DNA of 64,000 nucleotides from Sediminispirochaeta bajacaliforniensis DSM 16054 (GTDB lineage: Bacteria; Spirochaetota; Spirochaetia; DSM-16054; Sediminispirochaetaceae): NCBI RefSeq assembly GCF_000378205.1, contig NZ_KB899417.1:62001-126000 (forward strand), written 5' to 3'. Below are positions 1-64,000 of this stretch, one piece after another (within the stretch, counting starts at the first letter, position 1; each line of letters begins with the position of its first letter). A program made the translations under genes and the position numbers. The notes below the pieces were generated by a model that saw nothing but the letters and a program-made list of their open reading frames with translations, was not told where the DNA came from and made no database searches.

Positions 1-79
1 CGTTTTCTGATTCTTTTGTATAACCAAGAAGATACGATGTTTCTTCTTCGATTTTTTCAGTGTCATAGTAAAAAGCCAT
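1..79 (-). CDS. Unidentified gene after mglC, N-terminal fragment cut by window edge
   Basis: An open frame begins with ATG at 79 and runs off the left edge. It encodes 26 residues starting MAFYYDTEKIEEETSYLLGY. A GAGG-type ribosome binding site lies about 8 bases upstream, directly after the mglC stop codon, so the gene is almost certainly co-transcribed with the galactoside importer. It is probably a sugar-metabolic gene, but the fragment is too short for me to recognise a family. Confidence 0.6.
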   Translation of the reverse strand, partial: MAFYYDTEKIEEETSYLLGYTKESEN

Positions 80-89
80 TGCAGTTCCT

Positions 90-1115
90 CTATTGTCTCT
101 TTACGTATTTCTGAGCATCAACGGCGACCGCCAAGATGACGATTGCCCCCTTAATGATGTAGAGCATATAAGGGCTCACGCTTATATAGACCAGGCCATA
201 GTTGATAACCTGGAAAATAATTACTCCAATCACAATACCTAGGATATTTCCAACTCCTCCGAGTAACGACACTCCGCCGACGACACAAGCTGCTATGGCG
301 TCAAGCTCGTAGCCGTTTCCGAGATTGTTGGTTGCACTTCCGGTTCTTCCTACTTCGAGCGCGCCGGCAAAGCCATAGAGAAAACCGGCGATTAAATAGA
401 TAATCAAGATTGTTTTATGGATGTTAACACCGGACACCTTTGCCGCTTCTTCGTTATTCCCTATTGCAAAAAGGTGCCTGCCAAGTTTTGTCTTGGTCCA
501 TATGAACCACATCAGCACGGCGATGATGGTGGCGTAGATGATCAGGTACGGGATACCGAGTACTTCGCCCTGAGCAAAGTTGGTAAATGAATCCTTGAGA
601 GATCCCACTGGCGAGGCGCCGCATACCTGCTCATAGTAGGTTGAAGTGAGCCCGTAAAGGATCATTTGCATTCCCAAAGTTGCAATAAATGCCGTTACAG
701 ATAGTTTTGTCACAACGAGCCCGTTCACCAGGGAGATAAGTCCGCAGATCAGAGTCACAAGAAGCACGGGCACAATCACTGGTATATCAAGCCCGGGGAA
801 GACAATATTGGGATTATCCAGTACCTGCATCATGGATGCGGAAATTACGGCCGACAGGCCTACAAACCGACCTATCGCAAGATCACATCCTGCCAGGACG
901 ATTATTCCGGCTACCCCCAATGCCAGAATCATTCTTGTTGAAGCCTGGGTAAAAATAAATTTGAAGTTTTTGAATGATAAAAAGGTTGGATCAATTGCAG
1001 TAATAATTATTATAAGGCTGGCCAAAACAATGTAGATGGCATTATCCATAAGCTTTGCCCGTATCTTTCTTCTTCGTTTGATTTTTTCTATCTGTTCATT
1101 TGCCATTCCATCCAT
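90..1115 (-). CDS. mglC: Galactose/methylgalactoside ABC transporter permease MglC
   Basis: Inner-membrane permease of a CUT2-family sugar importer that passes galactose, methylgalactoside or a related monosaccharide from the MglB binding protein into the cytoplasm, driven by MglA. The 341-residue protein has about nine hydrophobic segments. It carries the family hallmarks LAGCDLAIGRFVGLSA near residue 75, the cytoplasmic coupling loop GNNEEAAKVSG near 218, and the C-terminal VVGGVSLLGGVGN glycine-rich stretch. It follows mglA by 15 bases, and an AGGAGG lies 11 bases before the start. The exact sugar cannot be read from sequence; ribose or xylose remain possible. Confidence 0.9.
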   Translation of the reverse strand: MDGMANEQIEKIKRRRKIRAKLMDNAIYIVLASLIIIITAIDPTFLSFKNFKFIFTQASTRMILALGVAGIIVLAGCDLAIGRFVGLSAVISASMMQVLDNPNIVFPGLDIPVIVPVLLVTLICGLISLVNGLVVTKLSVTAFIATLGMQMILYGLTSTYYEQVCGASPVGSLKDSFTNFAQGEVLGIPYLIIYATIIAVLMWFIWTKTKLGRHLFAIGNNEEAAKVSGVNIHKTILIIYLIAGFLYGFAGALEVGRTGSATNNLGNGYELDAIAACVVGGVSLLGGVGNILGIVIGVIIFQVINYGLVYISVSPYMLYIIKGAIVILAVAVDAQKYVKRQ

Positions 1116-1130
1116 GATGACAACAACCTC

Positions 1131-2633
1131 CTATAAATATTTTGCCGCTAACTTGAGGATTTCTTCCTGGTTGGTTTCTTTTGTATTCACTATTCCCGCC
1201 ACATTCCCGTTGCTCATAACCAGTATTTTGTCGGTAACGCCAAGCAACTCCGGCATCTCGGATGAAATCATGACCACCCCCTTGCCTTCGTTTGCTAATT
1301 CAATGATAAGTTGGTAAATTTCGTACTTCGCCCCGACATCTATCCCTCTTGTCGGTTCATCAAGCAGCAGAATATCCGGAGACGTGAGCATCCACCTGCC
1401 GAAGAGTACCTTCTGCTGGTTGCCACCGGACAGGTCCATCATATGGGTTTCTGCAGACGGTGTTTTTACCTTTAATGCAGTAATCACTTTCTCGACATCA
1501 TTCTTGATTTTTCCCTTGTGCAAGACGCCATGCCTGCGGTATCCGTCCATATTTGCTATTGTTATGTTGTCTTTCACACTCAGCCCTGGAAAAATACCGT
1601 TGTACTTTCGTTCCTCGGTAAGCAAAGCAAAACCGTTTTTTATTGAATCCGCAGGAGACTGGTTGTTGCAGAGGCTTCCTCTGAGCTTTATTTCTCCGGT
1701 TTCTCGTTTTCGATAGCCAAAGAGGCCTTCCACAACCTCGGTCCGCATCGACCCTTCAAGTCCTGCAATTCCGAGAATTTCCCCTGCCCTTAGGGAAAAG
1801 GAAACATCTTTTACCAATGGTGAATAGGTTAAACTGAGGTGCGATACCTCCATGAGGACACTGCCTGGTTTATTTATCTTCTTTGGAAAACGATTATTGA
1901 GTTTGCGGCCTACCATAAGCGTGATGATGTTGCCAATATCAACTTCGGTGATAGGTTCAGTTGCAATCCATTTCCCGTCTCGCATTACCGAAACTTCATC
2001 GGCGATACTGAAAATTTCTTCAAGCTTATGCGATATATAAATTATTCCGCACCCTTTTTCCCGCAGTTTTTTTATTACTCTGAATAAGTGAGCCACTTCC
2101 TTCTCCGAAAGCGATGAAGTCGGCTCATCCATCACAATTATCCTGGCGTTGTAGGAAGATGCCTTGGCTATCTCCATCATCTGTCGGTCCGAAACAGAAA
2201 GCTTTTCAACCTTGACGAGGGGATCGATATTAATTTCAAGTTCTTCAAAAATTCTTTTGGTCTCTCTGATCATCTTTTCTTCGTCGATAACAAGGGGATT
2301 TTTCATGGGAAATCGCCCCAGCCATAGGTTGTCGATCACTCTCAGCCTTCCCACCTGATTCAGCTCCTGGTGGACCATTGTTATCCCATGGTCCAAGGCC
2401 TGTTTTGGATTTTCAAAGCCGACCTTTTTTCCTTCCAACTCGATGGCACCTTCATCGGCGTGATATATTCCAAACAGGCATTTCATTAAAGTCGATTTGC
2501 CGGCCCCATTTTCACCAACGAGGGCATGGACCGTTCCCTGCCGTACCGCCAAATCGACTTTATCCAGAGCCTGTACTCCGGGAAATGACTTGGAAATTTT
2601 TTTAATACGTAGAAGTACAGGATTCCTATCCAT
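1131..2633 (-). CDS. mglA: Sugar ABC transporter ATP-binding protein MglA (two ABC domains)
   Basis: Cytoplasmic ATPase energising MglBC import. It is a tandem-ABC protein of about 500 residues typical of CUT2 systems. The first half has a canonical Walker A (GENGAGKST) and signature region LSVSDRQMMEIAKA followed by Walker B VMDEPTSSLSE. The second half has LSGGNQQKVLFGRW and LLLDEPTRGIDVGAKYEIY, with the degenerate second Walker A usual in this family. I take ATG at 2633 because it has GGAG nine bases upstream; an in-frame ATG at 2648 sits against the terminator T-run. It lies between mglB and mglC on one strand. Confidence 0.92.
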   Translation of the reverse strand: MDRNPVLLRIKKISKSFPGVQALDKVDLAVRQGTVHALVGENGAGKSTLMKCLFGIYHADEGAIELEGKKVGFENPKQALDHGITMVHQELNQVGRLRVIDNLWLGRFPMKNPLVIDEEKMIRETKRIFEELEINIDPLVKVEKLSVSDRQMMEIAKASSYNARIIVMDEPTSSLSEKEVAHLFRVIKKLREKGCGIIYISHKLEEIFSIADEVSVMRDGKWIATEPITEVDIGNIITLMVGRKLNNRFPKKINKPGSVLMEVSHLSLTYSPLVKDVSFSLRAGEILGIAGLEGSMRTEVVEGLFGYRKRETGEIKLRGSLCNNQSPADSIKNGFALLTEERKYNGIFPGLSVKDNITIANMDGYRRHGVLHKGKIKNDVEKVITALKVKTPSAETHMMDLSGGNQQKVLFGRWMLTSPDILLLDEPTRGIDVGAKYEIYQLIIELANEGKGVVMISSEMPELLGVTDKILVMSNGNVAGIVNTKETNQEEILKLAAKYL

Positions 2634-2647
2634 AAATTCCGACTCCA

Positions 2648-2684
2648 TAAAAAAGGGTACGCATGGAAATGCTCATGCGTACCC
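2648..2684 (-). terminator. Intra-operon hairpin between mglB and mglA
   Basis: An 11-bp perfect stem (GGGTACGCATG at 2655-2665 with its complement at 2674-2684) is followed on the minus strand by six T residues. It has the form of an intrinsic terminator placed just after mglB. Partial read-through would give more binding protein than transporter. Confidence 0.8.
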
Positions 2685-2697
2685 GAATCATCATTGT

Positions 2698-3735
2698 CTA
2701 TTTATATGCCGCTATGGCATTCTCAAGATTATCAACGGTGGTGATTTCGCAAGCTACTCGTATGTCCTTGCGATCACCAAGGGTATAATCGGTCCCGTAA
2801 CAAATATCTCTTCCCTTCGCTGCATTTACGGCCATGGCATATGTTGCCAGCCCAAGAGCCTTCGGGTCATTGAGAATTGTTCCGAGCATCTGGCCTTTCT
2901 TTATAAGCTCAACGGCTTCGGGAAGCCCGTCAACGCCCACTACCGGCATGTACTTTTCGCCGGTGAAATATCCTGCACTCTTGAGGGCTTCAACGGCGCC
3001 AAGAGCCATTGCATCATTGTTGCAAATAACGAACTCTATGCTGTCACCATGTTTTGCAAGCCAGGTTTCCATGAGCTCTTTGCCCTTTGAAGCATCCCAC
3101 ATTCCCGTCTGAAGTTCCAATTGTTCGATACCTATTCCGGCTTCCTTGATGATTTTGGGAGGTTCTGAAGTTCTTACCTCTGCATCCGGATGTCCGGGTT
3201 CTCCCTTGAGCATGACATACTGGATTTTTCCGTCACCGTTCTTGTCCCATTCGGGATGAGTTTTCCATTCATTGACGATCAGGTGGCCTTGCTGAATCCC
3301 GAATTCCGCTGAGGTAATTCCCGCATACCAGCATTTGTCATAACCCATGATGACATCTCTTGCCGGTTCTTTATTGTAGAAGATGATGGGAAGACCTGCT
3401 TTTTTTGCCTTTTCGCAAACGGTTTTTCCGGCAGCCGGCTCGACCAGATTGACTACCAGACAATCCACACCTTTATTGATATACGTATCGATCTGATCAT
3501 TTTGCTTTGCTTGATCGTTCATTGAGTCACAGATCTGATAATCGACTTCTCCGTTTTCTTCGCACGCTGTCTCTATGGCTTTGCGTACAAATGACATATA
3601 GTTATCGTCGTATTTATATACTGTAATACCTAATTGGGGCCTTGCGTTTCCGGTAGCCTCACTTGACCCATTTGCAAAAACAGCAATAGAGCAGATCATC
3701 AACAGTGCGGAACCGATTGCAATTACCTTCTTCAT
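2698..3735 (-). CDS. mglB: Periplasmic galactose/methylgalactoside-binding protein MglB
   Basis: Periplasmic solute-binding protein of the sugar importer and first gene of the mgl operon. The 345 residues begin with a signal peptide (MKKVIAIGSALLMICSIAVFA, cleavage probably before NGSSE). The rest is a type I periplasmic-binding fold: QLGITVYKYDDNYMSFVRKA near 35, CLVVNLVEPAAGKTV near 95, FVICNNDAMALGAVEAL near 235 and VVGVDGLPEAVELIKKGQM near 265. These resemble the MglB glucose/galactose branch more than RbsB. Start is set by a GGAGG box. It has its own sigma70 promoter and an operator-like palindrome upstream. Confidence 0.92.
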   Translation of the reverse strand: MKKVIAIGSALLMICSIAVFANGSSEATGNARPQLGITVYKYDDNYMSFVRKAIETACEENGEVDYQICDSMNDQAKQNDQIDTYINKGVDCLVVNLVEPAAGKTVCEKAKKAGLPIIFYNKEPARDVIMGYDKCWYAGITSAEFGIQQGHLIVNEWKTHPEWDKNGDGKIQYVMLKGEPGHPDAEVRTSEPPKIIKEAGIGIEQLELQTGMWDASKGKELMETWLAKHGDSIEFVICNNDAMALGAVEALKSAGYFTGEKYMPVVGVDGLPEAVELIKKGQMLGTILNDPKALGLATYAMAVNAAKGRDICYGTDYTLGDRKDIRVACEITTVDNLENAIAAYK

Positions 3736-3808
3736 CCTTTCCTCCCTGTATGAATAGATTTCATACTTTATTTATTAATTAAAATATGTCTCGAGGTTGT
3801 TATTGGTA

Positions 3809-3824
3809 AACTATTGCAATAGTT
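3809..3824. promoter_or_regulatory. Perfect 16-bp palindrome, probable mgl operator
   Basis: AACTATTGCAATAGTT is a perfect palindrome. It lies immediately downstream of the mglB -10 box, so a bound protein would cover the transcription start. The neighbouring ROK regulator is the natural candidate ligand, but that is inference. Confidence 0.6.
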
Positions 3825-3829
3825 GCTTT

Positions 3830-3858
3830 ATTATAGGTCTGTATAACGATATTCGCAA
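3830..3858 (-). promoter_or_regulatory. Sigma70-type promoter of mglBAC
   Basis: On the minus strand a TTGCGA -35 box (3853-3858) and a consensus TATAAT -10 box (3830-3835) are separated by 17 bp. This predicts a start near 3823 and an untranslated leader of almost 90 bases before mglB. Confidence 0.7.
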
Positions 3859-3905
3859 GAACTTTTTTCATCAATTAAAAAAACAATGGTCATATCTACA
3901 ATACT

Positions 3906-3945
3906 ATCATGGATAGATACTTGCCATCATGGATAGATACTTGTC
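3906..3945. repeat. Tandem 20-bp repeat, two copies, between the ROK gene and mglB
   Basis: ATCATGGATAGATACTTGCC occurs twice head to tail with one mismatch (19 of 20). It lies just after the ROK stop codon and upstream of the mglB promoter. It could be a double binding site or simply a small duplication. Each unit also has an ATGG...CCAT inverted end. Confidence 0.85.
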
Positions 3946-3950
3946 ATGCT

Positions 3951-5174
3951 TTATTTATTTAGAGACTGAAGAAAGTTTTCCTCAAGAATTTTATCTACAA
4001 CAAGAGCAGCCGCTCCTATATCCCCCCTGCAACCGACAAAAGACGACCTAAGTATCTTCACGTTTTTATTACATTCATGCATAGATTGTCTGATAACGGT
4101 TTCCCTGACATCCTCTTTAAAATAATCCCATGCCAGCGATAGCTTTCCTCCAATGATAATTGCTTCGGGATTAAAGAAGTTGATAATATCTGCTGACGCA
4201 ACTCCGATATACATCCCAACTTTCGATATTACCTTTTTACAAAGGTCGTCTCCCTTTTTAACTGCTTCCAGGACGATATCGAAATCAATTAAGTTAAGAG
4301 GCTTATCCCCAATGATGTCTGTAATATATGAAGGATATCCGAGACGTATCTGGTCGACAATCTCGCCTACAATACGGGGAATGGCCGCCACGGTTTCCAG
4401 GCACCCGTAGTTCCCACAGATACATTTCGATCCATTTTCCTTGACATGGATGTGTCCTATCTCACCGGCTGCATATTCGCTGCCTCGAAACAGCTTTCCA
4501 TCCACCATGATCCCCCCCCCGACACCTTCATCCAAACTGAGGAAGATAAAATTCTGAAGGCTCCTATATTTTCCGAACCACTTCTCGGCTAGGACCATGA
4601 CTCTTGCATCATTGTCTACTAAGACGGGTATGTGAAACTCCTCTTCTACAAGGGTTTTTATATTGATGTAGTGCCAACTAAAGTAGGGGGCAAAGATGGA
4701 AATGCCTGAAGAATAATCTACCACTCCATGCATACCTATGCCGATTCCGCAAATTTTTTGATTATTGTTCCATATCGCTAATATTTTTTTTATTGAAAAC
4801 AAAATAGTTGAAAGGATACTATCCTTCGAAATGGGCAATGTGTACTTATCCAGTCTGGAATCTATCACTTCGCCTTTGAGATTGACTAAGGATGAAAGTA
4901 CCGACTCCTTCATAACGGTAATTCCGACAGCCGCAAGCGAGTCCTCATTAATCTCAAGCATTATGGGCTTTCTTCCACCAGAGGAGTCGCCTTCCTTTCC
5001 AAGCCGGATATAATTCATTCGGACGAGTTCTGCAACGTTTGAGGAAACAGTTGCAGGGCTCAAATGGAGCTGTTTTGCAAGCTCCGCCCGTGATATGGTT
5101 TCATTTTCCCAGACTTTTTTGAGAATCTTTCTTCGATTGTGGCTTTGTTCTCTCGAATTTCGTTTTAGTGTCAT
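3951..5174 (-). CDS. ROK-family transcriptional regulator (XylR/NagC type)
   Basis: Sugar-responsive DNA-binding regulator of about 407 residues. The N-terminus is a winged helix-turn-helix (SRAELAKQLHLSPATVSSNVAELV). It is followed by a ROK sugar-kinase-like domain with IGIGMHGVVD, a phosphate loop DEGVGGGIMVDGKLFRG, and the zinc-binding cluster CICGNYGCLE (two of its cysteines are diagnostic for ROK proteins). I use ATG at 5174, giving a short N-terminus before the helix-turn-helix; ATG at 5186 is also in frame. No ribosome binding site is seen, and a TATAAT box lies only about ten bases upstream. The downstream mgl operon is the probable target. Confidence 0.88.
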   Translation of the reverse strand: MTLKRNSREQSHNRRKILKKVWENETISRAELAKQLHLSPATVSSNVAELVRMNYIRLGKEGDSSGGRKPIMLEINEDSLAAVGITVMKESVLSSLVNLKGEVIDSRLDKYTLPISKDSILSTILFSIKKILAIWNNNQKICGIGIGMHGVVDYSSGISIFAPYFSWHYINIKTLVEEEFHIPVLVDNDARVMVLAEKWFGKYRSLQNFIFLSLDEGVGGGIMVDGKLFRGSEYAAGEIGHIHVKENGSKCICGNYGCLETVAAIPRIVGEIVDQIRLGYPSYITDIIGDKPLNLIDFDIVLEAVKKGDDLCKKVISKVGMYIGVASADIINFFNPEAIIIGGKLSLAWDYFKEDVRETVIRQSMHECNKNVKILRSSFVGCRGDIGAAALVVDKILEENFLQSLNK

Positions 5175-5184
5175 ATTGGGATTC

Positions 5185-5190
5185 ATTATA
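5185..5190 (-). promoter_or_regulatory. TATAAT box directly before the ROK gene (possible leaderless start)
   Basis: A perfect -10 box is read on the minus strand. Transcription would start near 5178, four bases before ATG 5174. The best -35 candidate, TTTATC with 16-bp spacing, is poor, so this is a weak call. Confidence 0.35.
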
Positions 5191-5287
5191 CACAAAACCG
5201 ACAACAGATAAATCACAATAGTGCACTTACTTGTTTAAAAGCTTTATATAGTGTCCGGAATCGTGGTGATTATCATGCCGGGGCCTT

Positions 5288-5617
5288 TTATCCCCAAAAA
5301 TGGAGCATTGCCATGTAAAGTGCGGTTCCTCCGAGAATACTGAGGAGGGACTGGCGGAATATGACGTGCAACAGTGCAACCGCCCCTGCGGCAAGCCATT
5401 GCATCCAAACCTCCGCATGGCCGAGGTCACCGCTTACCGGGAGGCTGGTAAAGACCAGGATAGTCATAACCGCTCCGGGAATCAAACGGGCCCCTGCGAT
5501 GAGCTTTTGAGGCGGCTTTCTTTTTGCAAAGAGCAGGAATGGGAATGCTCTGGTGATTTGAGTTGCCAGGGTCATAACGAGAATTCCGATAATCAGATAG
5601 AGGGTGTGTTGGCTCAT
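5288..5617 (-). CDS. azlD: Branched-chain amino acid exporter small subunit AzlD
   Basis: Small integral-membrane partner of AzlC in the LIV-E exporter family, which exports branched-chain amino acids or analogues. The 109 residues form about four hydrophobic segments with the family features TRAFPFLLF near residue 22 and a conserved P/G pattern. Its ATG overlaps the azlC stop codon by four bases, so the two are translationally coupled. Confidence 0.85.
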   Translation of the reverse strand: MSQHTLYLIIGILVMTLATQITRAFPFLLFAKRKPPQKLIAGARLIPGAVMTILVFTSLPVSGDLGHAEVWMQWLAAGAVALLHVIFRQSLLSILGGTALYMAMLHFWG

Positions 5618-6303
5618 GCAGCATCCTCCCGTCGAGGCAGGAAAAAACAGCCTGTCGTAGAGATAAGAATCCCGACGAGCAGGGTTTGCTCTTTAAAGCC
5701 TGCGAGATTGAGCAGCACCGCGCTTATGAGAGCGATGAGAAATGGTCCCGGCCTTTTGAGGGAGCGTATCTGCTCCACCAGGAGCACCACGAAAAGGGCG
5801 GTAAGGGCAAACTCGATTCCTGGGGCGTCCCAGGAAATCTGTGTACCGAAAAGTGCACCTGCCGTGCTTCCTATCACCCACCACGATTGATTAAAGAGGG
5901 TGATAAGAAAGTCGAAGGATTCACGATCGACCCCTTCCGGTGGCCTTACCGTGGTCAAAAGTGCGTAGGTCTCATCGGTGAGGCCGAAAATCAGGTAGAG
6001 CTTAAAGCGACGAAAATGAGAAAACCTGTCGAGAAGGGAAAAGCCGTAAACCGCATGGCGGGCGTTAAGCAGCAAGACAGCAAGACCCATTTCAATAGGG
6101 GAGGTCCCCGCGCCGAGTAAACCAATGGCCAGAAATTGTGCCGCCCCGGCAAAAATGAAAATTCCCATGATCGGGGACCAGTACCAGGCCATCCCCGATT
6201 TGACCAGGAGAAAACCGAAGGCAAAACCGATAGAGGTGTAACCGAAAAATACCGGTGTCGTTGCCGAAAGCGCCGCTGTCACTGTTTTTGCTTGCTTTGT
6301 CAT
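5614..6303 (-). CDS. azlC: Branched-chain amino acid exporter large subunit AzlC
   Basis: Membrane subunit of the AzlCD exporter. From MTKQAKTVTAAL the protein has about 229 residues with several membrane spans. It carries the AzlC hallmarks GFAFGFLLV, IFIFAGAAQFLAIGLL and LLNARHAVYGFSL, and the TDETYALL motif. ATG 6303 matches the usual AzlC N-terminus but lacks a strong ribosome binding site; the frame stays open to a TTG at 6387. No regulator is adjacent apart from the divergent MalT-like gene. Confidence 0.87.
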   Translation of the reverse strand: MTKQAKTVTAALSATTPVFFGYTSIGFAFGFLLVKSGMAWYWSPIMGIFIFAGAAQFLAIGLLGAGTSPIEMGLAVLLLNARHAVYGFSLLDRFSHFRRFKLYLIFGLTDETYALLTTVRPPEGVDRESFDFLITLFNQSWWVIGSTAGALFGTQISWDAPGIEFALTALFVVLLVEQIRSLKRPGPFLIALISAVLLNLAGFKEQTLLVGILISTTGCFFLPRREDAA

Positions 6304-6452
6304 GGTGAAAGGGATGATACATGAAAGCTGCTCTTCTAGTAAAGGATTTCCATCACCAATATTCCTAACAGTAGTGAAAGCTTGCAAGGAGGCGGCTTTC
6401 AGGGTAGGCTATCAGGAGTATCGGTATATGACACGCATCGGGGCCAGGTGAT

Positions 6453-9113
6453 ATGGGTGAGCCATACCTTCGGACGAAGGTTACCGTTCCGTCTTCCGGA
6501 GAACTTATCGATAGAGAAAGACTCTTTTCAAGGCTGGATCGCTATCCCCATGTCGCTCTGATCCTTGTTTCCGCCCCTGCTGGTTTCGGGAAGTCCTCTC
6601 TGCTTGCTTCATGGATCCGAAAACGAAAGCATCACTGCTGCTGGCTGACCCTTGAGGAGCGTGATAATGACCCCTCCTGCTTCCTTTTTTATCTCCTAAA
6701 GGGGGTATCTGAGATTGATGCTCAGATTGGTCCTGCTGTTCGGCAGCGGCTTGATCACTTTCCCTTTCCTGTCCCGGATGAAATCAGCGTTTCTCTTTTG
6801 CAGGAAATTGAAAGCTACGGAGAAGAGTTCATCCTCATTTTTGACGACTTTCATTGCATCAGCAATCCTGTACTGGTTGATTTTGTCAAAGAGCTTATCG
6901 ACTATGCTCCGGATAATCTTCATATTATTGTCTCGTCCCGAAGCGATCCATCACTCCCTCTTGCCTTGCTGCGCTCACGAAGAAAACTGCTTGAGTTGCG
7001 AATGGAGGAGCTTCGCTTCCGCCCGGAGGAGACTACTCTTTTTCTCAGCCGTATCATGAACCTTAAGCTGCAGGAACACTTTATTGATCTCCTTTCCCGG
7101 CGAACGGAGGGGTGGATCACGGGAATTCAGATGGCGGCAATAAGCTTACGGGACAACAGTGATATCGACGGATTTTTCCGTCGTTTTTGTGGAACCCACC
7201 GTTATATCTTCGATTATCTGATGGAAGAGGTCTTTTCTCTTCAGTCTGCGGAGATTCAGGCCTTTCTTTTAAAGAGCTCCATCCTTGAGTCCTTCTGTTC
7301 CGAGGTGTGTGATGCCGTTACCAGCCGTAGCGATAGCGTGAAAATCCTTTCAGGATTGGAACACTGCAATCTTTTTATTGTCCCACTTGATGAAGATCGC
7401 CGGTGGTTTCGATACCATCAATTGTTTGCCGAATTCTTACGTTCGACTCTGACCCAAACGCATGGGGATAAAAACGTACGGCACCTGCACAAGATTGCCG
7501 GAACATGGTTTTTAGGGGATGGAAGGTGGGAAGCAGCCTTAAAGCATTTTCTTGAGGCGGGAGATGGGGATACGGCCGCCTCTATTCTCGAAAATCACGC
7601 ATCATGTTTTTTTCAAAAAAGTGAGCTTTCTTCGTTTGTCGGCTGGTTTAATCAGGTTCCCGCAGAATACCGGAACAATCATCCGAAACTGTGTCTCTTC
7701 GCCGCTATCGTCAAACTTTTTATCGGCGAATCGCTTGATGCCATTGTTCCGCTCTATAAAATCGGAGTCACATCAATCGATCGTCCGGAAACGTCCGGGG
7801 AAGTTTTGACCTTCCGAAGTCTCATGTGCGTTATGAAAGGGAGACCGGAGAAGGCCATGGAACAGGCGGAAAAAGCCTTAACACTTCTTCCTTCCGATGC
7901 CTTCTTTTTTCGAAGCATGCTTATCCACGAAATGTATACGACACAGTTTCTTTATAAGGGAGATGTTTGCTCATCCCTCGAGATGATGCTTTCCGCTATT
8001 CCTTATTTTGCAACCGATAAGGGTGATTCTTCACATTTTACCGGTTACTTTCAACTCCTTTGCGAAATTGCCTATCTCTACACGATGAAAGGCTCTCTCC
8101 ATACCGCAATTGATCATTACGAGAGGGCAATCGCCCTTGCCGATCGTTCCTGTGAACGCCGTCTTCCTATTGTAGGGGTTGCCTTGGTTGAGTTGGCGGA
8201 TCTCTACCGCGAGATGGGTTTTCTCGAGCGGGCGTTGGAGATGGTGCAGGAGGGAGTTCTTCTTACACGAAAATGGTCGGCGTTTCGGACGATTGAGGCC
8301 TACGCTGTAGAGGCTCACATCTTCTATTCCCTGGATCGTGTCCGGGAGGCCGAGACCGCTTTACAGCGGGCTGCCAGGCTGACCAGGGAATTGGATGTCA
8401 GCACCATCGACGACCTCATGGTAGAGTTGGTTAGGGTACGGCTGCTTCTTTTGAGGGGGGATGGCAGGCGTTTGGCCCCTTTGCCTTCCTTACACGGTAT
8501 ATTGGGGGATAGATCGGTCGATCGATATTATCATTTTGTCGAGTCACGAAAAATTCTTATGGCACGGCTTGAGCTTCATCGAGGACGTTTTGATGATCTG
8601 CTTTCCGTTAGCGACGAGCTGATCACTGCCGGCCGAAAACTTGGTAGAAACAAAAGCGTGATCGAACTTTCCATTCTGAGGAGCCTTACCCTGGAGGGAA
8701 TGGGCAAACCTGAAGATGCTGAGAACGCTTTGCTTTTCATCCTTCCCGAAGCCTATGAGGCCGGATTCCTTCGACTCTTTGTCGATGAGGGGCCTCCTCT
8801 CGCATTCATTTTCTGCCGTCTGGAAAAGAAAGTCACAAATCCTTTCTTGCGTGAGTATATCGGTAAAATACTTAAGCTCATCGAAAAAAAAGCTTCGGAC
8901 GCAGGTCCCTGCAGGCCTGTGGCATTGAGCAACCGGGAGCTTATGGTCTTGCGCCTTTTGGCAAGGGGCTGTACGAATAAAGAAATTGCCGAGGAGCTGT
9001 TTATCTCGGTTCGAACGGTTAAATGGCATACGGTCAATATCTACAAAAAACTTGGTGTCAAAAATAGAACGGAGGCGGTCGTTAAGGCAAACATCTCCGG
9101 AATTATCATATAA
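6453..9113 (+). CDS. LuxR-family ATP-dependent transcriptional activator, MalT-like
   Basis: Large STAND-type regulator of 886 residues. The N-terminus carries a P-loop ATPase ([15 protein letters not shown] near residue 40) and a Walker B-like stretch [10 protein letters not shown] near 128. A long TPR-like helical region with repeated [10 protein letters not shown]-type helices follows. A C-terminal LuxR helix-turn-helix ends the protein ([26 protein letters not shown], split here as two overlapping motifs). By family, ligand and ATP binding should cause oligomerisation and activation. The radical SAM gene directly downstream is the only neighbour on the same strand and a possible target. 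AGGTGAT precedes the ATG. The ligand is unknown. Confidence 0.88.
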
Positions 9114-9207
9114 AACCAACCCAGGCCCATACTTTTGTACAGTACTCTGCAAGGATTCTGCTCCCTATTTTGAAAGTAGAAAATAGATGCAAGCGGAGGT
9201 AAGAGGT

Positions 9208-10728
9208 GTGAAGTACAAAAAGAGTGATGTACCCGATTTCAGGAAGGCGGAAGGTTCTGCCTTTTCCCTGAAAGGCCGGATGCTCAGACAGGCGGTTGTG
9301 AGAAAATCGGTGAAAAGCCTTACGGGCGATATTGAAGATCTTCGATCGCTTTCCTGCTTAGCCGATAGTGATATTCAGTCATCACAGCTACGCCTATTTT
9401 TATCTGGTCTGATGCAGGATGTTGATAGGAAGGAGGGTATGGCGACTCTTTTTGCCCGTCTTGGTTCTTCCATCAATAGGCAGGCAAAGAAAAAACTCAT
9501 CGGAAACCTCATCTACAATTGGGGGTATGTGGGTGAGAAAATCCGGTATCGTTTTGCCAGCTACGAGCAGTGGCTTCCCGGCACCCTGGTGATCAGTCCT
9601 ACCATGCGTTGTAACCTCCATTGTACAGGGTGCTATTCCGGCCTTTACGAAAAAGCTGGAGACTTAAACGAAGAAGAGATCGATTCAATTCTGGATCAGG
9701 CCCGGAAACTTGGCATCTACTTTGTTGTTGTTTCCGGCGGTGAGCCCTATGTTCTGAAAGATATGTGGCTTCGGCTTTTCCGTAAGTACAGCGATATGTA
9801 CTTTCTTACCTTTACAAACGGTACCTTCATTGACCGGGAAACCGCCCGGGCCCTCGGGAAGCTTGGTAATGTTGCTCCTGCCATCAGCGTGGAAGGATAT
9901 GCTGCCGAAACCGATGAGCGTCGAGGAAAGGGAGTCCATGCAAAGGTGATCAATGCCATGCATAACTTGAGGGAAGAGGGGGTCCTGTTCGGCACCAGTG
10001 TTACCTATACACGCAAGAACATCGATACCATTACGAGTGACGAGTTTATCAAGTATTATATTGATCAGGGAGCGATCTTTAGCTGGTTCTTCATGTTCAT
10101 GCCGGTCGGCAAAGATCCCATTCTGGATTTGGTTCCCAGTCCTGAGCAGCGGCTTATGACAGGGCGAAAGATAGCGGATTTGCGCAAACGGCTTCCTATT
10201 TTCCTTGCGGATTTTTGGAACGACGGTCCTGCTGTAGGCGGTTGCCTTGCCGGAGGGCGATCCTATCTCCACATATTAAGCAGCGGTCAGGTTGAGCCAT
10301 GTGTTTTCGCCCATTTCGGTATCGACAATATCAGGGAAAAACCCCTCATCGAAGTTGTGAATTCTCCTTTTTTTAAGGCGATTCGAAATCGCTATCCCTA
10401 CAGCGACAATGCGAATCTCATGCGGCCGTGCATGATCATCGATAATCCCGAGGTCCTTCGTTCCGTCGTAGCCGAGTATCTGGTTCCGGAAGGTCATCCG
10501 CATTCCGAGGATCTTATCCATGATCCCGACGTTATTTCATGGATTGATATCTATGCACAGGCGTTTAAAGAGCTTACAGATCCCATATGGAACGAAAGAA
10601 TAGCCGACGAGAAGTATCGCTGGTATAAGGAGGGAAAAGAATATCCCCGCCTCTTCTGGTTCAGGCGACAAGCTGCAAACATAAAACCTGCCGATCCTGT
10701 TGAAGAAATGGTCATGCAGGAAAAATGA
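9208..10728 (+). CDS. Radical SAM protein with C-terminal SPASM-like region
   Basis: Predicted iron-sulfur enzyme of about 506 residues. It has the CxxxCxxC cluster motif (CNLHCTGCYSG near residue 132), a TIM-barrel-like core with VVVSGGEPYVL, and a C-terminal stretch with further cysteines (GGCLAG, SSGQVEPCVF, RPCMIID) that may hold a second cluster. I prefer GTG 9208 because a GGAGGT box lies seven bases upstream; an in-frame ATG at 9187 would place that box inside the gene. No peptide substrate gene is visible next to it. The 3' end overlaps the convergent kinase gene by 17 bases. Substrate unknown. Confidence 0.8.
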   Translation: MKYKKSDVPDFRKAEGSAFSLKGRMLRQAVVRKSVKSLTGDIEDLRSLSCLADSDIQSSQLRLFLSGLMQDVDRKEGMATLFARLGSSINRQAKKKLIGNLIYNWGYVGEKIRYRFASYEQWLPGTLVISPTMRCNLHCTGCYSGLYEKAGDLNEEEIDSILDQARKLGIYFVVVSGGEPYVLKDMWLRLFRKYSDMYFLTFTNGTFIDRETARALGKLGNVAPAISVEGYAAETDERRGKGVHAKVINAMHNLREEGVLFGTSVTYTRKNIDTITSDEFIKYYIDQGAIFSWFFMFMPVGKDPILDLVPSPEQRLMTGRKIADLRKRLPIFLADFWNDGPAVGGCLAGGRSYLHILSSGQVEPCVFAHFGIDNIREKPLIEVVNSPFFKAIRNRYPYSDNANLMRPCMIIDNPEVLRSVVAEYLVPEGHPHSEDLIHDPDVISWIDIYAQAFKELTDPIWNERIADEKYRWYKEGKEYPRLFWFRRQAANIKPADPVEEMVMQEK

Positions 10729-12439
10729 CGATGAATTGGACTCCTTCTTCCTGATTGCTGGTCATGGTTCCCCTGAGTTGGGAAGCGAGACTTTTGATCA
10801 AATCTCGGCTTAGGGTGCCGCTTTTGCTAAGGGTCGAATGGGGAGCGGTTTTATCCCAAACCGAAAGGATATACGTATCGCTGTTGCGCGTAAACGAGAC
10901 CTCGATCTTTGCCTTCTCTCTGTGTTTTTCATAACGGCCGATCATGAGGCTGATAAGCTCATTAACGATAAGGCCGCACGGAATTGCCTTATCGAGGGGA
11001 AGTCTCTGTCCCTCCGGTTCTGCCGAGAGCGTAATATGGTGAGCTCCGACGCTGCCGCAAATCATCCGGAGGTAGTCGCCTATCTCGATCTCGGTGTAGG
11101 TCCTTGTCGCATAGGCCGCTTCATGAACATATGCCATGGTCTGGATTCTCCGCTGGCACTGGATGATGGTATACCGATCTGAGAGGTCGTTGACTTCATC
11201 AGCCTGAAGGCAGAGCAGACTTGAGATGATCTGCAAATTGTTTTTTACGCGGTGATGGACCTCCTGCAGAAGCAACTCCTTTTCCCGCAGGTTTTGCTGC
11301 AATTCGCCGTAATTCTTCTTGATTCTGATTGCCATATTGAAGAAACTTTCCGCAAGAGAGGCTATCTCTCCCTTTTGACGGGCAATCTTAAAGATCTCTC
11401 TGGACACCTGAGGGTTTGCGGGATCGATATGTCTCACAATTTGTTCCAGCTCTCGTATAGGTTTTGTAACAGCCGATATGATGATTCCGCTTACAAAGGT
11501 AAAGAGTAGAAGCAGGAAAATGAGCACGATCACTGTTTTCTGGTCGGCTTTTTTCAACGGGGTGGTGAAGGCTGATTCGTTTAGGAAAACCCGGACCCTC
11601 CATTCGGGAAAACTGCTCATGTTAAGCGTTTGCTGTATTATGATGGTCTTCTTTTCGGTGTGCGTCCCCCCTTCCTCCTTTGGAGCCGAAGATGCTATCG
11701 TCTTGCCTGTATCGTCTATAACCTCGATGTATCCCTTTTTCGCATCCAATGCCGATGATAAAAAGGTGGATAAACCATCGAAGGTTACGGCCGTGGCAAC
11801 CACACCTTTCCTGCCGTCTTTTCCCTGGAACGGTATTGCGGATGAGATCGCCGGTACCTCACTGGAATAGAGTGAATAGGGCCGGGACCACACCTGATGG
11901 CCGGCCGATTGGGCATTCTTGTACCACGGACGCTGTCGGGGATCATAATCGGAAATCATATTGGTGAATTCCATCTTTCCCTCTTCGTCTATCCTGTAAA
12001 ACTCTAACGAACCGTTTGTTTGTTTCCCTGCTCTTCCGATCCTCAGGTTGTTGGGGCCCAATCGCTGCGCTTCCATATATTCTCCGTCGGAAAATGCTAG
12101 TGCGATGATTGCGAGTGAGTCGGCAGAAAGCAGCTGATGGTAAAACGTGTTTTGAAACGAAAAGCTGTCTATCTCCGCGTTGTTTTCTAAAAACGAGAAA
12201 TTTGAAGCATTGACTATGGTAATGGTCCGGGCATATTCAAAGAGATCTTGCAACTCCCGTATGGTGGTTTGTGCGGTATCCCGTGCGACTTGGTCGATCA
12301 ATTCTGCTACGACCCGATGTGCACTTGAAAGGTAGAGGGCCCATGAGCTCATTAATCCAAGAAAAAGGAGGAGGAAAAAGGGAAGAAACATAATTTTTCC
12401 CAAGCCTCCAAAACGTGTGCCTTGCTTTAAGCGTCTCAT
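10712..12439 (-). CDS. Membrane sensor histidine kinase, dCache-HAMP-HisKA_2
   Basis: A 575-residue sensor with an N-terminal transmembrane helix (IMFLPFFLLLFLGLMSSW), a large extracytoplasmic Cache-like domain containing DYDPRQRPWYKNA near 165, and a second helix near 310. These are followed by a HAMP segment and the HisKA_2 box EVHHRVKNNLQIISSLL near 395. The ATPase domain keeps the N-box (GLIVNELISLM) but the DxGxG box reads DKTAPHS and the GxG lid is poor, so ATP binding may be weak. No partner response regulator is adjacent. An extended -10 box abuts the ATG. The ligand is unknown. Confidence 0.82.
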   Translation of the reverse strand: MRRLKQGTRFGGLGKIMFLPFFLLLFLGLMSSWALYLSSAHRVVAELIDQVARDTAQTTIRELQDLFEYARTITIVNASNFSFLENNAEIDSFSFQNTFYHQLLSADSLAIIALAFSDGEYMEAQRLGPNNLRIGRAGKQTNGSLEFYRIDEEGKMEFTNMISDYDPRQRPWYKNAQSAGHQVWSRPYSLYSSEVPAISSAIPFQGKDGRKGVVATAVTFDGLSTFLSSALDAKKGYIEVIDDTGKTIASSAPKEEGGTHTEKKTIIIQQTLNMSSFPEWRVRVFLNESAFTTPLKKADQKTVIVLIFLLLLFTFVSGIIISAVTKPIRELEQIVRHIDPANPQVSREIFKIARQKGEIASLAESFFNMAIRIKKNYGELQQNLREKELLLQEVHHRVKNNLQIISSLLCLQADEVNDLSDRYTIIQCQRRIQTMAYVHEAAYATRTYTEIEIGDYLRMICGSVGAHHITLSAEPEGQRLPLDKAIPCGLIVNELISLMIGRYEKHREKAKIEVSFTRNSDTYILSVWDKTAPHSTLSKSGTLSRDLIKSLASQLRGTMTSNQEEGVQFIVIFPA

Positions 12440-12445
12440 CAGTCG

Positions 12446-12454
12446 ATTATAACA
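12446..12454 (-). promoter_or_regulatory. Extended -10 box abutting the HisKA_2 kinase start
   Basis: TGTTATAAT on the minus strand matches an extended -10 element. The predicted start coincides with the ATG at 12439, suggesting a leaderless message. There is no clear -35 box. Confidence 0.4.
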
Positions 12455-12487
12455 TATTTTCTTTTTTTATCGCTCCTTTGCAGCGTC

Positions 12488-13752
12488 TCAGGTTGGCTCC
12501 TTTAGTGCATCGGAAATGTTGCCCCGCACAGCCCCGATGGCGGGAAGAAAGCCCAGCACCCCTCCGCATAGGATTGCGCACAGGGGAACAATAACCATGG
12601 CCTTAAAAGGAATGTACAGAGGAGGAAGCGGGCCTTACTCCATGAGTTCCGCAAGAAAAGGCGAAAGAGCATCGAGGAAGGGTTTTTTGAGGAGAAATGC
12701 CATCGAAGTTCCTGCTGCCTCACCGATAAGGCTTAATGTTGTCGACAAGGCCCAAAACTCTTTCATGATCGTGGTTTTTACCGCACCGAAGGTTCTCTCC
12801 AGGGCAATTTCACGACGTCGCTCTACCGACTCGACAACCATGATGCTGAAGATGCCGAAGGAGCTGATGATGAGAAGCACAAAACCGAGGATATTGACTT
12901 GGATCGTAAACATATTTGCGGTTTGTTTTAGCTGCTTCATATGCAGATAGGCGCCGGGGCGAGCCCTCCCAGATGCTGAGACTGCTTGTGTCGTCGCCAT
13001 ACTCCCTAATAAGAAAGGAACGGATGCGTGCCTCGGAGCCTTTAGCATCTTGCTTGTCGATTTTCAATACCACTTGCCCTGCTGCAATGTTCCTAAGCGT
13101 CTCCCGACCGTGGCCCGTCTTTAGAAAAGCCGTATAGGGAACCACCATGTCTCCAATTCCCCATGCCTTTCGTTGAGGCTCCCGGGGGGAGGCATAGACC
13201 CCTGCAACTATGAATTGTGTATCAGGATCAATGGCTGGTCCTTCACACTCTATTACTTCCCCGATTGCGCCGTCGACCGAAGCAAACACATCGCCTGACA
13301 GCTCTTCACTGATCCAAATTCTATGTGTTCTCTTGTCGATATCGGCATCGTCCATTGGGACCCCGGCTATCATATGTAGTGAAAAAACATCGAAATATGC
13401 GGGATCGCTTCCGATTGCCGAACGTATATTCCATCTATCCCCATTGCTGATGATGTCGTGAAATGGGGGCAGGGTAATAAACGCTGCGTTCTCTATTGAT
13501 GGGATATTGGAAAGAAGTTTTTTCTGTATCGATGGGTCCCATTTCGGCGGCCATTCCTTTATGAACTCGCCATCCCTGTCCATGGTACCGTCAAGTATCG
13601 ACTCGATACCAATCTGGTCGGTTATGATGGCTGAGGCACTTACCGAAAGTATAAGGATGGCTGTTTCCCAAGGAGAGTGCGATGAGGGTCATGATCACCT
13701 TTCCCGGAGTCTGTCTCAATTGCCCGGTAAGCATTACCACGATTTTTTTCAC
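12488..13752 (-). pseudogene. Decayed MacB/LolE-like ABC permease (second permease)
   Basis: Remnant of a FtsX/MacB-type permease. The GTG start at 13752 encodes VKKIVVMLTGQLRQTPGK with a GGAGG box. A one-base insertion near 13664-13668 then shifts the frame into the periplasmic domain (SASAIITDQIGIESILDG). A further C insertion near 12955-12959 shifts it into the membrane domain (FGIFSIMVVESVERRREIAL). An in-frame TAA at 12635-12637 cuts off the final helix and tail, which remain recognisable to FLPAIGAVRGNISDAL. Each frame is well conserved, so the decay is recent. Intact relatives work in efflux or lipoprotein release. It starts ten bases after the first permease remnant ends. Confidence 0.85.
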
Positions 13753-13761
13753 ATGGCCCTC

Positions 13762-15044
13762 CTATCTTACTCTCATGGCACCAGTCGGGCGGACCATAGC
13801 ATTCTGATAGGCTGGTATGAGAGAGAAGGCCAGAATAAAGAGCCAGGAGACGAGGGTTCCACAGGCCGTAAGCACCGATGATGCTCCTTCGATCCCTATC
13901 GCTTGCAGCATCGATCGCGAAAGATGGACGGAAAAGGTGAGACTAAGGAGGCTCCCGATAGTGTGATGACAAGGGTTTCGGCACTCAACAGGCGCAGAAC
14001 CTCCTTCTGAGATACTCCCAGGGCCATGAGAATACCAAGCTTTTCTCTCATCCTCATTCCCCTGCCCATGAAAATATTACCGACATTGACCGCCGACATA
14101 AAAAGCCCCGAAAACGAAAGAAATAATATAAGCAGGTTGATGCCCCTGTTGCGTTTGACAAGCTGCTCTACTGCATGCCTTGGATCAAAACAAACGATAC
14201 CTTCTGTCGCCGATCGTGAAGAGAACCAAGCGGAAAGCTGTGCGCAAGCCTCCTCGATCTGATGTGGTGAAGCCACGGCAAATCGTAGTTGAGGGGGGGG
14301 AAGTACCTTTTTATCCTGCCAAGGGAGAAAGAAAATTTCGTCATATCGGTTTCCCGCCTCTTTCAGAATACCTATGACCGTCAGGTAGCCTTCGTATGTT
14401 AATAGTTTCTTACCAATGAGAAGGGAGGGTGGGGCCCCGTTTCTGGATTGCCGGGTGAGCTCTTCGGCTAAGTTTTTTCCCAAAACGATTACCTGTGCCC
14501 CCTCTTCACACGCTTTATCGAAAAAAAGAGAGCCCAACATAGCTTCCAATGTTCGCGCGGCAAAGAACTGCGGGGTTACTTCATAGCCCTTCGCCTCTTC
14601 CTGTTCCGCAATAATGATGGAACTATCGTTTCTTGCATTAGCCAAATCACTTTTCCCGCACCTTGGTGTTGATGCCTCCCGCCTTACCGAAGCATCATTG
14701 ATAAAATGTATCATCGACCGATGTTCCACATACGCATGCATGATCGCCGGGATAGATTTTGCGATCGAGAGATCCGCTGTTGTAAGAGGGGTGCCTACTG
14801 CAGATACAGAACGAATTGCGGCCCTCTACATCGCATCGGCCTCGTCTCTCATGCCGACGACGATTTCTCGATATTCGGGAACATCTAAAATCTGCCTGGA
14901 CCATTGCCAGGTCCTGGAAGCAAGATCAATAGCCGAAGAGGCAACCCCTACGCCCAAAGCAACCAGAATGATCAGCAGAATCGATTCCGTGAAACGTTCT
15001 GAAAAACGTCGGACCATCAAAAGGGTTGCCTCTGCTCTTTTCAT
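13762..15044 (-). pseudogene. Decayed MacB/LolC-like ABC permease (first permease)
   Basis: The frame opens at ATG 15044 with a transmembrane helix (ESILLIILVALGVGVASS). It is interrupted by an in-frame TAG at 14826-14828, then continues in the same frame through the periplasmic domain and the FtsX core (MSAVNVGNIFMGRGMRMREKLGILM). A one-base deletion near 13953-13955 throws the last helices out of frame; they continue as LIPAYQNAMVRPTGAMRVR to a TAG at 13762. At least two lesions make a functional product unlikely. Its start overlaps the ATPase remnant, as in intact operons of this type. Confidence 0.85.
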
Positions 15045-15735
15045 CAGCGGCTTCCGCCTTGCCGTGTGTCACTATGCAGCCTGCCGTCTCTGATCTGGAT
15101 TATCCTTTCCGCTCGTGCGGCCTGGGAAGGATTGTGTGTCACCATTACGATGGTGACTCCCCGCCGGTGAAAGGTTTCAAGAAGCTGAATAATCTCTTTA
15201 CCAGCATCGGTAGACAGGTTTCCGGTGGGTTCGTCGGCGAGGATCACGTCGGGACCGATCGATAGTGCCCGGGCAATGGCGACCCTCTGTTGCTCTCCTT
15301 TGCTGAGCATGGTCGGTCTATGATTCATTTTGTTCTCGAGACCTACCTCAACCAGTAATTCGCCGGCCCTCTCCTTGCGCTGTGGCTTTGAAAGGCCTGC
15401 ATATTCCATGGGAAGCATTACATTTTCCATGGCGCTTAGTTCGGAAAAAAGATTGAACCGTTGGAAGATGAATCCGAAATGGCAGTTCGTATCCTTGCCT
15501 TCTCTCGGTCGGGGAGTGCCGTTATATCATATTTCTCAAATAGATACGTGCCGGAGGTGGCGGTATCGAGGATTCCGAGGATATGGAGGATCGTCGACTT
15601 TCCCGATCCCGAGGGACCCATAATGGCAACATACTCTCTCCGATCGATAGAAAAAGAGATATCCCTGAGCGCTTCGATGTTCGTATCTCCGACTTTGTAA
15701 GCCTTTCCTATGTGGCTTAAATCGACCAACAACAT
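15044..15735 (-). pseudogene. Frameshifted MacB/LolD-like ABC ATPase
   Basis: Remnant of the ATPase subunit. The first frame holds LLVDLSHIGKAYKVGD, Walker A (MGPSGSGKST) and ALPDREKARIR. A single-base deletion near 15486-15489 interrupts it just before the Q-loop (HFGFIFQRFNLFSELS in the other frame). The second frame holds the signature [15 protein letters not shown], Walker [14 protein letters not shown] and H-loop MVTHNPSQAARAERI. All motifs are otherwise intact, so this is one disabling event. The start is set at the ATG of MLLVDLS preceded by AAGGAG. It diverges from the sensor kinase at 15911. Confidence 0.85.
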
Positions 15736-15910
15736 GCTCCTTGCATCAGGCATGATAGAGAAGTTTCCAACTATAGAGCCTATCGTCGGGGTCCATTCCA
15801 ATGGTGAAAAGTTGGTAGAAAAGTTGTAAAGTTTGTAAAAATGAATGGCCAATCCTTCCTTCCCTCTTTTTTTACTGGATGTGCCGTACATCAATGCGTA
15901 TGATAAGTTC

Positions 15911-17605
15911 ATGAGAAATAAGCGCATCGGACGAATTCGGAGCGGCTTGCTGATAGCCTCTATCGTCGTCATGCTTTCCGTTATCGGAACTCTTCAGCAT
16001 CGGTGGTTTAAGCGTGCTGCCGTTGGTGAGTTGGCCCGAAGTTACCGTTCGATTTACACCCTCGTCATACGAACAGCCGCCAGAGAGTTTCAGCGTTTCA
16101 ATCCGCTCTTTGACGCGCTTCAATCCGAGCATGGCGCGATAGAGGCGACAGTGGAAAAGCAGTGGTTGTTATACGGTCCGAAAGGCGCCGTCGTCGAGCT
16201 CTTTGATTCCATTTCATGGCTTGATACCGCCGCTCCACAAGAGCTTCATTCATATCAAGGGCCTGAAGCAGGATGGTCGCTTATCCACGATCCCCTCTTT
16301 GTTGCTTCGCTTCCTTTTTCTGTTTCTGGTGACATCCTGAAAGAGGGAATGGCCTTCGACGACTATCAGGGAAACAGCTGGTTCGTTATGCCAGGAAACG
16401 AAAAAGGCAGGCTGGTTATGATTCGATTCAATAACGATGCCTTTTTTTCGAAGCATGTGGAACCTGCAATAGCTCTTGCCTTGCCCGAGTTCAGAATTTC
16501 CTGGATGGATTTTGAAGAGATGCGAAAGCGAAATCTTCCTTTCAAATTCAACTGGGGCTGGGATGATCGGATTTCCTTTCGGCCTTTTGAAAGTTTGCTC
16601 GGCTTTTCGAAAGCGCCACGTGAGATAGGTATTTTTGTTCCGCTGGTCTATGATCGGGAAGATCAGCATCCGGATCCGGGACCTGGACGATTTGCCGTTA
16701 TCGAGTCCCTCAACGGTCCCGTTACCGGAGATCTTGAATACACCCTTGCGATGAATTGGTTCCTTGGAATGCTTCTGCTCGCCGGTGTGGGAGGAGGTTT
16801 TATTGTTCTGGTCCTTCAGATGAAGCGGCTGAGTCTCTTGCGTTCCCAGGAGCGGGAATTTGTCGCATCGATAAGTCATGAGCTCCGTACTCCTCTCTCC
16901 GTGATCCGCTCTGCCGCCGATAATCTCTCCAGCGGTATCGTTCCACCCGAGAGATTCGATACCTACTGCTCGCTTATTTCCGGCCAGGTCGATCGGCTCG
17001 GTGGCATGATCGAGGAGGTCCTGCTCTATTCCGGTATGGAAAGCAGATTAGCCGCCGGACGCCGGCAAAACAGTGAGAGGCCCCTTCTTTTTGCCCCTTT
17101 CTTTCAGGAACTGGAACATGAACTTTCCCAGCTTGCCTCCGAATACGGGAAAAATCTGGAGCTGAGAAGCAGCGGACTGCCACGAGGCGCCGTTACCGAT
17201 TCCGAAGCCCTTGCCATGATTATCAGGAACCTGGTAATCAATGCGGTGTATCATGCCTGGAAGCGAGAGGAGGAGGGAACCGTAATTGTCACCGCTCGCT
17301 TACAGGTGCCTCGAAGTCTTGTCTTTACCGTTGAGGATGACGGCAGAGGAATAGAGCCCAAGGAACAAAGGCGTATCTTTGATCCCTTTTATCGTGATAA
17401 AATAAGCAGAGAGGCGCAGGAACAAGGGTCTGGGCTTGGCCTGTTCTTGGCGTCTAAAAGGGCCCTTTTATTGGGGGGGACGCTTCGTGTCGAAAGCCCT
17501 AGAATATTAATTGACGGACGCAAAGCGTCCGGGACCAAATTCGTTCTTGTTATCCCCTGGGTCCCGTATGAAGAGGAAGAGGATGAGCAACATTTTAATC
17601 ATTGA
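15911..17605 (+). CDS. Sensor histidine kinase next to the decayed MacB-like cluster
   Basis: Membrane sensor of about 564 residues. A short cytoplasmic tail (MRNKRIGRIR) leads into a first helix (LLIASIVVMLSVIGTL), an extracytoplasmic domain of roughly 260 residues without a recognised fold, and a second helix near 290. Next come a HisKA H-box (FVASISHELRTPLSVIRSA) and a complete HATPase domain (DDGRGIEPKEQRRIFDPF, GSGLGLFLASKRA). ATG 15911 fits the topology; the frame is open to ATG 15845. It overlaps the downstream response regulator by 23 bases. The divergent ABC cluster, now a pseudogene, was its likely output, leaving this pair possibly orphaned. Confidence 0.87.
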   Translation: MRNKRIGRIRSGLLIASIVVMLSVIGTLQHRWFKRAAVGELARSYRSIYTLVIRTAAREFQRFNPLFDALQSEHGAIEATVEKQWLLYGPKGAVVELFDSISWLDTAAPQELHSYQGPEAGWSLIHDPLFVASLPFSVSGDILKEGMAFDDYQGNSWFVMPGNEKGRLVMIRFNNDAFFSKHVEPAIALALPEFRISWMDFEEMRKRNLPFKFNWGWDDRISFRPFESLLGFSKAPREIGIFVPLVYDREDQHPDPGPGRFAVIESLNGPVTGDLEYTLAMNWFLGMLLLAGVGGGFIVLVLQMKRLSLLRSQEREFVASISHELRTPLSVIRSAADNLSSGIVPPERFDTYCSLISGQVDRLGGMIEEVLLYSGMESRLAAGRRQNSERPLLFAPFFQELEHELSQLASEYGKNLELRSSGLPRGAVTDSEALAMIIRNLVINAVYHAWKREEEGTVIVTARLQVPRSLVFTVEDDGRGIEPKEQRRIFDPFYRDKISREAQEQGSGLGLFLASKRALLLGGTLRVESPRILIDGRKASGTKFVLVIPWVPYEEEEDEQHFNH

Positions 17606-18278
17606 AGATGAGCCGGGTCTGCAAATGACGCTCGAAGACCGCCTGCGCGTCGAAGGATACGAGGTTACCCTTGCCGGTGATGGTCTGCGGGGAGAGGCCG
17701 CGGCTCTTACGGGACAACACGATTTGATTATCCTGGATATTATGCTTCCGGGAAGAGACGGGTTTAGTGTTTGTTCAAGGCTCCGTAAGGCGGGCATTAA
17801 CACTCCCGTGCTGATGCTTACGGCCAGAGGCAGCGATATCGACATTGTTGCCGGCCTCAGACAGGGAGCCGACGACTATATGGCGAAACCCTTTGACATG
17901 AATATCCTCCTTGCCAGGGTTGAGGCGCTTTTGCGACGTGCGACCATGGCCTCTTCTGCCTTGGCCGAAGAGGGGGAGCAGCCAAGATACCAGTTCGGCA
18001 CTTTTCTGCTCGATCTCGATAAAAGAGAGCTCTATCTTGATGATGATCCTGTTCTGTTGAGTGCCCAGGAGTATCGACTCTTGGAGTATCTGGTGCGGCG
18101 GCCTAATAAGGTGCTTTCAAGGGACCAAATTATGGATGAGGTGTGGAGCTATTCTTCCGAGGCCACCAGCCGGACCGTTGATGTTCATGTTGCTAAGCTG
18201 CGGCAGAAGCTTGGTGAAACCGCCATCCCCCGTCATATTCTGACCATACGCGGGAGAGGATATAAATTCATTCCCTAA
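17583..18278 (+). CDS. OmpR/PhoB-family response regulator
   Basis: DNA-binding partner of the upstream kinase, 231 residues. The receiver domain starts MSNILIIEDEPGLQ, has the phospho-acceptor aspartate in LIILDIMLPGRDGF near residue 54 and the conserved lysine in DDYMAKPFDMN near 104. The C-terminal winged helix is typical (LSAQEYRLLEYLVRRPNKVLS and SRTVDVHVAKLRQKLG). The ATG lies inside the kinase gene, so the two are co-expressed. By neighbourhood it would have controlled the ABC cluster transcribed the other way from 15.7 kb; other targets are not visible. Confidence 0.9.
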   Translation: MSNILIIEDEPGLQMTLEDRLRVEGYEVTLAGDGLRGEAAALTGQHDLIILDIMLPGRDGFSVCSRLRKAGINTPVLMLTARGSDIDIVAGLRQGADDYMAKPFDMNILLARVEALLRRATMASSALAEEGEQPRYQFGTFLLDLDKRELYLDDDPVLLSAQEYRLLEYLVRRPNKVLSRDQIMDEVWSYSSEATSRTVDVHVAKLRQKLGETAIPRHILTIRGRGYKFIP

Positions 18279-18287
18279 AACGTCGAT

Positions 18288-18884
18288 CTATCGCTTTTTT
18301 GCCGTAACGACACAATCCACCTGCACAGGCGCCCCATCGGTATCATACCCCGATGGATGCCGTTGGCTTTCAGCCTTTATGATCTCCATCCCCGCGAGAA
18401 GAGCCGTGAGCTTTTGAGGCGTATAGAGGAGTTCCTGATTTTGCGGCCCACCCAGAGTGTTTTTCGCATCATGGCCGATCACCAGTAAGGTACCCTCATG
18501 CTTGAGGGCCTTCTGCGCCTTCTGTAAAACAAGGGCAAGCAACTCCGTGCCGGGGTGAAAATAGCATATGGTGACCAGATCGAAGCTCTGTGGCTCGGGA
18601 TCGTAGCTCCTCACATCCGCTATCACCCCATGGATGGAAAGACCGGCTTCCGCCGCCATTGCTTTTCCCGCTTCAATTGCAACATCGGAGAAATCGACAG
18701 CGGTAACTTCCCATCCCCGGGATGCCAGAGCCATTGCATTGTGCCCCGTTCCTGCTGCCAGATCCAGCGCTTTGCCCGGCTGTAACGGTGCCGTTTCTTT
18801 CAAGAAAATGGGACTTGGCACTTTGTGATGGTTATTGCCGTTGCGGTATCGGCTGTTCCAGCGTTCTCTCCTGTCATCTTCCAC
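18288..18884 (-). CDS. Class I SAM-dependent methyltransferase (TehB/UbiE-like)
   Basis: Small cytoplasmic methyltransferase of 198 residues. SAM motif I reads ALDLAAGTGHNAMALA near residue 37, motif II AVDFSDVAIEAG near 60, and the post-motif FDLVTICYFHPG near 110. The N-terminal ERWNSRYRNGN resembles TehB-type and related small methyltransferases, but the acceptor substrate cannot be told. It starts with GTG preceded by AGGAG and follows the DUF1456 gene by 11 bases, so they form a pair. Confidence 0.82.
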   Translation of the reverse strand: MEDDRRERWNSRYRNGNNHHKVPSPIFLKETAPLQPGKALDLAAGTGHNAMALASRGWEVTAVDFSDVAIEAGKAMAAEAGLSIHGVIADVRSYDPEPQSFDLVTICYFHPGTELLALVLQKAQKALKHEGTLLVIGHDAKNTLGGPQNQELLYTPQKLTALLAGMEIIKAESQRHPSGYDTDGAPVQVDCVVTAKKR

Positions 18885-18895
18885 AATTGCTGCTC

Positions 18896-19351
18896 CTAAT
18901 CCTTTATAGAAAGGCCCTTTAAAAACCGTCGTAAGGCCTGGTCCCCGCAGGCGCGGTACTGCCGGCTGCCTCTTTTGCGAAAAAAGGCGGACAACTCTGA
19001 TTTCGTGATGTCGAATTCGGCCTTGTGAAAGGTAGCCAGCATTGCTTCTTCCTGCAAATTAAAGGCTATGCGCAACTTTTTGAGGACAAGATTGTTGTCG
19101 GGAATAATAGAAAGGTTCCGGGGGGCCGGTTTATCGGAGGGTCCCCTCCTTTTCAGGATAAGCCCGTCCAGAAAGCGTGCAAGCACCTCATCCCTGCACG
19201 GCAAAAAGCCTGGCTCATCGTCTCTTGCCAGAAGGTTAGCCATATCTTCGGCGGACATTGTATATCCGCCCAGCGCCAGCACTTCCGTCATCTCTTTATC
19301 GTCGGCATTGATGATATATCGAACCCTTCGTAAAATATCGTTATTATCCAC
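18896..19351 (-). CDS. DUF1456 protein (YehS-like)
   Basis: A 151-residue cytoplasmic protein made of two tandem copies of an approximately 70-residue module. The first begins NDILRRVRYIINADDKEM and ends RFLDGLILKRRG; the second begins NNLVLKKLRIAFNLQEEA and ends RFLKGLSIKD. This is the layout of the DUF1456 family that includes E. coli YehS, whose function is not established. GTG 19351 is chosen because AAGGAG lies five bases upstream. Gene order with the methyltransferase suggests co-expression only. Confidence 0.82.
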   Translation of the reverse strand: MDNNDILRRVRYIINADDKEMTEVLALGGYTMSAEDMANLLARDDEPGFLPCRDEVLARFLDGLILKRRGPSDKPAPRNLSIIPDNNLVLKKLRIAFNLQEEAMLATFHKAEFDITKSELSAFFRKRGSRQYRACGDQALRRFLKGLSIKD

Positions 19352-19413
19352 GACAGCTCCTTCCTCTTTCCCACAAGATAGCACGAAGGAGCATGGGGTG
19401 TATATTCCTATCC

Positions 19414-20043
19414 CTATCTTCCTTTCTTCAGGACTGCGATTTCTCCGGAGCTGAGGTAACGGACCTTGCTTCCCTCCAAGAGGTAGGAAAGCTTTGCCGT
19501 TTCTTCGAGTTCTTCCATGGTGTCGCCTGCCTCAAACAGGCTCTTTCCCGTCACCACCGGACCGTGGTTTTGAAGAAGAAAGGCCGTATACCTTCCTGCA
19601 TATGCCTCCAGTTCTCTGGCGATTCCGATATCTCCGGGAGGATAGTAGGGGATCAGCGGTAATGTGCCGATTTTCATGACGTAGTATGGGGTGAAGGGGG
19701 GTATGACCTCGTCAGGATTAATGTCATTTCTGCAGGCAAGCAAGGTGCTCCAGGTAGAATGGAGGTGAAGTACGGCACCGCACTCCTGATCTCCCCGATA
19801 GAGGGACAGGTGGAATTGTATCTCTTTGGAGGGACGCAGGCCGGAAAGAAGCCTGCCGGTCATGTCGACGACGGAAAGCTCCCCGGCGGATAGGCGCCCG
19901 AGGCTGGAGCCGGAGGGGGTTGCAAGGATGCTTTCCCCGTCGATACGAGCCGAGATATTCCCGGCTCCTCCGACAGCATACCCTCTATCAAAAAGAGATT
20001 TCCCGATACGTACCATCTCCATCCTCAGCTGTTCTTCGTTCAT
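19414..20043 (-). CDS. Class II aldolase/adducin-family protein (OtnC-like)
   Basis: Zinc-dependent aldolase or decarboxylase of 209 residues. It has the class II aldolase pattern GNISARIDGE, the catalytic glutamate region SKEIQFHLSLY, and metal ligands in GAVLHLHSTWST and LQNHGPVVTG. In the known four-carbon acid-sugar pathways such an enzyme (OtnC) decarboxylates the 3-keto-4-phosphate made by a dehydrogenase and the OtnK-type kinase to dihydroxyacetone phosphate. Here its ATG overlaps the stop codon of the OtnK-like kinase by four bases, which supports that role. The actual substrate is inferred only. Confidence 0.85.
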   Translation of the reverse strand: MNEEQLRMEMVRIGKSLFDRGYAVGGAGNISARIDGESILATPSGSSLGRLSAGELSVVDMTGRLLSGLRPSKEIQFHLSLYRGDQECGAVLHLHSTWSTLLACRNDINPDEVIPPFTPYYVMKIGTLPLIPYYPPGDIGIARELEAYAGRYTAFLLQNHGPVVTGKSLFEAGDTMEELEETAKLSYLLEGSKVRYLSSGEIAVLKKGR

Positions 20044-21287
20044 ATAAAAAACTCCTGGGCCTTTACAAAGAAATCGTCATTGCCGAAATTGCCCGACTTC
20101 AGTGCAAGGTAGAGATCCTGACCGACGGCCCTGACCCAGGGAACCCCGGGATCGATTTGAGGGCCAATGAAAAAGGCCGAAAGACCAAGGCTTTGTACCA
20201 CCTTACCAGCCGTTTCTCCTCCAGCAACAATAAAATTCTTTACCCCGGCTCCGAGAAGCCTGCTTGCAAGTTTTCCGAAAAGCTCTTCGATGGCCCTTCC
20301 CACATCCTGAGAGGCATATGCCGGCTTTTCAAGTTCGCTTGCCTGCTTCGTGGCGTATAGCAGGGGTGTTGCACCATCCTCGATGGCTGCTGTCGTCCAG
20401 GCGTAGAGTTCGTCGAGATAGCCTGCGTCTGTTCTGCAGCGAAGTGCATCGATAAACTGCGAAGGGGCCTTTTCCCGATACCGGGCAACCTGCCGGTTCG
20501 TCGCCTTGGAACAGGAGCCTGCGATAATTACCGTCGCCCCTTTTTTCGGACGCCCCGCTTTTTCTGCCGAACGCTTTTCTCCCTCTTTATGTAGGCTGCG
20601 GGCTATTCCGGCGGCAAGCCCCGATCCACCGGTAACCAGGGGAAAGTCAGCAACGGCCGCTCCTATGGTGTCGAGGTGCTCCTGGTTGAGCGTGTCCATG
20701 ACCGCATAGCGGATTCCCTTTTCCTTTAACGATAGAAGCTCCCGTTTCAAGGCGCTGGGCCCCTTGTCGAGAACCTCAACATATATGTTCCCCGCCTTTC
20801 CTCTTGATTGCTGTTCCATGAGACGGGCAATATTCGAATCCCTCATGGGAGTGACGGGGTGATGCTGCATTCCCGATTCGCTGAGCAGCTGGTTTCCGAC
20901 AAAGAGGTAACCGCGATAGAGGGTACGTCCGTTGACGGGAAGGGCGGGACAGAGGATGGTGAACTCCTCTCCCATCTCATCAAGGAGGGCGTCGGTTACC
21001 GGCCCGATATTTCCCTTTGCAGTGCTGTCGAAGGTTGAGCAGTATTTGAAGAAAATTTGTTCGCATCCCTTGTCGCGAAGCCAGTGAAGGGCTTCGAGGG
21101 AAAGGCGTATGGCCTCGTCGGCGGGACATGATCTCGATTTGAGGCTGAGGACATAGGCTTCGGCTTCCGCCTCGAACCTTTCGTCTGGAATACCCGTCGT
21201 CTGAATCGTTCTGATCCCGTTCGTTACCAAAAATCCCGCTATGTCGGTTGCGCCGGTAAAATCGTCGGCAATAACACCTATGTTCAT
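20040..21287 (-). CDS. otnK: Four-carbon acid sugar kinase family protein (DUF1537, OtnK-like)
   Basis: ATP-dependent kinase of 415 residues that in characterised relatives phosphorylates 3-oxo-tetronates or threonate. The N-terminal sugar-binding domain opens with GVIADDFTGATDIAGFL, the family fingerprint. A central hinge has VTGGSGLAAGIARSL near 222. The C-terminal nucleotide-binding domain ends with FIVAGGETAGKVVQSLG and DPGVPWVRAVG. It is coupled to tctA upstream and the aldolase downstream by four-base overlaps, so transport and catabolism are one transcription unit. Confidence 0.88.
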   Translation of the reverse strand: MNIGVIADDFTGATDIAGFLVTNGIRTIQTTGIPDERFEAEAEAYVLSLKSRSCPADEAIRLSLEALHWLRDKGCEQIFFKYCSTFDSTAKGNIGPVTDALLDEMGEEFTILCPALPVNGRTLYRGYLFVGNQLLSESGMQHHPVTPMRDSNIARLMEQQSRGKAGNIYVEVLDKGPSALKRELLSLKEKGIRYAVMDTLNQEHLDTIGAAVADFPLVTGGSGLAAGIARSLHKEGEKRSAEKAGRPKKGATVIIAGSCSKATNRQVARYREKAPSQFIDALRCRTDAGYLDELYAWTTAAIEDGATPLLYATKQASELEKPAYASQDVGRAIEELFGKLASRLLGAGVKNFIVAGGETAGKVVQSLGLSAFFIGPQIDPGVPWVRAVGQDLYLALKSGNFGNDDFFVKAQEFFI

Positions 21288-22783
21288 TGTTTGCTTCCTT
21301 TATGGACCAGTTTCAGCAGCAGAGGGGAACAGAGGAAAAGGAGGGTCAGGGCAAGGAGCACCGCCGATATCGGTTTCTGAATAAAAATGAGTGCACTTCC
21401 ACGTGATATTGAAAAAGCCTGCCGTATGGAACGCTCAAACCGTGTTGCCAGAACAAAGGAGAGAAGGGCGGGCGCTATCGGATAATTGTTCTTCTTTAAA
21501 ATATAGGCAACCGCTCCCGCTCCTATCATGAACCATACATCGAACATGCTGTTGTTTACCGAATAGGATCCGACGATACAAATAACGACAATCATCGGCG
21601 CGATAATGCCCCGCGGTATACGGAGAATCGACATGAGAAAGGGAATGATGGCAAGGCCAGCAATCACACAGATCAGGTTTCCGATATACATGGAGCCGAT
21701 AAGGCCCCAGACGAAGTCCGGCTGTTCGGAAAAGAGGAGCGGACCAGGTTGAAGCCCCCACATCATCAGGCCGCCGAGCAGAACGGCCGAGGTCGCCGAT
21801 CCCGGAATTCCCAGGGAAAGCAGGGGAGCAAAGGCCCCGACAGCCGAGGCATTGTTGGCCGATTCCGAAGCCGCAACCCCCTCGATGGCGCCTTGGTCCA
21901 TATTCTTATTTTTGCCGGTCTTCTTTTCCAGGATATACGCCAGAAAGGAACCGGTCGTTCCTCCAGCGCCGGGAAGAAAGCCGACAAAATTACCGAGGAT
22001 CGAACTTTTGAGTATGGGCAGCGAGATCCGTTTGAGTTCTTTCTTATTGAGAATGCTTTCCCTGATGGTCAATCTTCGTCCGTCGGTAAGACTGTCGTCG
22101 TTTTTCCCCGCCATTAAATCCATCACCTGGGTAATGCCGAACATACCGATGACAAGGGGAATGAAGGATATCCCGCTTAAAAGATTAATGCTGCCGAAGG
22201 TAAAGCGGGGGGACCCGTCGGACAAAAGGTCCATGCCGATGGTTGAAAGGAGAATGCCGAGGCTCGTGGCTATGATCCCTTTGAGAAAGTCTTCTCCCAA
22301 AAGCCACCCGATGGATGTGAGTGCCAGAAAAATAAGGGAAGCTATCTCCGCCGGGCCGAATTTGAGACCAAAGTTGGCAATAACAGGACCGAAGACCGTA
22401 AGGGCGATGATTCCGATGGTCCCTCCGAAAAAGGAGGCGATGTTTGCGGTGAAAAGGGCTTTCCCTCCCTTGCCCTGGCGGCTGAGTGGATAACCCGCCA
22501 TTGCGGTCATGACCGCCGGAGAATCTCCCGGGATGTTCAAAAGTATCGCACTGTATGAGCCACCGTACATGTTGCCGTAGTAGATACCTGCGAGCATGAT
22601 GATTGCCGTGGTTGGGTTCATCTTAAAGGTCATGGGAAGAAGAAGAGAGACACCCGTTACCGCACCGATGCCGGGCATTGCACCGACGATGATACCGAGA
22701 AAGGCCCCGATTCCGGCAACCAGCAGATTATTAAGAGACAGGGCCGTGTTGAGGCCGTGCAAAAGCAGATCGAAGTTATTCAT
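21284..22783 (-). CDS. tctA: Tripartite tricarboxylate transporter large permease TctA
   Basis: Twelve-helix ion-driven permease of the TTT family, 499 residues. It has the two conserved family signatures: GAMPGIGAVTGVSLLLPMTF near residue 38 with YYGNMYGGSYSAILLNIPGD after it, and FLPGAGGTTGSFLAYILEK near 268. It imports a carboxylate captured by TctC together with sodium or protons. Given the neighbours, the likely cargo is a four-carbon sugar acid rather than citrate; this is inference. It starts 12 bases after tctB and overlaps otnK. Confidence 0.92.
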   Translation of the reverse strand: MNNFDLLLHGLNTALSLNNLLVAGIGAFLGIIVGAMPGIGAVTGVSLLLPMTFKMNPTTAIIMLAGIYYGNMYGGSYSAILLNIPGDSPAVMTAMAGYPLSRQGKGGKALFTANIASFFGGTIGIIALTVFGPVIANFGLKFGPAEIASLIFLALTSIGWLLGEDFLKGIIATSLGILLSTIGMDLLSDGSPRFTFGSINLLSGISFIPLVIGMFGITQVMDLMAGKNDDSLTDGRRLTIRESILNKKELKRISLPILKSSILGNFVGFLPGAGGTTGSFLAYILEKKTGKNKNMDQGAIEGVAASESANNASAVGAFAPLLSLGIPGSATSAVLLGGLMMWGLQPGPLLFSEQPDFVWGLIGSMYIGNLICVIAGLAIIPFLMSILRIPRGIIAPMIVVICIVGSYSVNNSMFDVWFMIGAGAVAYILKKNNYPIAPALLSFVLATRFERSIRQAFSISRGSALIFIQKPISAVLLALTLLFLCSPLLLKLVHKGSKQ

Positions 22784-22794
22784 ATTGCATCACC

Positions 22795-23226
22795 TCACAT
22801 CAGATGAAAGAGGCCTGAGGGAAATGGAACCCTGAGCCATACACGAAAGACACCGAAGATAAAGAGTGTAAAAGCTAAGCTGACCCCAATGGATTTAAGA
22901 AACGAATATTTGCTGAGAAACTTCATCCAGAGGAACATCAGAAAAAATACCGCAAGGGAAATTCCAAGGGTCTGAATGAACACAATACCGACCACGCCTG
23001 CACCGATGGGAATAAATGCCGTGTAGTCGACGGGGGCTGGCTGTTCGTGTTTTCTTTTGCGAAGCGCTACCACCGCAACGGAAGCGATAAGAGCGACGAT
23101 ACCGAAGAGAACAGGGATAAAACCTCCGCCTGGAATGCCGTCGGGCCAAAATCCGTATCGGGTTATCCCTTGATCTATCCAAAAGGCCGAGATAGCTATT
23201 ATGATTACCGAAATTACGAGATCCAT
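22795..23226 (-). CDS. tctB: Tripartite tricarboxylate transporter small permease TctB
   Basis: Four-helix membrane subunit of the TTT importer, 143 residues. The pattern is typical of TctB: GFWPDGIPGGGFIPVLFGIVA near residue 26, a polar loop with RKRKHEQPAP, and two closely spaced C-terminal helices. Sequence is weakly conserved in this family and the call rests largely on the position between tctC and tctA. AGGAG precedes the ATG. Confidence 0.88.
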   Translation of the reverse strand: MDLVISVIIIAISAFWIDQGITRYGFWPDGIPGGGFIPVLFGIVALIASVAVVALRKRKHEQPAPVDYTAFIPIGAGVVGIVFIQTLGISLAVFFLMFLWMKFLSKYSFLKSIGVSLAFTLFIFGVFRVWLRVPFPSGLFHLM

Positions 23227-23255
23227 TGGTTAACACTCCTCGAAGAAATCGAAAT

Positions 23256-23301
23256 GGGAAAAGAGCGGGAGAATCCTTGAAGTATCTCGGATTCTCCCGC
23301 T
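23256..23301 (-). terminator. Intra-operon hairpin between tctC and tctB
   Basis: AGCGGGAGAATCC (23264-23276) pairs perfectly with 23289-23301 around a 12-base loop. It is followed on the minus strand by CTTTTCCC. The T-run is short, so it probably attenuates or stabilises the tctC message rather than stopping all transcription. Confidence 0.65.
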
Positions 23302-23331
23302 ATTCGTGTTTAGAATGTGAAGTCGGCCAAA

Positions 23332-24315
23332 CTACTTGAACAAACCGATGATGTTGCCCATTTGATACAGCCGCTCCGCCATTCTTTCATGGTATTCGGC
23401 ATATTCGTCAGCAGGCATAAATTTTGCTTCCAGACCGTTTTTCCTGATGTAGTTGTTTTTCCAGGTCTCGGTTTCGGTTACTTTCTGCATAACATCACTC
23501 CAGTACTGCTGCACCTCGGGACTCATTCCGGGCCCTCCCATGATCGATCTGAACATCTGAAACTCAATATTCGGATATCCCAGTTCGGCAAAGGTAGGCA
23601 CCGTTTCAAGGGGGGCCTCAAGCCGATCGGTGGAGAAGGCGGCAAGGGCAACCATGGTACCCGCCTGGATCTGACCAAGGCATTCATTGGGATTGAAGAT
23701 ACCAAGCTGGATATGATCGCCGAGAAGGGCCGTTGCGATTTCGCCCGCCCCGTCGAAATAGACCGTTGAAAATTCGGCCTCTGTTTCCATGTTGATTTGT
23801 GCGACGCAGAGTTTATCCAGATTGTCGGCAATTCCAACCAGAATACTTTCCGGATGTTCCTTGATAGCCTTCAAAGCGCCTTGGAAATCCTTGTACGGGC
23901 CGTCGGCCTTTGCAACAAGGAGAACATTATCCATGGCAAGGTTTGCGACAGGTGTAAACTCCCTGTCCTGAATGGATTTGTTTGCCCGTGCCGCCAGGGC
24001 ATGCGCCGCATTCATGGTGAAAATCGTATAGTTGCCGTCTTTCTTCCCCATGATATAGGCATGGCCTGCCGCACTTGCCCCACCAGGCTTATTGACGATG
24101 ACCATGGTTCCATCCACCAGATTGTTTTCATGAATGATTTCAAGAATCAAACGGGCCAGCGTGTCGCTACCGCCGCCGGCACTTGCCGGTACCACGAATT
24201 CCACGACATTGTCCGGATAGATCGCCGCTCCTCCATCGCCTTCCGGTGTTCCGTTTGCAAATAGACTTGCCGTCAGCAAAACTGTTACTGTCAGCATAAA
24301 CACAGCTCTTTTCAT
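23332..24315 (-). CDS. tctC: Tripartite tricarboxylate transporter binding protein TctC
   Basis: Periplasmic solute-binding protein (Bug family) of the TTT importer, 327 residues. The signal peptide is MKRAVFMLTVTVLLTASLFA, followed by NGTPEG. Family features are VEFVVPASAGGGSDTLARLI near residue 40, IVNKPGGASAAGHAYIMG near 75, and LAAFSTDRLEAPLETVPTFAELG near 220, where a carboxylate ligand is usually held by the loop after beta-strand one. GGAGAAGGAA precedes ATG 24315. The gene is first in an operon behind a sigma54 promoter. Confidence 0.92.
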   Translation of the reverse strand: MKRAVFMLTVTVLLTASLFANGTPEGDGGAAIYPDNVVEFVVPASAGGGSDTLARLILEIIHENNLVDGTMVIVNKPGGASAAGHAYIMGKKDGNYTIFTMNAAHALAARANKSIQDREFTPVANLAMDNVLLVAKADGPYKDFQGALKAIKEHPESILVGIADNLDKLCVAQINMETEAEFSTVYFDGAGEIATALLGDHIQLGIFNPNECLGQIQAGTMVALAAFSTDRLEAPLETVPTFAELGYPNIEFQMFRSIMGGPGMSPEVQQYWSDVMQKVTETETWKNNYIRKNGLEAKFMPADEYAEYHERMAERLYQMGNIIGLFK

Positions 24316-24411
24316 TTCCTTCTCCTTGTGGTGTACATAGTAAAAATTCAAAGCCTCTCGATTACCCGGGATTCGGTCGACTTTTTTCTACCTTGTTCTT
24401 TAGCGTTATAA

Positions 24412-24427
24412 AGCAAACAACATGCCA
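24412..24427 (-). promoter_or_regulatory. Sigma54 promoter of the tctCBA-otnK-aldolase operon
   Basis: On the minus strand TGGCATGTTGTTTGCT matches the -24/-12 consensus, with GG and GC at exactly the required spacing. It lies about 100 bases upstream of the tctC start. The divergent PrpR-like sigma54 activator is the obvious partner. Confidence 0.8.
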
Positions 24428-24526
24428 ATGTTTGCGCTGTTGGTGTTTATAAAACCAACTTACGGTATATTAACAAATTAGCACGCTACTGCTGCGAATC
24501 GGATTCATATCCCAGTTCCTCCTTGA

Positions 24527-24540
24527 TTGCATTCGTGCAA
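24527..24540. promoter_or_regulatory. TTGCA-N4-TGCAA site upstream of the tct sigma54 promoter
   Basis: TTGCATTCGTGCAA is a perfect inverted repeat of five-base arms. It lies 100 bp upstream of the sigma54 promoter, the usual place for an enhancer site. The same arms and spacer length recur upstream of the SAF dehydrogenase gene. Between the promoter and this site lies a further 21-bp near-palindrome at 24439-24459. Confidence 0.6.
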
Positions 24541-24583
24541 TGAATTCAACCATTTTCTTGTGACTTTGCAATATCTATACAGT

Positions 24584-25972
24584 TCATAGTGCGAAAATGG
24601 TATCCTGCTCCTCTCTAAGCTTCCAAAGAATCGCATCATCCGGTCGTTCCAGCATATCGGCATTCAACAGGGTTCCTGCCGGTATATCCTCTTTGAGCCG
24701 TGCACCGTCGGCAAGATAGTAGGGAAGTTGCGTATGAGCCGATATGCCCTGAGCCGGGAGCAAAATCCCTTCAAAGCCCTCTATGATGTGATGGTGTCCC
24801 TTTGCCTGTAGCTCCGTACCCTTGGTCATCGGTTTTACCGATCGGGCCACGAGGTCATAGCGAGGTTTTGGATCAGGACTGCTGGTCGGCAATCCTAATA
24901 ATCCGACGGAAAGAACACTGAAGAGCGCCTCGAATCCGAGGTAGTGGGCAGGATAGTATATCAAAGCCGTCTTTTTGTTTCGACTTACCGGAACCCCCTT
25001 ATCCTGAAGTACCTGCCACGTCTCTTCGTCGTCACAGGCTACCACGACATAGACGCCTCCCTCCAGGCTCTGTTCATCGGGACGCCGCAAGCAGTTGATG
25101 ACATCGATTCTCGCCTCACCCGAGAAGAGCCCTCCCATTGTTTCCGGGCACATAAGATCGGGAATCTCAACGGCACGGGCGATGGGGCAGTGGAAGCTGG
25201 AGATATCGGGACTGAATTCCGGAAGATGGTTGCAGACAATAGACATTTCGGCAAGGTCCGGTATGGCCCGCTGACCAAAATCGGATAAAAGCGCGCTCCG
25301 CTGCTCTACGGTCTGCCGGCCATTTTCTCCTAAACGCCAAACCTTCTCGAATCCAGACACCTCCTCCGTTCTGTCCAGCACCTGCATGGTTGAGTGTTCC
25401 GGATCAAAGATGAAATCATATTCACTCGATTTTCCTATGCTCACGATGGAGAGTCCTGCCTTTCGTGCCCATGTGACCAGGCCGATGAGAAGAGCCGGCT
25501 GATCTCCTTCAGCCAGAGAGTAGATTACTCCCTGTTCCCTTGCCTTTTTTGCAAGAAGTGATCCGACGACGGAATCCGATTCCTTTGTCACCATCACAAT
25601 ATGCTTATGGTGCTCGATAGCAGAAAGGGCATATCGTGCCGATGCCTCGGGATTTCCGGTCCCTTCCACAACAAGATCGCAGGGCATGCTCATTGCCGTA
25701 TCGATGTCGGTAAAAACAAGATACATGCCTTTTTCGAAGGCTGACAGCCCTTCTGCTGTGGAACTGCAGAGGGCAATGTTCTCCCGCTTGATACCTACCG
25801 ACAGATACGCATCAATACACTTCTGTGCGGTTCTCCCGCAAAGAATACGGATCGATATTGCATCGTTCCGTGAGCCGTAAATAAAAAGGGAATGGTTGAA
25901 TCCCCGAACACCGATAACGGCAACTTCCAGTTTCTTTTCCCCTTTTGTGGAAAAAAGTAGATCGTAGTTCAT
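24584..25972 (-). CDS. NAD(P)-dependent oxidoreductase with SAF domain (homoserine dehydrogenase-like)
   Basis: A 462-residue predicted dehydrogenase. The N-terminal Rossmann-like domain has KLEVAVIGVRGFNHSL and DLVVEGTGNPEASARYAL. The middle resembles homoserine-dehydrogenase-type proteins (KHIVMVTKESDSVVG). The C-terminus is an SAF domain (KGHHHIIEGFEGILLPA, DIPAGTLLNADML). Proteins of this layout often sit beside OtnK-type kinases and TTT or TRAP transporters. Here it could oxidise the imported acid before phosphorylation, but the substrate is not established. It has its own sigma54 promoter and a clear GGAGAAG box. Confidence 0.82.
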   Translation of the reverse strand: MNYDLLFSTKGEKKLEVAVIGVRGFNHSLFIYGSRNDAISIRILCGRTAQKCIDAYLSVGIKRENIALCSSTAEGLSAFEKGMYLVFTDIDTAMSMPCDLVVEGTGNPEASARYALSAIEHHKHIVMVTKESDSVVGSLLAKKAREQGVIYSLAEGDQPALLIGLVTWARKAGLSIVSIGKSSEYDFIFDPEHSTMQVLDRTEEVSGFEKVWRLGENGRQTVEQRSALLSDFGQRAIPDLAEMSIVCNHLPEFSPDISSFHCPIARAVEIPDLMCPETMGGLFSGEARIDVINCLRRPDEQSLEGGVYVVVACDDEETWQVLQDKGVPVSRNKKTALIYYPAHYLGFEALFSVLSVGLLGLPTSSPDPKPRYDLVARSVKPMTKGTELQAKGHHHIIEGFEGILLPAQGISAHTQLPYYLADGARLKEDIPAGTLLNADMLERPDDAILWKLREEQDTIFAL

Positions 25973-26008
25973 TGCATCTTCTCCAGGTAGAAAGTCTTAC
26001 ACATCTAA

Positions 26009-26024
26009 AGCAAATAGAATGCCA
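26009..26024 (-). promoter_or_regulatory. Sigma54 promoter of the SAF dehydrogenase gene
   Basis: On the minus strand TGGCATTCTATTTGCT has GG and GC correctly spaced for -24/-12. The start would be near 25999, leaving a leader of about 27 bases with a good ribosome binding site. Confidence 0.8.
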
Positions 26025-26154
26025 AGAACGGCCTTTATGAATGAAAAAAGAGGTAAAACTATTATGGAGAATCTATTTCTATACGTTATAATAACAAACT
26101 TGCTGCTGCCTTTTTTATTCTACGGGCGGGATGAAATTGTTTGACTATACGGTA

Positions 26155-26168
26155 TTGCAATAATGCAA
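26155..26168. promoter_or_regulatory. TTGCA-N4-TGCAA site between the dehydrogenase and PrpR-like genes
   Basis: TTGCAATAATGCAA repeats the arms seen at 24527-24540. It lies 131 bp upstream of the dehydrogenase sigma54 promoter and 43 bp before the preferred PrpR-like start, so it could serve both activation and autoregulation. Confidence 0.6.
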
Positions 26169-26210
26169 CTATGGATGCATACCTGCAAACTGCTTCAAGG
26201 GGGAAAAGAT

Positions 26211-28082
26211 TTGATCCGCATTACGTTTATTGTTCCTTACGCATCGATGAAGGGAACCGTCGAAGAGATTTTCTCCCAGCACCCGGAACGGTCGGTCATC
26301 TCGCAGTCCGTCATCATGAGGACTTTTGATGAGATCGATACCCTAAACCTTGATACCGATATTGTTATTGCCAGGGGCTATTCCGCCAACCGAATAAAAA
26401 AGCTCGGTATTCCATTGATCGACATGACTGTTACCGGTTTCGATATTACCACCGCTTTGAACAGCTGTATCAATCGTTACAGGCCGGAGAAGATTGCAAT
26501 CATCGGTCCCCTCAACACGGTTTACGGCATCGACGAGATAAAGAATGTGTTTCCCTGCTGTATCGAAGGATATCAGGTCGATGATCCTGTCTATCTTCCG
26601 GAAACGATCGACAGGGTGATGCAAGAAGGGGCGGAAGCGGTTATTGCGGGAAGGACAGGCTATTACCTCTGCCGGGATCGGGGAATCAACAGTATCATGA
26701 TAGAATCGGGGCGTAAAACCATCCTCCAGGCCATTGATGAGGCGGTCCGATCTATTCGATTAATGAGAAGGGAACGGGAGCGAAGCGACAGGTTCAAGAG
26801 CATTATGGATTACTCCTTTGAGGGAATCCTCTCCATTGATCGGGAAGGGGCCGTTGCCGTTGCCAACAACCATGCGCTGAAAGTGTTTCCAGCCTTGGAA
26901 AAGGCGAAAAATCCTCTGGCGGTAAAAAAGCTACTTCCGCAAGTGGATTTGAGTGAGGTCCTCCGTTCCGGAAAGAAGATCCTCGGCGAGTTGGTGCTTA
27001 TCGGAAAACGGATGTATACCCTCAACTGTGCGCCGGCCGGGGATGCCGGAGCGGTGATCACCTTTTCCAATGTTACCGAGATTCAGGAAATGGAGGGAAA
27101 GATTCGCACGAAGCTGCATAAGAAGGGCCTGGTGGCAAAGTACAGCTTTGCAGATATCATCGGAAGCGGGACTGCCATCGGTGAGGCTGTAAGGGTCGCA
27201 CGAAAGTTTAGTCAGGTGGAATCGAACATCTTTATCTTTGGAGAGACGGGAACAGGGAAAGAGCTTTTTGCCCAGAGCATTCACAACGACAGCAGAAGGC
27301 GCAATCAGCCCTTTGTTGCTATCAACTGTGCAGCCCTTGCCGAGGATCTTTTAGAGAGCGAGTTGTTCGGCTATGTGGACGGCGCTTTCACCGGTGCATC
27401 CAAGGGAGGGAAGGTCGGACTTTTCGAGCTGGCCCACAGAGGGACCGTGTTCCTCGATGAGATTGGCGACATTTCTCCCAAGCTGCAGAGTCGTCTCCTC
27501 CGGGTCCTGCAGGAACGGGAGATCATGCGTATCGGCCATGACCAGGTGATTCCCATCGACATTCGCATCATTTCGGCATCGAATAAGGACCTTAAGGCCC
27601 TTGTCGCCGAAGGAAAATTCCGGGAGGATCTTCTCTACCGACTCAATGTTTTGAAGCTGACGCTTCCTCCCCTTTGTGCCAGGGGACGGGATATCATTGA
27701 CCTCTGTTACCATTTTATAGAGCAGAATCGCTCGCGACTTCATTCAGGCCTTCGTCGCCTGACCCCGTCGGCCGAACAGGTGATTCTGGAAAGCGGCTGG
27801 CCCGGAAATGTACGGGAGCTCTATAATTTTTGTGAACGGCTTTGTGTCCTGTCCGAAGGAGATACCGCAGACCTCAAAGAGGTCGTTTCCTGTATGGAAC
27901 AACCCGCCCCCTCCCTGCGGCTTCAGCCGCAGGGGATTTCACTCGCGCAGGTATACGAAACGCGTGAGAAAGAGGCCATTGAAAAGGCCCTTGAGCTATC
28001 TTCGAGCAAAAAAGATGCGGCCCGACTGCTTGGTATCGACGCAAGCACCCTGTGGCGAAAGATGAAAAAGCATCACTTGTAG
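26211..28082 (+). CDS. PrpR-like sigma54-dependent activator
   Basis: Regulator of about 623 residues. The N-terminal PrpR_N-type sensor domain (IRITFIVPYASMKG, then DIVIARGYSANRIKKLGIPLIDM) is followed by a PAS-like segment near 205. Next is an AAA+ domain with Walker A GETGTGKELF, the sigma54-contact loop GAFTGASKGG, Walker B FLDEIGDI, and an arginine-finger region. A Fis-type helix-turn-helix ends it (KKDAARLLGIDASTLWRKMKK). I prefer TTG 26211 because AAGGGGGA precedes it; ATG 26163 is in frame but would overlap the TTGCA-N4-TGCAA site. Probable activator of the two sigma54 promoters in this cluster. Confidence 0.88.
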   Translation: MIRITFIVPYASMKGTVEEIFSQHPERSVISQSVIMRTFDEIDTLNLDTDIVIARGYSANRIKKLGIPLIDMTVTGFDITTALNSCINRYRPEKIAIIGPLNTVYGIDEIKNVFPCCIEGYQVDDPVYLPETIDRVMQEGAEAVIAGRTGYYLCRDRGINSIMIESGRKTILQAIDEAVRSIRLMRRERERSDRFKSIMDYSFEGILSIDREGAVAVANNHALKVFPALEKAKNPLAVKKLLPQVDLSEVLRSGKKILGELVLIGKRMYTLNCAPAGDAGAVITFSNVTEIQEMEGKIRTKLHKKGLVAKYSFADIIGSGTAIGEAVRVARKFSQVESNIFIFGETGTGKELFAQSIHNDSRRRNQPFVAINCAALAEDLLESELFGYVDGAFTGASKGGKVGLFELAHRGTVFLDEIGDISPKLQSRLLRVLQEREIMRIGHDQVIPIDIRIISASNKDLKALVAEGKFREDLLYRLNVLKLTLPPLCARGRDIIDLCYHFIEQNRSRLHSGLRRLTPSAEQVILESGWPGNVRELYNFCERLCVLSEGDTADLKEVVSCMEQPAPSLRLQPQGISLAQVYETREKEAIEKALELSSSKKDAARLLGIDASTLWRKMKKHHL

Positions 28083-28522
28083 TTGTAAAAGATGCTTACC
28101 TGATGCATATCTCCACCGGAGTTCAAACCGAAAACCCGCTCGAGAAGCGAGGCGGTAAAGCCTCCCAGATCAAGATCCTTACACTCCTGCGGATCGATCC
28201 ATAGATATGATTCCGCTTCATCGTTCAGTCTCACCTCGGATGAGTCGCTTCTGCAAAGGTAATCGATAAAGATGAAATGCTTTCGGCTGTGATATTTTTC
28301 ACTGAAGATGGACTCCTGCAAACCTATAAGCCTGATATCGTGGATCTGCAGGCCCGTCTCCTCAAGAATTTCTCTTTTCAGCGCCTCTTCCATCTTCTCT
28401 CCCCACTCGATGTGGCCGCCGGGAATGACATATTTGTCTTCCCACTTGTGCGACCTGCAGAGAAGAAGCTTCCTCTCCGGGTTAAGAATGACCGCGCTGA
28501 CGGTCGGCTCCGGATAGCTCAT
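28073..28522 (-). CDS. NUDIX hydrolase
   Basis: Small pyrophosphohydrolase of 149 residues. The complete Nudix box runs from G in GGHIEWGEKMEEALK through REILEETGL, with the metal-binding glutamates in REILEE. The N-terminal VSAVILNPERKLLLCRSHKW is the usual first strand. The nucleotide-type substrate is not predictable. ATG 28522 overlaps the stop codon of the upstream lipoprotein gene by four bases. Its 3' end overlaps the convergent PrpR-like gene by ten bases. Confidence 0.87.
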   Translation of the reverse strand: MSYPEPTVSAVILNPERKLLLCRSHKWEDKYVIPGGHIEWGEKMEEALKREILEETGLQIHDIRLIGLQESIFSEKYHSRKHFIFIDYLCRSDSSEVRLNDEAESYLWIDPQECKDLDLGGFTASLLERVFGLNSGGDMHQVSIFYNYK

Positions 28523-29730
28523 TGAACCTCCTTTCGAAAGGTAATAATATCGCTGATAAGCTTTTGGCAGGCTTTCTCTTCGCTTTCGTCTGCCATGGCG
28601 GAAAAATAGACCGTACCATCCTTCCAGCTCCATGAGGTCATACGCACTACTGTCGGCTTCTCGCCTTCATAGCTGGTCATTCTCATCCCCCACCATCTCG
28701 TCCTGTCTACCCTCAGGCCTATATCAAGTTCTGCTTTATCGATGACGTATTCCGGGCTCTCTTCCGTATCCGAATTAGGATCCCTGGTTGAGAGTACTAT
28801 CTCCAGGCTGTATCCTTCGTGATTTTCGCTGGCAAGATCATAACGTACCCAAAGCGTTCTGACCAGCTTTCCGTTCTTCGCATACTCCTCGATACATTTT
28901 GTTGCTGAATGGTGGTCTGGGAGTGATGCGTCGAAGCCCAGCTCCTTACTCAACTCTTTATTTGAACTATCGGGGCGAAACTTTATGACAGGCATCGGCC
29001 AGGCCTTAAAGGCTTCCAGTTCCTGCTTTGTCGCCGCTCTTCGGATAATCGTGGGCGGCTCTTCAGGGGAATCCCCTGCCTCAAAGAACCAAAACTCATC
29101 TTGAGAATCATACCATGCGTCCAATACCCGGCGGCTGTGCTCCGCCTCAATATAGGCAAGTCGGTCACGATCGTCAGGTTTCCATTCTCCCATACTTGCC
29201 GCCCCCGTTTGCGTTGCATATCTGATGAACCAGTCGTGCTTTCTGAGATCGATATCATCCCGGAACACTACTCTGTCTCCTGATTCGCTTATACGATAAT
29301 CGTAGTCCTCAATGGCAAGTCGTCCGTCGAGAATCACCAAAAGGTCGTCCATTGTCGTCGCAATACCGTGAAGCACACACTGCTGGGGGTGTAACGGCTC
29401 GCCTTCCATATGCACGATATAGTCATCAAAGGGGATGCTTAGATGAAGCTCGAGCTCGCTTGTCGATTGATTGTAACGCCACTGTTCGGATGAAAGCTCT
29501 ATCTTTCGGGATCGATCGGAATCGTCGATCAGCATAACGGAGCTGATGTGCTGGTAGACCCAGCCGCTAAAAATTTTCCCCTCATCATCTTTTCCTGTAT
29601 TGACCACTGCGATCGCATCGCTTGTTCTCCGTTTTTCGGGTGCTGCCGTCACACACGAGAGGAACACGCTTCCCGTTGAAAGGAGCAACATACAGATAAA
29701 AGCAATTGTTTGCAGTATATGATTTTTCAT
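28519..29730 (-). CDS. Hypothetical lipoprotein
   Basis: Unrecognised secreted protein of 403 residues. The N-terminus has a lysine, a hydrophobic stretch (IAFICMLLLSTGSVFLSC) and a cysteine near residue 26 in a plausible spirochaetal lipobox (VFLSC). The mature part is rich in charged and tryptophan residues with no repeats or cysteine clusters, and shows sequence suggestive of beta structure. It is coupled to the NUDIX gene and follows the membrane LuxR gene by 66 bases. No function can be assigned. Confidence 0.8.
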   Translation of the reverse strand: MKNHILQTIAFICMLLLSTGSVFLSCVTAAPEKRRTSDAIAVVNTGKDDEGKIFSGWVYQHISSVMLIDDSDRSRKIELSSEQWRYNQSTSELELHLSIPFDDYIVHMEGEPLHPQQCVLHGIATTMDDLLVILDGRLAIEDYDYRISESGDRVVFRDDIDLRKHDWFIRYATQTGAASMGEWKPDDRDRLAYIEAEHSRRVLDAWYDSQDEFWFFEAGDSPEEPPTIIRRAATKQELEAFKAWPMPVIKFRPDSSNKELSKELGFDASLPDHHSATKCIEEYAKNGKLVRTLWVRYDLASENHEGYSLEIVLSTRDPNSDTEESPEYVIDKAELDIGLRVDRTRWWGMRMTSYEGEKPTVVRMTSWSWKDGTVYFSAMADESEEKACQKLISDIITFRKEVQ

Positions 29731-29796
29731 TCTCTATCCTCCTGGAGCTAACGTAGATGCAAAAGCGACACCTTGGTATCATCCAAAAGTATGATT

Positions 29797-30591
29797 TTAG
29801 CCGTTTCGAAAGAGAGCGGACAATTCTGTCCTGTTCCGTGACCCTGTTTTTCTAAAAATAGATGCAATATGGGTTTTAACCGTGGGTAAGGATATGAAAA
29901 GCGACTGGCAAATTTCTGCGTTTGTTTTCCCTTGAAGCAGGAGGGCCGTGATTTCCGTTTCTCGCGGTGAGAGTGCGTAGCTTTTTGCAAACTCTTCCGT
30001 CCCCACCTTCTGCCGATAGCGGGGGCCGTTCAGCATCAGGCTTGCAAAGGCGGCACATAGCAAGAGCATAATACGAAAGAACAATATCACCGCTGTCGGC
30101 ATGATGGAAAAAAGCGAAAAAAGTGCGGCAACGGCGAAAACGACAAAGAAGACCTTCCACAGGCGGATGCTCTTTTCGTAGCGGACCAGGTTTTTTTGCT
30201 TTGTATCAAGGCGGTAGAATATCAATGAGGCAATAATCCAAAGAATAGCATCGGACGCAAAATAGAACCCCCGAAGCAACTGCAGTGAACTTCCGAAAAG
30301 GACCAGCCCGGAAAAAATCACGACGGGAAGGAAGGCAAGAGAAAAGGACTTTGGGAAGGAATATGATTGACCCATAAAAAGTTTCGCACTTTTCATCAGG
30401 AGATAGGCGCTGCAGGAGAGTAGGTAGATCCCCAGAGCAAGAAGAAATCGCAGGCCGGAGGCGTAGGGAAAATTCTCAAGCCACGGTGGTGCTCCCCATG
30501 CATACAGCAGGGAGCAGATCAGAAAAAAGAGAAGGGATACGATGAACGAAAAGAAGGTAAAGGGAAATGTTATCTGGTCCTTTTTCATCAT
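29797..30591 (-). CDS. Membrane-bound LuxR-family regulator
   Basis: A 264-residue protein with about six or seven N-terminal hydrophobic helices over residues 10-190 and a C-terminal LuxR helix-turn-helix (LSPRETEITALLLQGKTN and FISLPTVKTHIASIFRKTG). It lacks a receiver domain, so any signal would be sensed in the membrane. It starts 12 bases after the stop of the ABC-kinase fusion gene, so it probably shares its message and may be a further output of that system. Confidence 0.8.
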   Translation of the reverse strand: MMKKDQITFPFTFFSFIVSLLFFLICSLLYAWGAPPWLENFPYASGLRFLLALGIYLLSCSAYLLMKSAKLFMGQSYSFPKSFSLAFLPVVIFSGLVLFGSSLQLLRGFYFASDAILWIIASLIFYRLDTKQKNLVRYEKSIRLWKVFFVVFAVAALFSLFSIMPTAVILFFRIMLLLCAAFASLMLNGPRYRQKVGTEEFAKSYALSPRETEITALLLQGKTNAEICQSLFISLPTVKTHIASIFRKTGSRNRTELSALFRNG

Positions 30592-30603
30592 CTTCGGTTT
30601 TTC

Positions 30604-32433
30604 CTATAAAGGGAGCCATAAAGAAAATTTGCAGCCGTTGGGGAGCAGGTTTTCCACGGTGATAGAACCCTTGTTCTTTTTGATGATGTTATAACTGACG
30701 GAAAGGCCAAGGCCGATATTTCCACTGTTGGATTCTTTCGTCGAAGTGAAAGGAAGGAATATGTCGTTTGGATTTTCAAGTTTGATACCCGTGCCGTTAT
30801 CTCTGATGGTGATGCAAGCCTCCGGCTTTCCCTCTTTTTTCATCTCGTGGGCGGTGAGTGCTATGGTACCGTTGCTGCCTATTGCTTCAAAACTATTTTT
30901 CAGAAGATTAAGAAGAACCTGTTTTATCTCATTTCGGTCGGCAGAGACCAGCAGGGGCCGGTCGTCGGTTACAAAATGGATCTCAATATGCTTTGCCTGT
31001 GCATTGAAACGGACAAGGTTGATCAGTTCTCTTATGAGAGAGACAATATTGAAAGGCTCTGTTGACAGTTCCCTGTTTTCCGAAAAGGAAAGAAGGTTCG
31101 CCACGATGTTTGCAATGTATTCGAACTGCTCCTCGAGATTGTCGATAAGTTTTTTAGATTCCTGATTTCCCTCCGTTAGCCATTTTAGTGATTCGAGATA
31201 ATTATAGATGATTCCCAAGGGATTATTGATTTCATGGGCAACCCCTGCGGCAAGAAGTCCGAGTGCGGCAAGTTTTTCTGAAAGGATGAGCTGTTCCCTC
31301 ATCCTTTCCCGTTCGGTGATATCTTCGAGAATGATGATATATCCCAGAGGGTGAAGACCATCGAGAACGGGATAGACAATGAAATTCGCTTGCATATTTT
31401 TCCCGTTCACTTTCAGAGGAATATCAAAAAGCATGGTCTCTTTTTTCCTGTGGATGGCCTTTTGAATTTTTTCCATGGCCTCTTTATCACTACCTTGAAA
31501 AAGGCCCTCGATATGAACATTGAAATCGAGTCTGTTGAGGCTGAAAAAATCCCTGGCCGTATCGTTGATTAACTTAACGTTATATTTCGTATCAAGAACC
31601 AGAAGATTGATGGGAAGACTTTTTAGTATGGCTTCGTTATAACGAAGCAGTTGATAGAATTCACTATTCGAATGCTGCCGGTCCTCTCTTTCCGACATTT
31701 GCGTATAGGCTATACGTATAAGGTTTATTTTGTCGATCCGGTTTGTCTCTTCGCTCAGCAGTAGTTCACCATGACGGATAATAGAAACCCTATCTGCTAT
31801 GTGATAAACATCGTCGATCTGGTGGGTAATAAAAAGGACCGACGATCCCTCGTTGGTTAATTGATGAAGCATAGGTATGATCTTAATCAGATTGATCGAA
31901 GAGAGTTTTTCAAGGGTTTCGTCAAGGATGAGCAGACGAGGTTTTTTGTACAGTTCCCTGAGAATGGCGACAAGGGCCCTATCTGCCATGTTAAGATTGG
32001 CTGTTCTTGCCAGTGGGTCGAGGTGGAAGCCATGCTGCTTTATATAATTTTGAGCCTCGAGTCGTATCGCTGCGGCATTAAAGAATGTAAACAGACCGCC
32101 AATGATATCTTTATTGCCGATGAAAAGATTTTCAGCAACATTGTACGCCTTTGAAAGCGGTATTCTCTGTTTTACCAGGCAGATGTTGGAGCGATCGGCT
32201 TTTTGATTTACATAGTTTTGCTGGGCGACTCCCTTCATGAAAAAGCTTCCGCTTTTTATTGGAACTTCACCTTTTATCAAGAGCGCCAGCGAGGATTTTC
32301 CTGCACCATGTTCCCCCACCAGTGCATGAATTTCTCCAGGCCTGATGGTGAGTGAAATATCCGAAAGAACGGGCACTTCACCATAGGCGGCACTGATATG
32401 TTCCAGCCGAATCAGATCATCCCTCGATGCCAT
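30604..32433 (-). CDS. RbsA-type ABC ATPase fused to a PAS histidine kinase
   Basis: A 609-residue soluble protein with no membrane segment. Residues 7-240 form an ABC domain like the first half of sugar ATPases: Walker A GEHGAGKSS at 40-48, Q-loop glutamine 89, a diverged signature NLNMADRALVAI at 146-157, Walker B LLILDE at 167-172, and H-loop histidine 204. A PAS-like domain spans about 260-375. Then come HisKA with the phospho-acceptor histidine 400 (GVAHEINNPLGII), N-box asparagine 513, DNGTGI at 545-550 and GLGL at 574-577. The ATG lies inside the sigma54 regulator gene. I infer that it docks on a ribose-type permease and reports transport. Confidence 0.9.
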   Translation of the reverse strand: MASRDDLIRLEHISAAYGEVPVLSDISLTIRPGEIHALVGEHGAGKSSLALLIKGEVPIKSGSFFMKGVAQQNYVNQKADRSNICLVKQRIPLSKAYNVAENLFIGNKDIIGGLFTFFNAAAIRLEAQNYIKQHGFHLDPLARTANLNMADRALVAILRELYKKPRLLILDETLEKLSSINLIKIIPMLHQLTNEGSSVLFITHQIDDVYHIADRVSIIRHGELLLSEETNRIDKINLIRIAYTQMSEREDRQHSNSEFYQLLRYNEAILKSLPINLLVLDTKYNVKLINDTARDFFSLNRLDFNVHIEGLFQGSDKEAMEKIQKAIHRKKETMLFDIPLKVNGKNMQANFIVYPVLDGLHPLGYIIILEDITERERMREQLILSEKLAALGLLAAGVAHEINNPLGIIYNYLESLKWLTEGNQESKKLIDNLEEQFEYIANIVANLLSFSENRELSTEPFNIVSLIRELINLVRFNAQAKHIEIHFVTDDRPLLVSADRNEIKQVLLNLLKNSFEAIGSNGTIALTAHEMKKEGKPEACITIRDNGTGIKLENPNDIFLPFTSTKESNSGNIGLGLSVSYNIIKKNKGSITVENLLPNGCKFSLWLPL

Positions 32434-33745
32434 ATCTGAGCAACTTGTTATACAGTGTGCTGCGGCTGATATGAAGGTGTCGTGCACACTTTGATTTATT
32501 GTAATGGAAACGCTGGAGCGTTTTGACCAGGATCTCCTTCTCAGACAGCTCAAAAGCCCCCTGTCTCTCCGACGGCAGATTTCGTATGGAAAGAATGTCG
32601 GCAGGTAATTCCTGGATGTGTAGTATCGAATCCGATGTCATGGTGCATGCATAGTGAATACAGTTTCTCAGCTCTCGTACGTTACCTGGCCAGTGATACA
32701 CCAAGAAAAGGTCCTGAACTTCCGAGGTAATTCCCGTGATGGGCTTCTTATGCTCCTTGGAGTAGGACGCAAGAAAATATTCGGTTAAGGGTACAATATC
32801 TTCCCTTCTGTCGCGCAAGGGCGGAATTTTGAGATGGGCGGCCTTGAGACGGTAATAGAGGTCTTCCCTGAATTTCCCCTGTTCGATCAGTGTCTCAAGA
32901 TTTTTATTTGTCGCTGCAATGATATTCACATCGATCTTTATTGTCTTACTGCTTCCGACCTTGCGTATTTCCTGGTTTTGGAGGACCCGAAGGATCTTAG
33001 CCTGAGTAGACAACGACATATCTCCTATTTCGTCCAGAAAAAGCGTATTATTGTGCGCTTTTTCAAAAAGACCGACATGGTCGGAGACGGCCCCTGTGTA
33101 GGCCCCCTTCTCATGACCGAAGAGTTCGTTGTCGAGAAGTCCTTCGGTGAGCGCCGCACAGTTCACCGTCACCATCTCCCGATGACCTCTGGGCGATCTG
33201 AGATGAAGATGCTGAGCGAAAAGCTCTTTTCCTGTTCCGTTTTCACCGGTGATGAGCACCGGCAAGTTTGCCAATGCAAGCTTTTTCATCTGAAGAAGGA
33301 GTGCTTCTATTGCTTTATTTTTGCTGATAATAGGAGGCGCCTGTCTGAGAACCTTCTCCTTGAGTGAAGAACGTTCATTGTCAAGCTCATTGAGGCGGGA
33401 TATGGTGGCAAGCAGCCGCAACAGTTTTTCGAAGCGGATTGGCTTTTGAATGTAATCAAACGCACCATATTTTATTGATTCTACCGCCGTCTCGATCGTG
33501 CCATATCCCGTTATCATGATGACCGGGAGTTCCGGTTTCCTTCGTTTTATTTCTTTGAGAAGGTCGATGCCGGAGATGCTTCCGAGCATAATGTCGATGA
33601 GGACTGCTTCACAGTGACGGGTTCCAAGAAGTGCCATTCCTTCTTCGGCATGTGTGCTGTAATGACAGTCTATTTGATGAAGGCTGAGGCTTTGCCGCAT
33701 GCTTTCGCAATATGCTTCATTATCATCTATCAATACAATTTGCAT
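32417..33745 (-). CDS. NtrC-type sigma54-dependent response regulator
   Basis: Partner of the ABC-kinase fusion, about 442 residues. The receiver begins MQIVLIDDNEAY with phospho-acceptor aspartate 51 in AVLIDIMLGS. The AAA+ domain has GENGTGKELF, the sigma54 loop GAYTGAV and FLDEIGDMSLS. A Fis-type helix ends the protein (KSKCARHLHISRSTLYNKLL). The frame is open to ATG 33772 and TTG 33781. A sigma70 promoter starting near 33777 leaves almost no leader for those, so I choose ATG 33745. Its last codons overlap the kinase start. Probable targets are the two sigma54 promoters at 33.9 and 35.5 kb. Confidence 0.88.
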   Translation of the reverse strand: MQIVLIDDNEAYCESMRQSLSLHQIDCHYSTHAEEGMALLGTRHCEAVLIDIMLGSISGIDLLKEIKRRKPELPVIMITGYGTIETAVESIKYGAFDYIQKPIRFEKLLRLLATISRLNELDNERSSLKEKVLRQAPPIISKNKAIEALLLQMKKLALANLPVLITGENGTGKELFAQHLHLRSPRGHREMVTVNCAALTEGLLDNELFGHEKGAYTGAVSDHVGLFEKAHNNTLFLDEIGDMSLSTQAKILRVLQNQEIRKVGSSKTIKIDVNIIAATNKNLETLIEQGKFREDLYYRLKAAHLKIPPLRDRREDIVPLTEYFLASYSKEHKKPITGITSEVQDLFLVYHWPGNVRELRNCIHYACTMTSDSILHIQELPADILSIRNLPSERQGAFELSEKEILVKTLQRFHYNKSKCARHLHISRSTLYNKLLRYGIEG

Positions 33746-33767
33746 ACTTCTTTCATCACTCTGTACA

Positions 33768-33791
33768 GACATATTGTCCAAAAATTGTACA
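33768..33791. promoter_or_regulatory. Enhancer-type site 1 for the sigma54 regulator
   Basis: The core TGTCCAAAAATTGTACA is a loose palindrome (TGTnC-N7-GnACA). The 24 positions match 20 of 24 with the site at 35349-35372. It lies 105 bp upstream of the first sigma54 promoter and covers the -10 box of the regulator's own promoter. Confidence 0.7.
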
Positions 33792-33812
33792 ACTCAATAC
33801 CATGATCGTCAA
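33784..33812 (-). promoter_or_regulatory. Sigma70 promoter of the regulator-kinase operon
   Basis: Minus-strand TTGACG (33807-33812) and TACAAT (33784-33789) are 17 bp apart, predicting a start near 33777. The -10 box lies within enhancer-type site 1, so the regulator probably represses its own gene when bound. Confidence 0.72.
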
Positions 33813-33895
33813 CGAAAAACTTGTTTCGGCCCATAGATGATTCTAACTTGATAGTATGTAATAAAATGGTAGAATCCTGTATCGGTACTCCTGGT

Positions 33896-33911
33896 TGGTA
33901 TGTTTTTTGCT
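33896..33911 (+). promoter_or_regulatory. Sigma54 promoter of the nucleoside hydrolase gene
   Basis: TGGTATGTTTTTTGCT has the invariant GG and GC at -24/-12 spacing. The start would be near 33922, within a TGCATG-G-CATGCA inverted repeat (33922-33934). A good AAGGAG precedes the ATG. Confidence 0.8.
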
Positions 33912-33956
33912 GTATCTCTGATGCATGGCATGCAAAATCATAGTAAGGAGTGATCC

Positions 33957-35216
33957 ATGGGCAAATTGAGAAAACGGATTGCCGCTGTCGCCTTAGTAGT
34001 AGTGTCGGCAGCTGTTTGGGCAAACGGTGGCGGAGAGCGTATGAGCTATGAAGCGAGGGTTGTGGAGAAGGCACAGGGTGCACGAAAGGTAATATTGGAT
34101 ACCGACATGGTGGAACTGTTTGACGACGGCATGGCCATGATCCTTCTTGATCGCTCTCCGCATACAGAACTTCTCGGAGTTACAGTAGTGTCCGGGAACA
34201 CGCCAATGCCCCGTGGTATGGCAACTGGTGTACGACAGCTGGAGGCCATTGGTTCTACCGTTCCGCTTTATGCAGGCAGCCGTTACGGAATTCGCTCCTG
34301 GCGGGCTGTGCCCGAGGTCCTCTCCGCCGAGCTGGCAATAAGTCCTGTCGTCTCGTGGGGCGGATATTTGCGGTCCGCTATCGACCCTGAAACCTACAGT
34401 GGTATTGAATTCGATCCCATGGCACGATGGGCGGAACTCTATAAGACTTTATACAATGAAAGTCCTGTTTATCCCTATGTCTACGATACGGAAAATCCCG
34501 ATCCTCAAGGAAGAGATGAAGCCGTAGATTTTCTTGTAGATACCGTAAATATGTACCCCGGAGAAGTGACCATTGTGGCTATTGGCCCTCTTACCAATAT
34601 CGCCAGGGCCATCATGAGAGATCCATCCTTTCCGTCAAAAGTAAAAGAAATAATCTATATGGGCGGTTCATTCTTTTTGCCGGGCAATTCTTCTGCAGCT
34701 GCCGAATTTAACTGGTGGGCCGATCCCGATGCCGCAAAGATCGCTCTTCGAGCAGTATGGGGGGATCCCGAGTCTGAATCCTATAAGCGCTATGGAAACC
34801 AGGTCATTTCCGGTTTGGAGGCAAACCACAATACCGGGGGAATGCCGCTTGAACTCTACAAGAAGATGGTAGCCCACACCTTCCCAGGCCTGCAGCCGCT
34901 CTTTTATAAGCGGGGTATGGATGATGCACCGACGAATATCTGGGACCTTTTTGCGGCGGCATATCTGATCGATCCTTCGATCGTGCTTTCCTGGAATAAT
35001 GACCCTCGGCCTGCGGACAATAGCCCGCAACCCATATATGGCGTCTATGTTGATGTGAACGCCGAGATGGGCCCCGATTACGGGAGGAGTATCGCCTATG
35101 AAAAAGAGCAAGGACCTGTCGGCAGCAAAAAGGCCGCAATACAAAACTTCATCGACGAAGAAAAATTTTGGAATGAAATCGTGTACCCTCTATTAGTTGA
35201 TCCGGAAAATAGGTAG
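33957..35216 (+). CDS. Secreted nucleoside hydrolase (IunH family)
   Basis: Predicted N-ribohydrolase splitting nucleosides into base and ribose, 419 residues. An N-terminal signal peptide (RIAAVALVVVSAAVWA, then NGGGE) suggests a periplasmic location, unlike most cytoplasmic family members. The calcium-binding start reads ILDTDMVELFDDGMAM, an expanded form of the usual DTDPGxDD. Also present are IVAIGPLTNIARAI, IIYMGGSF, AEFNWWADPDAAKIAL and a late aspartate in TNIWDLFAAAYL. Released ribose would feed the adjacent importer. Its own sigma54 promoter and a downstream terminator make it a separate unit under the shared regulator. Confidence 0.85.
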   Translation: MGKLRKRIAAVALVVVSAAVWANGGGERMSYEARVVEKAQGARKVILDTDMVELFDDGMAMILLDRSPHTELLGVTVVSGNTPMPRGMATGVRQLEAIGSTVPLYAGSRYGIRSWRAVPEVLSAELAISPVVSWGGYLRSAIDPETYSGIEFDPMARWAELYKTLYNESPVYPYVYDTENPDPQGRDEAVDFLVDTVNMYPGEVTIVAIGPLTNIARAIMRDPSFPSKVKEIIYMGGSFFLPGNSSAAAEFNWWADPDAAKIALRAVWGDPESESYKRYGNQVISGLEANHNTGGMPLELYKKMVAHTFPGLQPLFYKRGMDDAPTNIWDLFAAAYLIDPSIVLSWNNDPRPADNSPQPIYGVYVDVNAEMGPDYGRSIAYEKEQGPVGSKKAAIQNFIDEEKFWNEIVYPLLVDPENR

Positions 35217-35236
35217 CCGGAAGGTTTACTGTTGGG

Positions 35237-35266
35237 AAAAAGCAGCCTCTCTACGGCTGCTTTTTT
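35237..35266 (+). terminator. Intrinsic terminator after the nucleoside hydrolase gene
   Basis: AAAAAGCAGCC pairs with GGCTGCTTTTT around a seven-base loop and ends in six T residues. It can also act in reverse because of the A-run. It isolates the hydrolase gene from the transporter operon. Confidence 0.9.
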
Positions 35267-35348
35267 GTTATACGGCCGTCGATGGCATGCTGCAAGAATC
35301 TGAAAAGAAGGTCTGACACTCCTGTAGCGGAAGTCGGCAGAGTGTCTG

Positions 35349-35372
35349 GACAAAGTGTCCTAAAATTGAACA
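35349..35372. promoter_or_regulatory. Enhancer-type site 2 for the sigma54 regulator
   Basis: The core TGTCCTAAAATTGAACA matches site 1 at 33768-33791 (20 of 24 positions overall). It is 95 bp upstream of the second sigma54 promoter, exactly ten bases less than for site 1, so both face the promoter on the same side of the helix. Next to it TGTCTGGACA (35343-35352) and GGACAAAGTGTCC (35348-35360) add further dyads. Confidence 0.7.
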
Positions 35373-35466
35373 TATGGCTATACGTCTTTCTGTTCTGAAT
35401 GGAAGTTGTTTTTTTAATTTATTCTGTTGAAATAAGATATTTCCTTAACGCTTAAAACTTTCCTCT

Positions 35467-35482
35467 TGGTACGCTTCTTGCA
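35467..35482 (+). promoter_or_regulatory. Sigma54 promoter of the ribose-type transporter operon
   Basis: TGGTACGCTTCTTGCA is close to the ideal -24/-12 consensus. The start would be near 35494, inside a TGCATG-CA-CATGCA inverted repeat (35492-35505). The distance to the ATG (about 47 bases from the GC) and the leader sequence closely match those of the hydrolase gene. Confidence 0.85.
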
Positions 35483-35528
35483 TTCGATACATGCATGCAC
35501 ATGCAAAATTATTTTTGAGGAGTGGTCC

Positions 35529-36500
35529 ATGAAGAGATGTACAGATGGGAAAACCGGAAAGGTGCTATTTCTGATTCTTACCGGCTTGATGATTATTGCC
35601 GCCCCTGTGTTTTCAGGTGGAAAGAAAGAGAGCGGCAGTGATAAGCCGGTTGTCGGGTTGGTGATGAAGTCTTTGGCAAATGAGTTTTTTAAGACCATGG
35701 AAGAGGGGGCGCGAATGTTTGCCGAAAAAGACGGAAGCTTCGAGTTGATTCCTGTCGGTATGAATTCCGAAACTGATATCGATACCCAGGTAAGTGCCAT
35801 GGAGCGATTTATCACCACCGGCGTCGATATGATCGTCGTTGCCCCTGCCGATTCCGTCGGTATGGTTAAATCCGTCAAAAAGGCTGTTGATGCTGGTATA
35901 ACCGTTGTAAATTTCGACGTTACCTTGGACAAGGATGCACTTGAGGCTGCAGGACTCCCGAGGGATTTTCTTTTTGTCGGTCCGGATAACGCCGATGGCG
36001 CGGAGATGGTCGGCAATTATCTTGGCGATACCATCGGCAAAGGCGCCAAAGTGATCATTATCGAAGGTAATCCCGGTGCCGACAATGCAAAACAGCGAAA
36101 AGAGGGTTTTATGCGCTCGGTTGAAGCGTATAATTTCGACCTGCTTGCATCGAGAACCGCTCATTGGGAAACAGAGGAAGCCAATACGGTTATGACCAAC
36201 CTGCTGACAAAGTATCCTGATGTGGAAGGAATCATGTGTGCCAACGATTCCATGGCTGTCGGTGTTGTGAAGGCCCTGGAAGCCGCCGGCCGGGCAGGAG
36301 AAATCAAAGTCGTCGGTTTCGATAATATCGGGGCCGTTCAGACCCTCATTAAAGAGGGAAAAGTTCTTGCTACCATTGATCAATTCGGTCCGGAAATGGC
36401 GGCGAATGCCATCAAGATAGGGTTCAGGATTCTTGGAGGAGAAAAATTGTCGGGATGGCAAAAGACCCCCATCAAGTTGGTAACGGCAGAGAATTTATAA
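35529..36500 (+). CDS. Ribose-type periplasmic binding protein (first copy)
   Basis: Substrate-binding protein of a CUT2 importer, about 323 residues. The signal peptide is VLFLILTGLMIIAAPVFS, followed by GGKKESGSDKP. The type I binding fold shows VVGLVMKSLANEFFKTMEEG near 42, MIVVAPADSVGMVKSV near 103, IMCANDSMAVGVVKALEAAG near 238 and VVGFDNIGAVQTLIKEGK near 263. It groups with ribose/allose-type proteins, but the ligand could be another ribosyl compound given the hydrolase next door. ATG 35529 follows GAGGAG and lies on a leader duplicated from the hydrolase gene. Confidence 0.9.
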   Translation: MKRCTDGKTGKVLFLILTGLMIIAAPVFSGGKKESGSDKPVVGLVMKSLANEFFKTMEEGARMFAEKDGSFELIPVGMNSETDIDTQVSAMERFITTGVDMIVVAPADSVGMVKSVKKAVDAGITVVNFDVTLDKDALEAAGLPRDFLFVGPDNADGAEMVGNYLGDTIGKGAKVIIIEGNPGADNAKQRKEGFMRSVEAYNFDLLASRTAHWETEEANTVMTNLLTKYPDVEGIMCANDSMAVGVVKALEAAGRAGEIKVVGFDNIGAVQTLIKEGKVLATIDQFGPEMAANAIKIGFRILGGEKLSGWQKTPIKLVTAENL

Positions 36501-36514
36501 ACGTCTATATCCGG

Positions 36515-36539
36515 TGAGGGGACATCTGGTGTCCCCTCA
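36515..36539 (+). terminator. Hairpin between the binding-protein and ATPase genes
   Basis: TGAGGGGACA pairs perfectly with TGTCCCCTCA around a five-base loop. No T-run follows, so it is better seen as an mRNA-stabilising hairpin that protects the upstream binding-protein message than as a true terminator. Confidence 0.6.
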
Positions 36540-36563
36540 TTCTTCGAAAAGGAGAAGACTTGC

Positions 36564-38099
36564 GTGAGCCCCAAAACAATTGTGGCACTAAAAGGTGTAT
36601 CGGTCCGGTTTCCCGGTGTAAAAGCGCTGGACAGGGTAGATCTTGATATCTATAACGGAGAGATCCATGTCCTGTTGGGAGAGAACGGAGCGGGAAAGTC
36701 CACTTTGGTAAAGACGCTCTGCGGTATATATAAGCCGTCCGAAGGTGAAATTTTTTTCAGCGGTAAGAGGTATGAACCTAAGAGCACATTGGATGCCATC
36801 AAAAGCGGTATCCGCGTTGTGTATCAGGAGTTCAATCTTTTGCCCTATCTTTCCATTGCAGAAAATATCTTTTTTGAGCAGCTACCGAAAAAACATGGCT
36901 TTGTACAGTATAAGGTTCTTATGACAAAGGCCGCCGAACTGCTTAACGAGGTAGGTCTGGGATCGATTTCTCCTAGAACACCTGTTGAGCAACTTGGAGT
37001 GGCCCAGAAACAACTTGTTGAAATTTGTAAGGCCCTTTCGGCGGAGAGTAAACTGTTGATTCTTGACGAGCCTACAGCGACCCTTATGCCGGAGGAGATC
37101 GAAAACCTCTTTTCTCTGATTAGAAAACTGAAGGAGAAGGGGGTTTCCGTCATCTATATCTCTCACCGTTTGAAAGAGGTTTTCGAGATTGGAGACAGGA
37201 TTACTGTGCTCCGGAACGGCTCTCTCGTCGGAACCCATCGTGCCGGGAAACTGGATATACCAGGTATCGTAAAAATGATGGTTGGGAAAGAGATGGCCTC
37301 CGAATATCCCTTTGACGCAGCCGTGCATCCCGGAACCTCCTTTTTTTCGGTAAGAAACCTTCGGTACAGAGGTAATCAGTATTCCGTTGATTTTGATCTT
37401 CGCCGGGGGGAGATACTCGGTGTTGCAGGACTTGTTGGGTCGGGACGAACAGAAACCATGCGTGCACTTTATGGTGCCGACAAGCGGGATTCCGGTAGAG
37501 TGACTCTCAATGGGCGGGAGATTTCTGTTTCGTCGCCGAAAGATGCCGTCAAAAACGGAATTTGTCTTTTGACTGAAGATCGAAAAAGCCAGGGTCTTGT
37601 CCTTGAAATGAGCTGTACCGAGAATATAACGATTACAAACCTGGAAGATGTCTCTTCACATGGCTTGTTGAAAAAAGAAAAGGAAGCCGAGGTAAGTCGT
37701 TCTTTGATTAAAAAACTTGGCGTACGAACAACATCGGAAAGGACAACCGTCAAAAATCTTTCAGGTGGGAATCAACAAAAAATTGTGATTGCCAAATGGC
37801 TGTACAGAAATGCGGAGGTCTTGATTTTTGACGAACCCACCAGAGGCATAGACGTGGGCGCCAAATACGAAATCTATCTTCTGTTGTGGAAACTTGCTGC
37901 GGAAGGGAAAGGGATTATTGTCATCTCTTCAGATCTTCCGGAGATTATGGGTATTTGTCATCGCATGTTGGTTTTCTCAAACGGAAAAATCACCGGAGAG
38001 TTGAAACGAAAGGAATTCAGTCAGGAGCGTATTCTCTCGCTTTCATATGCTGAGTATCTGAACCAAAGCAAGGAGACAAAGGAACGAAGGGATGGGTGA
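36564..38099 (+). CDS. Ribose-type ABC transporter ATPase (tandem ABC)
   Basis: The only conventional ATPase of the operon, 511 residues, GTG start preceded by AAGGAGA. The first ABC has GENGAGKST, Q-loop VYQEFNLLPYLS, signature-equivalent LGVAQKQLVEICKAL and LLILDEPTATLMPEE. The second has LSGGNQQKIVIAKWLY and VLIFDEPTRGIDVGAKYEIY. This is the RbsA/MglA layout. It should pair with the permease encoded directly downstream, whose start overlaps its last codons. Whether it also serves the second permease at 40.1 kb is open. Confidence 0.92.
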   Translation: MSPKTIVALKGVSVRFPGVKALDRVDLDIYNGEIHVLLGENGAGKSTLVKTLCGIYKPSEGEIFFSGKRYEPKSTLDAIKSGIRVVYQEFNLLPYLSIAENIFFEQLPKKHGFVQYKVLMTKAAELLNEVGLGSISPRTPVEQLGVAQKQLVEICKALSAESKLLILDEPTATLMPEEIENLFSLIRKLKEKGVSVIYISHRLKEVFEIGDRITVLRNGSLVGTHRAGKLDIPGIVKMMVGKEMASEYPFDAAVHPGTSFFSVRNLRYRGNQYSVDFDLRRGEILGVAGLVGSGRTETMRALYGADKRDSGRVTLNGREISVSSPKDAVKNGICLLTEDRKSQGLVLEMSCTENITITNLEDVSSHGLLKKEKEAEVSRSLIKKLGVRTTSERTTVKNLSGGNQQKIVIAKWLYRNAEVLIFDEPTRGIDVGAKYEIYLLLWKLAAEGKGIIVISSDLPEIMGICHRMLVFSNGKITGELKRKEFSQERILSLSYAEYLNQSKETKERRDG

Positions 38100-39078
38100 C
38101 ATGAAGTTTAAAGCAAACATGAATTATCTTCTCAGCGAAGGGGGTATCGGCATTATTTTGGTACTTTTGTTTCTTTTTTTTGCCGTGACTACCCCCCATT
38201 TTGCAAGTTTTCAGAATATTTCAAATATCTTTACCCAGATTAGTATTAATACCATCATTTCCGTTGGTATGACCTTTGTTATTCTGTTGGGCGGCATCGA
38301 TCTTTCGGTCGGATCGCTCCTCGCACTTTGTTCTGTCGCGGCAGGCATGGTTATGAGTAAAGGAACGCTTTCTCCCTGTTTATCCATTTTTATTGCTGTT
38401 TTCTTGAGCATCGTTATAGGTATGTTTGTCGGTCTTGCAAACGGAGCAATTTCCGAGAAATGGAAAATCCATTCCTTTATCGTGACTCTCGGAATGCTGA
38501 ATATAACAAGAGGAATGGCCCTTCAAGTCAGTAATTCGCGGACCTTTTTTGATTTTCCCGCCGGTTTCAACAGTTTTGGGAATATAAATATTGTTGGGCT
38601 TCCCATTATTTTCGTAATTGCTCTCCTGCTTGTTATTTTAGGGCAGATAGTACTTACCCGGACTGTTTTTGGCCGCATGCTTATTGCTATTGGGAACAAT
38701 GAGGAGTCTGTTCGGCTTTCAGGGCATAATACCGCGTTGTACAAGGTACTTGCCTTTGTCATTTGTGGTGCAAGTGTCGGTATTGCCGCGATTATGTATA
38801 TGCTGCGTCTAAATATAGCCAGTCCTATTTTAGGGGTGGGCTTCGAGCTGAATGCTATTGCGGCCGTCGTTATCGGTGGGACCAGTATGAACGGCGGGAA
38901 GGGGTCGCTTCTTGGGACTTTTCTCGGTGCTTGTATCATGGGTGTGTTGAATAACGGGCTTTTGCTGATCGGGCTTGGAGACTTTGCCAGACAGATTGTG
39001 ACGGGACTTATCATTATTCTTGCTGTCATTCTTGATCGGTATCGAAACAGTTTTTCTGCAAGGCTAAGGGAGGCTTAA
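38092..39078 (+). CDS. Ribose-type ABC transporter permease (first copy)
   Basis: RbsC-like inner-membrane permease of 328 residues with about nine hydrophobic segments. Family marks are VILLGGIDLSVGSLLALC near 63, IHSFIVTLGMLNITRGMAL near 126, the cytoplasmic coupling loop GNNEESVRLSGHNT at 201-214 and AVVIGGTSMNGGKGSLLGT near 265. The coupling loop is canonical, consistent with use of the tandem ATPase encoded just upstream. ATG 38092 overlaps that gene; ATG 38101 is an in-frame alternative. Confidence 0.92.
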   Translation: MGDMKFKANMNYLLSEGGIGIILVLLFLFFAVTTPHFASFQNISNIFTQISINTIISVGMTFVILLGGIDLSVGSLLALCSVAAGMVMSKGTLSPCLSIFIAVFLSIVIGMFVGLANGAISEKWKIHSFIVTLGMLNITRGMALQVSNSRTFFDFPAGFNSFGNINIVGLPIIFVIALLLVILGQIVLTRTVFGRMLIAIGNNEESVRLSGHNTALYKVLAFVICGASVGIAAIMYMLRLNIASPILGVGFELNAIAAVVIGGTSMNGGKGSLLGTFLGACIMGVLNNGLLLIGLGDFARQIVTGLIIILAVILDRYRNSFSARLREA

Positions 39079-39118
39079 AAATAATAGCGTTTTCCTTGAT
39101 AAAGGATATACTGGTCGA

Positions 39119-40069
39119 ATGTCAAAACATCTCAAGTGTAGTGCGGTTCTTATTTTTCTTATTATTGCGGCCTTGTTTGCAATAGGGCAGGTTCACCTAC
39201 GGGAAGGCCGACCTCACAGGGTAACCGTGGCACTTGTCATGAAGTCTCTTGCCAATGAGTTCTTTTTGACGATGGAGCAGGGGGCGCGTGATCACCATAT
39301 GAATAATGCAGAACGTTACGATCTCCTGATCTATGGCATCAAGGATGAGCAGGCGGTAAGCCAGCAGATTCATATTGTCGAACAGCTGATGGCAATTGAT
39401 GTAGATGCCATCATTATCGCACCTGCCGACTCAAAGGCCTTGGTCCCTGTTTGTCAAAGGGCGATGGCGTCCGGGGTTGCCGTAGTCAACATAGACAATA
39501 AATTTGATGCGACGGTCATTGCGGAACGCGGTTTACATATTCCTTTTGTCGGGCCTGATAATTATCAAGGGGCCAAGGCCGCAGGAGATTATCTTGCCGA
39601 TCATCTATCCTCCGGAAACCAGGTCGCCATCATTGAGGGAATCCCTTCTGCCTATAACTCTCAGCAGCGTTGTCTTGGTTTCAGAAAGGCTATGGACGAC
39701 GCCGGAATAATTATAGTCGATACCAGGCCGGCGCTGTGGGAGATGGACAGGTCGTATACTACGGTTATTTCAATCCTCAACGAACATCGGAATGTGCGTG
39801 CCTTACTCTGCGCAAACGATAATATGGCTTTAGGAGCTGCAGCAGCGGTGAAGGCTGCTTCAAAAAGAAATTCAATGTACATCATCGGTTTCGACAATAT
39901 TTCAGCGGTAAATAATGAGTTGAAAAAGGGCGATATTCTTGCCACGGTAGATCAGCATGCTGCTCTGATAGCGGTGAACGGTATTGAGATGGCTCTCAGC
40001 ATGCTTAATGGTGAGGATGTTGATTTGGTATGTACAACACCTGTTGAACTGGTAACTGCCTATGAATAG
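39119..40069 (+). CDS. Ribose-type binding protein (second copy), possibly membrane-anchored
   Basis: A 316-residue type I binding protein similar to the first copy (VALVMKSLANEFFLTMEQGA near 37, AIIIAPADSKALVPVC near 98, ALLCANDNMALGAAAAV near 223, IIGFDNISAVNNELKKGD near 248). The N-terminus has one hydrophobic segment (CSAVLIFLIIAALFAIGQV) but lacks the A-x-G-x-x-E cleavage pattern of the other binding proteins here, so it may stay anchored. It is 40 bases after the first permease and overlaps the second permease gene. Confidence 0.87.
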   Translation: MSKHLKCSAVLIFLIIAALFAIGQVHLREGRPHRVTVALVMKSLANEFFLTMEQGARDHHMNNAERYDLLIYGIKDEQAVSQQIHIVEQLMAIDVDAIIIAPADSKALVPVCQRAMASGVAVVNIDNKFDATVIAERGLHIPFVGPDNYQGAKAAGDYLADHLSSGNQVAIIEGIPSAYNSQQRCLGFRKAMDDAGIIIVDTRPALWEMDRSYTTVISILNEHRNVRALLCANDNMALGAAAAVKAASKRNSMYIIGFDNISAVNNELKKGDILATVDQHAALIAVNGIEMALSMLNGEDVDLVCTTPVELVTAYE

Positions 40070-41030
40070 GTTTGTTGCATTTTTTACATCCAAATTCCGA
40101 AGTATCGCCGGTGAAATTGATAATGTGAGCGGCCTTTTGTTGGCTCTTTGTGCCCTCATTTTGTTTTTTTCCCTGCGTAGCGACCATTTCCTTTCCGAAA
40201 AAACTTTGGTCACAATTGCCAATCAAATTCCCGTGCAAATGGTACTTGCGGTAGGTATGACCTATGTACTTATCATCGCCGGGATAGATCTTTCTATCGG
40301 ATCGGTTTTGGCCCTGTGCAGCACAGTACTCAGTCTCTTACTCATACGGTTTCATATGCCGCTGCCGGTTGCACTCCTTTTTACAACTTTGGCGGGCATC
40401 CTTTCCGGTTTTATCAACGGTCTGCTTTCTGCTTGGCTCTCGATACCAAGCTTTATCGTTACTCTTGGTATGATGGAAATTGCCCGGGGCCTTGCCTATA
40501 TCCTTTCGGATTCACGTACGATCTATATCGGAACCGGGATAGCCTGTTTTACGGCTTCTCTCTGGGGTGGTATCTCCGTAGCTTTTCTTATTGCCATCGC
40601 CATATCGGTAGTCGGCCAACTCCTTCTAAAATATACCGTCTTGGGGACCTATCTATCGGGAATAGGAACAAAGGCTTCGGATATGCCTTTGCCCGATGCC
40701 TTGATTCGCAAAATAAAGATATTTGTTTTTTCGATAATGGGAATGCTTGTTGCGCTTGCCTCGATGCTCCATACGGCGAAACTTGAAGCAGCCGATCCCA
40801 ATGCCGGTTCAGGGCTGGAACTCCAAGTCATCGCTTCGGTGGTGATCGGCGGTACAAGTCTTTTAGGTGGCAAAGGCTCGGTGGTCAATTCGATGTTCGG
40901 TGTTCTTATCATGGCAGTTTTGCAGACCGGTCTTGCACAGCTAGGGGTTGATGATCCCCTTAAGCAGCTGATAACCGGTCTGCTCATCATCATTGCGCTG
41001 CTCTTGGATCGATACAGGGAACAGCAGTGA
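40062..41030 (+). CDS. Ribose-type ABC transporter permease (second copy, atypical coupling loop)
   Basis: RbsC-like permease of 322 residues with the usual LIIAGIDLSIGSVLALC near 70, IPSFIVTLGMMEIARGLAY near 127 and SVVIGGTSLLGGKGSV near 262. The cytoplasmic loop that normally reads GNNEEAxxxSG is replaced by GTKASDMPLPDALIRK at 202-217. No second ATPase gene accompanies it. This could mean a different ATPase partner, such as the ABC domain of the kinase fusion, or a receptor rather than transport role. It abuts the convergent ADP-ribosylglycohydrolase gene with no terminator between. Confidence 0.9.
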   Translation: MNRFVAFFTSKFRSIAGEIDNVSGLLLALCALILFFSLRSDHFLSEKTLVTIANQIPVQMVLAVGMTYVLIIAGIDLSIGSVLALCSTVLSLLLIRFHMPLPVALLFTTLAGILSGFINGLLSAWLSIPSFIVTLGMMEIARGLAYILSDSRTIYIGTGIACFTASLWGGISVAFLIAIAISVVGQLLLKYTVLGTYLSGIGTKASDMPLPDALIRKIKIFVFSIMGMLVALASMLHTAKLEAADPNAGSGLELQVIASVVIGGTSLLGGKGSVVNSMFGVLIMAVLQTGLAQLGVDDPLKQLITGLLIIIALLLDRYREQQ

Positions 41031-42014
41031 TCACTTTTCCAAAAGCCGTTCGGCCAGAGACCTGAAGTCTATGCCATTTTCTCTGCCGATTCTTTCCTGC
41101 CAGCCATCGGGAATGGCAGATAGACCTGAGAAGGCCCCGCACAGTGCGCCTGTTATGGCCCCATTGGTGTCGGCATCATCACCGATATTAATGACGGTAA
41201 TCAGGCCGTCGCGAAAGCCTCCCTGTGCGGCATAAAAGACGCCGAGGGAAAGAGGAATCGACTCGTAGCTTTTCATGCCCGCACCTATATGCTGGTAGAG
41301 AAGATAGGCAACATCGGAAAGTGGACGATGCGTGTTTTCTTCCACGATTCGTTTTGCCAACCTGATTCTGACGCTTACCGAAGGAGCCGGGATGTCATGT
41401 CCGGCAGCCTCTCCCTCTTCCGCGGCTCCGGCAGCCGACTCAATAATCTGCTGTGGCGTATAGCCCCCTTCTGTGGCAAGGGCAACGGCAAGGGCAACGG
41501 CTGCCGTTGCGGCAACCGCAGGCTTGCTTCCGTGGGAGGGCAGGGCGGAAGCGATGGCGGCTTTAAGGCACGCTTGGGGTCTACCGTGAAAAAATATGCC
41601 GACAGGAGCGACGCGCATGGCCCCGCCGTTGGTGTCCCCCCCCTCCGCCGCCTTTTGATAATCGCCTCCGGCTATGATCGTCTCGAGAAATTTTCTTGTA
41701 CTGGGGCCGATAACCGTGCTTTCGAGCATCTTTTTCTCTATTGCCCACTGTTTCATTTTATGTATGAAAAGTGCCTCGTCGAAACCCTTTGCCTCGCAAA
41801 GTACCTCGGAGATGATGAGGCTCTCTTCGGTGTCGTCGGTCACCTCGGCCTGATGAAGCCCGCCATGGGCGATCTGCTGGCTTGCGGGAGTGAGAAAATC
41901 GTCAATCCGGCCATAGACATGTCGTATCGTATCCGGGGACATGAAAGAGGCAGGCATGCCCATGGCATCTCCTATGGCTGAGCCGATGAGGCACCCGGCG
42001 GCTTTATCGATCAT
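41031..42014 (-). CDS. ADP-ribosylglycohydrolase family protein (YegU-like)
   Basis: Metal-dependent N- or O-glycosidase of 327 residues. It keeps the family's metal sites: GSAIGDAMGMPASF near residue 12, VTDDTEESLIISEVL near 57 and INIGDDADTNGAITGALCGAF near 272, plus GGAMRVAPVGIFF near 130. Relatives remove ADP-ribose from proteins or cleave small ribosyl compounds. In this operon, coupled by a four-base overlap to a PfkB kinase and an importer, a small-molecule ribosidase is more likely than protein de-ADP-ribosylation. E. coli YegU shows the same pairing. Confidence 0.87.
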   Translation of the reverse strand: MIDKAAGCLIGSAIGDAMGMPASFMSPDTIRHVYGRIDDFLTPASQQIAHGGLHQAEVTDDTEESLIISEVLCEAKGFDEALFIHKMKQWAIEKKMLESTVIGPSTRKFLETIIAGGDYQKAAEGGDTNGGAMRVAPVGIFFHGRPQACLKAAIASALPSHGSKPAVAATAAVALAVALATEGGYTPQQIIESAAGAAEEGEAAGHDIPAPSVSVRIRLAKRIVEENTHRPLSDVAYLLYQHIGAGMKSYESIPLSLGVFYAAQGGFRDGLITVINIGDDADTNGAITGALCGAFSGLSAIPDGWQERIGRENGIDFRSLAERLLEK

Positions 42015-42967
42015 ACTCTCAACTCCTTTCCGTTTGTTACTATCAATTCGACATCATCAAGAGAGAAATTCCCGTGTGGGCCCCATATCCTGGTGGCAAG
42101 GGAACCACAGCCGTTGGCGATCTGCAGAGAGCGCTTCAGCGGGGCGCCTACCGAAAATCCGTAAAGCAGTCCCGATGCAAAGGCGTCTCCCGCCCCAGTG
42201 GTGTCGATACGTTTACCGGCATAAGGCCATACATGCAACGTTTCATTTCCGGTGTAGGCTGTTACACCTCTCATCCCCTCTTTTCGTATGACAAGCTCCA
42301 CTCCCACATCAAGGAGATGGGAGACAATTCCGTTATCGACGCCTATACACGTTCCCAGACGCTTCAATTCTCCTTCGTTAGGCGTAATACAAAAAGCGAG
42401 TTTTAGGATTTCCGTAAGCACCTCTTTCCCAATGTTTTCCACAAGGGCCCCGGGGTCGAAGAGGATGCGGGTGCCGCCGTCCTTCAACCGTTTCAGGGCG
42501 TTGAGGATGGGCTCTCGATATTCCGGCTCCTGAAGGTAATAGCCGGTAAGGTAGAGAAAGGATGTCTCTCCCCTGAGCCGATCGGAAATCATCATAGGCC
42601 TGAACACCGATTCCGAACCCTTTCGGGTAAGAAAAGTACGTTCGCCCTCGTCATCAATGATATTTATGGAGAATCCGTTTGCCGCACCTTCTTGTCGAAG
42701 GATACAGGCTTCGGGTAATCCTTTCTGCCTGATATAGTTGATGAGAAGCTGATCTTCAATGCCGTCTCCGATCAGGGAAACGATGTAGGGATTGAGGCCG
42801 AGATTTTTCAGGGTCACCGCGGCATTGAGTGCACATCCCCCGGGAATGGTTTGGGCACTCTTGATTAAGGTATCTGTTCCGCGTTCCGGATAGTGGCGCA
42901 CTTCTAGGTAGATGTCTCGTATCAAGCCGCCCATGACAATGATCGGTTTTTCATCTTGTTTCGTCAT
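42011..42967 (-). CDS. PfkB-family carbohydrate kinase (YegV-like)
   Basis: Sugar or nucleoside kinase of 318 residues. It has the N-terminal PfkB pattern VMGGLIRDIYLEV, the substrate-binding glycines in IPGGCALNAAVTLKNLG near 45, and the C-terminal catalytic signature DTTGAGDAFASGLLYG with the catalytic aspartate near 259. The phosphorylated substrate could be ribose, another pentose or a nucleoside. ATG 42967 comes two bases after the stop codon of the ATPase gene. Confidence 0.87.
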   Translation of the reverse strand: MTKQDEKPIIVMGGLIRDIYLEVRHYPERGTDTLIKSAQTIPGGCALNAAVTLKNLGLNPYIVSLIGDGIEDQLLINYIRQKGLPEACILRQEGAANGFSINIIDDEGERTFLTRKGSESVFRPMMISDRLRGETSFLYLTGYYLQEPEYREPILNALKRLKDGGTRILFDPGALVENIGKEVLTEILKLAFCITPNEGELKRLGTCIGVDNGIVSHLLDVGVELVIRKEGMRGVTAYTGNETLHVWPYAGKRIDTTGAGDAFASGLLYGFSVGAPLKRSLQIANGCGSLATRIWGPHGNFSLDDVELIVTNGKELRV

Positions 42968-42969
42968 TA

Positions 42970-44046
42970 CTATTCCTTTTCCCTTTCTAAGATCAAGGTG
43001 CTTTCCGGTTCCCATGAGAGAAAGATCGAGTCCCCGGCAACGAATTTTCGCTGTCCTGCAGAGATGTTCTGCTGCTGTACCTTGATCTCCTGCCCAAGGG
43101 CCCTGATCCTAAAAATCGAGAGATTTCCGGCATACGTAATGAATTCAATCTTCCCTCTGATTGCCTGATGCTCTTCCCTATCCGAGATCGTGATCTTTTC
43201 AGGGCGCACCGATACCGTGCAGTGTGTGCCGTCTTCCAGAAATTCATCGCAACGGAAAGGTAGATATTGCATTTCGTCCATCATGAGCCGATATCCATTA
43301 TTTCCTTCGCACTTTACGACCCCTGAAAAAAAGTTTGCCTGGCCGAGGAAATCTGCGACGAAGCTGTTTTTGGGATGTTCATACACAGTATCCGGTGTAT
43401 CAAGCTGGACAATCTTTCCCTTTTCCATAACGGCAATATAATCGGACAAGGTTAAAGCCTCTTCCTGGTCGTGGGTCACAAAGATAGTCGTGATTCCAAC
43501 CTCTTTCTGGATTTGACGAAGTTCAACCTGCATTTCGACCCGTAGTTTTTTATCGAGAGCCGAAAGGCTTTCGTCGAGAAGGAGCAGGCTCGGCCTGATC
43601 ACCAGTGCCCTGGCAAGGGCAACCCGTTGCTGCTGACCGCCCGAAAGCTGTTTCGGCTTCCGTTTCTCATATCCGGTCAACCGAACCATTTCCAGGGCTT
43701 CTGCAACCTTCTTTTTTATCTCTCTATGATTGTGGTTCCTCTGTTCCAGACCATAAGAGACGTTTTGTTCCACGCTCATATGGGGAAACAGGGCGTAGCT
43801 TTGGAAAACCATGCCGATATTACGCTTAAAGGTGGGGATTCCATTTATGATAGTGCCATTTAAACGGATGCTGCCTCCCTCCGGCTTTTCGAACCCCGCT
43901 ATCAACCTCAGGGTTGTTGTTTTTCCGCAGCCGGATGGGCCCAATAGGGATAGAAAGGATCCTTCCTCGATATCAAAACCAATGTTATCCAGCACGGTCG
44001 TTCTGTCGTAGATCTTACTCAGCTCTCGCACTTCCAAATATGCCAT
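42970..44046 (-). CDS. PotA-like ABC transporter ATP-binding protein
   Basis: ATPase of a polyamine/opine/thiamine-type importer, 358 residues. Walker A GPSGCGKTT near 38, Q-loop GMVFQSYALFPHMSV near 79, signature LSGGQQQRVALARAL near 134 and Walker B LLLLDESLSALDKKLR (serine in place of the usual proline after DE). A C-terminal TOBE-type regulatory domain follows (SVRPEKITI near 280). Its ATG overlaps the stop codon of the upstream permease gene by four bases. Confidence 0.92.
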   Translation of the reverse strand: MAYLEVRELSKIYDRTTVLDNIGFDIEEGSFLSLLGPSGCGKTTTLRLIAGFEKPEGGSIRLNGTIINGIPTFKRNIGMVFQSYALFPHMSVEQNVSYGLEQRNHNHREIKKKVAEALEMVRLTGYEKRKPKQLSGGQQQRVALARALVIRPSLLLLDESLSALDKKLRVEMQVELRQIQKEVGITTIFVTHDQEEALTLSDYIAVMEKGKIVQLDTPDTVYEHPKNSFVADFLGQANFFSGVVKCEGNNGYRLMMDEMQYLPFRCDEFLEDGTHCTVSVRPEKITISDREEHQAIRGKIEFITYAGNLSIFRIRALGQEIKVQQQNISAGQRKFVAGDSIFLSWEPESTLILEREKE

Positions 44047-44849
44047 CATGCATCTCCCTTGTCACTTTTGAAAAGTGCCCTGATTGATGATCTCATCACC
44101 GCCGCCGTGACTGCGATTAAACTCAGCGAAGCGAGCAGGATGATGGTTGCCACCGCGTTCATCTCCGGTGTGAAGCCGAACTTTATCGAAGAATAGATCT
44201 CCATCGGCAGGGTCGTGGTACCCGTGGGAATCAGAAAATAGGAAATAACAAAATTATCAAAAGAGATCATAAAGGATAGAAAACCGCCGGAAAGCATGGC
44301 GGGCAGCATCATCGGAAGGGTGACCCGATAAAAGGTCGTCCAATCGCTGGCTCCGAGGCTGCTCGATGCTTCCTGGGTTTCTTTTCCCATATCCCGGACA
44401 CGGGCAATAATGACCAGTGCCGAGTAGGGGAGAGAAATAATCAAGTGTCCTATCAAGAGGAGAACAAAATTCCTGTCCAAGCCTAAACTTCGCAAAAGCA
44501 GCAGAAGGGATAGCCCCATGATCAGCCACGGCATCGTAAGCGGCAGCATAACCAGAGACTGCATGGCCGTTCGTGTCTTCCTTCCTGCAAGGTTCGTTCC
44601 AAGGGCCAGGGATGTGGCAAGAATTACCGACAGTACGGCCGTAACGGCTCCGATCCAAAGACTATTGATGGTTGCCTGAACAATTTTCTCATTCCCTGCC
44701 AGGGCCTTGTACCATTTGAGGGAAAACTCTATGGGAAGGGCGTTGTATTGTGACGTATTGAAAGACATCACCATGAGGACGACGATCGGCGTGTAAAGAA
44801 AGAGTAGGAGCAGGCCTGTGTATATCCATCCGAACAGTTTCTTAGCCAT
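44046..44849 (-). CDS. PotC-like ABC transporter permease
   Basis: Second permease of the importer, 267 residues with six predicted helices. The EAA coupling motif reads EASSSLGASDWTTFYRVTLP near 157, typical of the PotC/YdcV branch. The start MAKKLFGWIYTGLLL at 44849 overlaps the end of the PotB-like gene by eight bases. The cargo is not set by sequence; operon context points to a ribosylated or nucleoside-like compound rather than a polyamine. Confidence 0.9.
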   Translation of the reverse strand: MAKKLFGWIYTGLLLLFLYTPIVVLMVMSFNTSQYNALPIEFSLKWYKALAGNEKIVQATINSLWIGAVTAVLSVILATSLALGTNLAGRKTRTAMQSLVMLPLTMPWLIMGLSLLLLLRSLGLDRNFVLLLIGHLIISLPYSALVIIARVRDMGKETQEASSSLGASDWTTFYRVTLPMMLPAMLSGGFLSFMISFDNFVISYFLIPTGTTTLPMEIYSSIKFGFTPEMNAVATIILLASLSLIAVTAAVMRSSIRALFKSDKGDA

Positions 44850-45678
44850 CGATACGCACCCTCCGATTTCGCAGGGCGGAGAGAATCCCCATTGAGGCAA
44901 GTACCATCACAAGGAGAAGAAAGGCTATCGCCGAGCCGAAGTTCCAGCCGTAAATTTCAAAAAACTGGTCTTCGATGACCGTACCTATGACCGATCCTTG
45001 TGTACCTCCCAAAATTCTCGGCTCGACGAAGCTGCCCAAACAGGGGACGAATACCAAAATGGCGCCGCTTATGATGCCCGTTTCGGTGAGGGGGAGAATA
45101 ACGCGGCGAAAGGTCGTAATGGGTCGTGCTCCGAGACTGCGTGATGCCTCCAGCAGGGAATCATCTATCTTTTCCAGGGTCATGTAGATGGTGATAATCA
45201 TATAGGGGCAGAATATATGGACCAGCCCGATAATGACCGCCGTCTGTGTAAAGAGGATACCCAATCCCTCTCCCGAGCTAAGATGCACATGCTGCAATGC
45301 GATATCAAGTATTCCGCCGTCCCGGAGAAGATTCATCCAGGAATAAGCACGAATCAGTTGACTCGACCAGAAGGGGATAATGATGAGCATGAGAATGATG
45401 TTTTTTCCCTTTGCAATGAGCTTTGCCAGAATAAAGGCCATAGGATAGGCAATCAACAGGCTGATCACCGTAACCAGAAGGCTCATTCTCATGGTTTTGA
45501 GGGTTAGTTTGAGATAGAATGATTTACTGAAAAATCTGGCATAGTTTGCCAGGCCTACAAATCCGCTGCCGTCGTCGCCCTGGAAGCTGTATGCGAACAT
45601 GATAAACAGCGGTACAACGGCAAAGCTGATGAGCATGAAGGCCGACGGGCTTAATAAAAAGATTGTTTTCTTTTCCAT
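44842..45678 (-). CDS. PotB-like ABC transporter permease
   Basis: First permease of the importer, 278 residues with six predicted helices. Marks are the N-terminal FLLSPSAFMLISFAVVPLF, the LIIIPFWSSQLIRAYSWMN segment near 113 and the EAA coupling motif EASRSLGARPITTFRRVILP near 180. ATG 45678 is chosen from the family start; the open frame extends about 195 bases further upstream without similarity. A hairpin separates it from the binding-protein gene. Confidence 0.9.
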   Translation of the reverse strand: MEKKTIFLLSPSAFMLISFAVVPLFIMFAYSFQGDDGSGFVGLANYARFFSKSFYLKLTLKTMRMSLLVTVISLLIAYPMAFILAKLIAKGKNIILMLIIIPFWSSQLIRAYSWMNLLRDGGILDIALQHVHLSSGEGLGILFTQTAVIIGLVHIFCPYMIITIYMTLEKIDDSLLEASRSLGARPITTFRRVILPLTETGIISGAILVFVPCLGSFVEPRILGGTQGSVIGTVIEDQFFEIYGWNFGSAIAFLLLVMVLASMGILSALRNRRVRIDG

Positions 45679-45724
45679 GATACTACTCTGAAGAAAGATC
45701 CATGGCGGAACACTAGTAAAGGAC

Positions 45725-45757
45725 CAAAGAGCCCGGCTCCCAAAAGAATCCGGGCTC
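45725..45757 (-). terminator. Intra-operon hairpin between potD-like and potB-like genes
   Basis: GAGCCCGG (45729-45736) pairs with CCGGGCTC (45750-45757). Only three T residues follow on the minus strand, so it is likely an attenuator or stabiliser of the binding-protein message. Confidence 0.55.
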
Positions 45758-45772
45758 ACCATAACAAGACTA

Positions 45773-46834
45773 TTACTTGGCCTTGACCTCCTGCCACAGC
45801 TCATTCCACTCGGTCTTTGTGCTGTTGTCCCGGTAGGCGATGAAGAAGAGCTTATTGATCGCATCTTCTCCAAGATTGTTCTCCTTCACAAACTGCGGAT
45901 CCAACTCCTCTGCAACTCGCTGATTGACAGGTGCCGGGCCTCCGCTGGTAACCCATGCCTTCTGAAACGCCTCTCCGATCATGTAGTTGATGAATGCATA
46001 GGCCATATCCTTGTGGGGGGCATCTTTCACGATCGCCCAGTTGTCGACCCAGCCGATGGCCCCTTCTTTGGGAATCACGTATTCGATAGGTTCTCCGTTG
46101 AGCTTCATGGCAGCTGCCTGACCGCTCCACATCATGCCGACGGCGATCTGCTTGTTTGCAAAGAGCTTTGAGAATTCATCACCCGTCTTCCAGTATGTTC
46201 TGTTCAGGGGCTTTTGTGCGATAAGTTTTGCCTTGATCGCCTCTAAGTCGGAGGGATGATTTGGGTCCTGGCCGAGGATGATTGCGGCAGTCATGACAGC
46301 ATCGTTGTAATCGTCCCGAAAGGCAATCTTTCCTGCGTAATTCTGGTCCCAGAGCACCGAGATGGTATCAACCTTTTCCTGTATCATATCGCTGTTGTAG
46401 GCAATGGCCGTAGAACCCCATACCCAAGGAACCGCATAGAGCTTCCCGTTTTTGGAATTCTCAGGGAGTTGTCTGAACTTTGCAAACACATCGTCATAGT
46501 TGTCCAGTTTTGATGTGTCTATCGCTTCGATGAGCCCTTCGTTGATCGCCATGGGAAGGACCGAGGCGTTTGGCAGAACCACATCGAATTTTCCCATTCC
46601 CCCTGTTCGAAGTTTTGTAAGGAGTTCTTCTTCTGATGCCATATATTCGTGTACGATTTTACAACCATAGGACTCTTCAAAATGCCGAATAACCTCTTCA
46701 CTGTTGGATCCGTAATCCTTCCAGTTCACGACGACAAGAACATTTTCATCTTTTGATGTCTCCTGGCTTCCTGCGGCATAAAGCGAAAAAGAAACCAACA
46801 CCAACATCAATACGGCAACCCATTTTGCTTTCAT
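45773..46834 (-). CDS. PotD-like periplasmic binding protein
   Basis: Type II periplasmic binding protein of 353 residues, first gene of the PotDBCA-PfkB-glycohydrolase operon. The signal peptide is VAVLMLVLVSFSLYA, with AGSQETS following. The mature part has NVLVVVNWKDYGSNSEEV, FDVVLPNASVLPMAINEGLIEAI and YAVPWVWGSTAIAYNSDMI, matching the PotD/PotF family. AAAAGGAGAGG precedes the ATG. Family ligands include putrescine, spermidine and other small cations; here the catabolic genes suggest something else. Confidence 0.9.
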   Translation of the reverse strand: MKAKWVAVLMLVLVSFSLYAAGSQETSKDENVLVVVNWKDYGSNSEEVIRHFEESYGCKIVHEYMASEEELLTKLRTGGMGKFDVVLPNASVLPMAINEGLIEAIDTSKLDNYDDVFAKFRQLPENSKNGKLYAVPWVWGSTAIAYNSDMIQEKVDTISVLWDQNYAGKIAFRDDYNDAVMTAAIILGQDPNHPSDLEAIKAKLIAQKPLNRTYWKTGDEFSKLFANKQIAVGMMWSGQAAAMKLNGEPIEYVIPKEGAIGWVDNWAIVKDAPHKDMAYAFINYMIGEAFQKAWVTSGGPAPVNQRVAEELDPQFVKENNLGEDAINKLFFIAYRDNSTKTEWNELWQEVKAK

Positions 46835-46900
46835 CTACCTCTCCTTTTGTTTTTCCGCATGTGTTACATGCAGATGAATTTCCATACAAGCTTCAACGGC

Positions 46901-47455
46901 TTATTGAAAAAACCTCATTTCGATTCTGGCCGGGTGTATCCTGTAAACCTCCCGCATCACACGATATAATGATGATGAGCCGAAATCGTAGAGATCGATA
47001 TCGGGAAATTGAGTCAGGGAGATGAGTGAGGTGTCGATGGTCAGATAGTGATTGCCGAAGTCGTCCATTGTGTCTCTTGCCCTGATTAATCGTAATCATT
47101 TTGCCACCTTTCCACAATGTTCAATCTCATGAGTGAGAACGATTGATGTCGGCTTTTTGCCAAGAGATGTGACATAATCGGTAAAACCGTTGAAATCCCA
47201 GATGCTGTGGGTGACCTCCCGAATGCTGACAAAAGAGCCTTGCCCTCGAATTTCCCTTACAAGTCCTTCCTGTACTAATTCGGATAAAGCGCGCCGTATC
47301 GTTTGCCGGGTCACATCGTACAGGGAGGCAAGCCGCGGCTCAGAGGGCAGAGGTCCACCATCCTCATACTTCACCTTGAAGATCGCATCTTTCAGGATTT
47401 GTTTCAACTGCAGATATAATGGTATCCCGCTGTTTTTTTCTGACACTGTTTTCAT
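46901..47455 (-). pseudogene. Broken GntR/UTRA-family regulator (YegW-like)
   Basis: The frame from ATG 47455 encodes an intact GntR winged helix (IPLYLQLKQILKDAIF, then LPSEPRLASLYDVTRQTIRR) and the start of a UTRA ligand domain. It is cut by an in-frame TGA at 47096-47098. The same frame continues after the stop with clear UTRA sequence (LRLIRARDTMDDFGNHYLTI, then SSLYRVMREVYRIHPARI) to TAA at 46901. Roughly the last 70 residues of a normal UTRA domain are missing. It would have been the ligand-responsive repressor of the downstream operon. A DNA-binding fragment could still be made. Confidence 0.82.
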
Positions 47456-47463
47456 GTTGTTTG

Positions 47464-47477
47464 CTTGTGTGTACAAG
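47464..47477. promoter_or_regulatory. Inverted repeat CTTGT-N4-ACAAG, possible GntR operator
   Basis: CTTGTGTGTACAAG has five-base arms and lies just downstream of the -10 box of the GntR gene, where a repressor would block the start. GntR/HutC-type operators are often short palindromes of this kind. Confidence 0.5.
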
Positions 47478-47481
47478 TTTT

Positions 47482-47510
47482 ATTGTATAGGTATTTTTTC
47501 TACGGGTCAA
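47482..47510 (-). promoter_or_regulatory. Sigma70 promoter of the GntR remnant and probably its operon
   Basis: TTGACC (47505-47510) and TACAAT (47482-47487) on the minus strand are separated by 17 bp. I see no equally good promoter between the GntR remnant and the PotD-like gene, so read-through may feed the importer operon. Confidence 0.65.
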
Positions 47511-47517
47511 AGACAAT

Positions 47518-47557
47518 CAAGAACGGCAGAATCACAAGATGTGATCTGCCGTTCTTG
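47518..47557 (-). terminator. Terminator after the nucleoside importer operon
   Basis: CAAGAACGGCAGA pairs with TCTGCCGTTCTTG, and an inner TCACA/TGTGA stem extends the hairpin with one bulged base. It sits directly after the last permease stop codon and before the GntR promoter. The T-run is interrupted, so strength is uncertain. Confidence 0.7.
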
Positions 47558-47563
47558 AACGAT

Positions 47564-48475
47564 TTAGTTTTCTTTGATGTATGAGACACCGAGTTTCGCA
47601 GGGACGTTGAATTGCTTTCGACTTATGGTAAGTATGATCGTCAGGATGTAGGGAAGGGCGATGAACACCTCATTCGGTAGAAAGCCTCCTCCGGAGGATT
47701 GCATATAAATTGCAATAGATTCGGCGACACCGAAGATAAGTGCCCCTATAATTGCGCCGATGGGATTCCAGTTTCCGAGGAAACAGATGGCAAATGCAAT
47801 CCAGCCCCGTCCTCCTATAATACCTTCGGTATACATTCCCAGATAGACAACAGAGTAGAAGGAGCCTGCTATTCCGCCAAGCACTCCGGCAATCAGGATG
47901 ACGAGCATACGTACTTTTTCTACACTGATACCTACAACATCAACGGCAACGGGATTCTCGCCGACTGAGCGGATGACCAATCCCGCCGCGGTCTTAAATA
48001 AGATGAAATAGGCAGTAAGGGCTAAAAGAAAGGCAACATAGGTGAGTATGCTTTGGTCGAAAAGAAGCCCTCCAATAACCGGTATTTTCGACAAAAGCGG
48101 AATAGGTAACTTTTCCAGCGGTTCAATAGTCAGCGGTAGCAATGGGACCCCAAAAATGACACGATGAAAAAAAGCGACGATTCCCGCTATGAAAATATTA
48201 AGCGCTGTTCCCGTTACGATTTGATGCTGCTTGAGAATGATAGTGATCCATCCGTAGATAAGTGCAACGCACAAACCTAAAAGGGCCGCAAGAAAAAAGC
48301 CCGTCAGATAGCTTCCTGTTGTGTAGACACCGACAAAGCCGCCCCAGGCTCCGATGAGAAAAATCCCCTCCACAGCTATAATCATTACCCCGGCGCGTTC
48401 CGCGATAACCTCGGCAGTGGCACCAATCAAAAGAGGGGTACTCATCAAAAGTGCACGTGCTATGATGTTGATCAT
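47564..48475 (-). CDS. Nucleoside-type ABC transporter permease (YufQ/RnsD-like)
   Basis: Second permease of the BmpA-type importer, 303 residues with about nine hydrophobic segments. Marks are TPLLIGATAEVIAERAGVMI near 14, IAVEGIFLIGAWGGFVGVY, SVGENPVAVDVVGISVEKVR near 188 (cytoplasmic loop) and GRGWIAFAICFLGNWNPIG near 235. Relatives in Gram-positive bacteria and spirochaetes import nucleosides. Its ATG overlaps the upstream permease gene by four bases. Confidence 0.9.
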   Translation of the reverse strand: MINIIARALLMSTPLLIGATAEVIAERAGVMIIAVEGIFLIGAWGGFVGVYTTGSYLTGFFLAALLGLCVALIYGWITIILKQHQIVTGTALNIFIAGIVAFFHRVIFGVPLLPLTIEPLEKLPIPLLSKIPVIGGLLFDQSILTYVAFLLALTAYFILFKTAAGLVIRSVGENPVAVDVVGISVEKVRMLVILIAGVLGGIAGSFYSVVYLGMYTEGIIGGRGWIAFAICFLGNWNPIGAIIGALIFGVAESIAIYMQSSGGGFLPNEVFIALPYILTIILTISRKQFNVPAKLGVSYIKEN

Positions 48476-49536
48476 CGGTTTACTCCGGTTTTCAATTTTG
48501 CAATATCCCGACGAAGTTCCAGCTTCTTTCTTACCCAGAAGGATAATAAGACGAATATCATGACGAAGCCTTCCATGATGCCAATGATACTAGAAGGGAT
48601 GCCGGAGGTTTGTCCGAGAATCGATCCTCCTACCTTCAGGGCCCCGAAGAGGATTGCGCCGAAAATGATGCCGATTGGGTGGGCGTTTGCCAGAATGGCT
48701 ATGCCGATTCCCTCCGACCCTATCGTGGTATTAAAATCTTGCACCAGCATATGCTGAACCCCGTTTACCTCGGTGAATCCGGCCATCCCTGCAAGTGCGC
48801 CACTTATGAGGAATGCAATGATATAAATCCTACCTGATTCTATGCCTGCGTAGCCGGCGGCTACGGGATTCAATCCTACAACACGGATCCGGAATCCTAT
48901 CGTTGTTTTGTAAAGAAACCACCAGCAGAAGATGGCGACCAGGATTGCTATGATGAAACCTGCATGAAGCCTTGTTCCTGGGATGATTGTCGGAATAAAA
49001 AGTGTATCCGCAATTGGGTTTGTCTGCGGATATTCATGCTTTGTTTCTATCAGTACGGTTCTGAGCAGATAGTTCATCAAAGCAAGGGCGACATAGACGG
49101 ACATCATACTGACCAGAAAATCGTTGGCATTAAATCGGGCTTTTACAAAACCGACAAAGCCTCCCCATATGCCCCCCGCAAGAGCCGTTACGATAAGAAT
49201 GAGAACCAGAGAAAAAATCCCCGGTAACCTCGGCCCTATCAGCAGTGAAGCGGCAACCGATGTAAGGGCTCCTATATAAAATTGTCCCTGGGCCCCAATA
49301 TTGTAGAGGTTTGCCTTAAAGGTAAAGGCGAAGGCAAGAGCAGTGAAAATAAGAGGAGTAGCTTTTACAAAGATATCGGCGAAGGTATATCCGTCCCGTA
49401 CCAGAAACGAAAAAAGGCGTCCGTAGACTGAGAATGGATTTGCCCCTAGGAAAAGCATGAGCAGCCCGCTTACAAATAGTCCGAGGAAAACAGAAAGGAA
49501 GGAAGATACGATCAGATCTCGCATTTTAGGGTTCAT
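48472..49536 (-). CDS. Nucleoside-type ABC transporter permease (YufP/RnsC-like)
   Basis: First permease of the BmpA-type importer, 354 residues. Family features are FKANLYNIGAQGQFYIGAL near 77, the cytoplasmic loop VVGLNPVAAGYAGIESGRIY near 218 and IGSEGIGIAILANAHPIG near 272. ATG 49536 has the strong box GAGGAGG and lies inside the end of the ATPase gene. The three genes are one coupled unit. Confidence 0.9.
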   Translation of the reverse strand: MNPKMRDLIVSSFLSVFLGLFVSGLLMLFLGANPFSVYGRLFSFLVRDGYTFADIFVKATPLIFTALAFAFTFKANLYNIGAQGQFYIGALTSVAASLLIGPRLPGIFSLVLILIVTALAGGIWGGFVGFVKARFNANDFLVSMMSVYVALALMNYLLRTVLIETKHEYPQTNPIADTLFIPTIIPGTRLHAGFIIAILVAIFCWWFLYKTTIGFRIRVVGLNPVAAGYAGIESGRIYIIAFLISGALAGMAGFTEVNGVQHMLVQDFNTTIGSEGIGIAILANAHPIGIIFGAILFGALKVGGSILGQTSGIPSSIIGIMEGFVMIFVLLSFWVRKKLELRRDIAKLKTGVNR

Positions 49537-51043
49537 GTTGTTCCTCCTCTGTGATACCGGCCATAAGCAGCCCCACTTCCTCGATTGAGGCATCCTTTCG
49601 GTCCATGGTTTTCAGCAGCTTCCCATTGTAGATGACAGCTATTCTGTCGGAAAGGGCGAAGATTTCCGACAACTCCGTCGAAATCAGTAGAATACTCTTT
49701 CCCTTGTCCCGTTCTGCAAGAATCGTCTTATGCACATAATCGATTGCACCAAGATCGAGTCCCCGTGTCGGTTGATCGAAGATGATAAGCTTTCTGCCGA
49801 TATCGACCTCCCGTGCAACAACCACCTTCTGCTGATTTCCGCCGGAAAGTCCCTTCATCTGCTCTTCCCGACCTGACGTTTTTATTGAATAATCGCTGAT
49901 TGCTTTGTCGGCATAGTCGTTAAATCTTTTCCGATCGATAACGATACCTTTGGCCGCGACCCTGTCAAAGCTGCTTTTGAGGAACATATTCTCCCCTAAG
50001 GACATATCCAGAACAAGACCGACGGCATGCCTGTCTGCATGTACGTATCCAATCCCTTTCTTTATTCGTTCCCGCACGGTAAGATGGCAGATACTCTCTC
50101 CGTCGATCCTGATATCACCCGAGTCCGCAGCCAATGCGCCGATGATGGCATCTCCGAGCTCTTGTTGGCCGTTTCCGCTCACTCCTGCGATGCCCAGAAT
50201 TTCACCTTTTCCGATGGTAAAACCGATATTGTCCAGAGCCCTGTGTCTTCGATGATCTGTGACTGTAAGCCCATCCACCTCAAAACCAGTGCCCGAGTGT
50301 GAGCGTCTGCGGTTTTCCAAAGGAAAAATTTCCTTCCCAACCATGAGTGACGACAGTTCATGCTCATTGGTACCGTTCTTTTCCAAATCCCCCAGCACCG
50401 CTCCATTACGCATGACAACGACCCTGTCTGCTACTTTCATGACTTCGTTCATTTTATGGGTGATAAATACGGCGGCATTCCCCTTTTCCACAAACTGCCT
50501 TACAAACTGCATTAGATTATCGGCTTCCTGGGGTGTCAAAACCGCCGTGGGTTCATCCATAATCAGGAGCTCAACATCCTGATAGAGGGCCTTTAGGATT
50601 TCGACTTTTTGTTGCAGCCCGACCGGAAGGTCCTTTACATAGCTGTCGGGATCGACATCAAAGCCGTAATGTTCGGCAAGGGCGACAATGCGCTGCCGTA
50701 AGTCCTGGATATTAAGGATCCCGTGAAGACTTCCCATTACGATGTTTTCCGTAACGGTATGGGGAGGTACAAGTGCAAAATGCTGCTGGATCATACCGAT
50801 TTTTTTCCCCATGGCATCGCGTGGAGACGTTATATCCGTTTTTCGACCATTAATGAAAATTTCTCCCTCTTCTGCTTGATAAAGGCCATAGAGAATTTTC
50901 ATTATCGTGCTTTTTCCGGCACCATTTTCACCTAACAGTGCCAAGACTTCCCCTTTATGAATCGAGAAAGAAACATTATTGTTGGCAACCACTTTTGCAA
51001 AATATTTGCTGATCCCTCTTAACTCTACAAATGGTGTATCCAT
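49526..51043 (-). CDS. Nucleoside-type ABC transporter ATPase (YufO/RnsB-like, tandem ABC)
   Basis: ATPase of the BmpA-type importer, 505 residues with two ABC halves. The first has GENGAGKSTIMKILYG, Q-loop GMIQQHFALVPPHTV, LPVGLQQKVEILKAL and LLIMDEPTAVLTPQE. The second has GVSGNGQQELGDAI, LSGGNQQKVVVAREV and LIIFDQPTRGLDLGA, with glutamine replacing the second-site catalytic glutamate as is common in this family. It begins about 25 bases after a strong hairpin that follows the binding-protein gene. Confidence 0.92.
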   Translation of the reverse strand: MDTPFVELRGISKYFAKVVANNNVSFSIHKGEVLALLGENGAGKSTIMKILYGLYQAEEGEIFINGRKTDITSPRDAMGKKIGMIQQHFALVPPHTVTENIVMGSLHGILNIQDLRQRIVALAEHYGFDVDPDSYVKDLPVGLQQKVEILKALYQDVELLIMDEPTAVLTPQEADNLMQFVRQFVEKGNAAVFITHKMNEVMKVADRVVVMRNGAVLGDLEKNGTNEHELSSLMVGKEIFPLENRRRSHSGTGFEVDGLTVTDHRRHRALDNIGFTIGKGEILGIAGVSGNGQQELGDAIIGALAADSGDIRIDGESICHLTVRERIKKGIGYVHADRHAVGLVLDMSLGENMFLKSSFDRVAAKGIVIDRKRFNDYADKAISDYSIKTSGREEQMKGLSGGNQQKVVVAREVDIGRKLIIFDQPTRGLDLGAIDYVHKTILAERDKGKSILLISTELSEIFALSDRIAVIYNGKLLKTMDRKDASIEEVGLLMAGITEEEQHEP

Positions 51044-51062
51044 ATATTTTCCCTGTGGGGCC

Positions 51063-51094
51063 TAAAAAAGGTCACCGGCGACAGCCGGTGACCT
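51063..51094 (-). terminator. Intra-operon terminator after the BmpA/PnrA-like gene
   Basis: An 11-bp perfect stem (AGGTCACCGGC at 51069-51079 with 51084-51094), a four-base loop and a run of T residues on the minus strand form a strong intrinsic terminator. Some read-through must feed the ATPase and permease genes. Confidence 0.85.
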
Positions 51095-51109
51095 GGTCGA
51101 TAGCTTATG

Positions 51110-52123
51110 CTAAAATGAACCGGAGAACATCGATTCAAAGTCGACGTTCCCTGCTATTGCGGCTTTTGTGGCATCGTCCACTGCCGTTTTTATTTCCTTC
51201 GGGATACTTTTCCCATAATAGGGAACAAAAATGCCTTCGGCCAATCCTGCTTTGTTTACCTTACCGCCTTCAAGTTTTCCGGCCAGATAGTTTCCAACGG
51301 CCCATTTGTAGAAAGTGGCGAAATCAAATCCGATACTTGCCAGAACGGTATCAGGTGCAACATCGTTCTGGTTGCTGGAGAATCCGATGAACATGGCTCC
51401 CTTTTCTTTTGCCGCCTGAATGGCGCCGAGACCTACTTGGTTTGCATAGAAGAAAAGAACATCGGCGCCGTTGTCGATCATCGTTTCGGCCATCTGCTTT
51501 CCAAGAGCAAGGTCACTCCAGGAGTTTGCATACGCTCGTACCGCTTCGATGCTCTTTCCCCGCTTTTCCTGAGCATACTGCTTTGCCGTGGCTTCGTATA
51601 CATCGAGCAAGTCTATCATGGCTTTGTTTGGGAAACCGCCGACCGTTGCAATCTTTCCCGTTTCGGTAAGATAACCGGCAATGATACCAGCAAGATAGCT
51701 TGCCTCGTATTCTTTGGGAAAAATAGGAGCAGCGTTTTCCGATTTTGCCATTAAACCATTCACGACACAAAAGGTTGTGTTTGGATACATGGGAGCGATT
51801 TTATTGGCAGCCTCGTCGAATTGGGTACCTGCGGCCATAATGAGGTCGTATTCCCGTTCGGCATAGTTTCTGAACGTCGATTCGTAATCACCGGCAGGGA
51901 CATTTTCGATGTATTCCATATTGGTGCCCAGCTCTTTGTTACAGGCGACAAGCCCCGCATAGTTTGTCGCATTCCAACTTTGATCGTTAATGGGACCGGG
52001 AAGTATCAGGACGATTTTGTAGTCGGCGGGCTTGCTTTTTTCCCCCGAAGCCTCCTGGGTCCCCCCTGCAAACAATATCCCCCCCGAAAGGAGGATGGCT
52101 AAAAAGGCACTAATTTTTCTCAT
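51110..52123 (-). CDS. BmpA/PnrA-family nucleoside-binding protein
   Basis: Periplasmic or membrane-attached binding protein of about 337 residues, in the family of Treponema pallidum PnrA, a purine nucleoside receptor. The signal sequence ISAFLAILLSGGILFA is followed by GGTQEASGE, without a lipobox cysteine. Family features are IVLILPGPINDQSWNATNY near 39, YDLIMAAGTQFDEAANKIA near 92, YLAGIIAGYLTETGKIATVG near 142 and FIGFSSNQNDVAPDTVLASI near 237. GGAGG precedes ATG 52123. A purine or pyrimidine nucleoside ligand is likely. Confidence 0.9.
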   Translation of the reverse strand: MRKISAFLAILLSGGILFAGGTQEASGEKSKPADYKIVLILPGPINDQSWNATNYAGLVACNKELGTNMEYIENVPAGDYESTFRNYAEREYDLIMAAGTQFDEAANKIAPMYPNTTFCVVNGLMAKSENAAPIFPKEYEASYLAGIIAGYLTETGKIATVGGFPNKAMIDLLDVYEATAKQYAQEKRGKSIEAVRAYANSWSDLALGKQMAETMIDNGADVLFFYANQVGLGAIQAAKEKGAMFIGFSSNQNDVAPDTVLASIGFDFATFYKWAVGNYLAGKLEGGKVNKAGLAEGIFVPYYGKSIPKEIKTAVDDATKAAIAGNVDFESMFSGSF

Positions 52124-52151
52124 ATGGCCTCCTGTTGTAAAATGTTGCATA

Positions 52152-52180
52152 ATTATCATCCCAAAAAATGCCCTTGTCAA
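52152..52180 (-). promoter_or_regulatory. Strong sigma70 promoter of the nucleoside importer operon
   Basis: A consensus TTGACA (52175-52180) and GATAAT (52152-52157) are separated by 17 bp on the minus strand. The start would be near 52145, about 20 bases before the binding-protein ATG. Confidence 0.75.
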
Positions 52181-52218
52181 ATTTAAAGAAATCAAATTTC
52201 AAACCATGGATTTTACAA

Positions 52219-52256
52219 CAAAAAAAGCCGATCGAAACGAATTCGATCGGCTTTTC
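52219..52256 (-). terminator. Terminator following tRNA-Leu(GAG)
   Basis: AAGCCGATCGAA pairs with TTCGATCGGCTT and is followed on the minus strand by a run of T residues. It ends the tRNA transcript immediately after the gene. Confidence 0.88.
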
Positions 52257-52259
52257 GTC

Positions 52260-52344
52260 TGCTGCAGAGAAGACTTGAACTTCCACGGAGTCAACCTCCA
52301 CTAGCCCCTCAAGCTAGCGTGTCTACCAATTCCACCACTGCAGC
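52260..52344 (-). tRNA. tRNA-Leu, anticodon GAG
   Basis: The minus strand folds as a class II tRNA. The acceptor arms are GCTGCAG and CTGCAGC with discriminator A, the anticodon stem is CTAGC/GCTAG around the loop TTGAGGG, there is a variable arm, and the T-arm is GTTCAAGTC. The anticodon GAG reads leucine codons CUC and CUU. CCA is not encoded. Confidence 0.95.
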
Positions 52345-52448
52345 GTGTAACGTGGGAGAAGATACAACAAGTTGGGTCCATCTGTCAATAGATTTTGCTG
52401 TTTTCTTCCGGCGAATGGCTTTTGCTTTCTTGTATCAGAGGATAGGCT

Positions 52449-53021
52449 ATGGGCATGCACCATGAGATCCGACTGGATGACATTGCGAGCGGTAAGATTG
52501 TCGCCAAGGGGTTTCCCCCGATCATCGGCGATACGCCCAGAGTTCTCATCCTGGGGAGTATGCCGAGCCTTGAAAGTCTGCGAACGAACCGCTACTACGG
52601 AAATCCCCGGAACCATTTCTGGCCTCTGATCTTTGCAATCTACGGCGAAGTGCTTCCCGATTCATATGATTCACGGACAGCCTTCCTCAGGGAGCATCAT
52701 ATCGCCCTTTGGGATGTGCTTGCCTCGTGCCGGCGAAAGGGAAGTCTTGATTCGGCTATTCGGGAAGAGGCGTACAATGATCTGCTTGGCCTGCTGTTCA
52801 GCTGTCCAACCATTACAAGCGTCTGCTTCAACGGACGAAAGGCCGAAACAAGTTGGCTCCGCTATAGCAAACTGAAAGGCGTAGCTGCGGAAAGGCTTCG
52901 ACCGCTGCACTATCTTGTACTCCCTTCATCAAGCCCCATTCCGACGGGCTTGATGAAGAGCATGGAGGATAAACTGCCGCGCTGGTCGCAGCTACGGCTC
53001 TTGTCCTCTTCCGCACCCTGA
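52449..53021 (+). CDS. DNA-deoxyinosine glycosylase (uracil-DNA-glycosylase superfamily)
   Basis: Base-excision repair enzyme of 190 residues. The active-site region reads VLILGSMPSLESLRTNRYYG then NPRNHFWPLI, the pattern of the deoxyinosine glycosylase branch of the Mug/UDG superfamily. The second motif is LPSSSPIPTGL near the C-terminus. It should remove hypoxanthine, and perhaps uracil, from damaged DNA. It stands alone on the plus strand between minus-strand genes. Confidence 0.85.
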   Translation: MGMHHEIRLDDIASGKIVAKGFPPIIGDTPRVLILGSMPSLESLRTNRYYGNPRNHFWPLIFAIYGEVLPDSYDSRTAFLREHHIALWDVLASCRRKGSLDSAIREEAYNDLLGLLFSCPTITSVCFNGRKAETSWLRYSKLKGVAAERLRPLHYLVLPSSSPIPTGLMKSMEDKLPRWSQLRLLSSSAP

Positions 53022-53046
53022 GCAGGGCACGGAAGGATCTGGCCGC

Positions 53047-54852
53047 TTACACCTGCTTTTCGAGACGCTCGAGGATTACTTGAAAGCGACTCAAGGCTTG
53101 GCGTACCGGTTCGGGGGATGCCATGTCCACCCCTGCATTTTGAAGCGATTCGATTGGATAATAGCGCCCGCCGCTTTTCAGAAAGGAGAGGTAGCGCTTC
53201 CGTTCTGTTTCCCCGCCCGACAAGACCATATCGGAGAGGGCCATTGATGCAGCAAGCCCAGTGGCGTACTTGTAAACGTAGAAGGCCCGATAGAAGTGTG
53301 GGATGCGGAGCCCTTCAAGGTCGCTTTCCTCGATGAAGACGAAGTCCGGACCGAAATAGTCGCTCAAGAGCCCTCGGTATATATGCCGAAATTGGTCGAG
53401 GCTTAGCGGCTTTCCGCTTTCCACCCGCTGATGCACCAAAAATTCGAATTCAGCGAACATGGTTTGCCGAAAGAGGGTGGCTACTATGTCGTCCGCTTGT
53501 TTTGCCGCTATGTAACCAACCATCTGACTGTTTTCTGCATGCTCGGTCAGGTAGTGGGCCAAGAGCTGCTCGTTAAAGGTTGATGCCACCTCTGCTTCGA
53601 AGATGGTGTATTGATAGTGAGCGAAGGGATTGTTGGCCGCCGAATACCAGGAGTGCATGGAATGCCCTCCCTCATGGGCTATGATGAAGAGGTCCCTAAG
53701 CACCTCCCGTTTGTAATTGAGAAGGATATAGGGATCTCCCGCATATGACCCGGCGGAAAAGGCCCCAGAGCGCTTTCCTCTATTCTCATAGCGGTCGACC
53801 CATCCCCCGAGAAGTCCCTTTTTAATGGTGGTGCAATACTCCTCGCCAAGGGGACTAAGGGCATGTGTAACGGTCTCGACGGCCCTTTCATAGGGGTAAT
53901 CCGTTTTGATATTGCCGATGATCGGGGTATAGACATCCCAGTGGGCCAATTCCCGGAGGCCCAGGGCCTTTCTTTTGAGCGCGTAATAGCGGTGGAGGAG
54001 GGGAAGGTTTTCTCTGACCGTTGCAAGCAAATTATCGTAGACCGCTTCGGGTACCTGGTCGGGAAATAAAGCCTTTTCCCTGGCCGAACCGTAGCCTTTC
54101 ACCCTGGCAAGATAGATGTCTTGCTGAATGCTGCCTTCATAGAGGGTTGCCAGTGTGTTTTTATGCTGATTATATACCGAATAGAACTGACGATAGGCCT
54201 GTTCCCTGATTGTTCTGTCGGGGTCTATAAGAAATGAACCAAAGGTGGATTGGCTGAGAGGTTTTTCCCCTTGCTCGGTTTCTATAGTTCCGAAATCGAA
54301 GTCGACATCACAGAGGTTGGAGAAGGCCCGGCTAGGGGTCTGCCGGACCTCGGCCTGCATTGCAAGCAGCCGCTCTTCCGGCTCCGAGAGGGTATGTTCC
54401 CGAAATCGAAGAATCTTTTCAAGGGCGATTTTATAATCGGCAAAATCATCGAGCTCAAGCCAGGCGGAGATCTTTTCCTGATCGATTGTCAGCAGCTCAG
54501 GCGTAAAAAAGCTTGTTTCCGCAGCAAATCGGGTTGCCAGGGCCATGTAACGGGAAAAGCGCTCCTGATGTCCGCTGTTTCCCGCATCTTCGCAGGTCCT
54601 CAGATGGGCCCAGTAGCCAAGCCGTTCGTCAAGAAGCTCGAGCTCGGTGATGGTATCGAGGTAGCGCTTCAGTTGTTCCGGGCCCGTTCCGAGGCTTCCC
54701 TTAAAAGATTGCAGGGTGGAGAGCCCTGCTTCCAATTTTGCATAGGCATCATCCCAGCCCTTCTGGTCCGAGAAAAGGGAAGAGAGATCCCACTGGTCGG
54801 TCTCAGGTATCGCGGACCGCTCTGGTATCGTATTGCGTTGTTCACTGCTCAT
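53047..54852 (-). CDS. pepF: Oligoendopeptidase F (M3 family)
   Basis: Cytoplasmic zinc metallopeptidase of 601 residues that cleaves short peptides. The zinc site HEGGHSMHSWY lies near residue 395, with the third ligand glutamate in FEAEVASTFNE about 30 residues later. N-terminal WDLSSLFSDQKGWDDAYAKL and the long helical PepF_N region are typical. ATG 54852 is ten bases after the RdgB gene stop; the frame extends far upstream in RdgB but without similarity. Confidence 0.93.
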   Translation of the reverse strand: MSSEQRNTIPERSAIPETDQWDLSSLFSDQKGWDDAYAKLEAGLSTLQSFKGSLGTGPEQLKRYLDTITELELLDERLGYWAHLRTCEDAGNSGHQERFSRYMALATRFAAETSFFTPELLTIDQEKISAWLELDDFADYKIALEKILRFREHTLSEPEERLLAMQAEVRQTPSRAFSNLCDVDFDFGTIETEQGEKPLSQSTFGSFLIDPDRTIREQAYRQFYSVYNQHKNTLATLYEGSIQQDIYLARVKGYGSAREKALFPDQVPEAVYDNLLATVRENLPLLHRYYALKRKALGLRELAHWDVYTPIIGNIKTDYPYERAVETVTHALSPLGEEYCTTIKKGLLGGWVDRYENRGKRSGAFSAGSYAGDPYILLNYKREVLRDLFIIAHEGGHSMHSWYSAANNPFAHYQYTIFEAEVASTFNEQLLAHYLTEHAENSQMVGYIAAKQADDIVATLFRQTMFAEFEFLVHQRVESGKPLSLDQFRHIYRGLLSDYFGPDFVFIEESDLEGLRIPHFYRAFYVYKYATGLAASMALSDMVLSGGETERKRYLSFLKSGGRYYPIESLQNAGVDMASPEPVRQALSRFQVILERLEKQV

Positions 54853-54862
54853 AAAGGTCTCC

Positions 54863-55462
54863 TTATGTGTTGTTTCGTAATGAATCCAAAATGGCGGCCA
54901 TTCGCACCCCTGCACGGCCCCGATGACTGATCCTGTTCTTTTCATCGTCGGAGAGCTGTGCCGCCGTTTTCCCGTATTCGGGAAGGAAAAAGATCGGGTC
55001 GTAGCCAAACCCTCCCTCACCGGAAGGCGCTTCTGCTATCTCTCCCGGAAAAATTTCCTGAACGGTAAAAATCCTTTCCTCTCCAACGATCAGTGCCATG
55101 CAGCAGACAAAAAAGCCGCGCCGTTCCTGCATCCCTTGCATTTTCTGAAGGAGGTAGTTGTTGCGCTCAGCGGCTTCCATGTTCGCTTCTCCCGGACGGC
55201 TTCCATATCTGGCCGAGTAGATTCCGGGTTCTCCTCCCAGGGCCGGTACCACCAATCCCGAATCATCGGCAATAACGGGTTTTTTCAGCTGAGTAAAAAG
55301 GGCTTGAGCCTTCCCCAGTGCGTTTTCCATAAAACTTGAACCGATCTCTTCGTGTTCAAAACGAATTCCCGCCTCTGCCGGAAGTTTGAGCTGCCAGCCG
55401 GCTAAGATAGCCGAAAGTTCCCTTACCTTGTGCATATTATTGGTTGCCACAAAAATATTCAT
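54863..55462 (-). CDS. rdgB: XTP/dITP diphosphatase RdgB (HAM1 family)
   Basis: Nucleotide-pool sanitising enzyme of 199 residues that hydrolyses dITP, XTP and ITP to monophosphates. Signature stretches are IFVATNNMHKVRELSAIL at the N-terminus, ADDSGLVVPALGGEPGIYSA near 66, and FGYDPIFFLPEYGKTAAQLS near 150, ending in the SHRGRA motif. ATG 55462 fits the family start. It is followed at once by pepF. Confidence 0.94.
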   Translation of the reverse strand: MNIFVATNNMHKVRELSAILAGWQLKLPAEAGIRFEHEEIGSSFMENALGKAQALFTQLKKPVIADDSGLVVPALGGEPGIYSARYGSRPGEANMEAAERNNYLLQKMQGMQERRGFFVCCMALIVGEERIFTVQEIFPGEIAEAPSGEGGFGYDPIFFLPEYGKTAAQLSDDEKNRISHRGRAGVRMAAILDSLRNNT

Positions 55463-55513
55463 GAGCAAACAGTAACGCAGCGGGAGCTTTTGTGCAAGAA
55501 AGTGGATCCTGCC

Positions 55514-56419
55514 TCATGCGGCGCTGGACTCACCATCACTTTCATCGTCGACCGAAAAGAAATTCTCAAACGAACAGTGAAGGTAGTGAATGGCGGAACC
55601 CACGGTCCCTTTGGGAATGCCTATCACCTCGGCAATCTCCGACTGGGTAGGGTGCCAGTGCTTGTTTCGTAGCTGAACATCCAGTTTTCGAATACGCTCT
55701 TGTTGGTGTACAATCGCTTCCCGTAAGGACGTTCGTTCTGCCGGATCGTTACATTCCCACAGCTTTATTTCCAGTTCGATCATTTTTGCGAAGGCGCTGT
55801 TTCTTCGCTCTTTAAGCTGATGATACCGGCTTTTCCGTTTTTCGATGCATGCCCGCAATTGGGTGACCATATCAACTAACGTATCTACACTCTTTCCCGT
55901 TATTTCGGATAGCTTCCCGATGAGGGGATCGTCGAGCATCTCCGCCTCCCGCAAGGCCAGCAATAGTATTTTCTTGGGGGATGTCGTTTTTCTGATGGAG
56001 CCGTCGTAGTCGTTCGTTTCCTCAATAAAAAAAGCGTTTTGATTCGTATATTCGGCAGCAAACCATTCACGTTTGAGGTCGTTCTCAAAGGAGGCGTAAT
56101 GATAGCATCGGCACAGGAGCTCCCTCTGCCGTTTCCTCGCCACCCGGCAGCGGATTGCTTTGCAACGCAAGGTTATTGTTTTGGACAGATAATGTTCCAG
56201 GGGGTGACCTTTGTACTGGAATTTTTGAAGCATTGCCGGAATTTTGTCGAAGACCTGCTCAACGAAGGCGGTCATACATGCATCTTGGTCCCTAAACATA
56301 CGACATGCTATCTCGTAGCAGTAGATTTCGGTTTCGTTCTTCAATGTGTTCCAGGGAACCATGCCTTTCTGATGAAGAAGATACAATTCGGTTAAGGTTT
56401 TGTGCTCATCTTTTTTCAT
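55514..56419 (-). CDS. Divergent sigma70-like protein of unknown function
   Basis: A 301-residue protein I do not recognise as a standard family. Residues 15-105 resemble sigma region 2 in pattern: helical, with DQDACMTAFVEQVFDKIP, YKGHPLEHYLSKTITLR, then a basic stretch RCRVARKRQRE. Residues 195-265 are a long charged helix, likely coiled coil. The C-terminus has a region-4-like helix-turn-helix (PTQSEIAEVIGIPKGTVGSA). This spacing suggests a long ECF-type sigma or related transcription factor. AAGGAG precedes ATG 56419. No anti-sigma gene is adjacent. Confidence 0.7.
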   Translation of the reverse strand: MKKDEHKTLTELYLLHQKGMVPWNTLKNETEIYCYEIACRMFRDQDACMTAFVEQVFDKIPAMLQKFQYKGHPLEHYLSKTITLRCKAIRCRVARKRQRELLCRCYHYASFENDLKREWFAAEYTNQNAFFIEETNDYDGSIRKTTSPKKILLLALREAEMLDDPLIGKLSEITGKSVDTLVDMVTQLRACIEKRKSRYHQLKERRNSAFAKMIELEIKLWECNDPAERTSLREAIVHQQERIRKLDVQLRNKHWHPTQSEIAEVIGIPKGTVGSAIHYLHCSFENFFSVDDESDGESSAA

Positions 56420-56514
56420 TACGACTCCTTTTGGGTTTTTTTGAGGCATTATGCAAAAAGTGTTCCAAAAAAGAAGGCGTTTACATGTAAATTATGAAAG
56501 TTCCTTAACGAATC

Positions 56515-57495
56515 TTAAGAATACATTGTTTCGATAACTGACAAAAGCTTACGTTCCAGCTGATCCCTTTGTTCTTTACTGCGAAAACTTGCCGCATGCT
56601 TGTGGCCCCCTCCGCCGAACTGCTGGGCGACTGCACCGACATCCAGCACAAGATTCGATCGAAGTCCGACGGAGATTTCCCCGGGCTCCTCATCGCGGAA
56701 GAATAGAACGGCATCAACCCCGGCAACGGCCTGAAGTTGCCCGTATATGGTGTCGGAATCTCTTTCACCAAAGCCAAGTTCCTTTTCATCGTCGACGGTA
56801 AGGTAGCTTGTGAGAACCTTGCCCCCGATATGAGGCTGAGCCCTGTCAAGCACTCTTCCTATCAACTTCTTCGAAACAAGGCTTCTGTTCCCGTACATCG
56901 TTTGATATGCATCCTTGGGAACGGCTCCATAGCGGCAGAGTCTGGACGCGACGCTGAAGATTTCCTCGCCGCCATGTGTTACATGTCTGAAGAAACCGGT
57001 ATCGGTTGCAAGGCCGAAAAGCAGCAGCCGGGCTTCCTCGCTAGTGGGAATTCCCCCGAGCCCTTCAATCAGAAGAAGTGTCAAATAGGTTACCGAAGGA
57101 GCTCCCGGGTCGATGCAGGATGCAGCGCTACCTACCGGATCACCACCGGAGGCATGGTGATCAAGGACCAAGGTCGGCAGTCCCGAGATCTCTTTTGCAA
57201 GATAGCCGATCCTGTCGATGCTTGAACAATCAACGATTACGGCTGCCCGTTTCGAACCTTTTTCCATTGGCGGCACATGATCGGCAACCCTATCTGCAAG
57301 GTCGTTGATTTCTGCCCTTCGAAAAGGGCCCGATGAGAGGGCCCTGGCCCGTTTCCCCGATCTATTCAAAAATGATGCCAAAGCAATCTGACTTCCGAGA
57401 CAATCCCCATCCGGATCTTCATGACCGATAATCAGAAATTCGTCAAAACTTTGGAAAACCAAGAGGAAAGGGTCCGGTATGGATCCTATCGGCAT
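56515..57495 (-). CDS. nrnA: DHH/DHHA1 phosphoesterase, NrnA-like oligoribonuclease/PAP phosphatase
   Basis: Metal-dependent phosphodiesterase of 326 residues. The DHH domain has IIGHEDPDGDCLGS near 24 (aspartate-rich metal site, with E where N is more common), AVIVDCSSIDRIG near 86 and VLDHHASGG near 110. The C-terminal DHHA1 domain ends with FGGGGHKHAASFRS. Relatives degrade nanoRNA, pGpG or 3'-phosphoadenosine phosphate; which applies here is unknown. GGAG precedes the ATG. Confidence 0.85.
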   Translation of the reverse strand: MPIGSIPDPFLLVFQSFDEFLIIGHEDPDGDCLGSQIALASFLNRSGKRARALSSGPFRRAEINDLADRVADHVPPMEKGSKRAAVIVDCSSIDRIGYLAKEISGLPTLVLDHHASGGDPVGSAASCIDPGAPSVTYLTLLLIEGLGGIPTSEEARLLLFGLATDTGFFRHVTHGGEEIFSVASRLCRYGAVPKDAYQTMYGNRSLVSKKLIGRVLDRAQPHIGGKVLTSYLTVDDEKELGFGERDSDTIYGQLQAVAGVDAVLFFRDEEPGEISVGLRSNLVLDVGAVAQQFGGGGHKHAASFRSKEQRDQLERKLLSVIETMYS

Positions 57496-57573
57496 AGATA
57501 CTCCTTATACATAAAAAACCGCCCCGGGGGGCGGTTCACGGCCGACTTGACCGTAGGCCATACATCTGGAGAC

Positions 57574-57993
57574 TTAGAACTCCAGACTAAGCGTTTCCAC
57601 ATTGAAGTTGCTATCGATATCCCCTAGAGTACTGGCGTCTCCCCACGAGGTATCGTTCAAATCCTTTTTAAGATAGAGTCGTATGTGATCAAATTGGCCG
57701 TCTTTCCAGAAAATGGAAAAGTAGGGGTATGCAGGGTCGTTTCCCAATACCAATTCCGCTTTCGGGATTTCGCCGCTTTGACCGGCGACGGCAAACCAAG
57801 CCTGCGGGATATAAAGAACCTTGAACTGAAAGTCGTTCGTCATGTAAACGACACGATAACCAAGCCTGTGGTTATAGACCTTGGAAATGGAAACGGTCTT
57901 GACGAAATATGGGGATTCTTCAGCCGCCACAGACGACAGAGCTACAATTGTTAATAGTGCGGCGAGAAGGGTAATGGTTATGGCTTTTTTCAA
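57574..57993 (-). CDS. Hypothetical secreted protein
   Basis: A 139-residue protein with a signal peptide (KKAITITLLAALLTIVALSSVAA, here given as two overlapping parts) and a small beta-rich mature domain (YRVVYMTNDFQFKVLYIP, YPYFSIFWKDGQFDHI). I prefer TTG 57993, because AGGAGG lies seven bases upstream. No family is recognised. The gene stands between lon and nrnA on the same strand. Confidence 0.72.
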   Translation of the reverse strand: MKKAITITLLAALLTIVALSSVAAEESPYFVKTVSISKVYNHRLGYRVVYMTNDFQFKVLYIPQAWFAVAGQSGEIPKAELVLGNDPAYPYFSIFWKDGQFDHIRLYLKKDLNDTSWGDASTLGDIDSNFNVETLSLEF

Positions 57994-58083
57994 GACACTT
58001 CCTCCTTGTAGACAATCCTGGTATAGAGTATATCGTTTCCGAACGATGAAAATCAAGCAAAAAAGCTTCTTAGAGGTCGGTAA

Positions 58084-60492
58084 TTAGTCGTTCGGGAATA
58101 AAAAGCGAAGAGCGTCTCCGATCGTGGCGACATAGACCAATTCGATTTTCGACTTTACTTCTCTTGGCAGCTCGCCTCCGTCCTTTCTGTTGTCTTCAGG
58201 AAGCAAAATTGTAGTCATCCCGTTCCTTCGTGCGGCCAGACTCTTCTCTTTTAAACCGCCGATTGCAAGAATTCTCCCTGTTAGGGTTATCTCTCCGGTC
58301 ATGGCTATATGCCGTTCAACGATGCGGCCGGTTAAGGCCGAAAGAATTGCCGTGGTTATAGTGATGCCTGCCGATGGACCGTCTTTAGGAATGGCCCCCT
58401 GCGGAACATGAACATGGATATCCTGTTCCTTGAGTGCAGAAGGTTCGACCCCGAACTCATGAGCGCAGGAGCTGATGAAACTGAGGGCTATTCTGGCGCT
58501 TTCTTTCATGACATCCCCGAGGTTGCCTGTTAGGATGAGTTTGCCGTCTCCCGGAAGCAGGGCAACCTCGACCGGTAGCAGCTTTCCTCCCAACTCGGTC
58601 CATGCCAGGCCGTTGATAAGTCCGGGTCTCCCATTTCGATAGAGAAGATCGTTTTCAAAGCGGGGAACGCCAAGATAACGCTCCACAGTTTTGGGAGTGA
58701 TGATAGCCGAGAAGGCCTTTGTTTCCGATTGCTGCAGAGCCTCTTTGGGTTCTGTATCATCGTCCGGCTTCTGGAGCCGGGGGAGCAGGACCCCCTTGCT
58801 GAGTCCTTCCCGAGCCGTTTTCCTGATGATAGAGGCGATTTCCCGCTCAAGGTTCCTCACCCCTGATTCCATGGTATAGTTTCGAATGATGGTGGTAAGG
58901 GCCTCTTTTCGAAAGCTTATCGAATCGGACGGCAGGCCGTTTTCTTTGAGCTGCTTGGGGATAATAAAGTCCTTGGCAATTCTCACTTTCTCGTAGTCCG
59001 TATATCCGGGTATTTCGATGACTTCCATTCGATCCCGCAGGGGGAGGGGAATGGTGTGGACACTGTTCGCGGTGGTGATAAACATGACCCGGGAAAGGTC
59101 GTAGGGAACCTCAAGGTAATGATCAACAAAGGTTCCGTTCTGTTCCGGGTCGAGTACTTCAAGAAGGGCCGATGCCGGATCTCCCCGAAAATCACTGCTC
59201 ATTTTGTCGATCTCATCAAGGAGGAAAACAGGATTGACGGCCTGTGCCTTTTTCATCGACTGGATGATTTTACCGGGAAGGGCCCCTACATATGTTTTGC
59301 GGTGGCCCCGAATTTCCGCCTCATCCCTGATTCCGCCGAGGCTGATTCGTACGAACTTTCGTCCAAGGGCCCTGGCTACGGATCTGCCTAAGCTGGTCTT
59401 TCCTGTACCGGGAGGTCCCACAAAACAGATGATAGGTCCTTTCCCTTTTCCCTGCAGTTGTCTGACCGCAAGAAAATCGAGGACACGTTCTTTTGCCCTT
59501 TTCAGATCATAGTGGTCCTCATCCAGGATCTTTTGCGCCAGGTCGATATCGTGGTTATCTTCACTTGCCTCACTCCATGGGAGATCCGCTATCCATTCGA
59601 GGTAGGTTCGTAAAACCCCCGACTCGGGACTCATGGGCTGAAGCCGCGCAAGTCTCGCAAGCTCCTTATCCGCTTTTTCCCACACCTCTGTTGGCATTTC
59701 CCTTGCTTCGATACGCTTTCGAAGCTCCTTTGAACCAGAACCGTCATCGTCCTCTTTTCCGAGTTCTTTGTTGATCTGTTTCAGCTGCTCATTGAGAAAG
59801 TATTCCCGCTGATTTTTTTCAAGCCGTTGTTTGACCCTGGAATTGATCTTGTTTTGAAGCTCCAGCATCTCGTTTTCGGCCTCGAGGGTCACGGCAAGCA
59901 GTTCAAGCCGTTCATTGGGATGATCTTTCTCAATGATCTCCACCTTTTTCTCGGGCGCAATCTGCACATTTGCACAGATCAGATCGACAAGTTTATCGGG
60001 ATATTCTGCCTTTTCGACGGCAGCAAGGATCTCCGGACCGATTTTTTTCTGATGTTTTGTGTAGCGTCTGAATGCGTCTCGTGCCGCCGCCATGAGGGGG
60101 ACACTCTCCTTACCAACTTCCCTGGCATCGATAATCGGCTCAACCTGAACGCGGTGGTACTCCTTTTTCTTTAAAAATCGTACCACCTTTCCTCGCTCCA
60201 TTCCCTCTGCCAGTACCCTGAGGGTACCATCGGGCAGTTTCAGCATCTGAAGGATTTTGCTTATGCTTCCGGCTTCAAAAACGTCGTCTTCCGTGGGTGC
60301 CTCAATGTCCCGTCGTTGGCAGGCAAGAAAAACCATTCGATCATTTCCCATGGCCGCTTCAATGGCGCTGATAGTCTCGGCCCTTCCTGCAAAGAAGGGA
60401 ACCACCATGTGGGGAAAAACAACGAGCTCCCTCAGCGGGACCAGAGGGAGCTCCTTTTTACCATTTTTCAGGCTCAAATCTTTCAGCTTCAT
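58084..60492 (-). CDS. lon: ATP-dependent protease Lon
   Basis: Cytoplasmic AAA+ serine protease of 802 residues. An N-terminal substrate domain ([20 protein letters not shown]) and coiled coil precede the ATPase (Walker [13 protein letters not shown], Walker [14 protein letters not shown]). The C-terminal protease carries catalytic serine in [11 protein letters not shown] and lysine in [12 protein letters not shown]. The length is typical. Its ATG overlaps the clpX stop codon, so lon is in the trigger factor-clpP-clpX unit. Confidence 0.97.
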
Positions 60493-61730
60493 GCACTTTT
60501 CTTGTCTAGTATAATCTCCGGAGTTTCCGACTTTTCGATTACGTCGCGGGTGACAACGACCTGCTTAGCTCCTTCGATGGAGGGAATTTCGTACATAATA
60601 TCAAGCATGACATTCTCAACAATGGCCCGCAATCCTCTTGCGCCGGTCTTCTGCTCAAGCGCTTTTTCCGCGATGGCCTCCACTGCACCTGGCTGGAACA
60701 CAAGATTGACCTCATCCAGCTTCAGGCTCGCCTGATACTGGCGCAGAATGGAATTCTTCGGTTCTGAAACGATCCTCGTCAGGTCCTCTTTCGAGAGATC
60801 GGAAAGTGTCACATGAATGGGCAAACGGCCGATGAACTCCGGTATGAGTCCGAATTTCACCAAATCATCGGGATGGAGTTTGCTGTAAAGAGCGGAGAGG
60901 TCCTTCTCACTGCTTGCCATAACATTGGCACCGAAACCGAGGGGATGCTGGGCAACCCGCTGTTCAATGATTCTGTCGAGGCCGACAAAGGCGCCTCCCA
61001 CAATAAAAAGGATATTTGTGGTATCGATCCGTATCATTTCCTGATTCGGATGCTTTCTTCCCCCCTGGGGCGGGACGGAAGCTATGGTCCCTTCGATGAT
61101 TTTCAACAGGGCCTGCTGCACCCCTTCTCCCGATACGTCACGGGTGATGGATACATTTTCACCCTTTCGGCTGATTTTATCTATCTCGTCGATATAGATG
61201 ATTCCCCGTTCGGCGGCGGCAATATTATTACCGGCTGCCTGTATCAGCTTCAGGAGGATATTTTCCACATCTTCGCCAACATATCCCGCTTCGGTGAGCG
61301 TAGTGGCGTCGGCAATTGCAAAGGGAACCTTTAATTTCCTGGCAAGGGTTTTTGCAAGGAGGGTTTTACCCGTTCCCGTGGGACCAAGCAAAAGGACATT
61401 GGCTTTTTCGATTTCGATATCGTCTTCTATCTTTCCACGCTGCGCGATTCGCTTGTAGTGGTTATAGACAGCAACAGACAGGACCTTCTTTGCGGTCTCC
61501 TGACCGACAACGTATTCGTCCAGGTATTTATGAATTTCCTGGGGAGTGGGAACATCTTCGAGAAAATCGCTCGAAACAACCTCATCCTCATCATTTAAAA
61601 TACGCATGCAGACATGAACACATTCATCACAAATGAATACCCCGGGGCCTGCAATCAATCGTCTGGCATGCTCGCTGCTTTTTCCGCAGAAGGAACACAC
61701 CTTATTGGATTCATTTTTGTTTTTCGCCAT
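60489..61730 (-). CDS. clpX: ClpX, ATPase subunit of ClpXP protease
   Basis: AAA+ unfoldase of 413 residues. The N-terminal zinc-binding domain has [12 protein letters not shown] and ICDECV. Walker A is [15 protein letters not shown] near 117, Walker [15 protein letters not shown] near 178, and the pore loop GYVGEDVEN is intact. The IGF-type ClpP-binding loop appears as PLGFGAN, a common variant. It starts within the last 20 bases of clpP. Confidence 0.97.
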
Positions 61731-62328
61731 TTTTCTCCCTCACGAGAACTTTATCGATAATCCCGTACGCCACAGCCTCTTCGGCCGATAAAAAGTAATC
61801 ACGTTCCAAGTCTCGTGCAATAACTTCTTCGCCTTTTCCCGTATGCTGGGAAAAGTAACGTATGGTCAGCTGTTTAAGGCGAACAATTTCCTTTGCCTGG
61901 ATACCGATATCAACCGCCTGGCCCTGAGCGCCTCCCCAGGGCTGGTGGATCAGAATTCTTGAAGAGGGAAGTGCGAAGCGCTTTCCCGCACTTCCGCAGG
62001 TAAGCATAAGGGCAGCCATGCTTGCCGCCTGTCCCATACAAATGGTCTGTACATCGGGCTTGATGTATTGGATGGTGTCATAGATTGCGAGACCTGCCGT
62101 TACACTTCCTCCTGGAGAATTAATGTAAAGGCTGATGTCCCGCTCCGGATCAAGAGATTCAAGAAAAAGCAGCTGAGCCACCACAAGGTCCGCGGTTGCA
62201 TCATTAATTTCTCCATCAAGGAAAACAATCCTATCTTTCAGAAGCCGGGAAAAAATATCGTAACTTCGCTCTCCGACTCCCGTTTGCTCAACAACATACG
62301 GCACAAGGTTGTTCATCTGTTCCTTCAT
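61711..62328 (-). CDS. clpP: ClpP, proteolytic subunit of ClpXP protease
   Basis: Serine protease of about 205 residues forming the ClpP barrel. The catalytic serine is in [16 protein letters not shown], the histidine in [10 protein letters not shown] and the aspartate in [18 protein letters not shown]-terminal [20 protein letters not shown] is canonical. I choose ATG 62328, which has GGGGAG upstream; an ATG four codons later (62316) is also possible. Confidence 0.97.
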
Positions 62329-62362
62329 TCCTGCTCCCCTCATCTGTGAACCTTTATCCAAC

Positions 62363-63727
62363 TTACTGTTTATCCTGCATGAAGTCCAGATAATCGGCCT
62401 TTTTCCCCGTCTTTATCTTGTTTTTCTCTATCAAGAGGTCAAACCCCTTTCTATTGCGCAGATCGTTCTTTACCATTTCCATAAGGCCATTCTTCTCGAA
62501 GGCCTCTTTCAGCTCATCGAACTCCTGTCCGTTCTCTTCCGCCTGTTTTCGGATCTCGGCTTCTACTTCATCATCGGTAACTTCCGGCGATTCCTTTTCT
62601 ATTATTTTTTCCATCAAAAGCTGAACCTTTAGGCTCCGTTCTGCCTGGGGTTTCCATTCCTCAAAAACGGTTTCCTTGCTTTTCCCCTGAATTTGAAGAA
62701 ATTGTACCAGCTGCTCTTCAGGCATCCTTGATTGCTGGACAAAACGTTGCCATGAGTTTTCCAATTCCGCGGTAAGCATGGAAGCGGGAACAGCAAGCTC
62801 CGATCCTTCGATGATCTTGTCGAAGATCGCTTCACTTTTTACTTCACGAAACTTCTTTTCGAGGCTTTCTTCCAGTTGCCTGCGAATATCTTTTCGAAGA
62901 TCGGCGAGGGTTTCGTATTTGTCGCTTACATCCTGCGCCAGCTCATCGTCAAGTTCCGGAACCTGTTTTTCTTTTATTGCCGTAACGAGGACCTTAAGCT
63001 TGACACTTTTACCGGCGAGTTCTTTGTAGTCGTAATCCTCGGGGAAGCTCTTCTCGATCAGCTTTTCCTCATTCTTGGCCATCCCGATGATATCGTCATC
63101 GAATTTATAGAGGTTGTATTCAGTTCCGACGGTGAAAACGAAGTCTTCCCTGCGGCTTTCGTCCTTTTCTTTTCCCTCTTCGTCCAGTTCGACGTAGTTG
63201 ACGGTTACGATGTCGTCTTTCGCAGCCTTGGCTCCTTCCGCTTTTTCGACGACCATGGAGTTCTGCTCCTGGATCTTCTCGAGTTCGCGGTCTTCATCTT
63301 TTTTCGTTACCTTTACTTCGGGGACCTCAATTTCAAAACCCTCGTAGCTGCCCAGCTTTACATCGGGGTAAACATCATAGACAACGGCAAAGGTAAAATC
63401 TTCTCCGTCTTCGATTTTTCCGAGTTCTTTTTCGTCCGCTAATTCAGGCTGAGAGTAGGGAAGGGGTTTTTCCTCAATTTCCTCAAAAACCTGCTTCAGA
63501 CTTTCCTCGATCAGTTTTACGGTTGCTTCTTCTCTGATCCCTTCGCCGTATTTCTGCTCGAGTATCTTTGCCGGTGCTTTTCCTTTTCGGAACCCGCGAA
63601 TCTGAGCATGTTTTGCGTAATTGGCAAGAAGATCCTGATACTGTTTTTTTGCCGCATCTTTTTCCACGGTGACCGTAAGCTTTACCGCAGAGTTTTCAAG
63701 ATGCTGCACTTCTTTATTTGCGATCAT
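62363..63727 (-). CDS. tig: Trigger factor
   Basis: Ribosome-bound chaperone and peptidyl-prolyl isomerase of 454 residues. The N-terminal ribosome-docking signature reads [19 protein letters not shown]. The FKBP-like domain spans about 150-240 ([35 protein letters not shown]). The C-terminal arms are helical and acidic. It leads the operon tig-clpP-clpX-lon, a common bacterial order. Confidence 0.97.
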
Positions 63728-63757
63728 TCCCTAACCTCTCTATCGTCGTATTTGTTG

Positions 63758-63785
63758 AATATACACAAAATCCCTCTTTTAGCAA
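63758..63785 (-). promoter_or_regulatory. Sigma70-like promoter of tig-clpP-clpX-lon
   Basis: TTGCTA (63780-63785) and TATATT (63758-63763) on the minus strand are 16 bp apart. The start would fall about 23 bases before the trigger factor ATG. No heat-shock-type element is seen. Confidence 0.55.
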
Positions 63786-63805
63786 ACCGCCACGGGAGGG
63801 AGGAA

Positions 63806-63844
63806 TAAAAAAAGGCGACCCGGAATGGCTCCAGATCGCCTTGG
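63806..63844 (-). terminator. Terminator after tRNA-Gly
   Basis: On the minus strand an 11-bp hairpin that includes G-T pairs (GGCGATCTGGA with TCCGGGTCGCC) is followed by seven T residues. It ends the tRNA transcript just upstream of the trigger factor promoter. Confidence 0.8.
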
Positions 63845-63849
63845 AAAAG

Positions 63850-63921
63850 AGCGAGAGACGGGAATTGAACCCGCGACATCCACCTTGGCAAGGTGGAGCT
63901 CTACCGCTGAGCTACTCTCGC
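63850..63921 (-). tRNA. tRNA-Gly, anticodon GCC
   Basis: The minus strand folds as a class I tRNA. The acceptor arms are GCGAGAG and CTCTCGC, the D-arm is GCTCAGCGGTAGAGC, the anticodon stem is CCACC/GGTGG with loop TTGCCAA, and the T-arm is GCGGGTTCAATTCCCG with its stem slightly shifted. CCA is not encoded. Confidence 0.95.
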
Positions 63922-63947
63922 CGGAAATTGATTCTTGCCCCTTTCTT

Positions 63948-64000
63948 TGCGAGAGAAGGGACTTGAACCCTTACGCCTTTCGGCACCAGATCCTAAGTCT
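63948..64000 (-). tRNA. tRNA-Leu, anticodon TAG, 3' part only
   Basis: The minus strand shows the anticodon arm (AGA-CTTAGGA-TCT, anticodon TAG), a leucine-type long variable arm (GGTGCCGAAAGGCGT), the T-arm AAGGGTTCAAGTCCCTT and the 3' acceptor CTCTCGC with discriminator A. The 5' half lies beyond the right edge. It forms a tRNA cluster with tRNA-Gly. Confidence 0.9.

Follow-up and report, generated by a model that had tools for sequence, protein, structure and literature searches.

A PrpR_N-type sigma54 activator with candidate dyad sites at two sigma54 promoters, predicted to control tetronate use in a spirochaete

The locus of a putative sigma54 activator in Sediminispirochaeta bajacaliforniensis raises the question whether this protein governs the genes next to it, through which sites, and for the use of which substrate. 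In the window, i.e. the whole stretch of 64,000 nucleotides that was analysed, the activator gene is divergent from a gene for a DRL/SAF-type oxidoreductase, probably of the DLO2 group, which has a promoter of its own. The tct operon comes next, with tctC, tctB, tctA, the kinase and the decarboxylase genes in this order and closely packed (Table 1). The locus is near-identical in a second genome of the genus (G371), in which the one DRL match is 98% identical to the oxidoreductase.

Table 1. Features of the locus, with positions in the window
Feature	Position	Strand	Basis
Activator, PrpR_N-PAS-AAA+ (sigma54 activation)-Fis HTH	26211..28082	+	TTG start (likely); Pfam PF06506, PF00158, AAA_lid_14 and HTH_8 above cut-offs
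Second dyad ATGCATACCTGCAA, one mismatch	26175..26188	none	20 bp from first; pairing also in L007, L008, L010
Perfect dyad TTGCAATAATGCAA, putative activator site for DLO2 gene	26155..26168	none	one of six perfect copies in the genome
Sigma54 promoter TGGCATTCTATTTGCT of DLO2 gene	26009..26024	-	TTGGCA...TGC core aligned and kept in L007, L008
DRL/SAF-type oxidoreductase, probable DLO2 group, proposed to oxidise tetronate	24584..25972	-	PF21135 DRL_cat; relatives 3UPY/3UPL; S. smaragdinae protein in DLO2 list (PMC3847144)
Perfect dyad TTGCATTCGTGCAA, putative activator site for tct operon	24527..24540	none	pattern match; one of six perfect copies in the genome
Sigma54 promoter TGGCATGTTGTTTGCT of tct operon	24412..24427	-	strict pattern match
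tctC, substrate-binding protein	23332..24318	-	PF03401
tctB	22795..23226	-	PF07331
tctA	21284..22783	-	PF01970
3-oxo-tetronate kinase OtnK, DUF1537 family	20040..21287	-	NF043035, 570 bits (cut-off 350)
3-oxo-tetronate 4-phosphate decarboxylase OtnC, class II aldolase family	19414..20043	-	NF043034, 270.5 bits (cut-off 250)

The original prediction had correctly placed the two sigma54 (-24/-12) promoters on the minus strand and the two perfect TTGCA-N4-TGCAA dyads, and the dyads lie 100 and 131 bp from their promoters as it had stated. Its proposal that the two distances differ by about three helical turns is correct as arithmetic (31 bp), but it is based on two spacings, and spacings vary in the relatives. 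In addition, a second dyad had been overlooked in front of the DLO2 gene. It carries one mismatch, and its distance from the perfect one is exactly 20 bp, or roughly two turns of the helix.

A motif scan of the 4.57 Mb genome (G000) gave 12 dyad listings, which correspond to six sites, the pattern being palindromic; two of the six are at this locus. The strict sigma54 pattern TGGCAY-N5-TTGCW had ten matches, again two at this locus. Since the reversed control of this pattern had seven matches in the genome, the strict pattern alone is weak evidence. This small excess and the four perfect dyads away from sigma54 sites would fit the view that dyads and promoters are chance matches. However, the number of perfect dyads expected by chance in both intergenic regions together is only about 0.0007 (P of at least two about 2e-7). 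First-order Markov simulations of these regions yielded a dyad in about 0.1% of cases and a strict sigma54 site in about 0.03%; all these figures are rough, for sites picked post hoc. The joint occurrence of dyads and sigma54 sites is far beyond chance (P about 1e-6 to 1e-7, again rough, as the sites were already known at the time of the test). Together with the conservation in diverged relatives described below, this makes an origin by chance extremely unlikely.

No sigma54 match was present within 1.5 kb of any of the four remaining perfect dyads; as far as detected, the regulon thus comprises this locus alone. Frequent dyads away from sigma54 promoters had been named as an observation that would speak against the prediction; such dyads exist, but six in 4.57 Mb are not frequent. 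A wider regulon in the genome was rejected, as no close pairing was seen at the four other perfect dyads or at seven other strict sigma54 sites examined. Dyads with one mismatch numbered 148, and among the matches listed, about a third, a single one, on C4, had a poor sigma54 match at a distance of about 240 bp, which is what chance predicts.

Which protein would bind these dyads? In a Pfam profile search, the divergently encoded protein matched PrpR_N (PF06506) with 89.6 bits against a cut-off of 29.1 (profile positions 27-167), the sigma54-activation domain (PF00158) with 223 bits and HTH_8 with 42 bits, the latter two also above cut-off. The PAS region was assigned via similarity to PAS structures. 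The protein had been called PrpR-like, and this is apt for its domain layout, but not in the sense of a PrpR equivalog, as it scored 343.9 against that model (cut-off 499.2). With this score and with targets that differ, the idea that the activator is PrpR itself was rejected.

The mechanically called reading frame of the activator begins at ATG 26163, so that the dyad would overlap the start codon. The true start is likely TTG 26211, as this codon aligned with the ATG of the orthologue in L007; it is preceded by an AGGGGG stretch. With this start, the dyads of the window lie 23-56 bp ahead of the regulator's start codon (23-57 bp with L007 included). The second perfect dyad thus also sits in front of the regulator gene, as predicted, whereas for control of the regulator's promoter the divergent layout is no more than a hint; autoregulation via the dyads is possible. 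The same positions, and a sigma70-like match further upstream at 26065-26092 that is little above chance, could be read to mean that the dyads mainly let the regulator repress its own gene, or that an unrelated repressor binds them, with sigma54 activation proceeding via other sites. However, the dyad of the tct operon is far from the regulator's promoter. Moreover, in loci in which the regulator is on the same strand as its neighbours (L042, L045, L046, L087 and others), the dyads lie directly past the regulator's stop codon, and a sigma54 site is found 83-228 bp past this codon. Overlap with the regulator's promoter would therefore be a trait of the divergent layout, and we consider a mainly repressive role of the dyads very unlikely.

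The genome contains one convincing copy of rpoN, with one strong Sigma54_DBD match, and eleven strong sigma54-activation domains in all. As ten of these belong to other strong sigma54 activators, one of them a response regulator encoded about 4 kb downstream (32417-33781), the promoters could be sigma54-dependent while another activator binds the dyads. We therefore assigned the sites to the adjoining activator on adjacency and co-conservation. The dyads sit in intergenic regions of its own locus and travel with the PrpR_N regulator and, in other families, with its orthologues, which makes binding by another activator improbable.

The relatives L007, L008 and L010, with DLO2 proteins 63-67% identical to that of the window, have kept the tandem dyads at the 20-bp spacing (TTGCACTAGCGCAA and TTGCAGTATTACAA, TTGCATAGACGCAA and TTGCACGTAAACAA, and GTGCAGTCCTGCAA and TTGCGGTGTTGCAA, respectively). 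The rest of the intergenic region is poorly conserved, except that L007 and L008 retain the promoter core. L007, L008 and L045 deviate from the strict pattern by one mismatch in their sigma54 sites, and the sigma54 site in L010 is uncertain. In L007, the genes form two units, DLO2-kinase-decarboxylase and tctCBA, each with a sigma54-like site and upstream TGCA half-sites. Perfect dyads together with sigma54 sites separate the regulator from the tct/otn genes in L042 and L045. In L009, a weaker tct promoter precedes a single series of all the genes, and the half-sites are only loose. Dyads adjoining sigma54 promoters recur across the class Spirochaetia, and their spacer ranges from 2 bp (L046, L087) to 4 bp (the window, L042, L045). 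Related regulators in L046, L087 and L088 go with half-sites of the form TTGCA-N2-TGCAA, and L046 harbours two such dyads 21 bp apart.

All these data give good support to a two-promoter sigma54 regulon of the adjoining PrpR_N activator, as predicted. The activator would act as a sigma54 enhancer-binding protein that binds the dyads about 100-170 bp upstream of the two promoters and turns on the DLO2 gene and the tctCBA-otnK-otnC operon. We hold it highly likely, from domain content, sites and layout, that these two units are activated in this way for tetronate use. The PrpR_N or the PAS domain may sense the inducer, which could be a tetronate or an intermediate of the pathway, and the dyads in front of the regulator's start codon might also allow autorepression. 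The switch itself is of a well-known kind. For a spirochaete, it gives a concrete, testable set of activator, sites and promoters, and no paper on such a regulon was found in the literature searched.

The response regulator mentioned above is of the NtrC type. It adjoins a single reading frame on the minus strand (30604-32553) in which an ABC-transporter ATPase domain is fused with PAS, HisKA and HATPase domains, an unusual layout for a sensor. Weaker sigma54-like sites on the plus strand, TGGTATGTTTTTTGCT (33896-33911) and TGGTACGCTTCTTGCA (35467-35482), lie before and after the reading frame 33957-35216 beside this response regulator.

What would the regulon be for? Judged by its gene content, the locus very probably serves the uptake and catabolism of a tetronate of the threonate or erythronate type. 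In the established DUF1537 pathway, the kinase and the decarboxylase would give dihydroxyacetone phosphate. Here, an imported four-carbon sugar acid would be converted to 3-oxo-tetronate, to its 4-phosphate and then to dihydroxyacetone phosphate. The genome's best scores for the L-threonate dehydrogenase LtnD (184 vs 350 bits) and the 2-oxo-tetronate isomerase OtnI (132.8 vs 325 bits) came from sub-threshold homologues elsewhere in the genome only. The DRL/SAF oxidoreductase gene stays with the kinase and decarboxylase genes in spirochaetes and Paracoccus, and its product, the DLO2 oxidoreductase, is the natural candidate for the oxidation. In Paracoccus onubensis (L011, 5734-14079), one cluster comprises a PdxA-like gene, tctC, tctA, the DLO2 oxidoreductase, kinase and decarboxylase genes and an OtnI-like gene. 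We did not accept the lack of OtnI as proof of direct oxidation at C3, as in our reading Paracoccus has an OtnI-like gene beside DLO2 and a weaker OtnI homologue is present in this genome.

An S. smaragdinae sequence has been listed in the uncharacterised DLO2 clade, and the clade members tested did not replace DXR (PMC3847144). This genome encodes a canonical DXR, and in an alignment with 3UPY that is weak around position 229, Thr229 and Arg320 of DXR-II align, in our reading, with Asp and Tyr. A role of the DLO2 protein as isoprenoid DXR was therefore rejected. DLO2 proteins have so far been described as an uncharacterised oxidoreductase family only, and from this locus we suggest tetronate oxidation as their possible role in the cell.

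PrpR_N matches were found in 28 of 393 genomes of the phylum, and tct genes or DUF1537 kinases adjoin many of these regulators. Within the Spirochaetia, many flank tct genes bearing sigma54 promoters, with half-sites of two classes, TTGCA or TTTCA. Where the recognition helix of the regulator has Asp (LG[IM]D-x-[ST]TL), the half-sites in front of the sigma54 site are mostly TTGCA; where it has Ser (G-x-S-R-TTLWR), they are mostly TTTCA. The counts of TTGCA to TTTCA were 10:1 in the Asp class and 0:12 plus one tie in the Ser class, some class labels having been read by eye. In a second PrpR_N group, formed by L082, L084, L085, L086, L089, L090 and L093, the tct genes follow near-perfect sigma54 promoters that are themselves preceded by GTTTCA/TGAAAC inverted repeats. 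On a regulator tree built without the HTH, the Asp and Ser classes separate by a single change, which is indistinguishable from shared descent. The association was therefore rejected as independent proof of a specificity code, and the link between helix residue and half-site class is suggestive only. Tentatively, and with slightly less than even confidence, we propose that the PrpR_N sigma54 activators are a Spirochaetia family dedicated to the uptake of sugar acids and organic acids via Tct transporters, with TTGCA or TTTCA half-sites going with Asp or Ser, and that DLO2 is a tetronate-oxidising enzyme that replaces LtnD/DenD in this branch. The half-site classes could help to predict targets of many PrpR_N activators that have no assignment.

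Among known systems, LuxO of Vibrio is likewise a sigma54 activator with TTGCA/TGCAA half-sites, and at qrr it often has a pair of sites some 90-120 bp ahead of the start; its consensus, however, is TTGCA-W3-TGCAA with a 3-bp spacer, in contrast to 4 bp here (PMC11443567). LuxO is a quorum-sensing regulator and by domain content not an orthologue of this activator. The oxidoreductase shares the DRL catalytic domain with DXR type II and is related to the Brucella structure 3UPY, but in our reading it differs at the two signature residues of DXR-II, and the genome has a canonical DXR as well. With the enterobacterial propionate regulator PrpR, which is activated by 2-methylcitrate (PMC9452892), the activator shares the PrpR_N, AAA+ and Fis-type HTH domains, the divergent orientation from the target and the layout of a ligand-responsive one-component system. 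Unlike PrpR, whose equivalog cut-off it does not reach, it adjoins tct and tetronate genes as its predicted targets instead of prp genes. As in the aldolase-DUF1537 tetronate pathway of Ralstonia and Brucella (ltnD/denD, otnI, otnK, otnC), the kinase and decarboxylase pass curated cut-offs. That pathway differs in that the LtnD and OtnI models have no match above cut-off in this genome, and the Brucella cluster is repressed by the DeoR-family VdtR (PMC10580937), whereas the spirochaete locus has a sigma54 activator, a Tct transporter and a DLO2 oxidoreductase.
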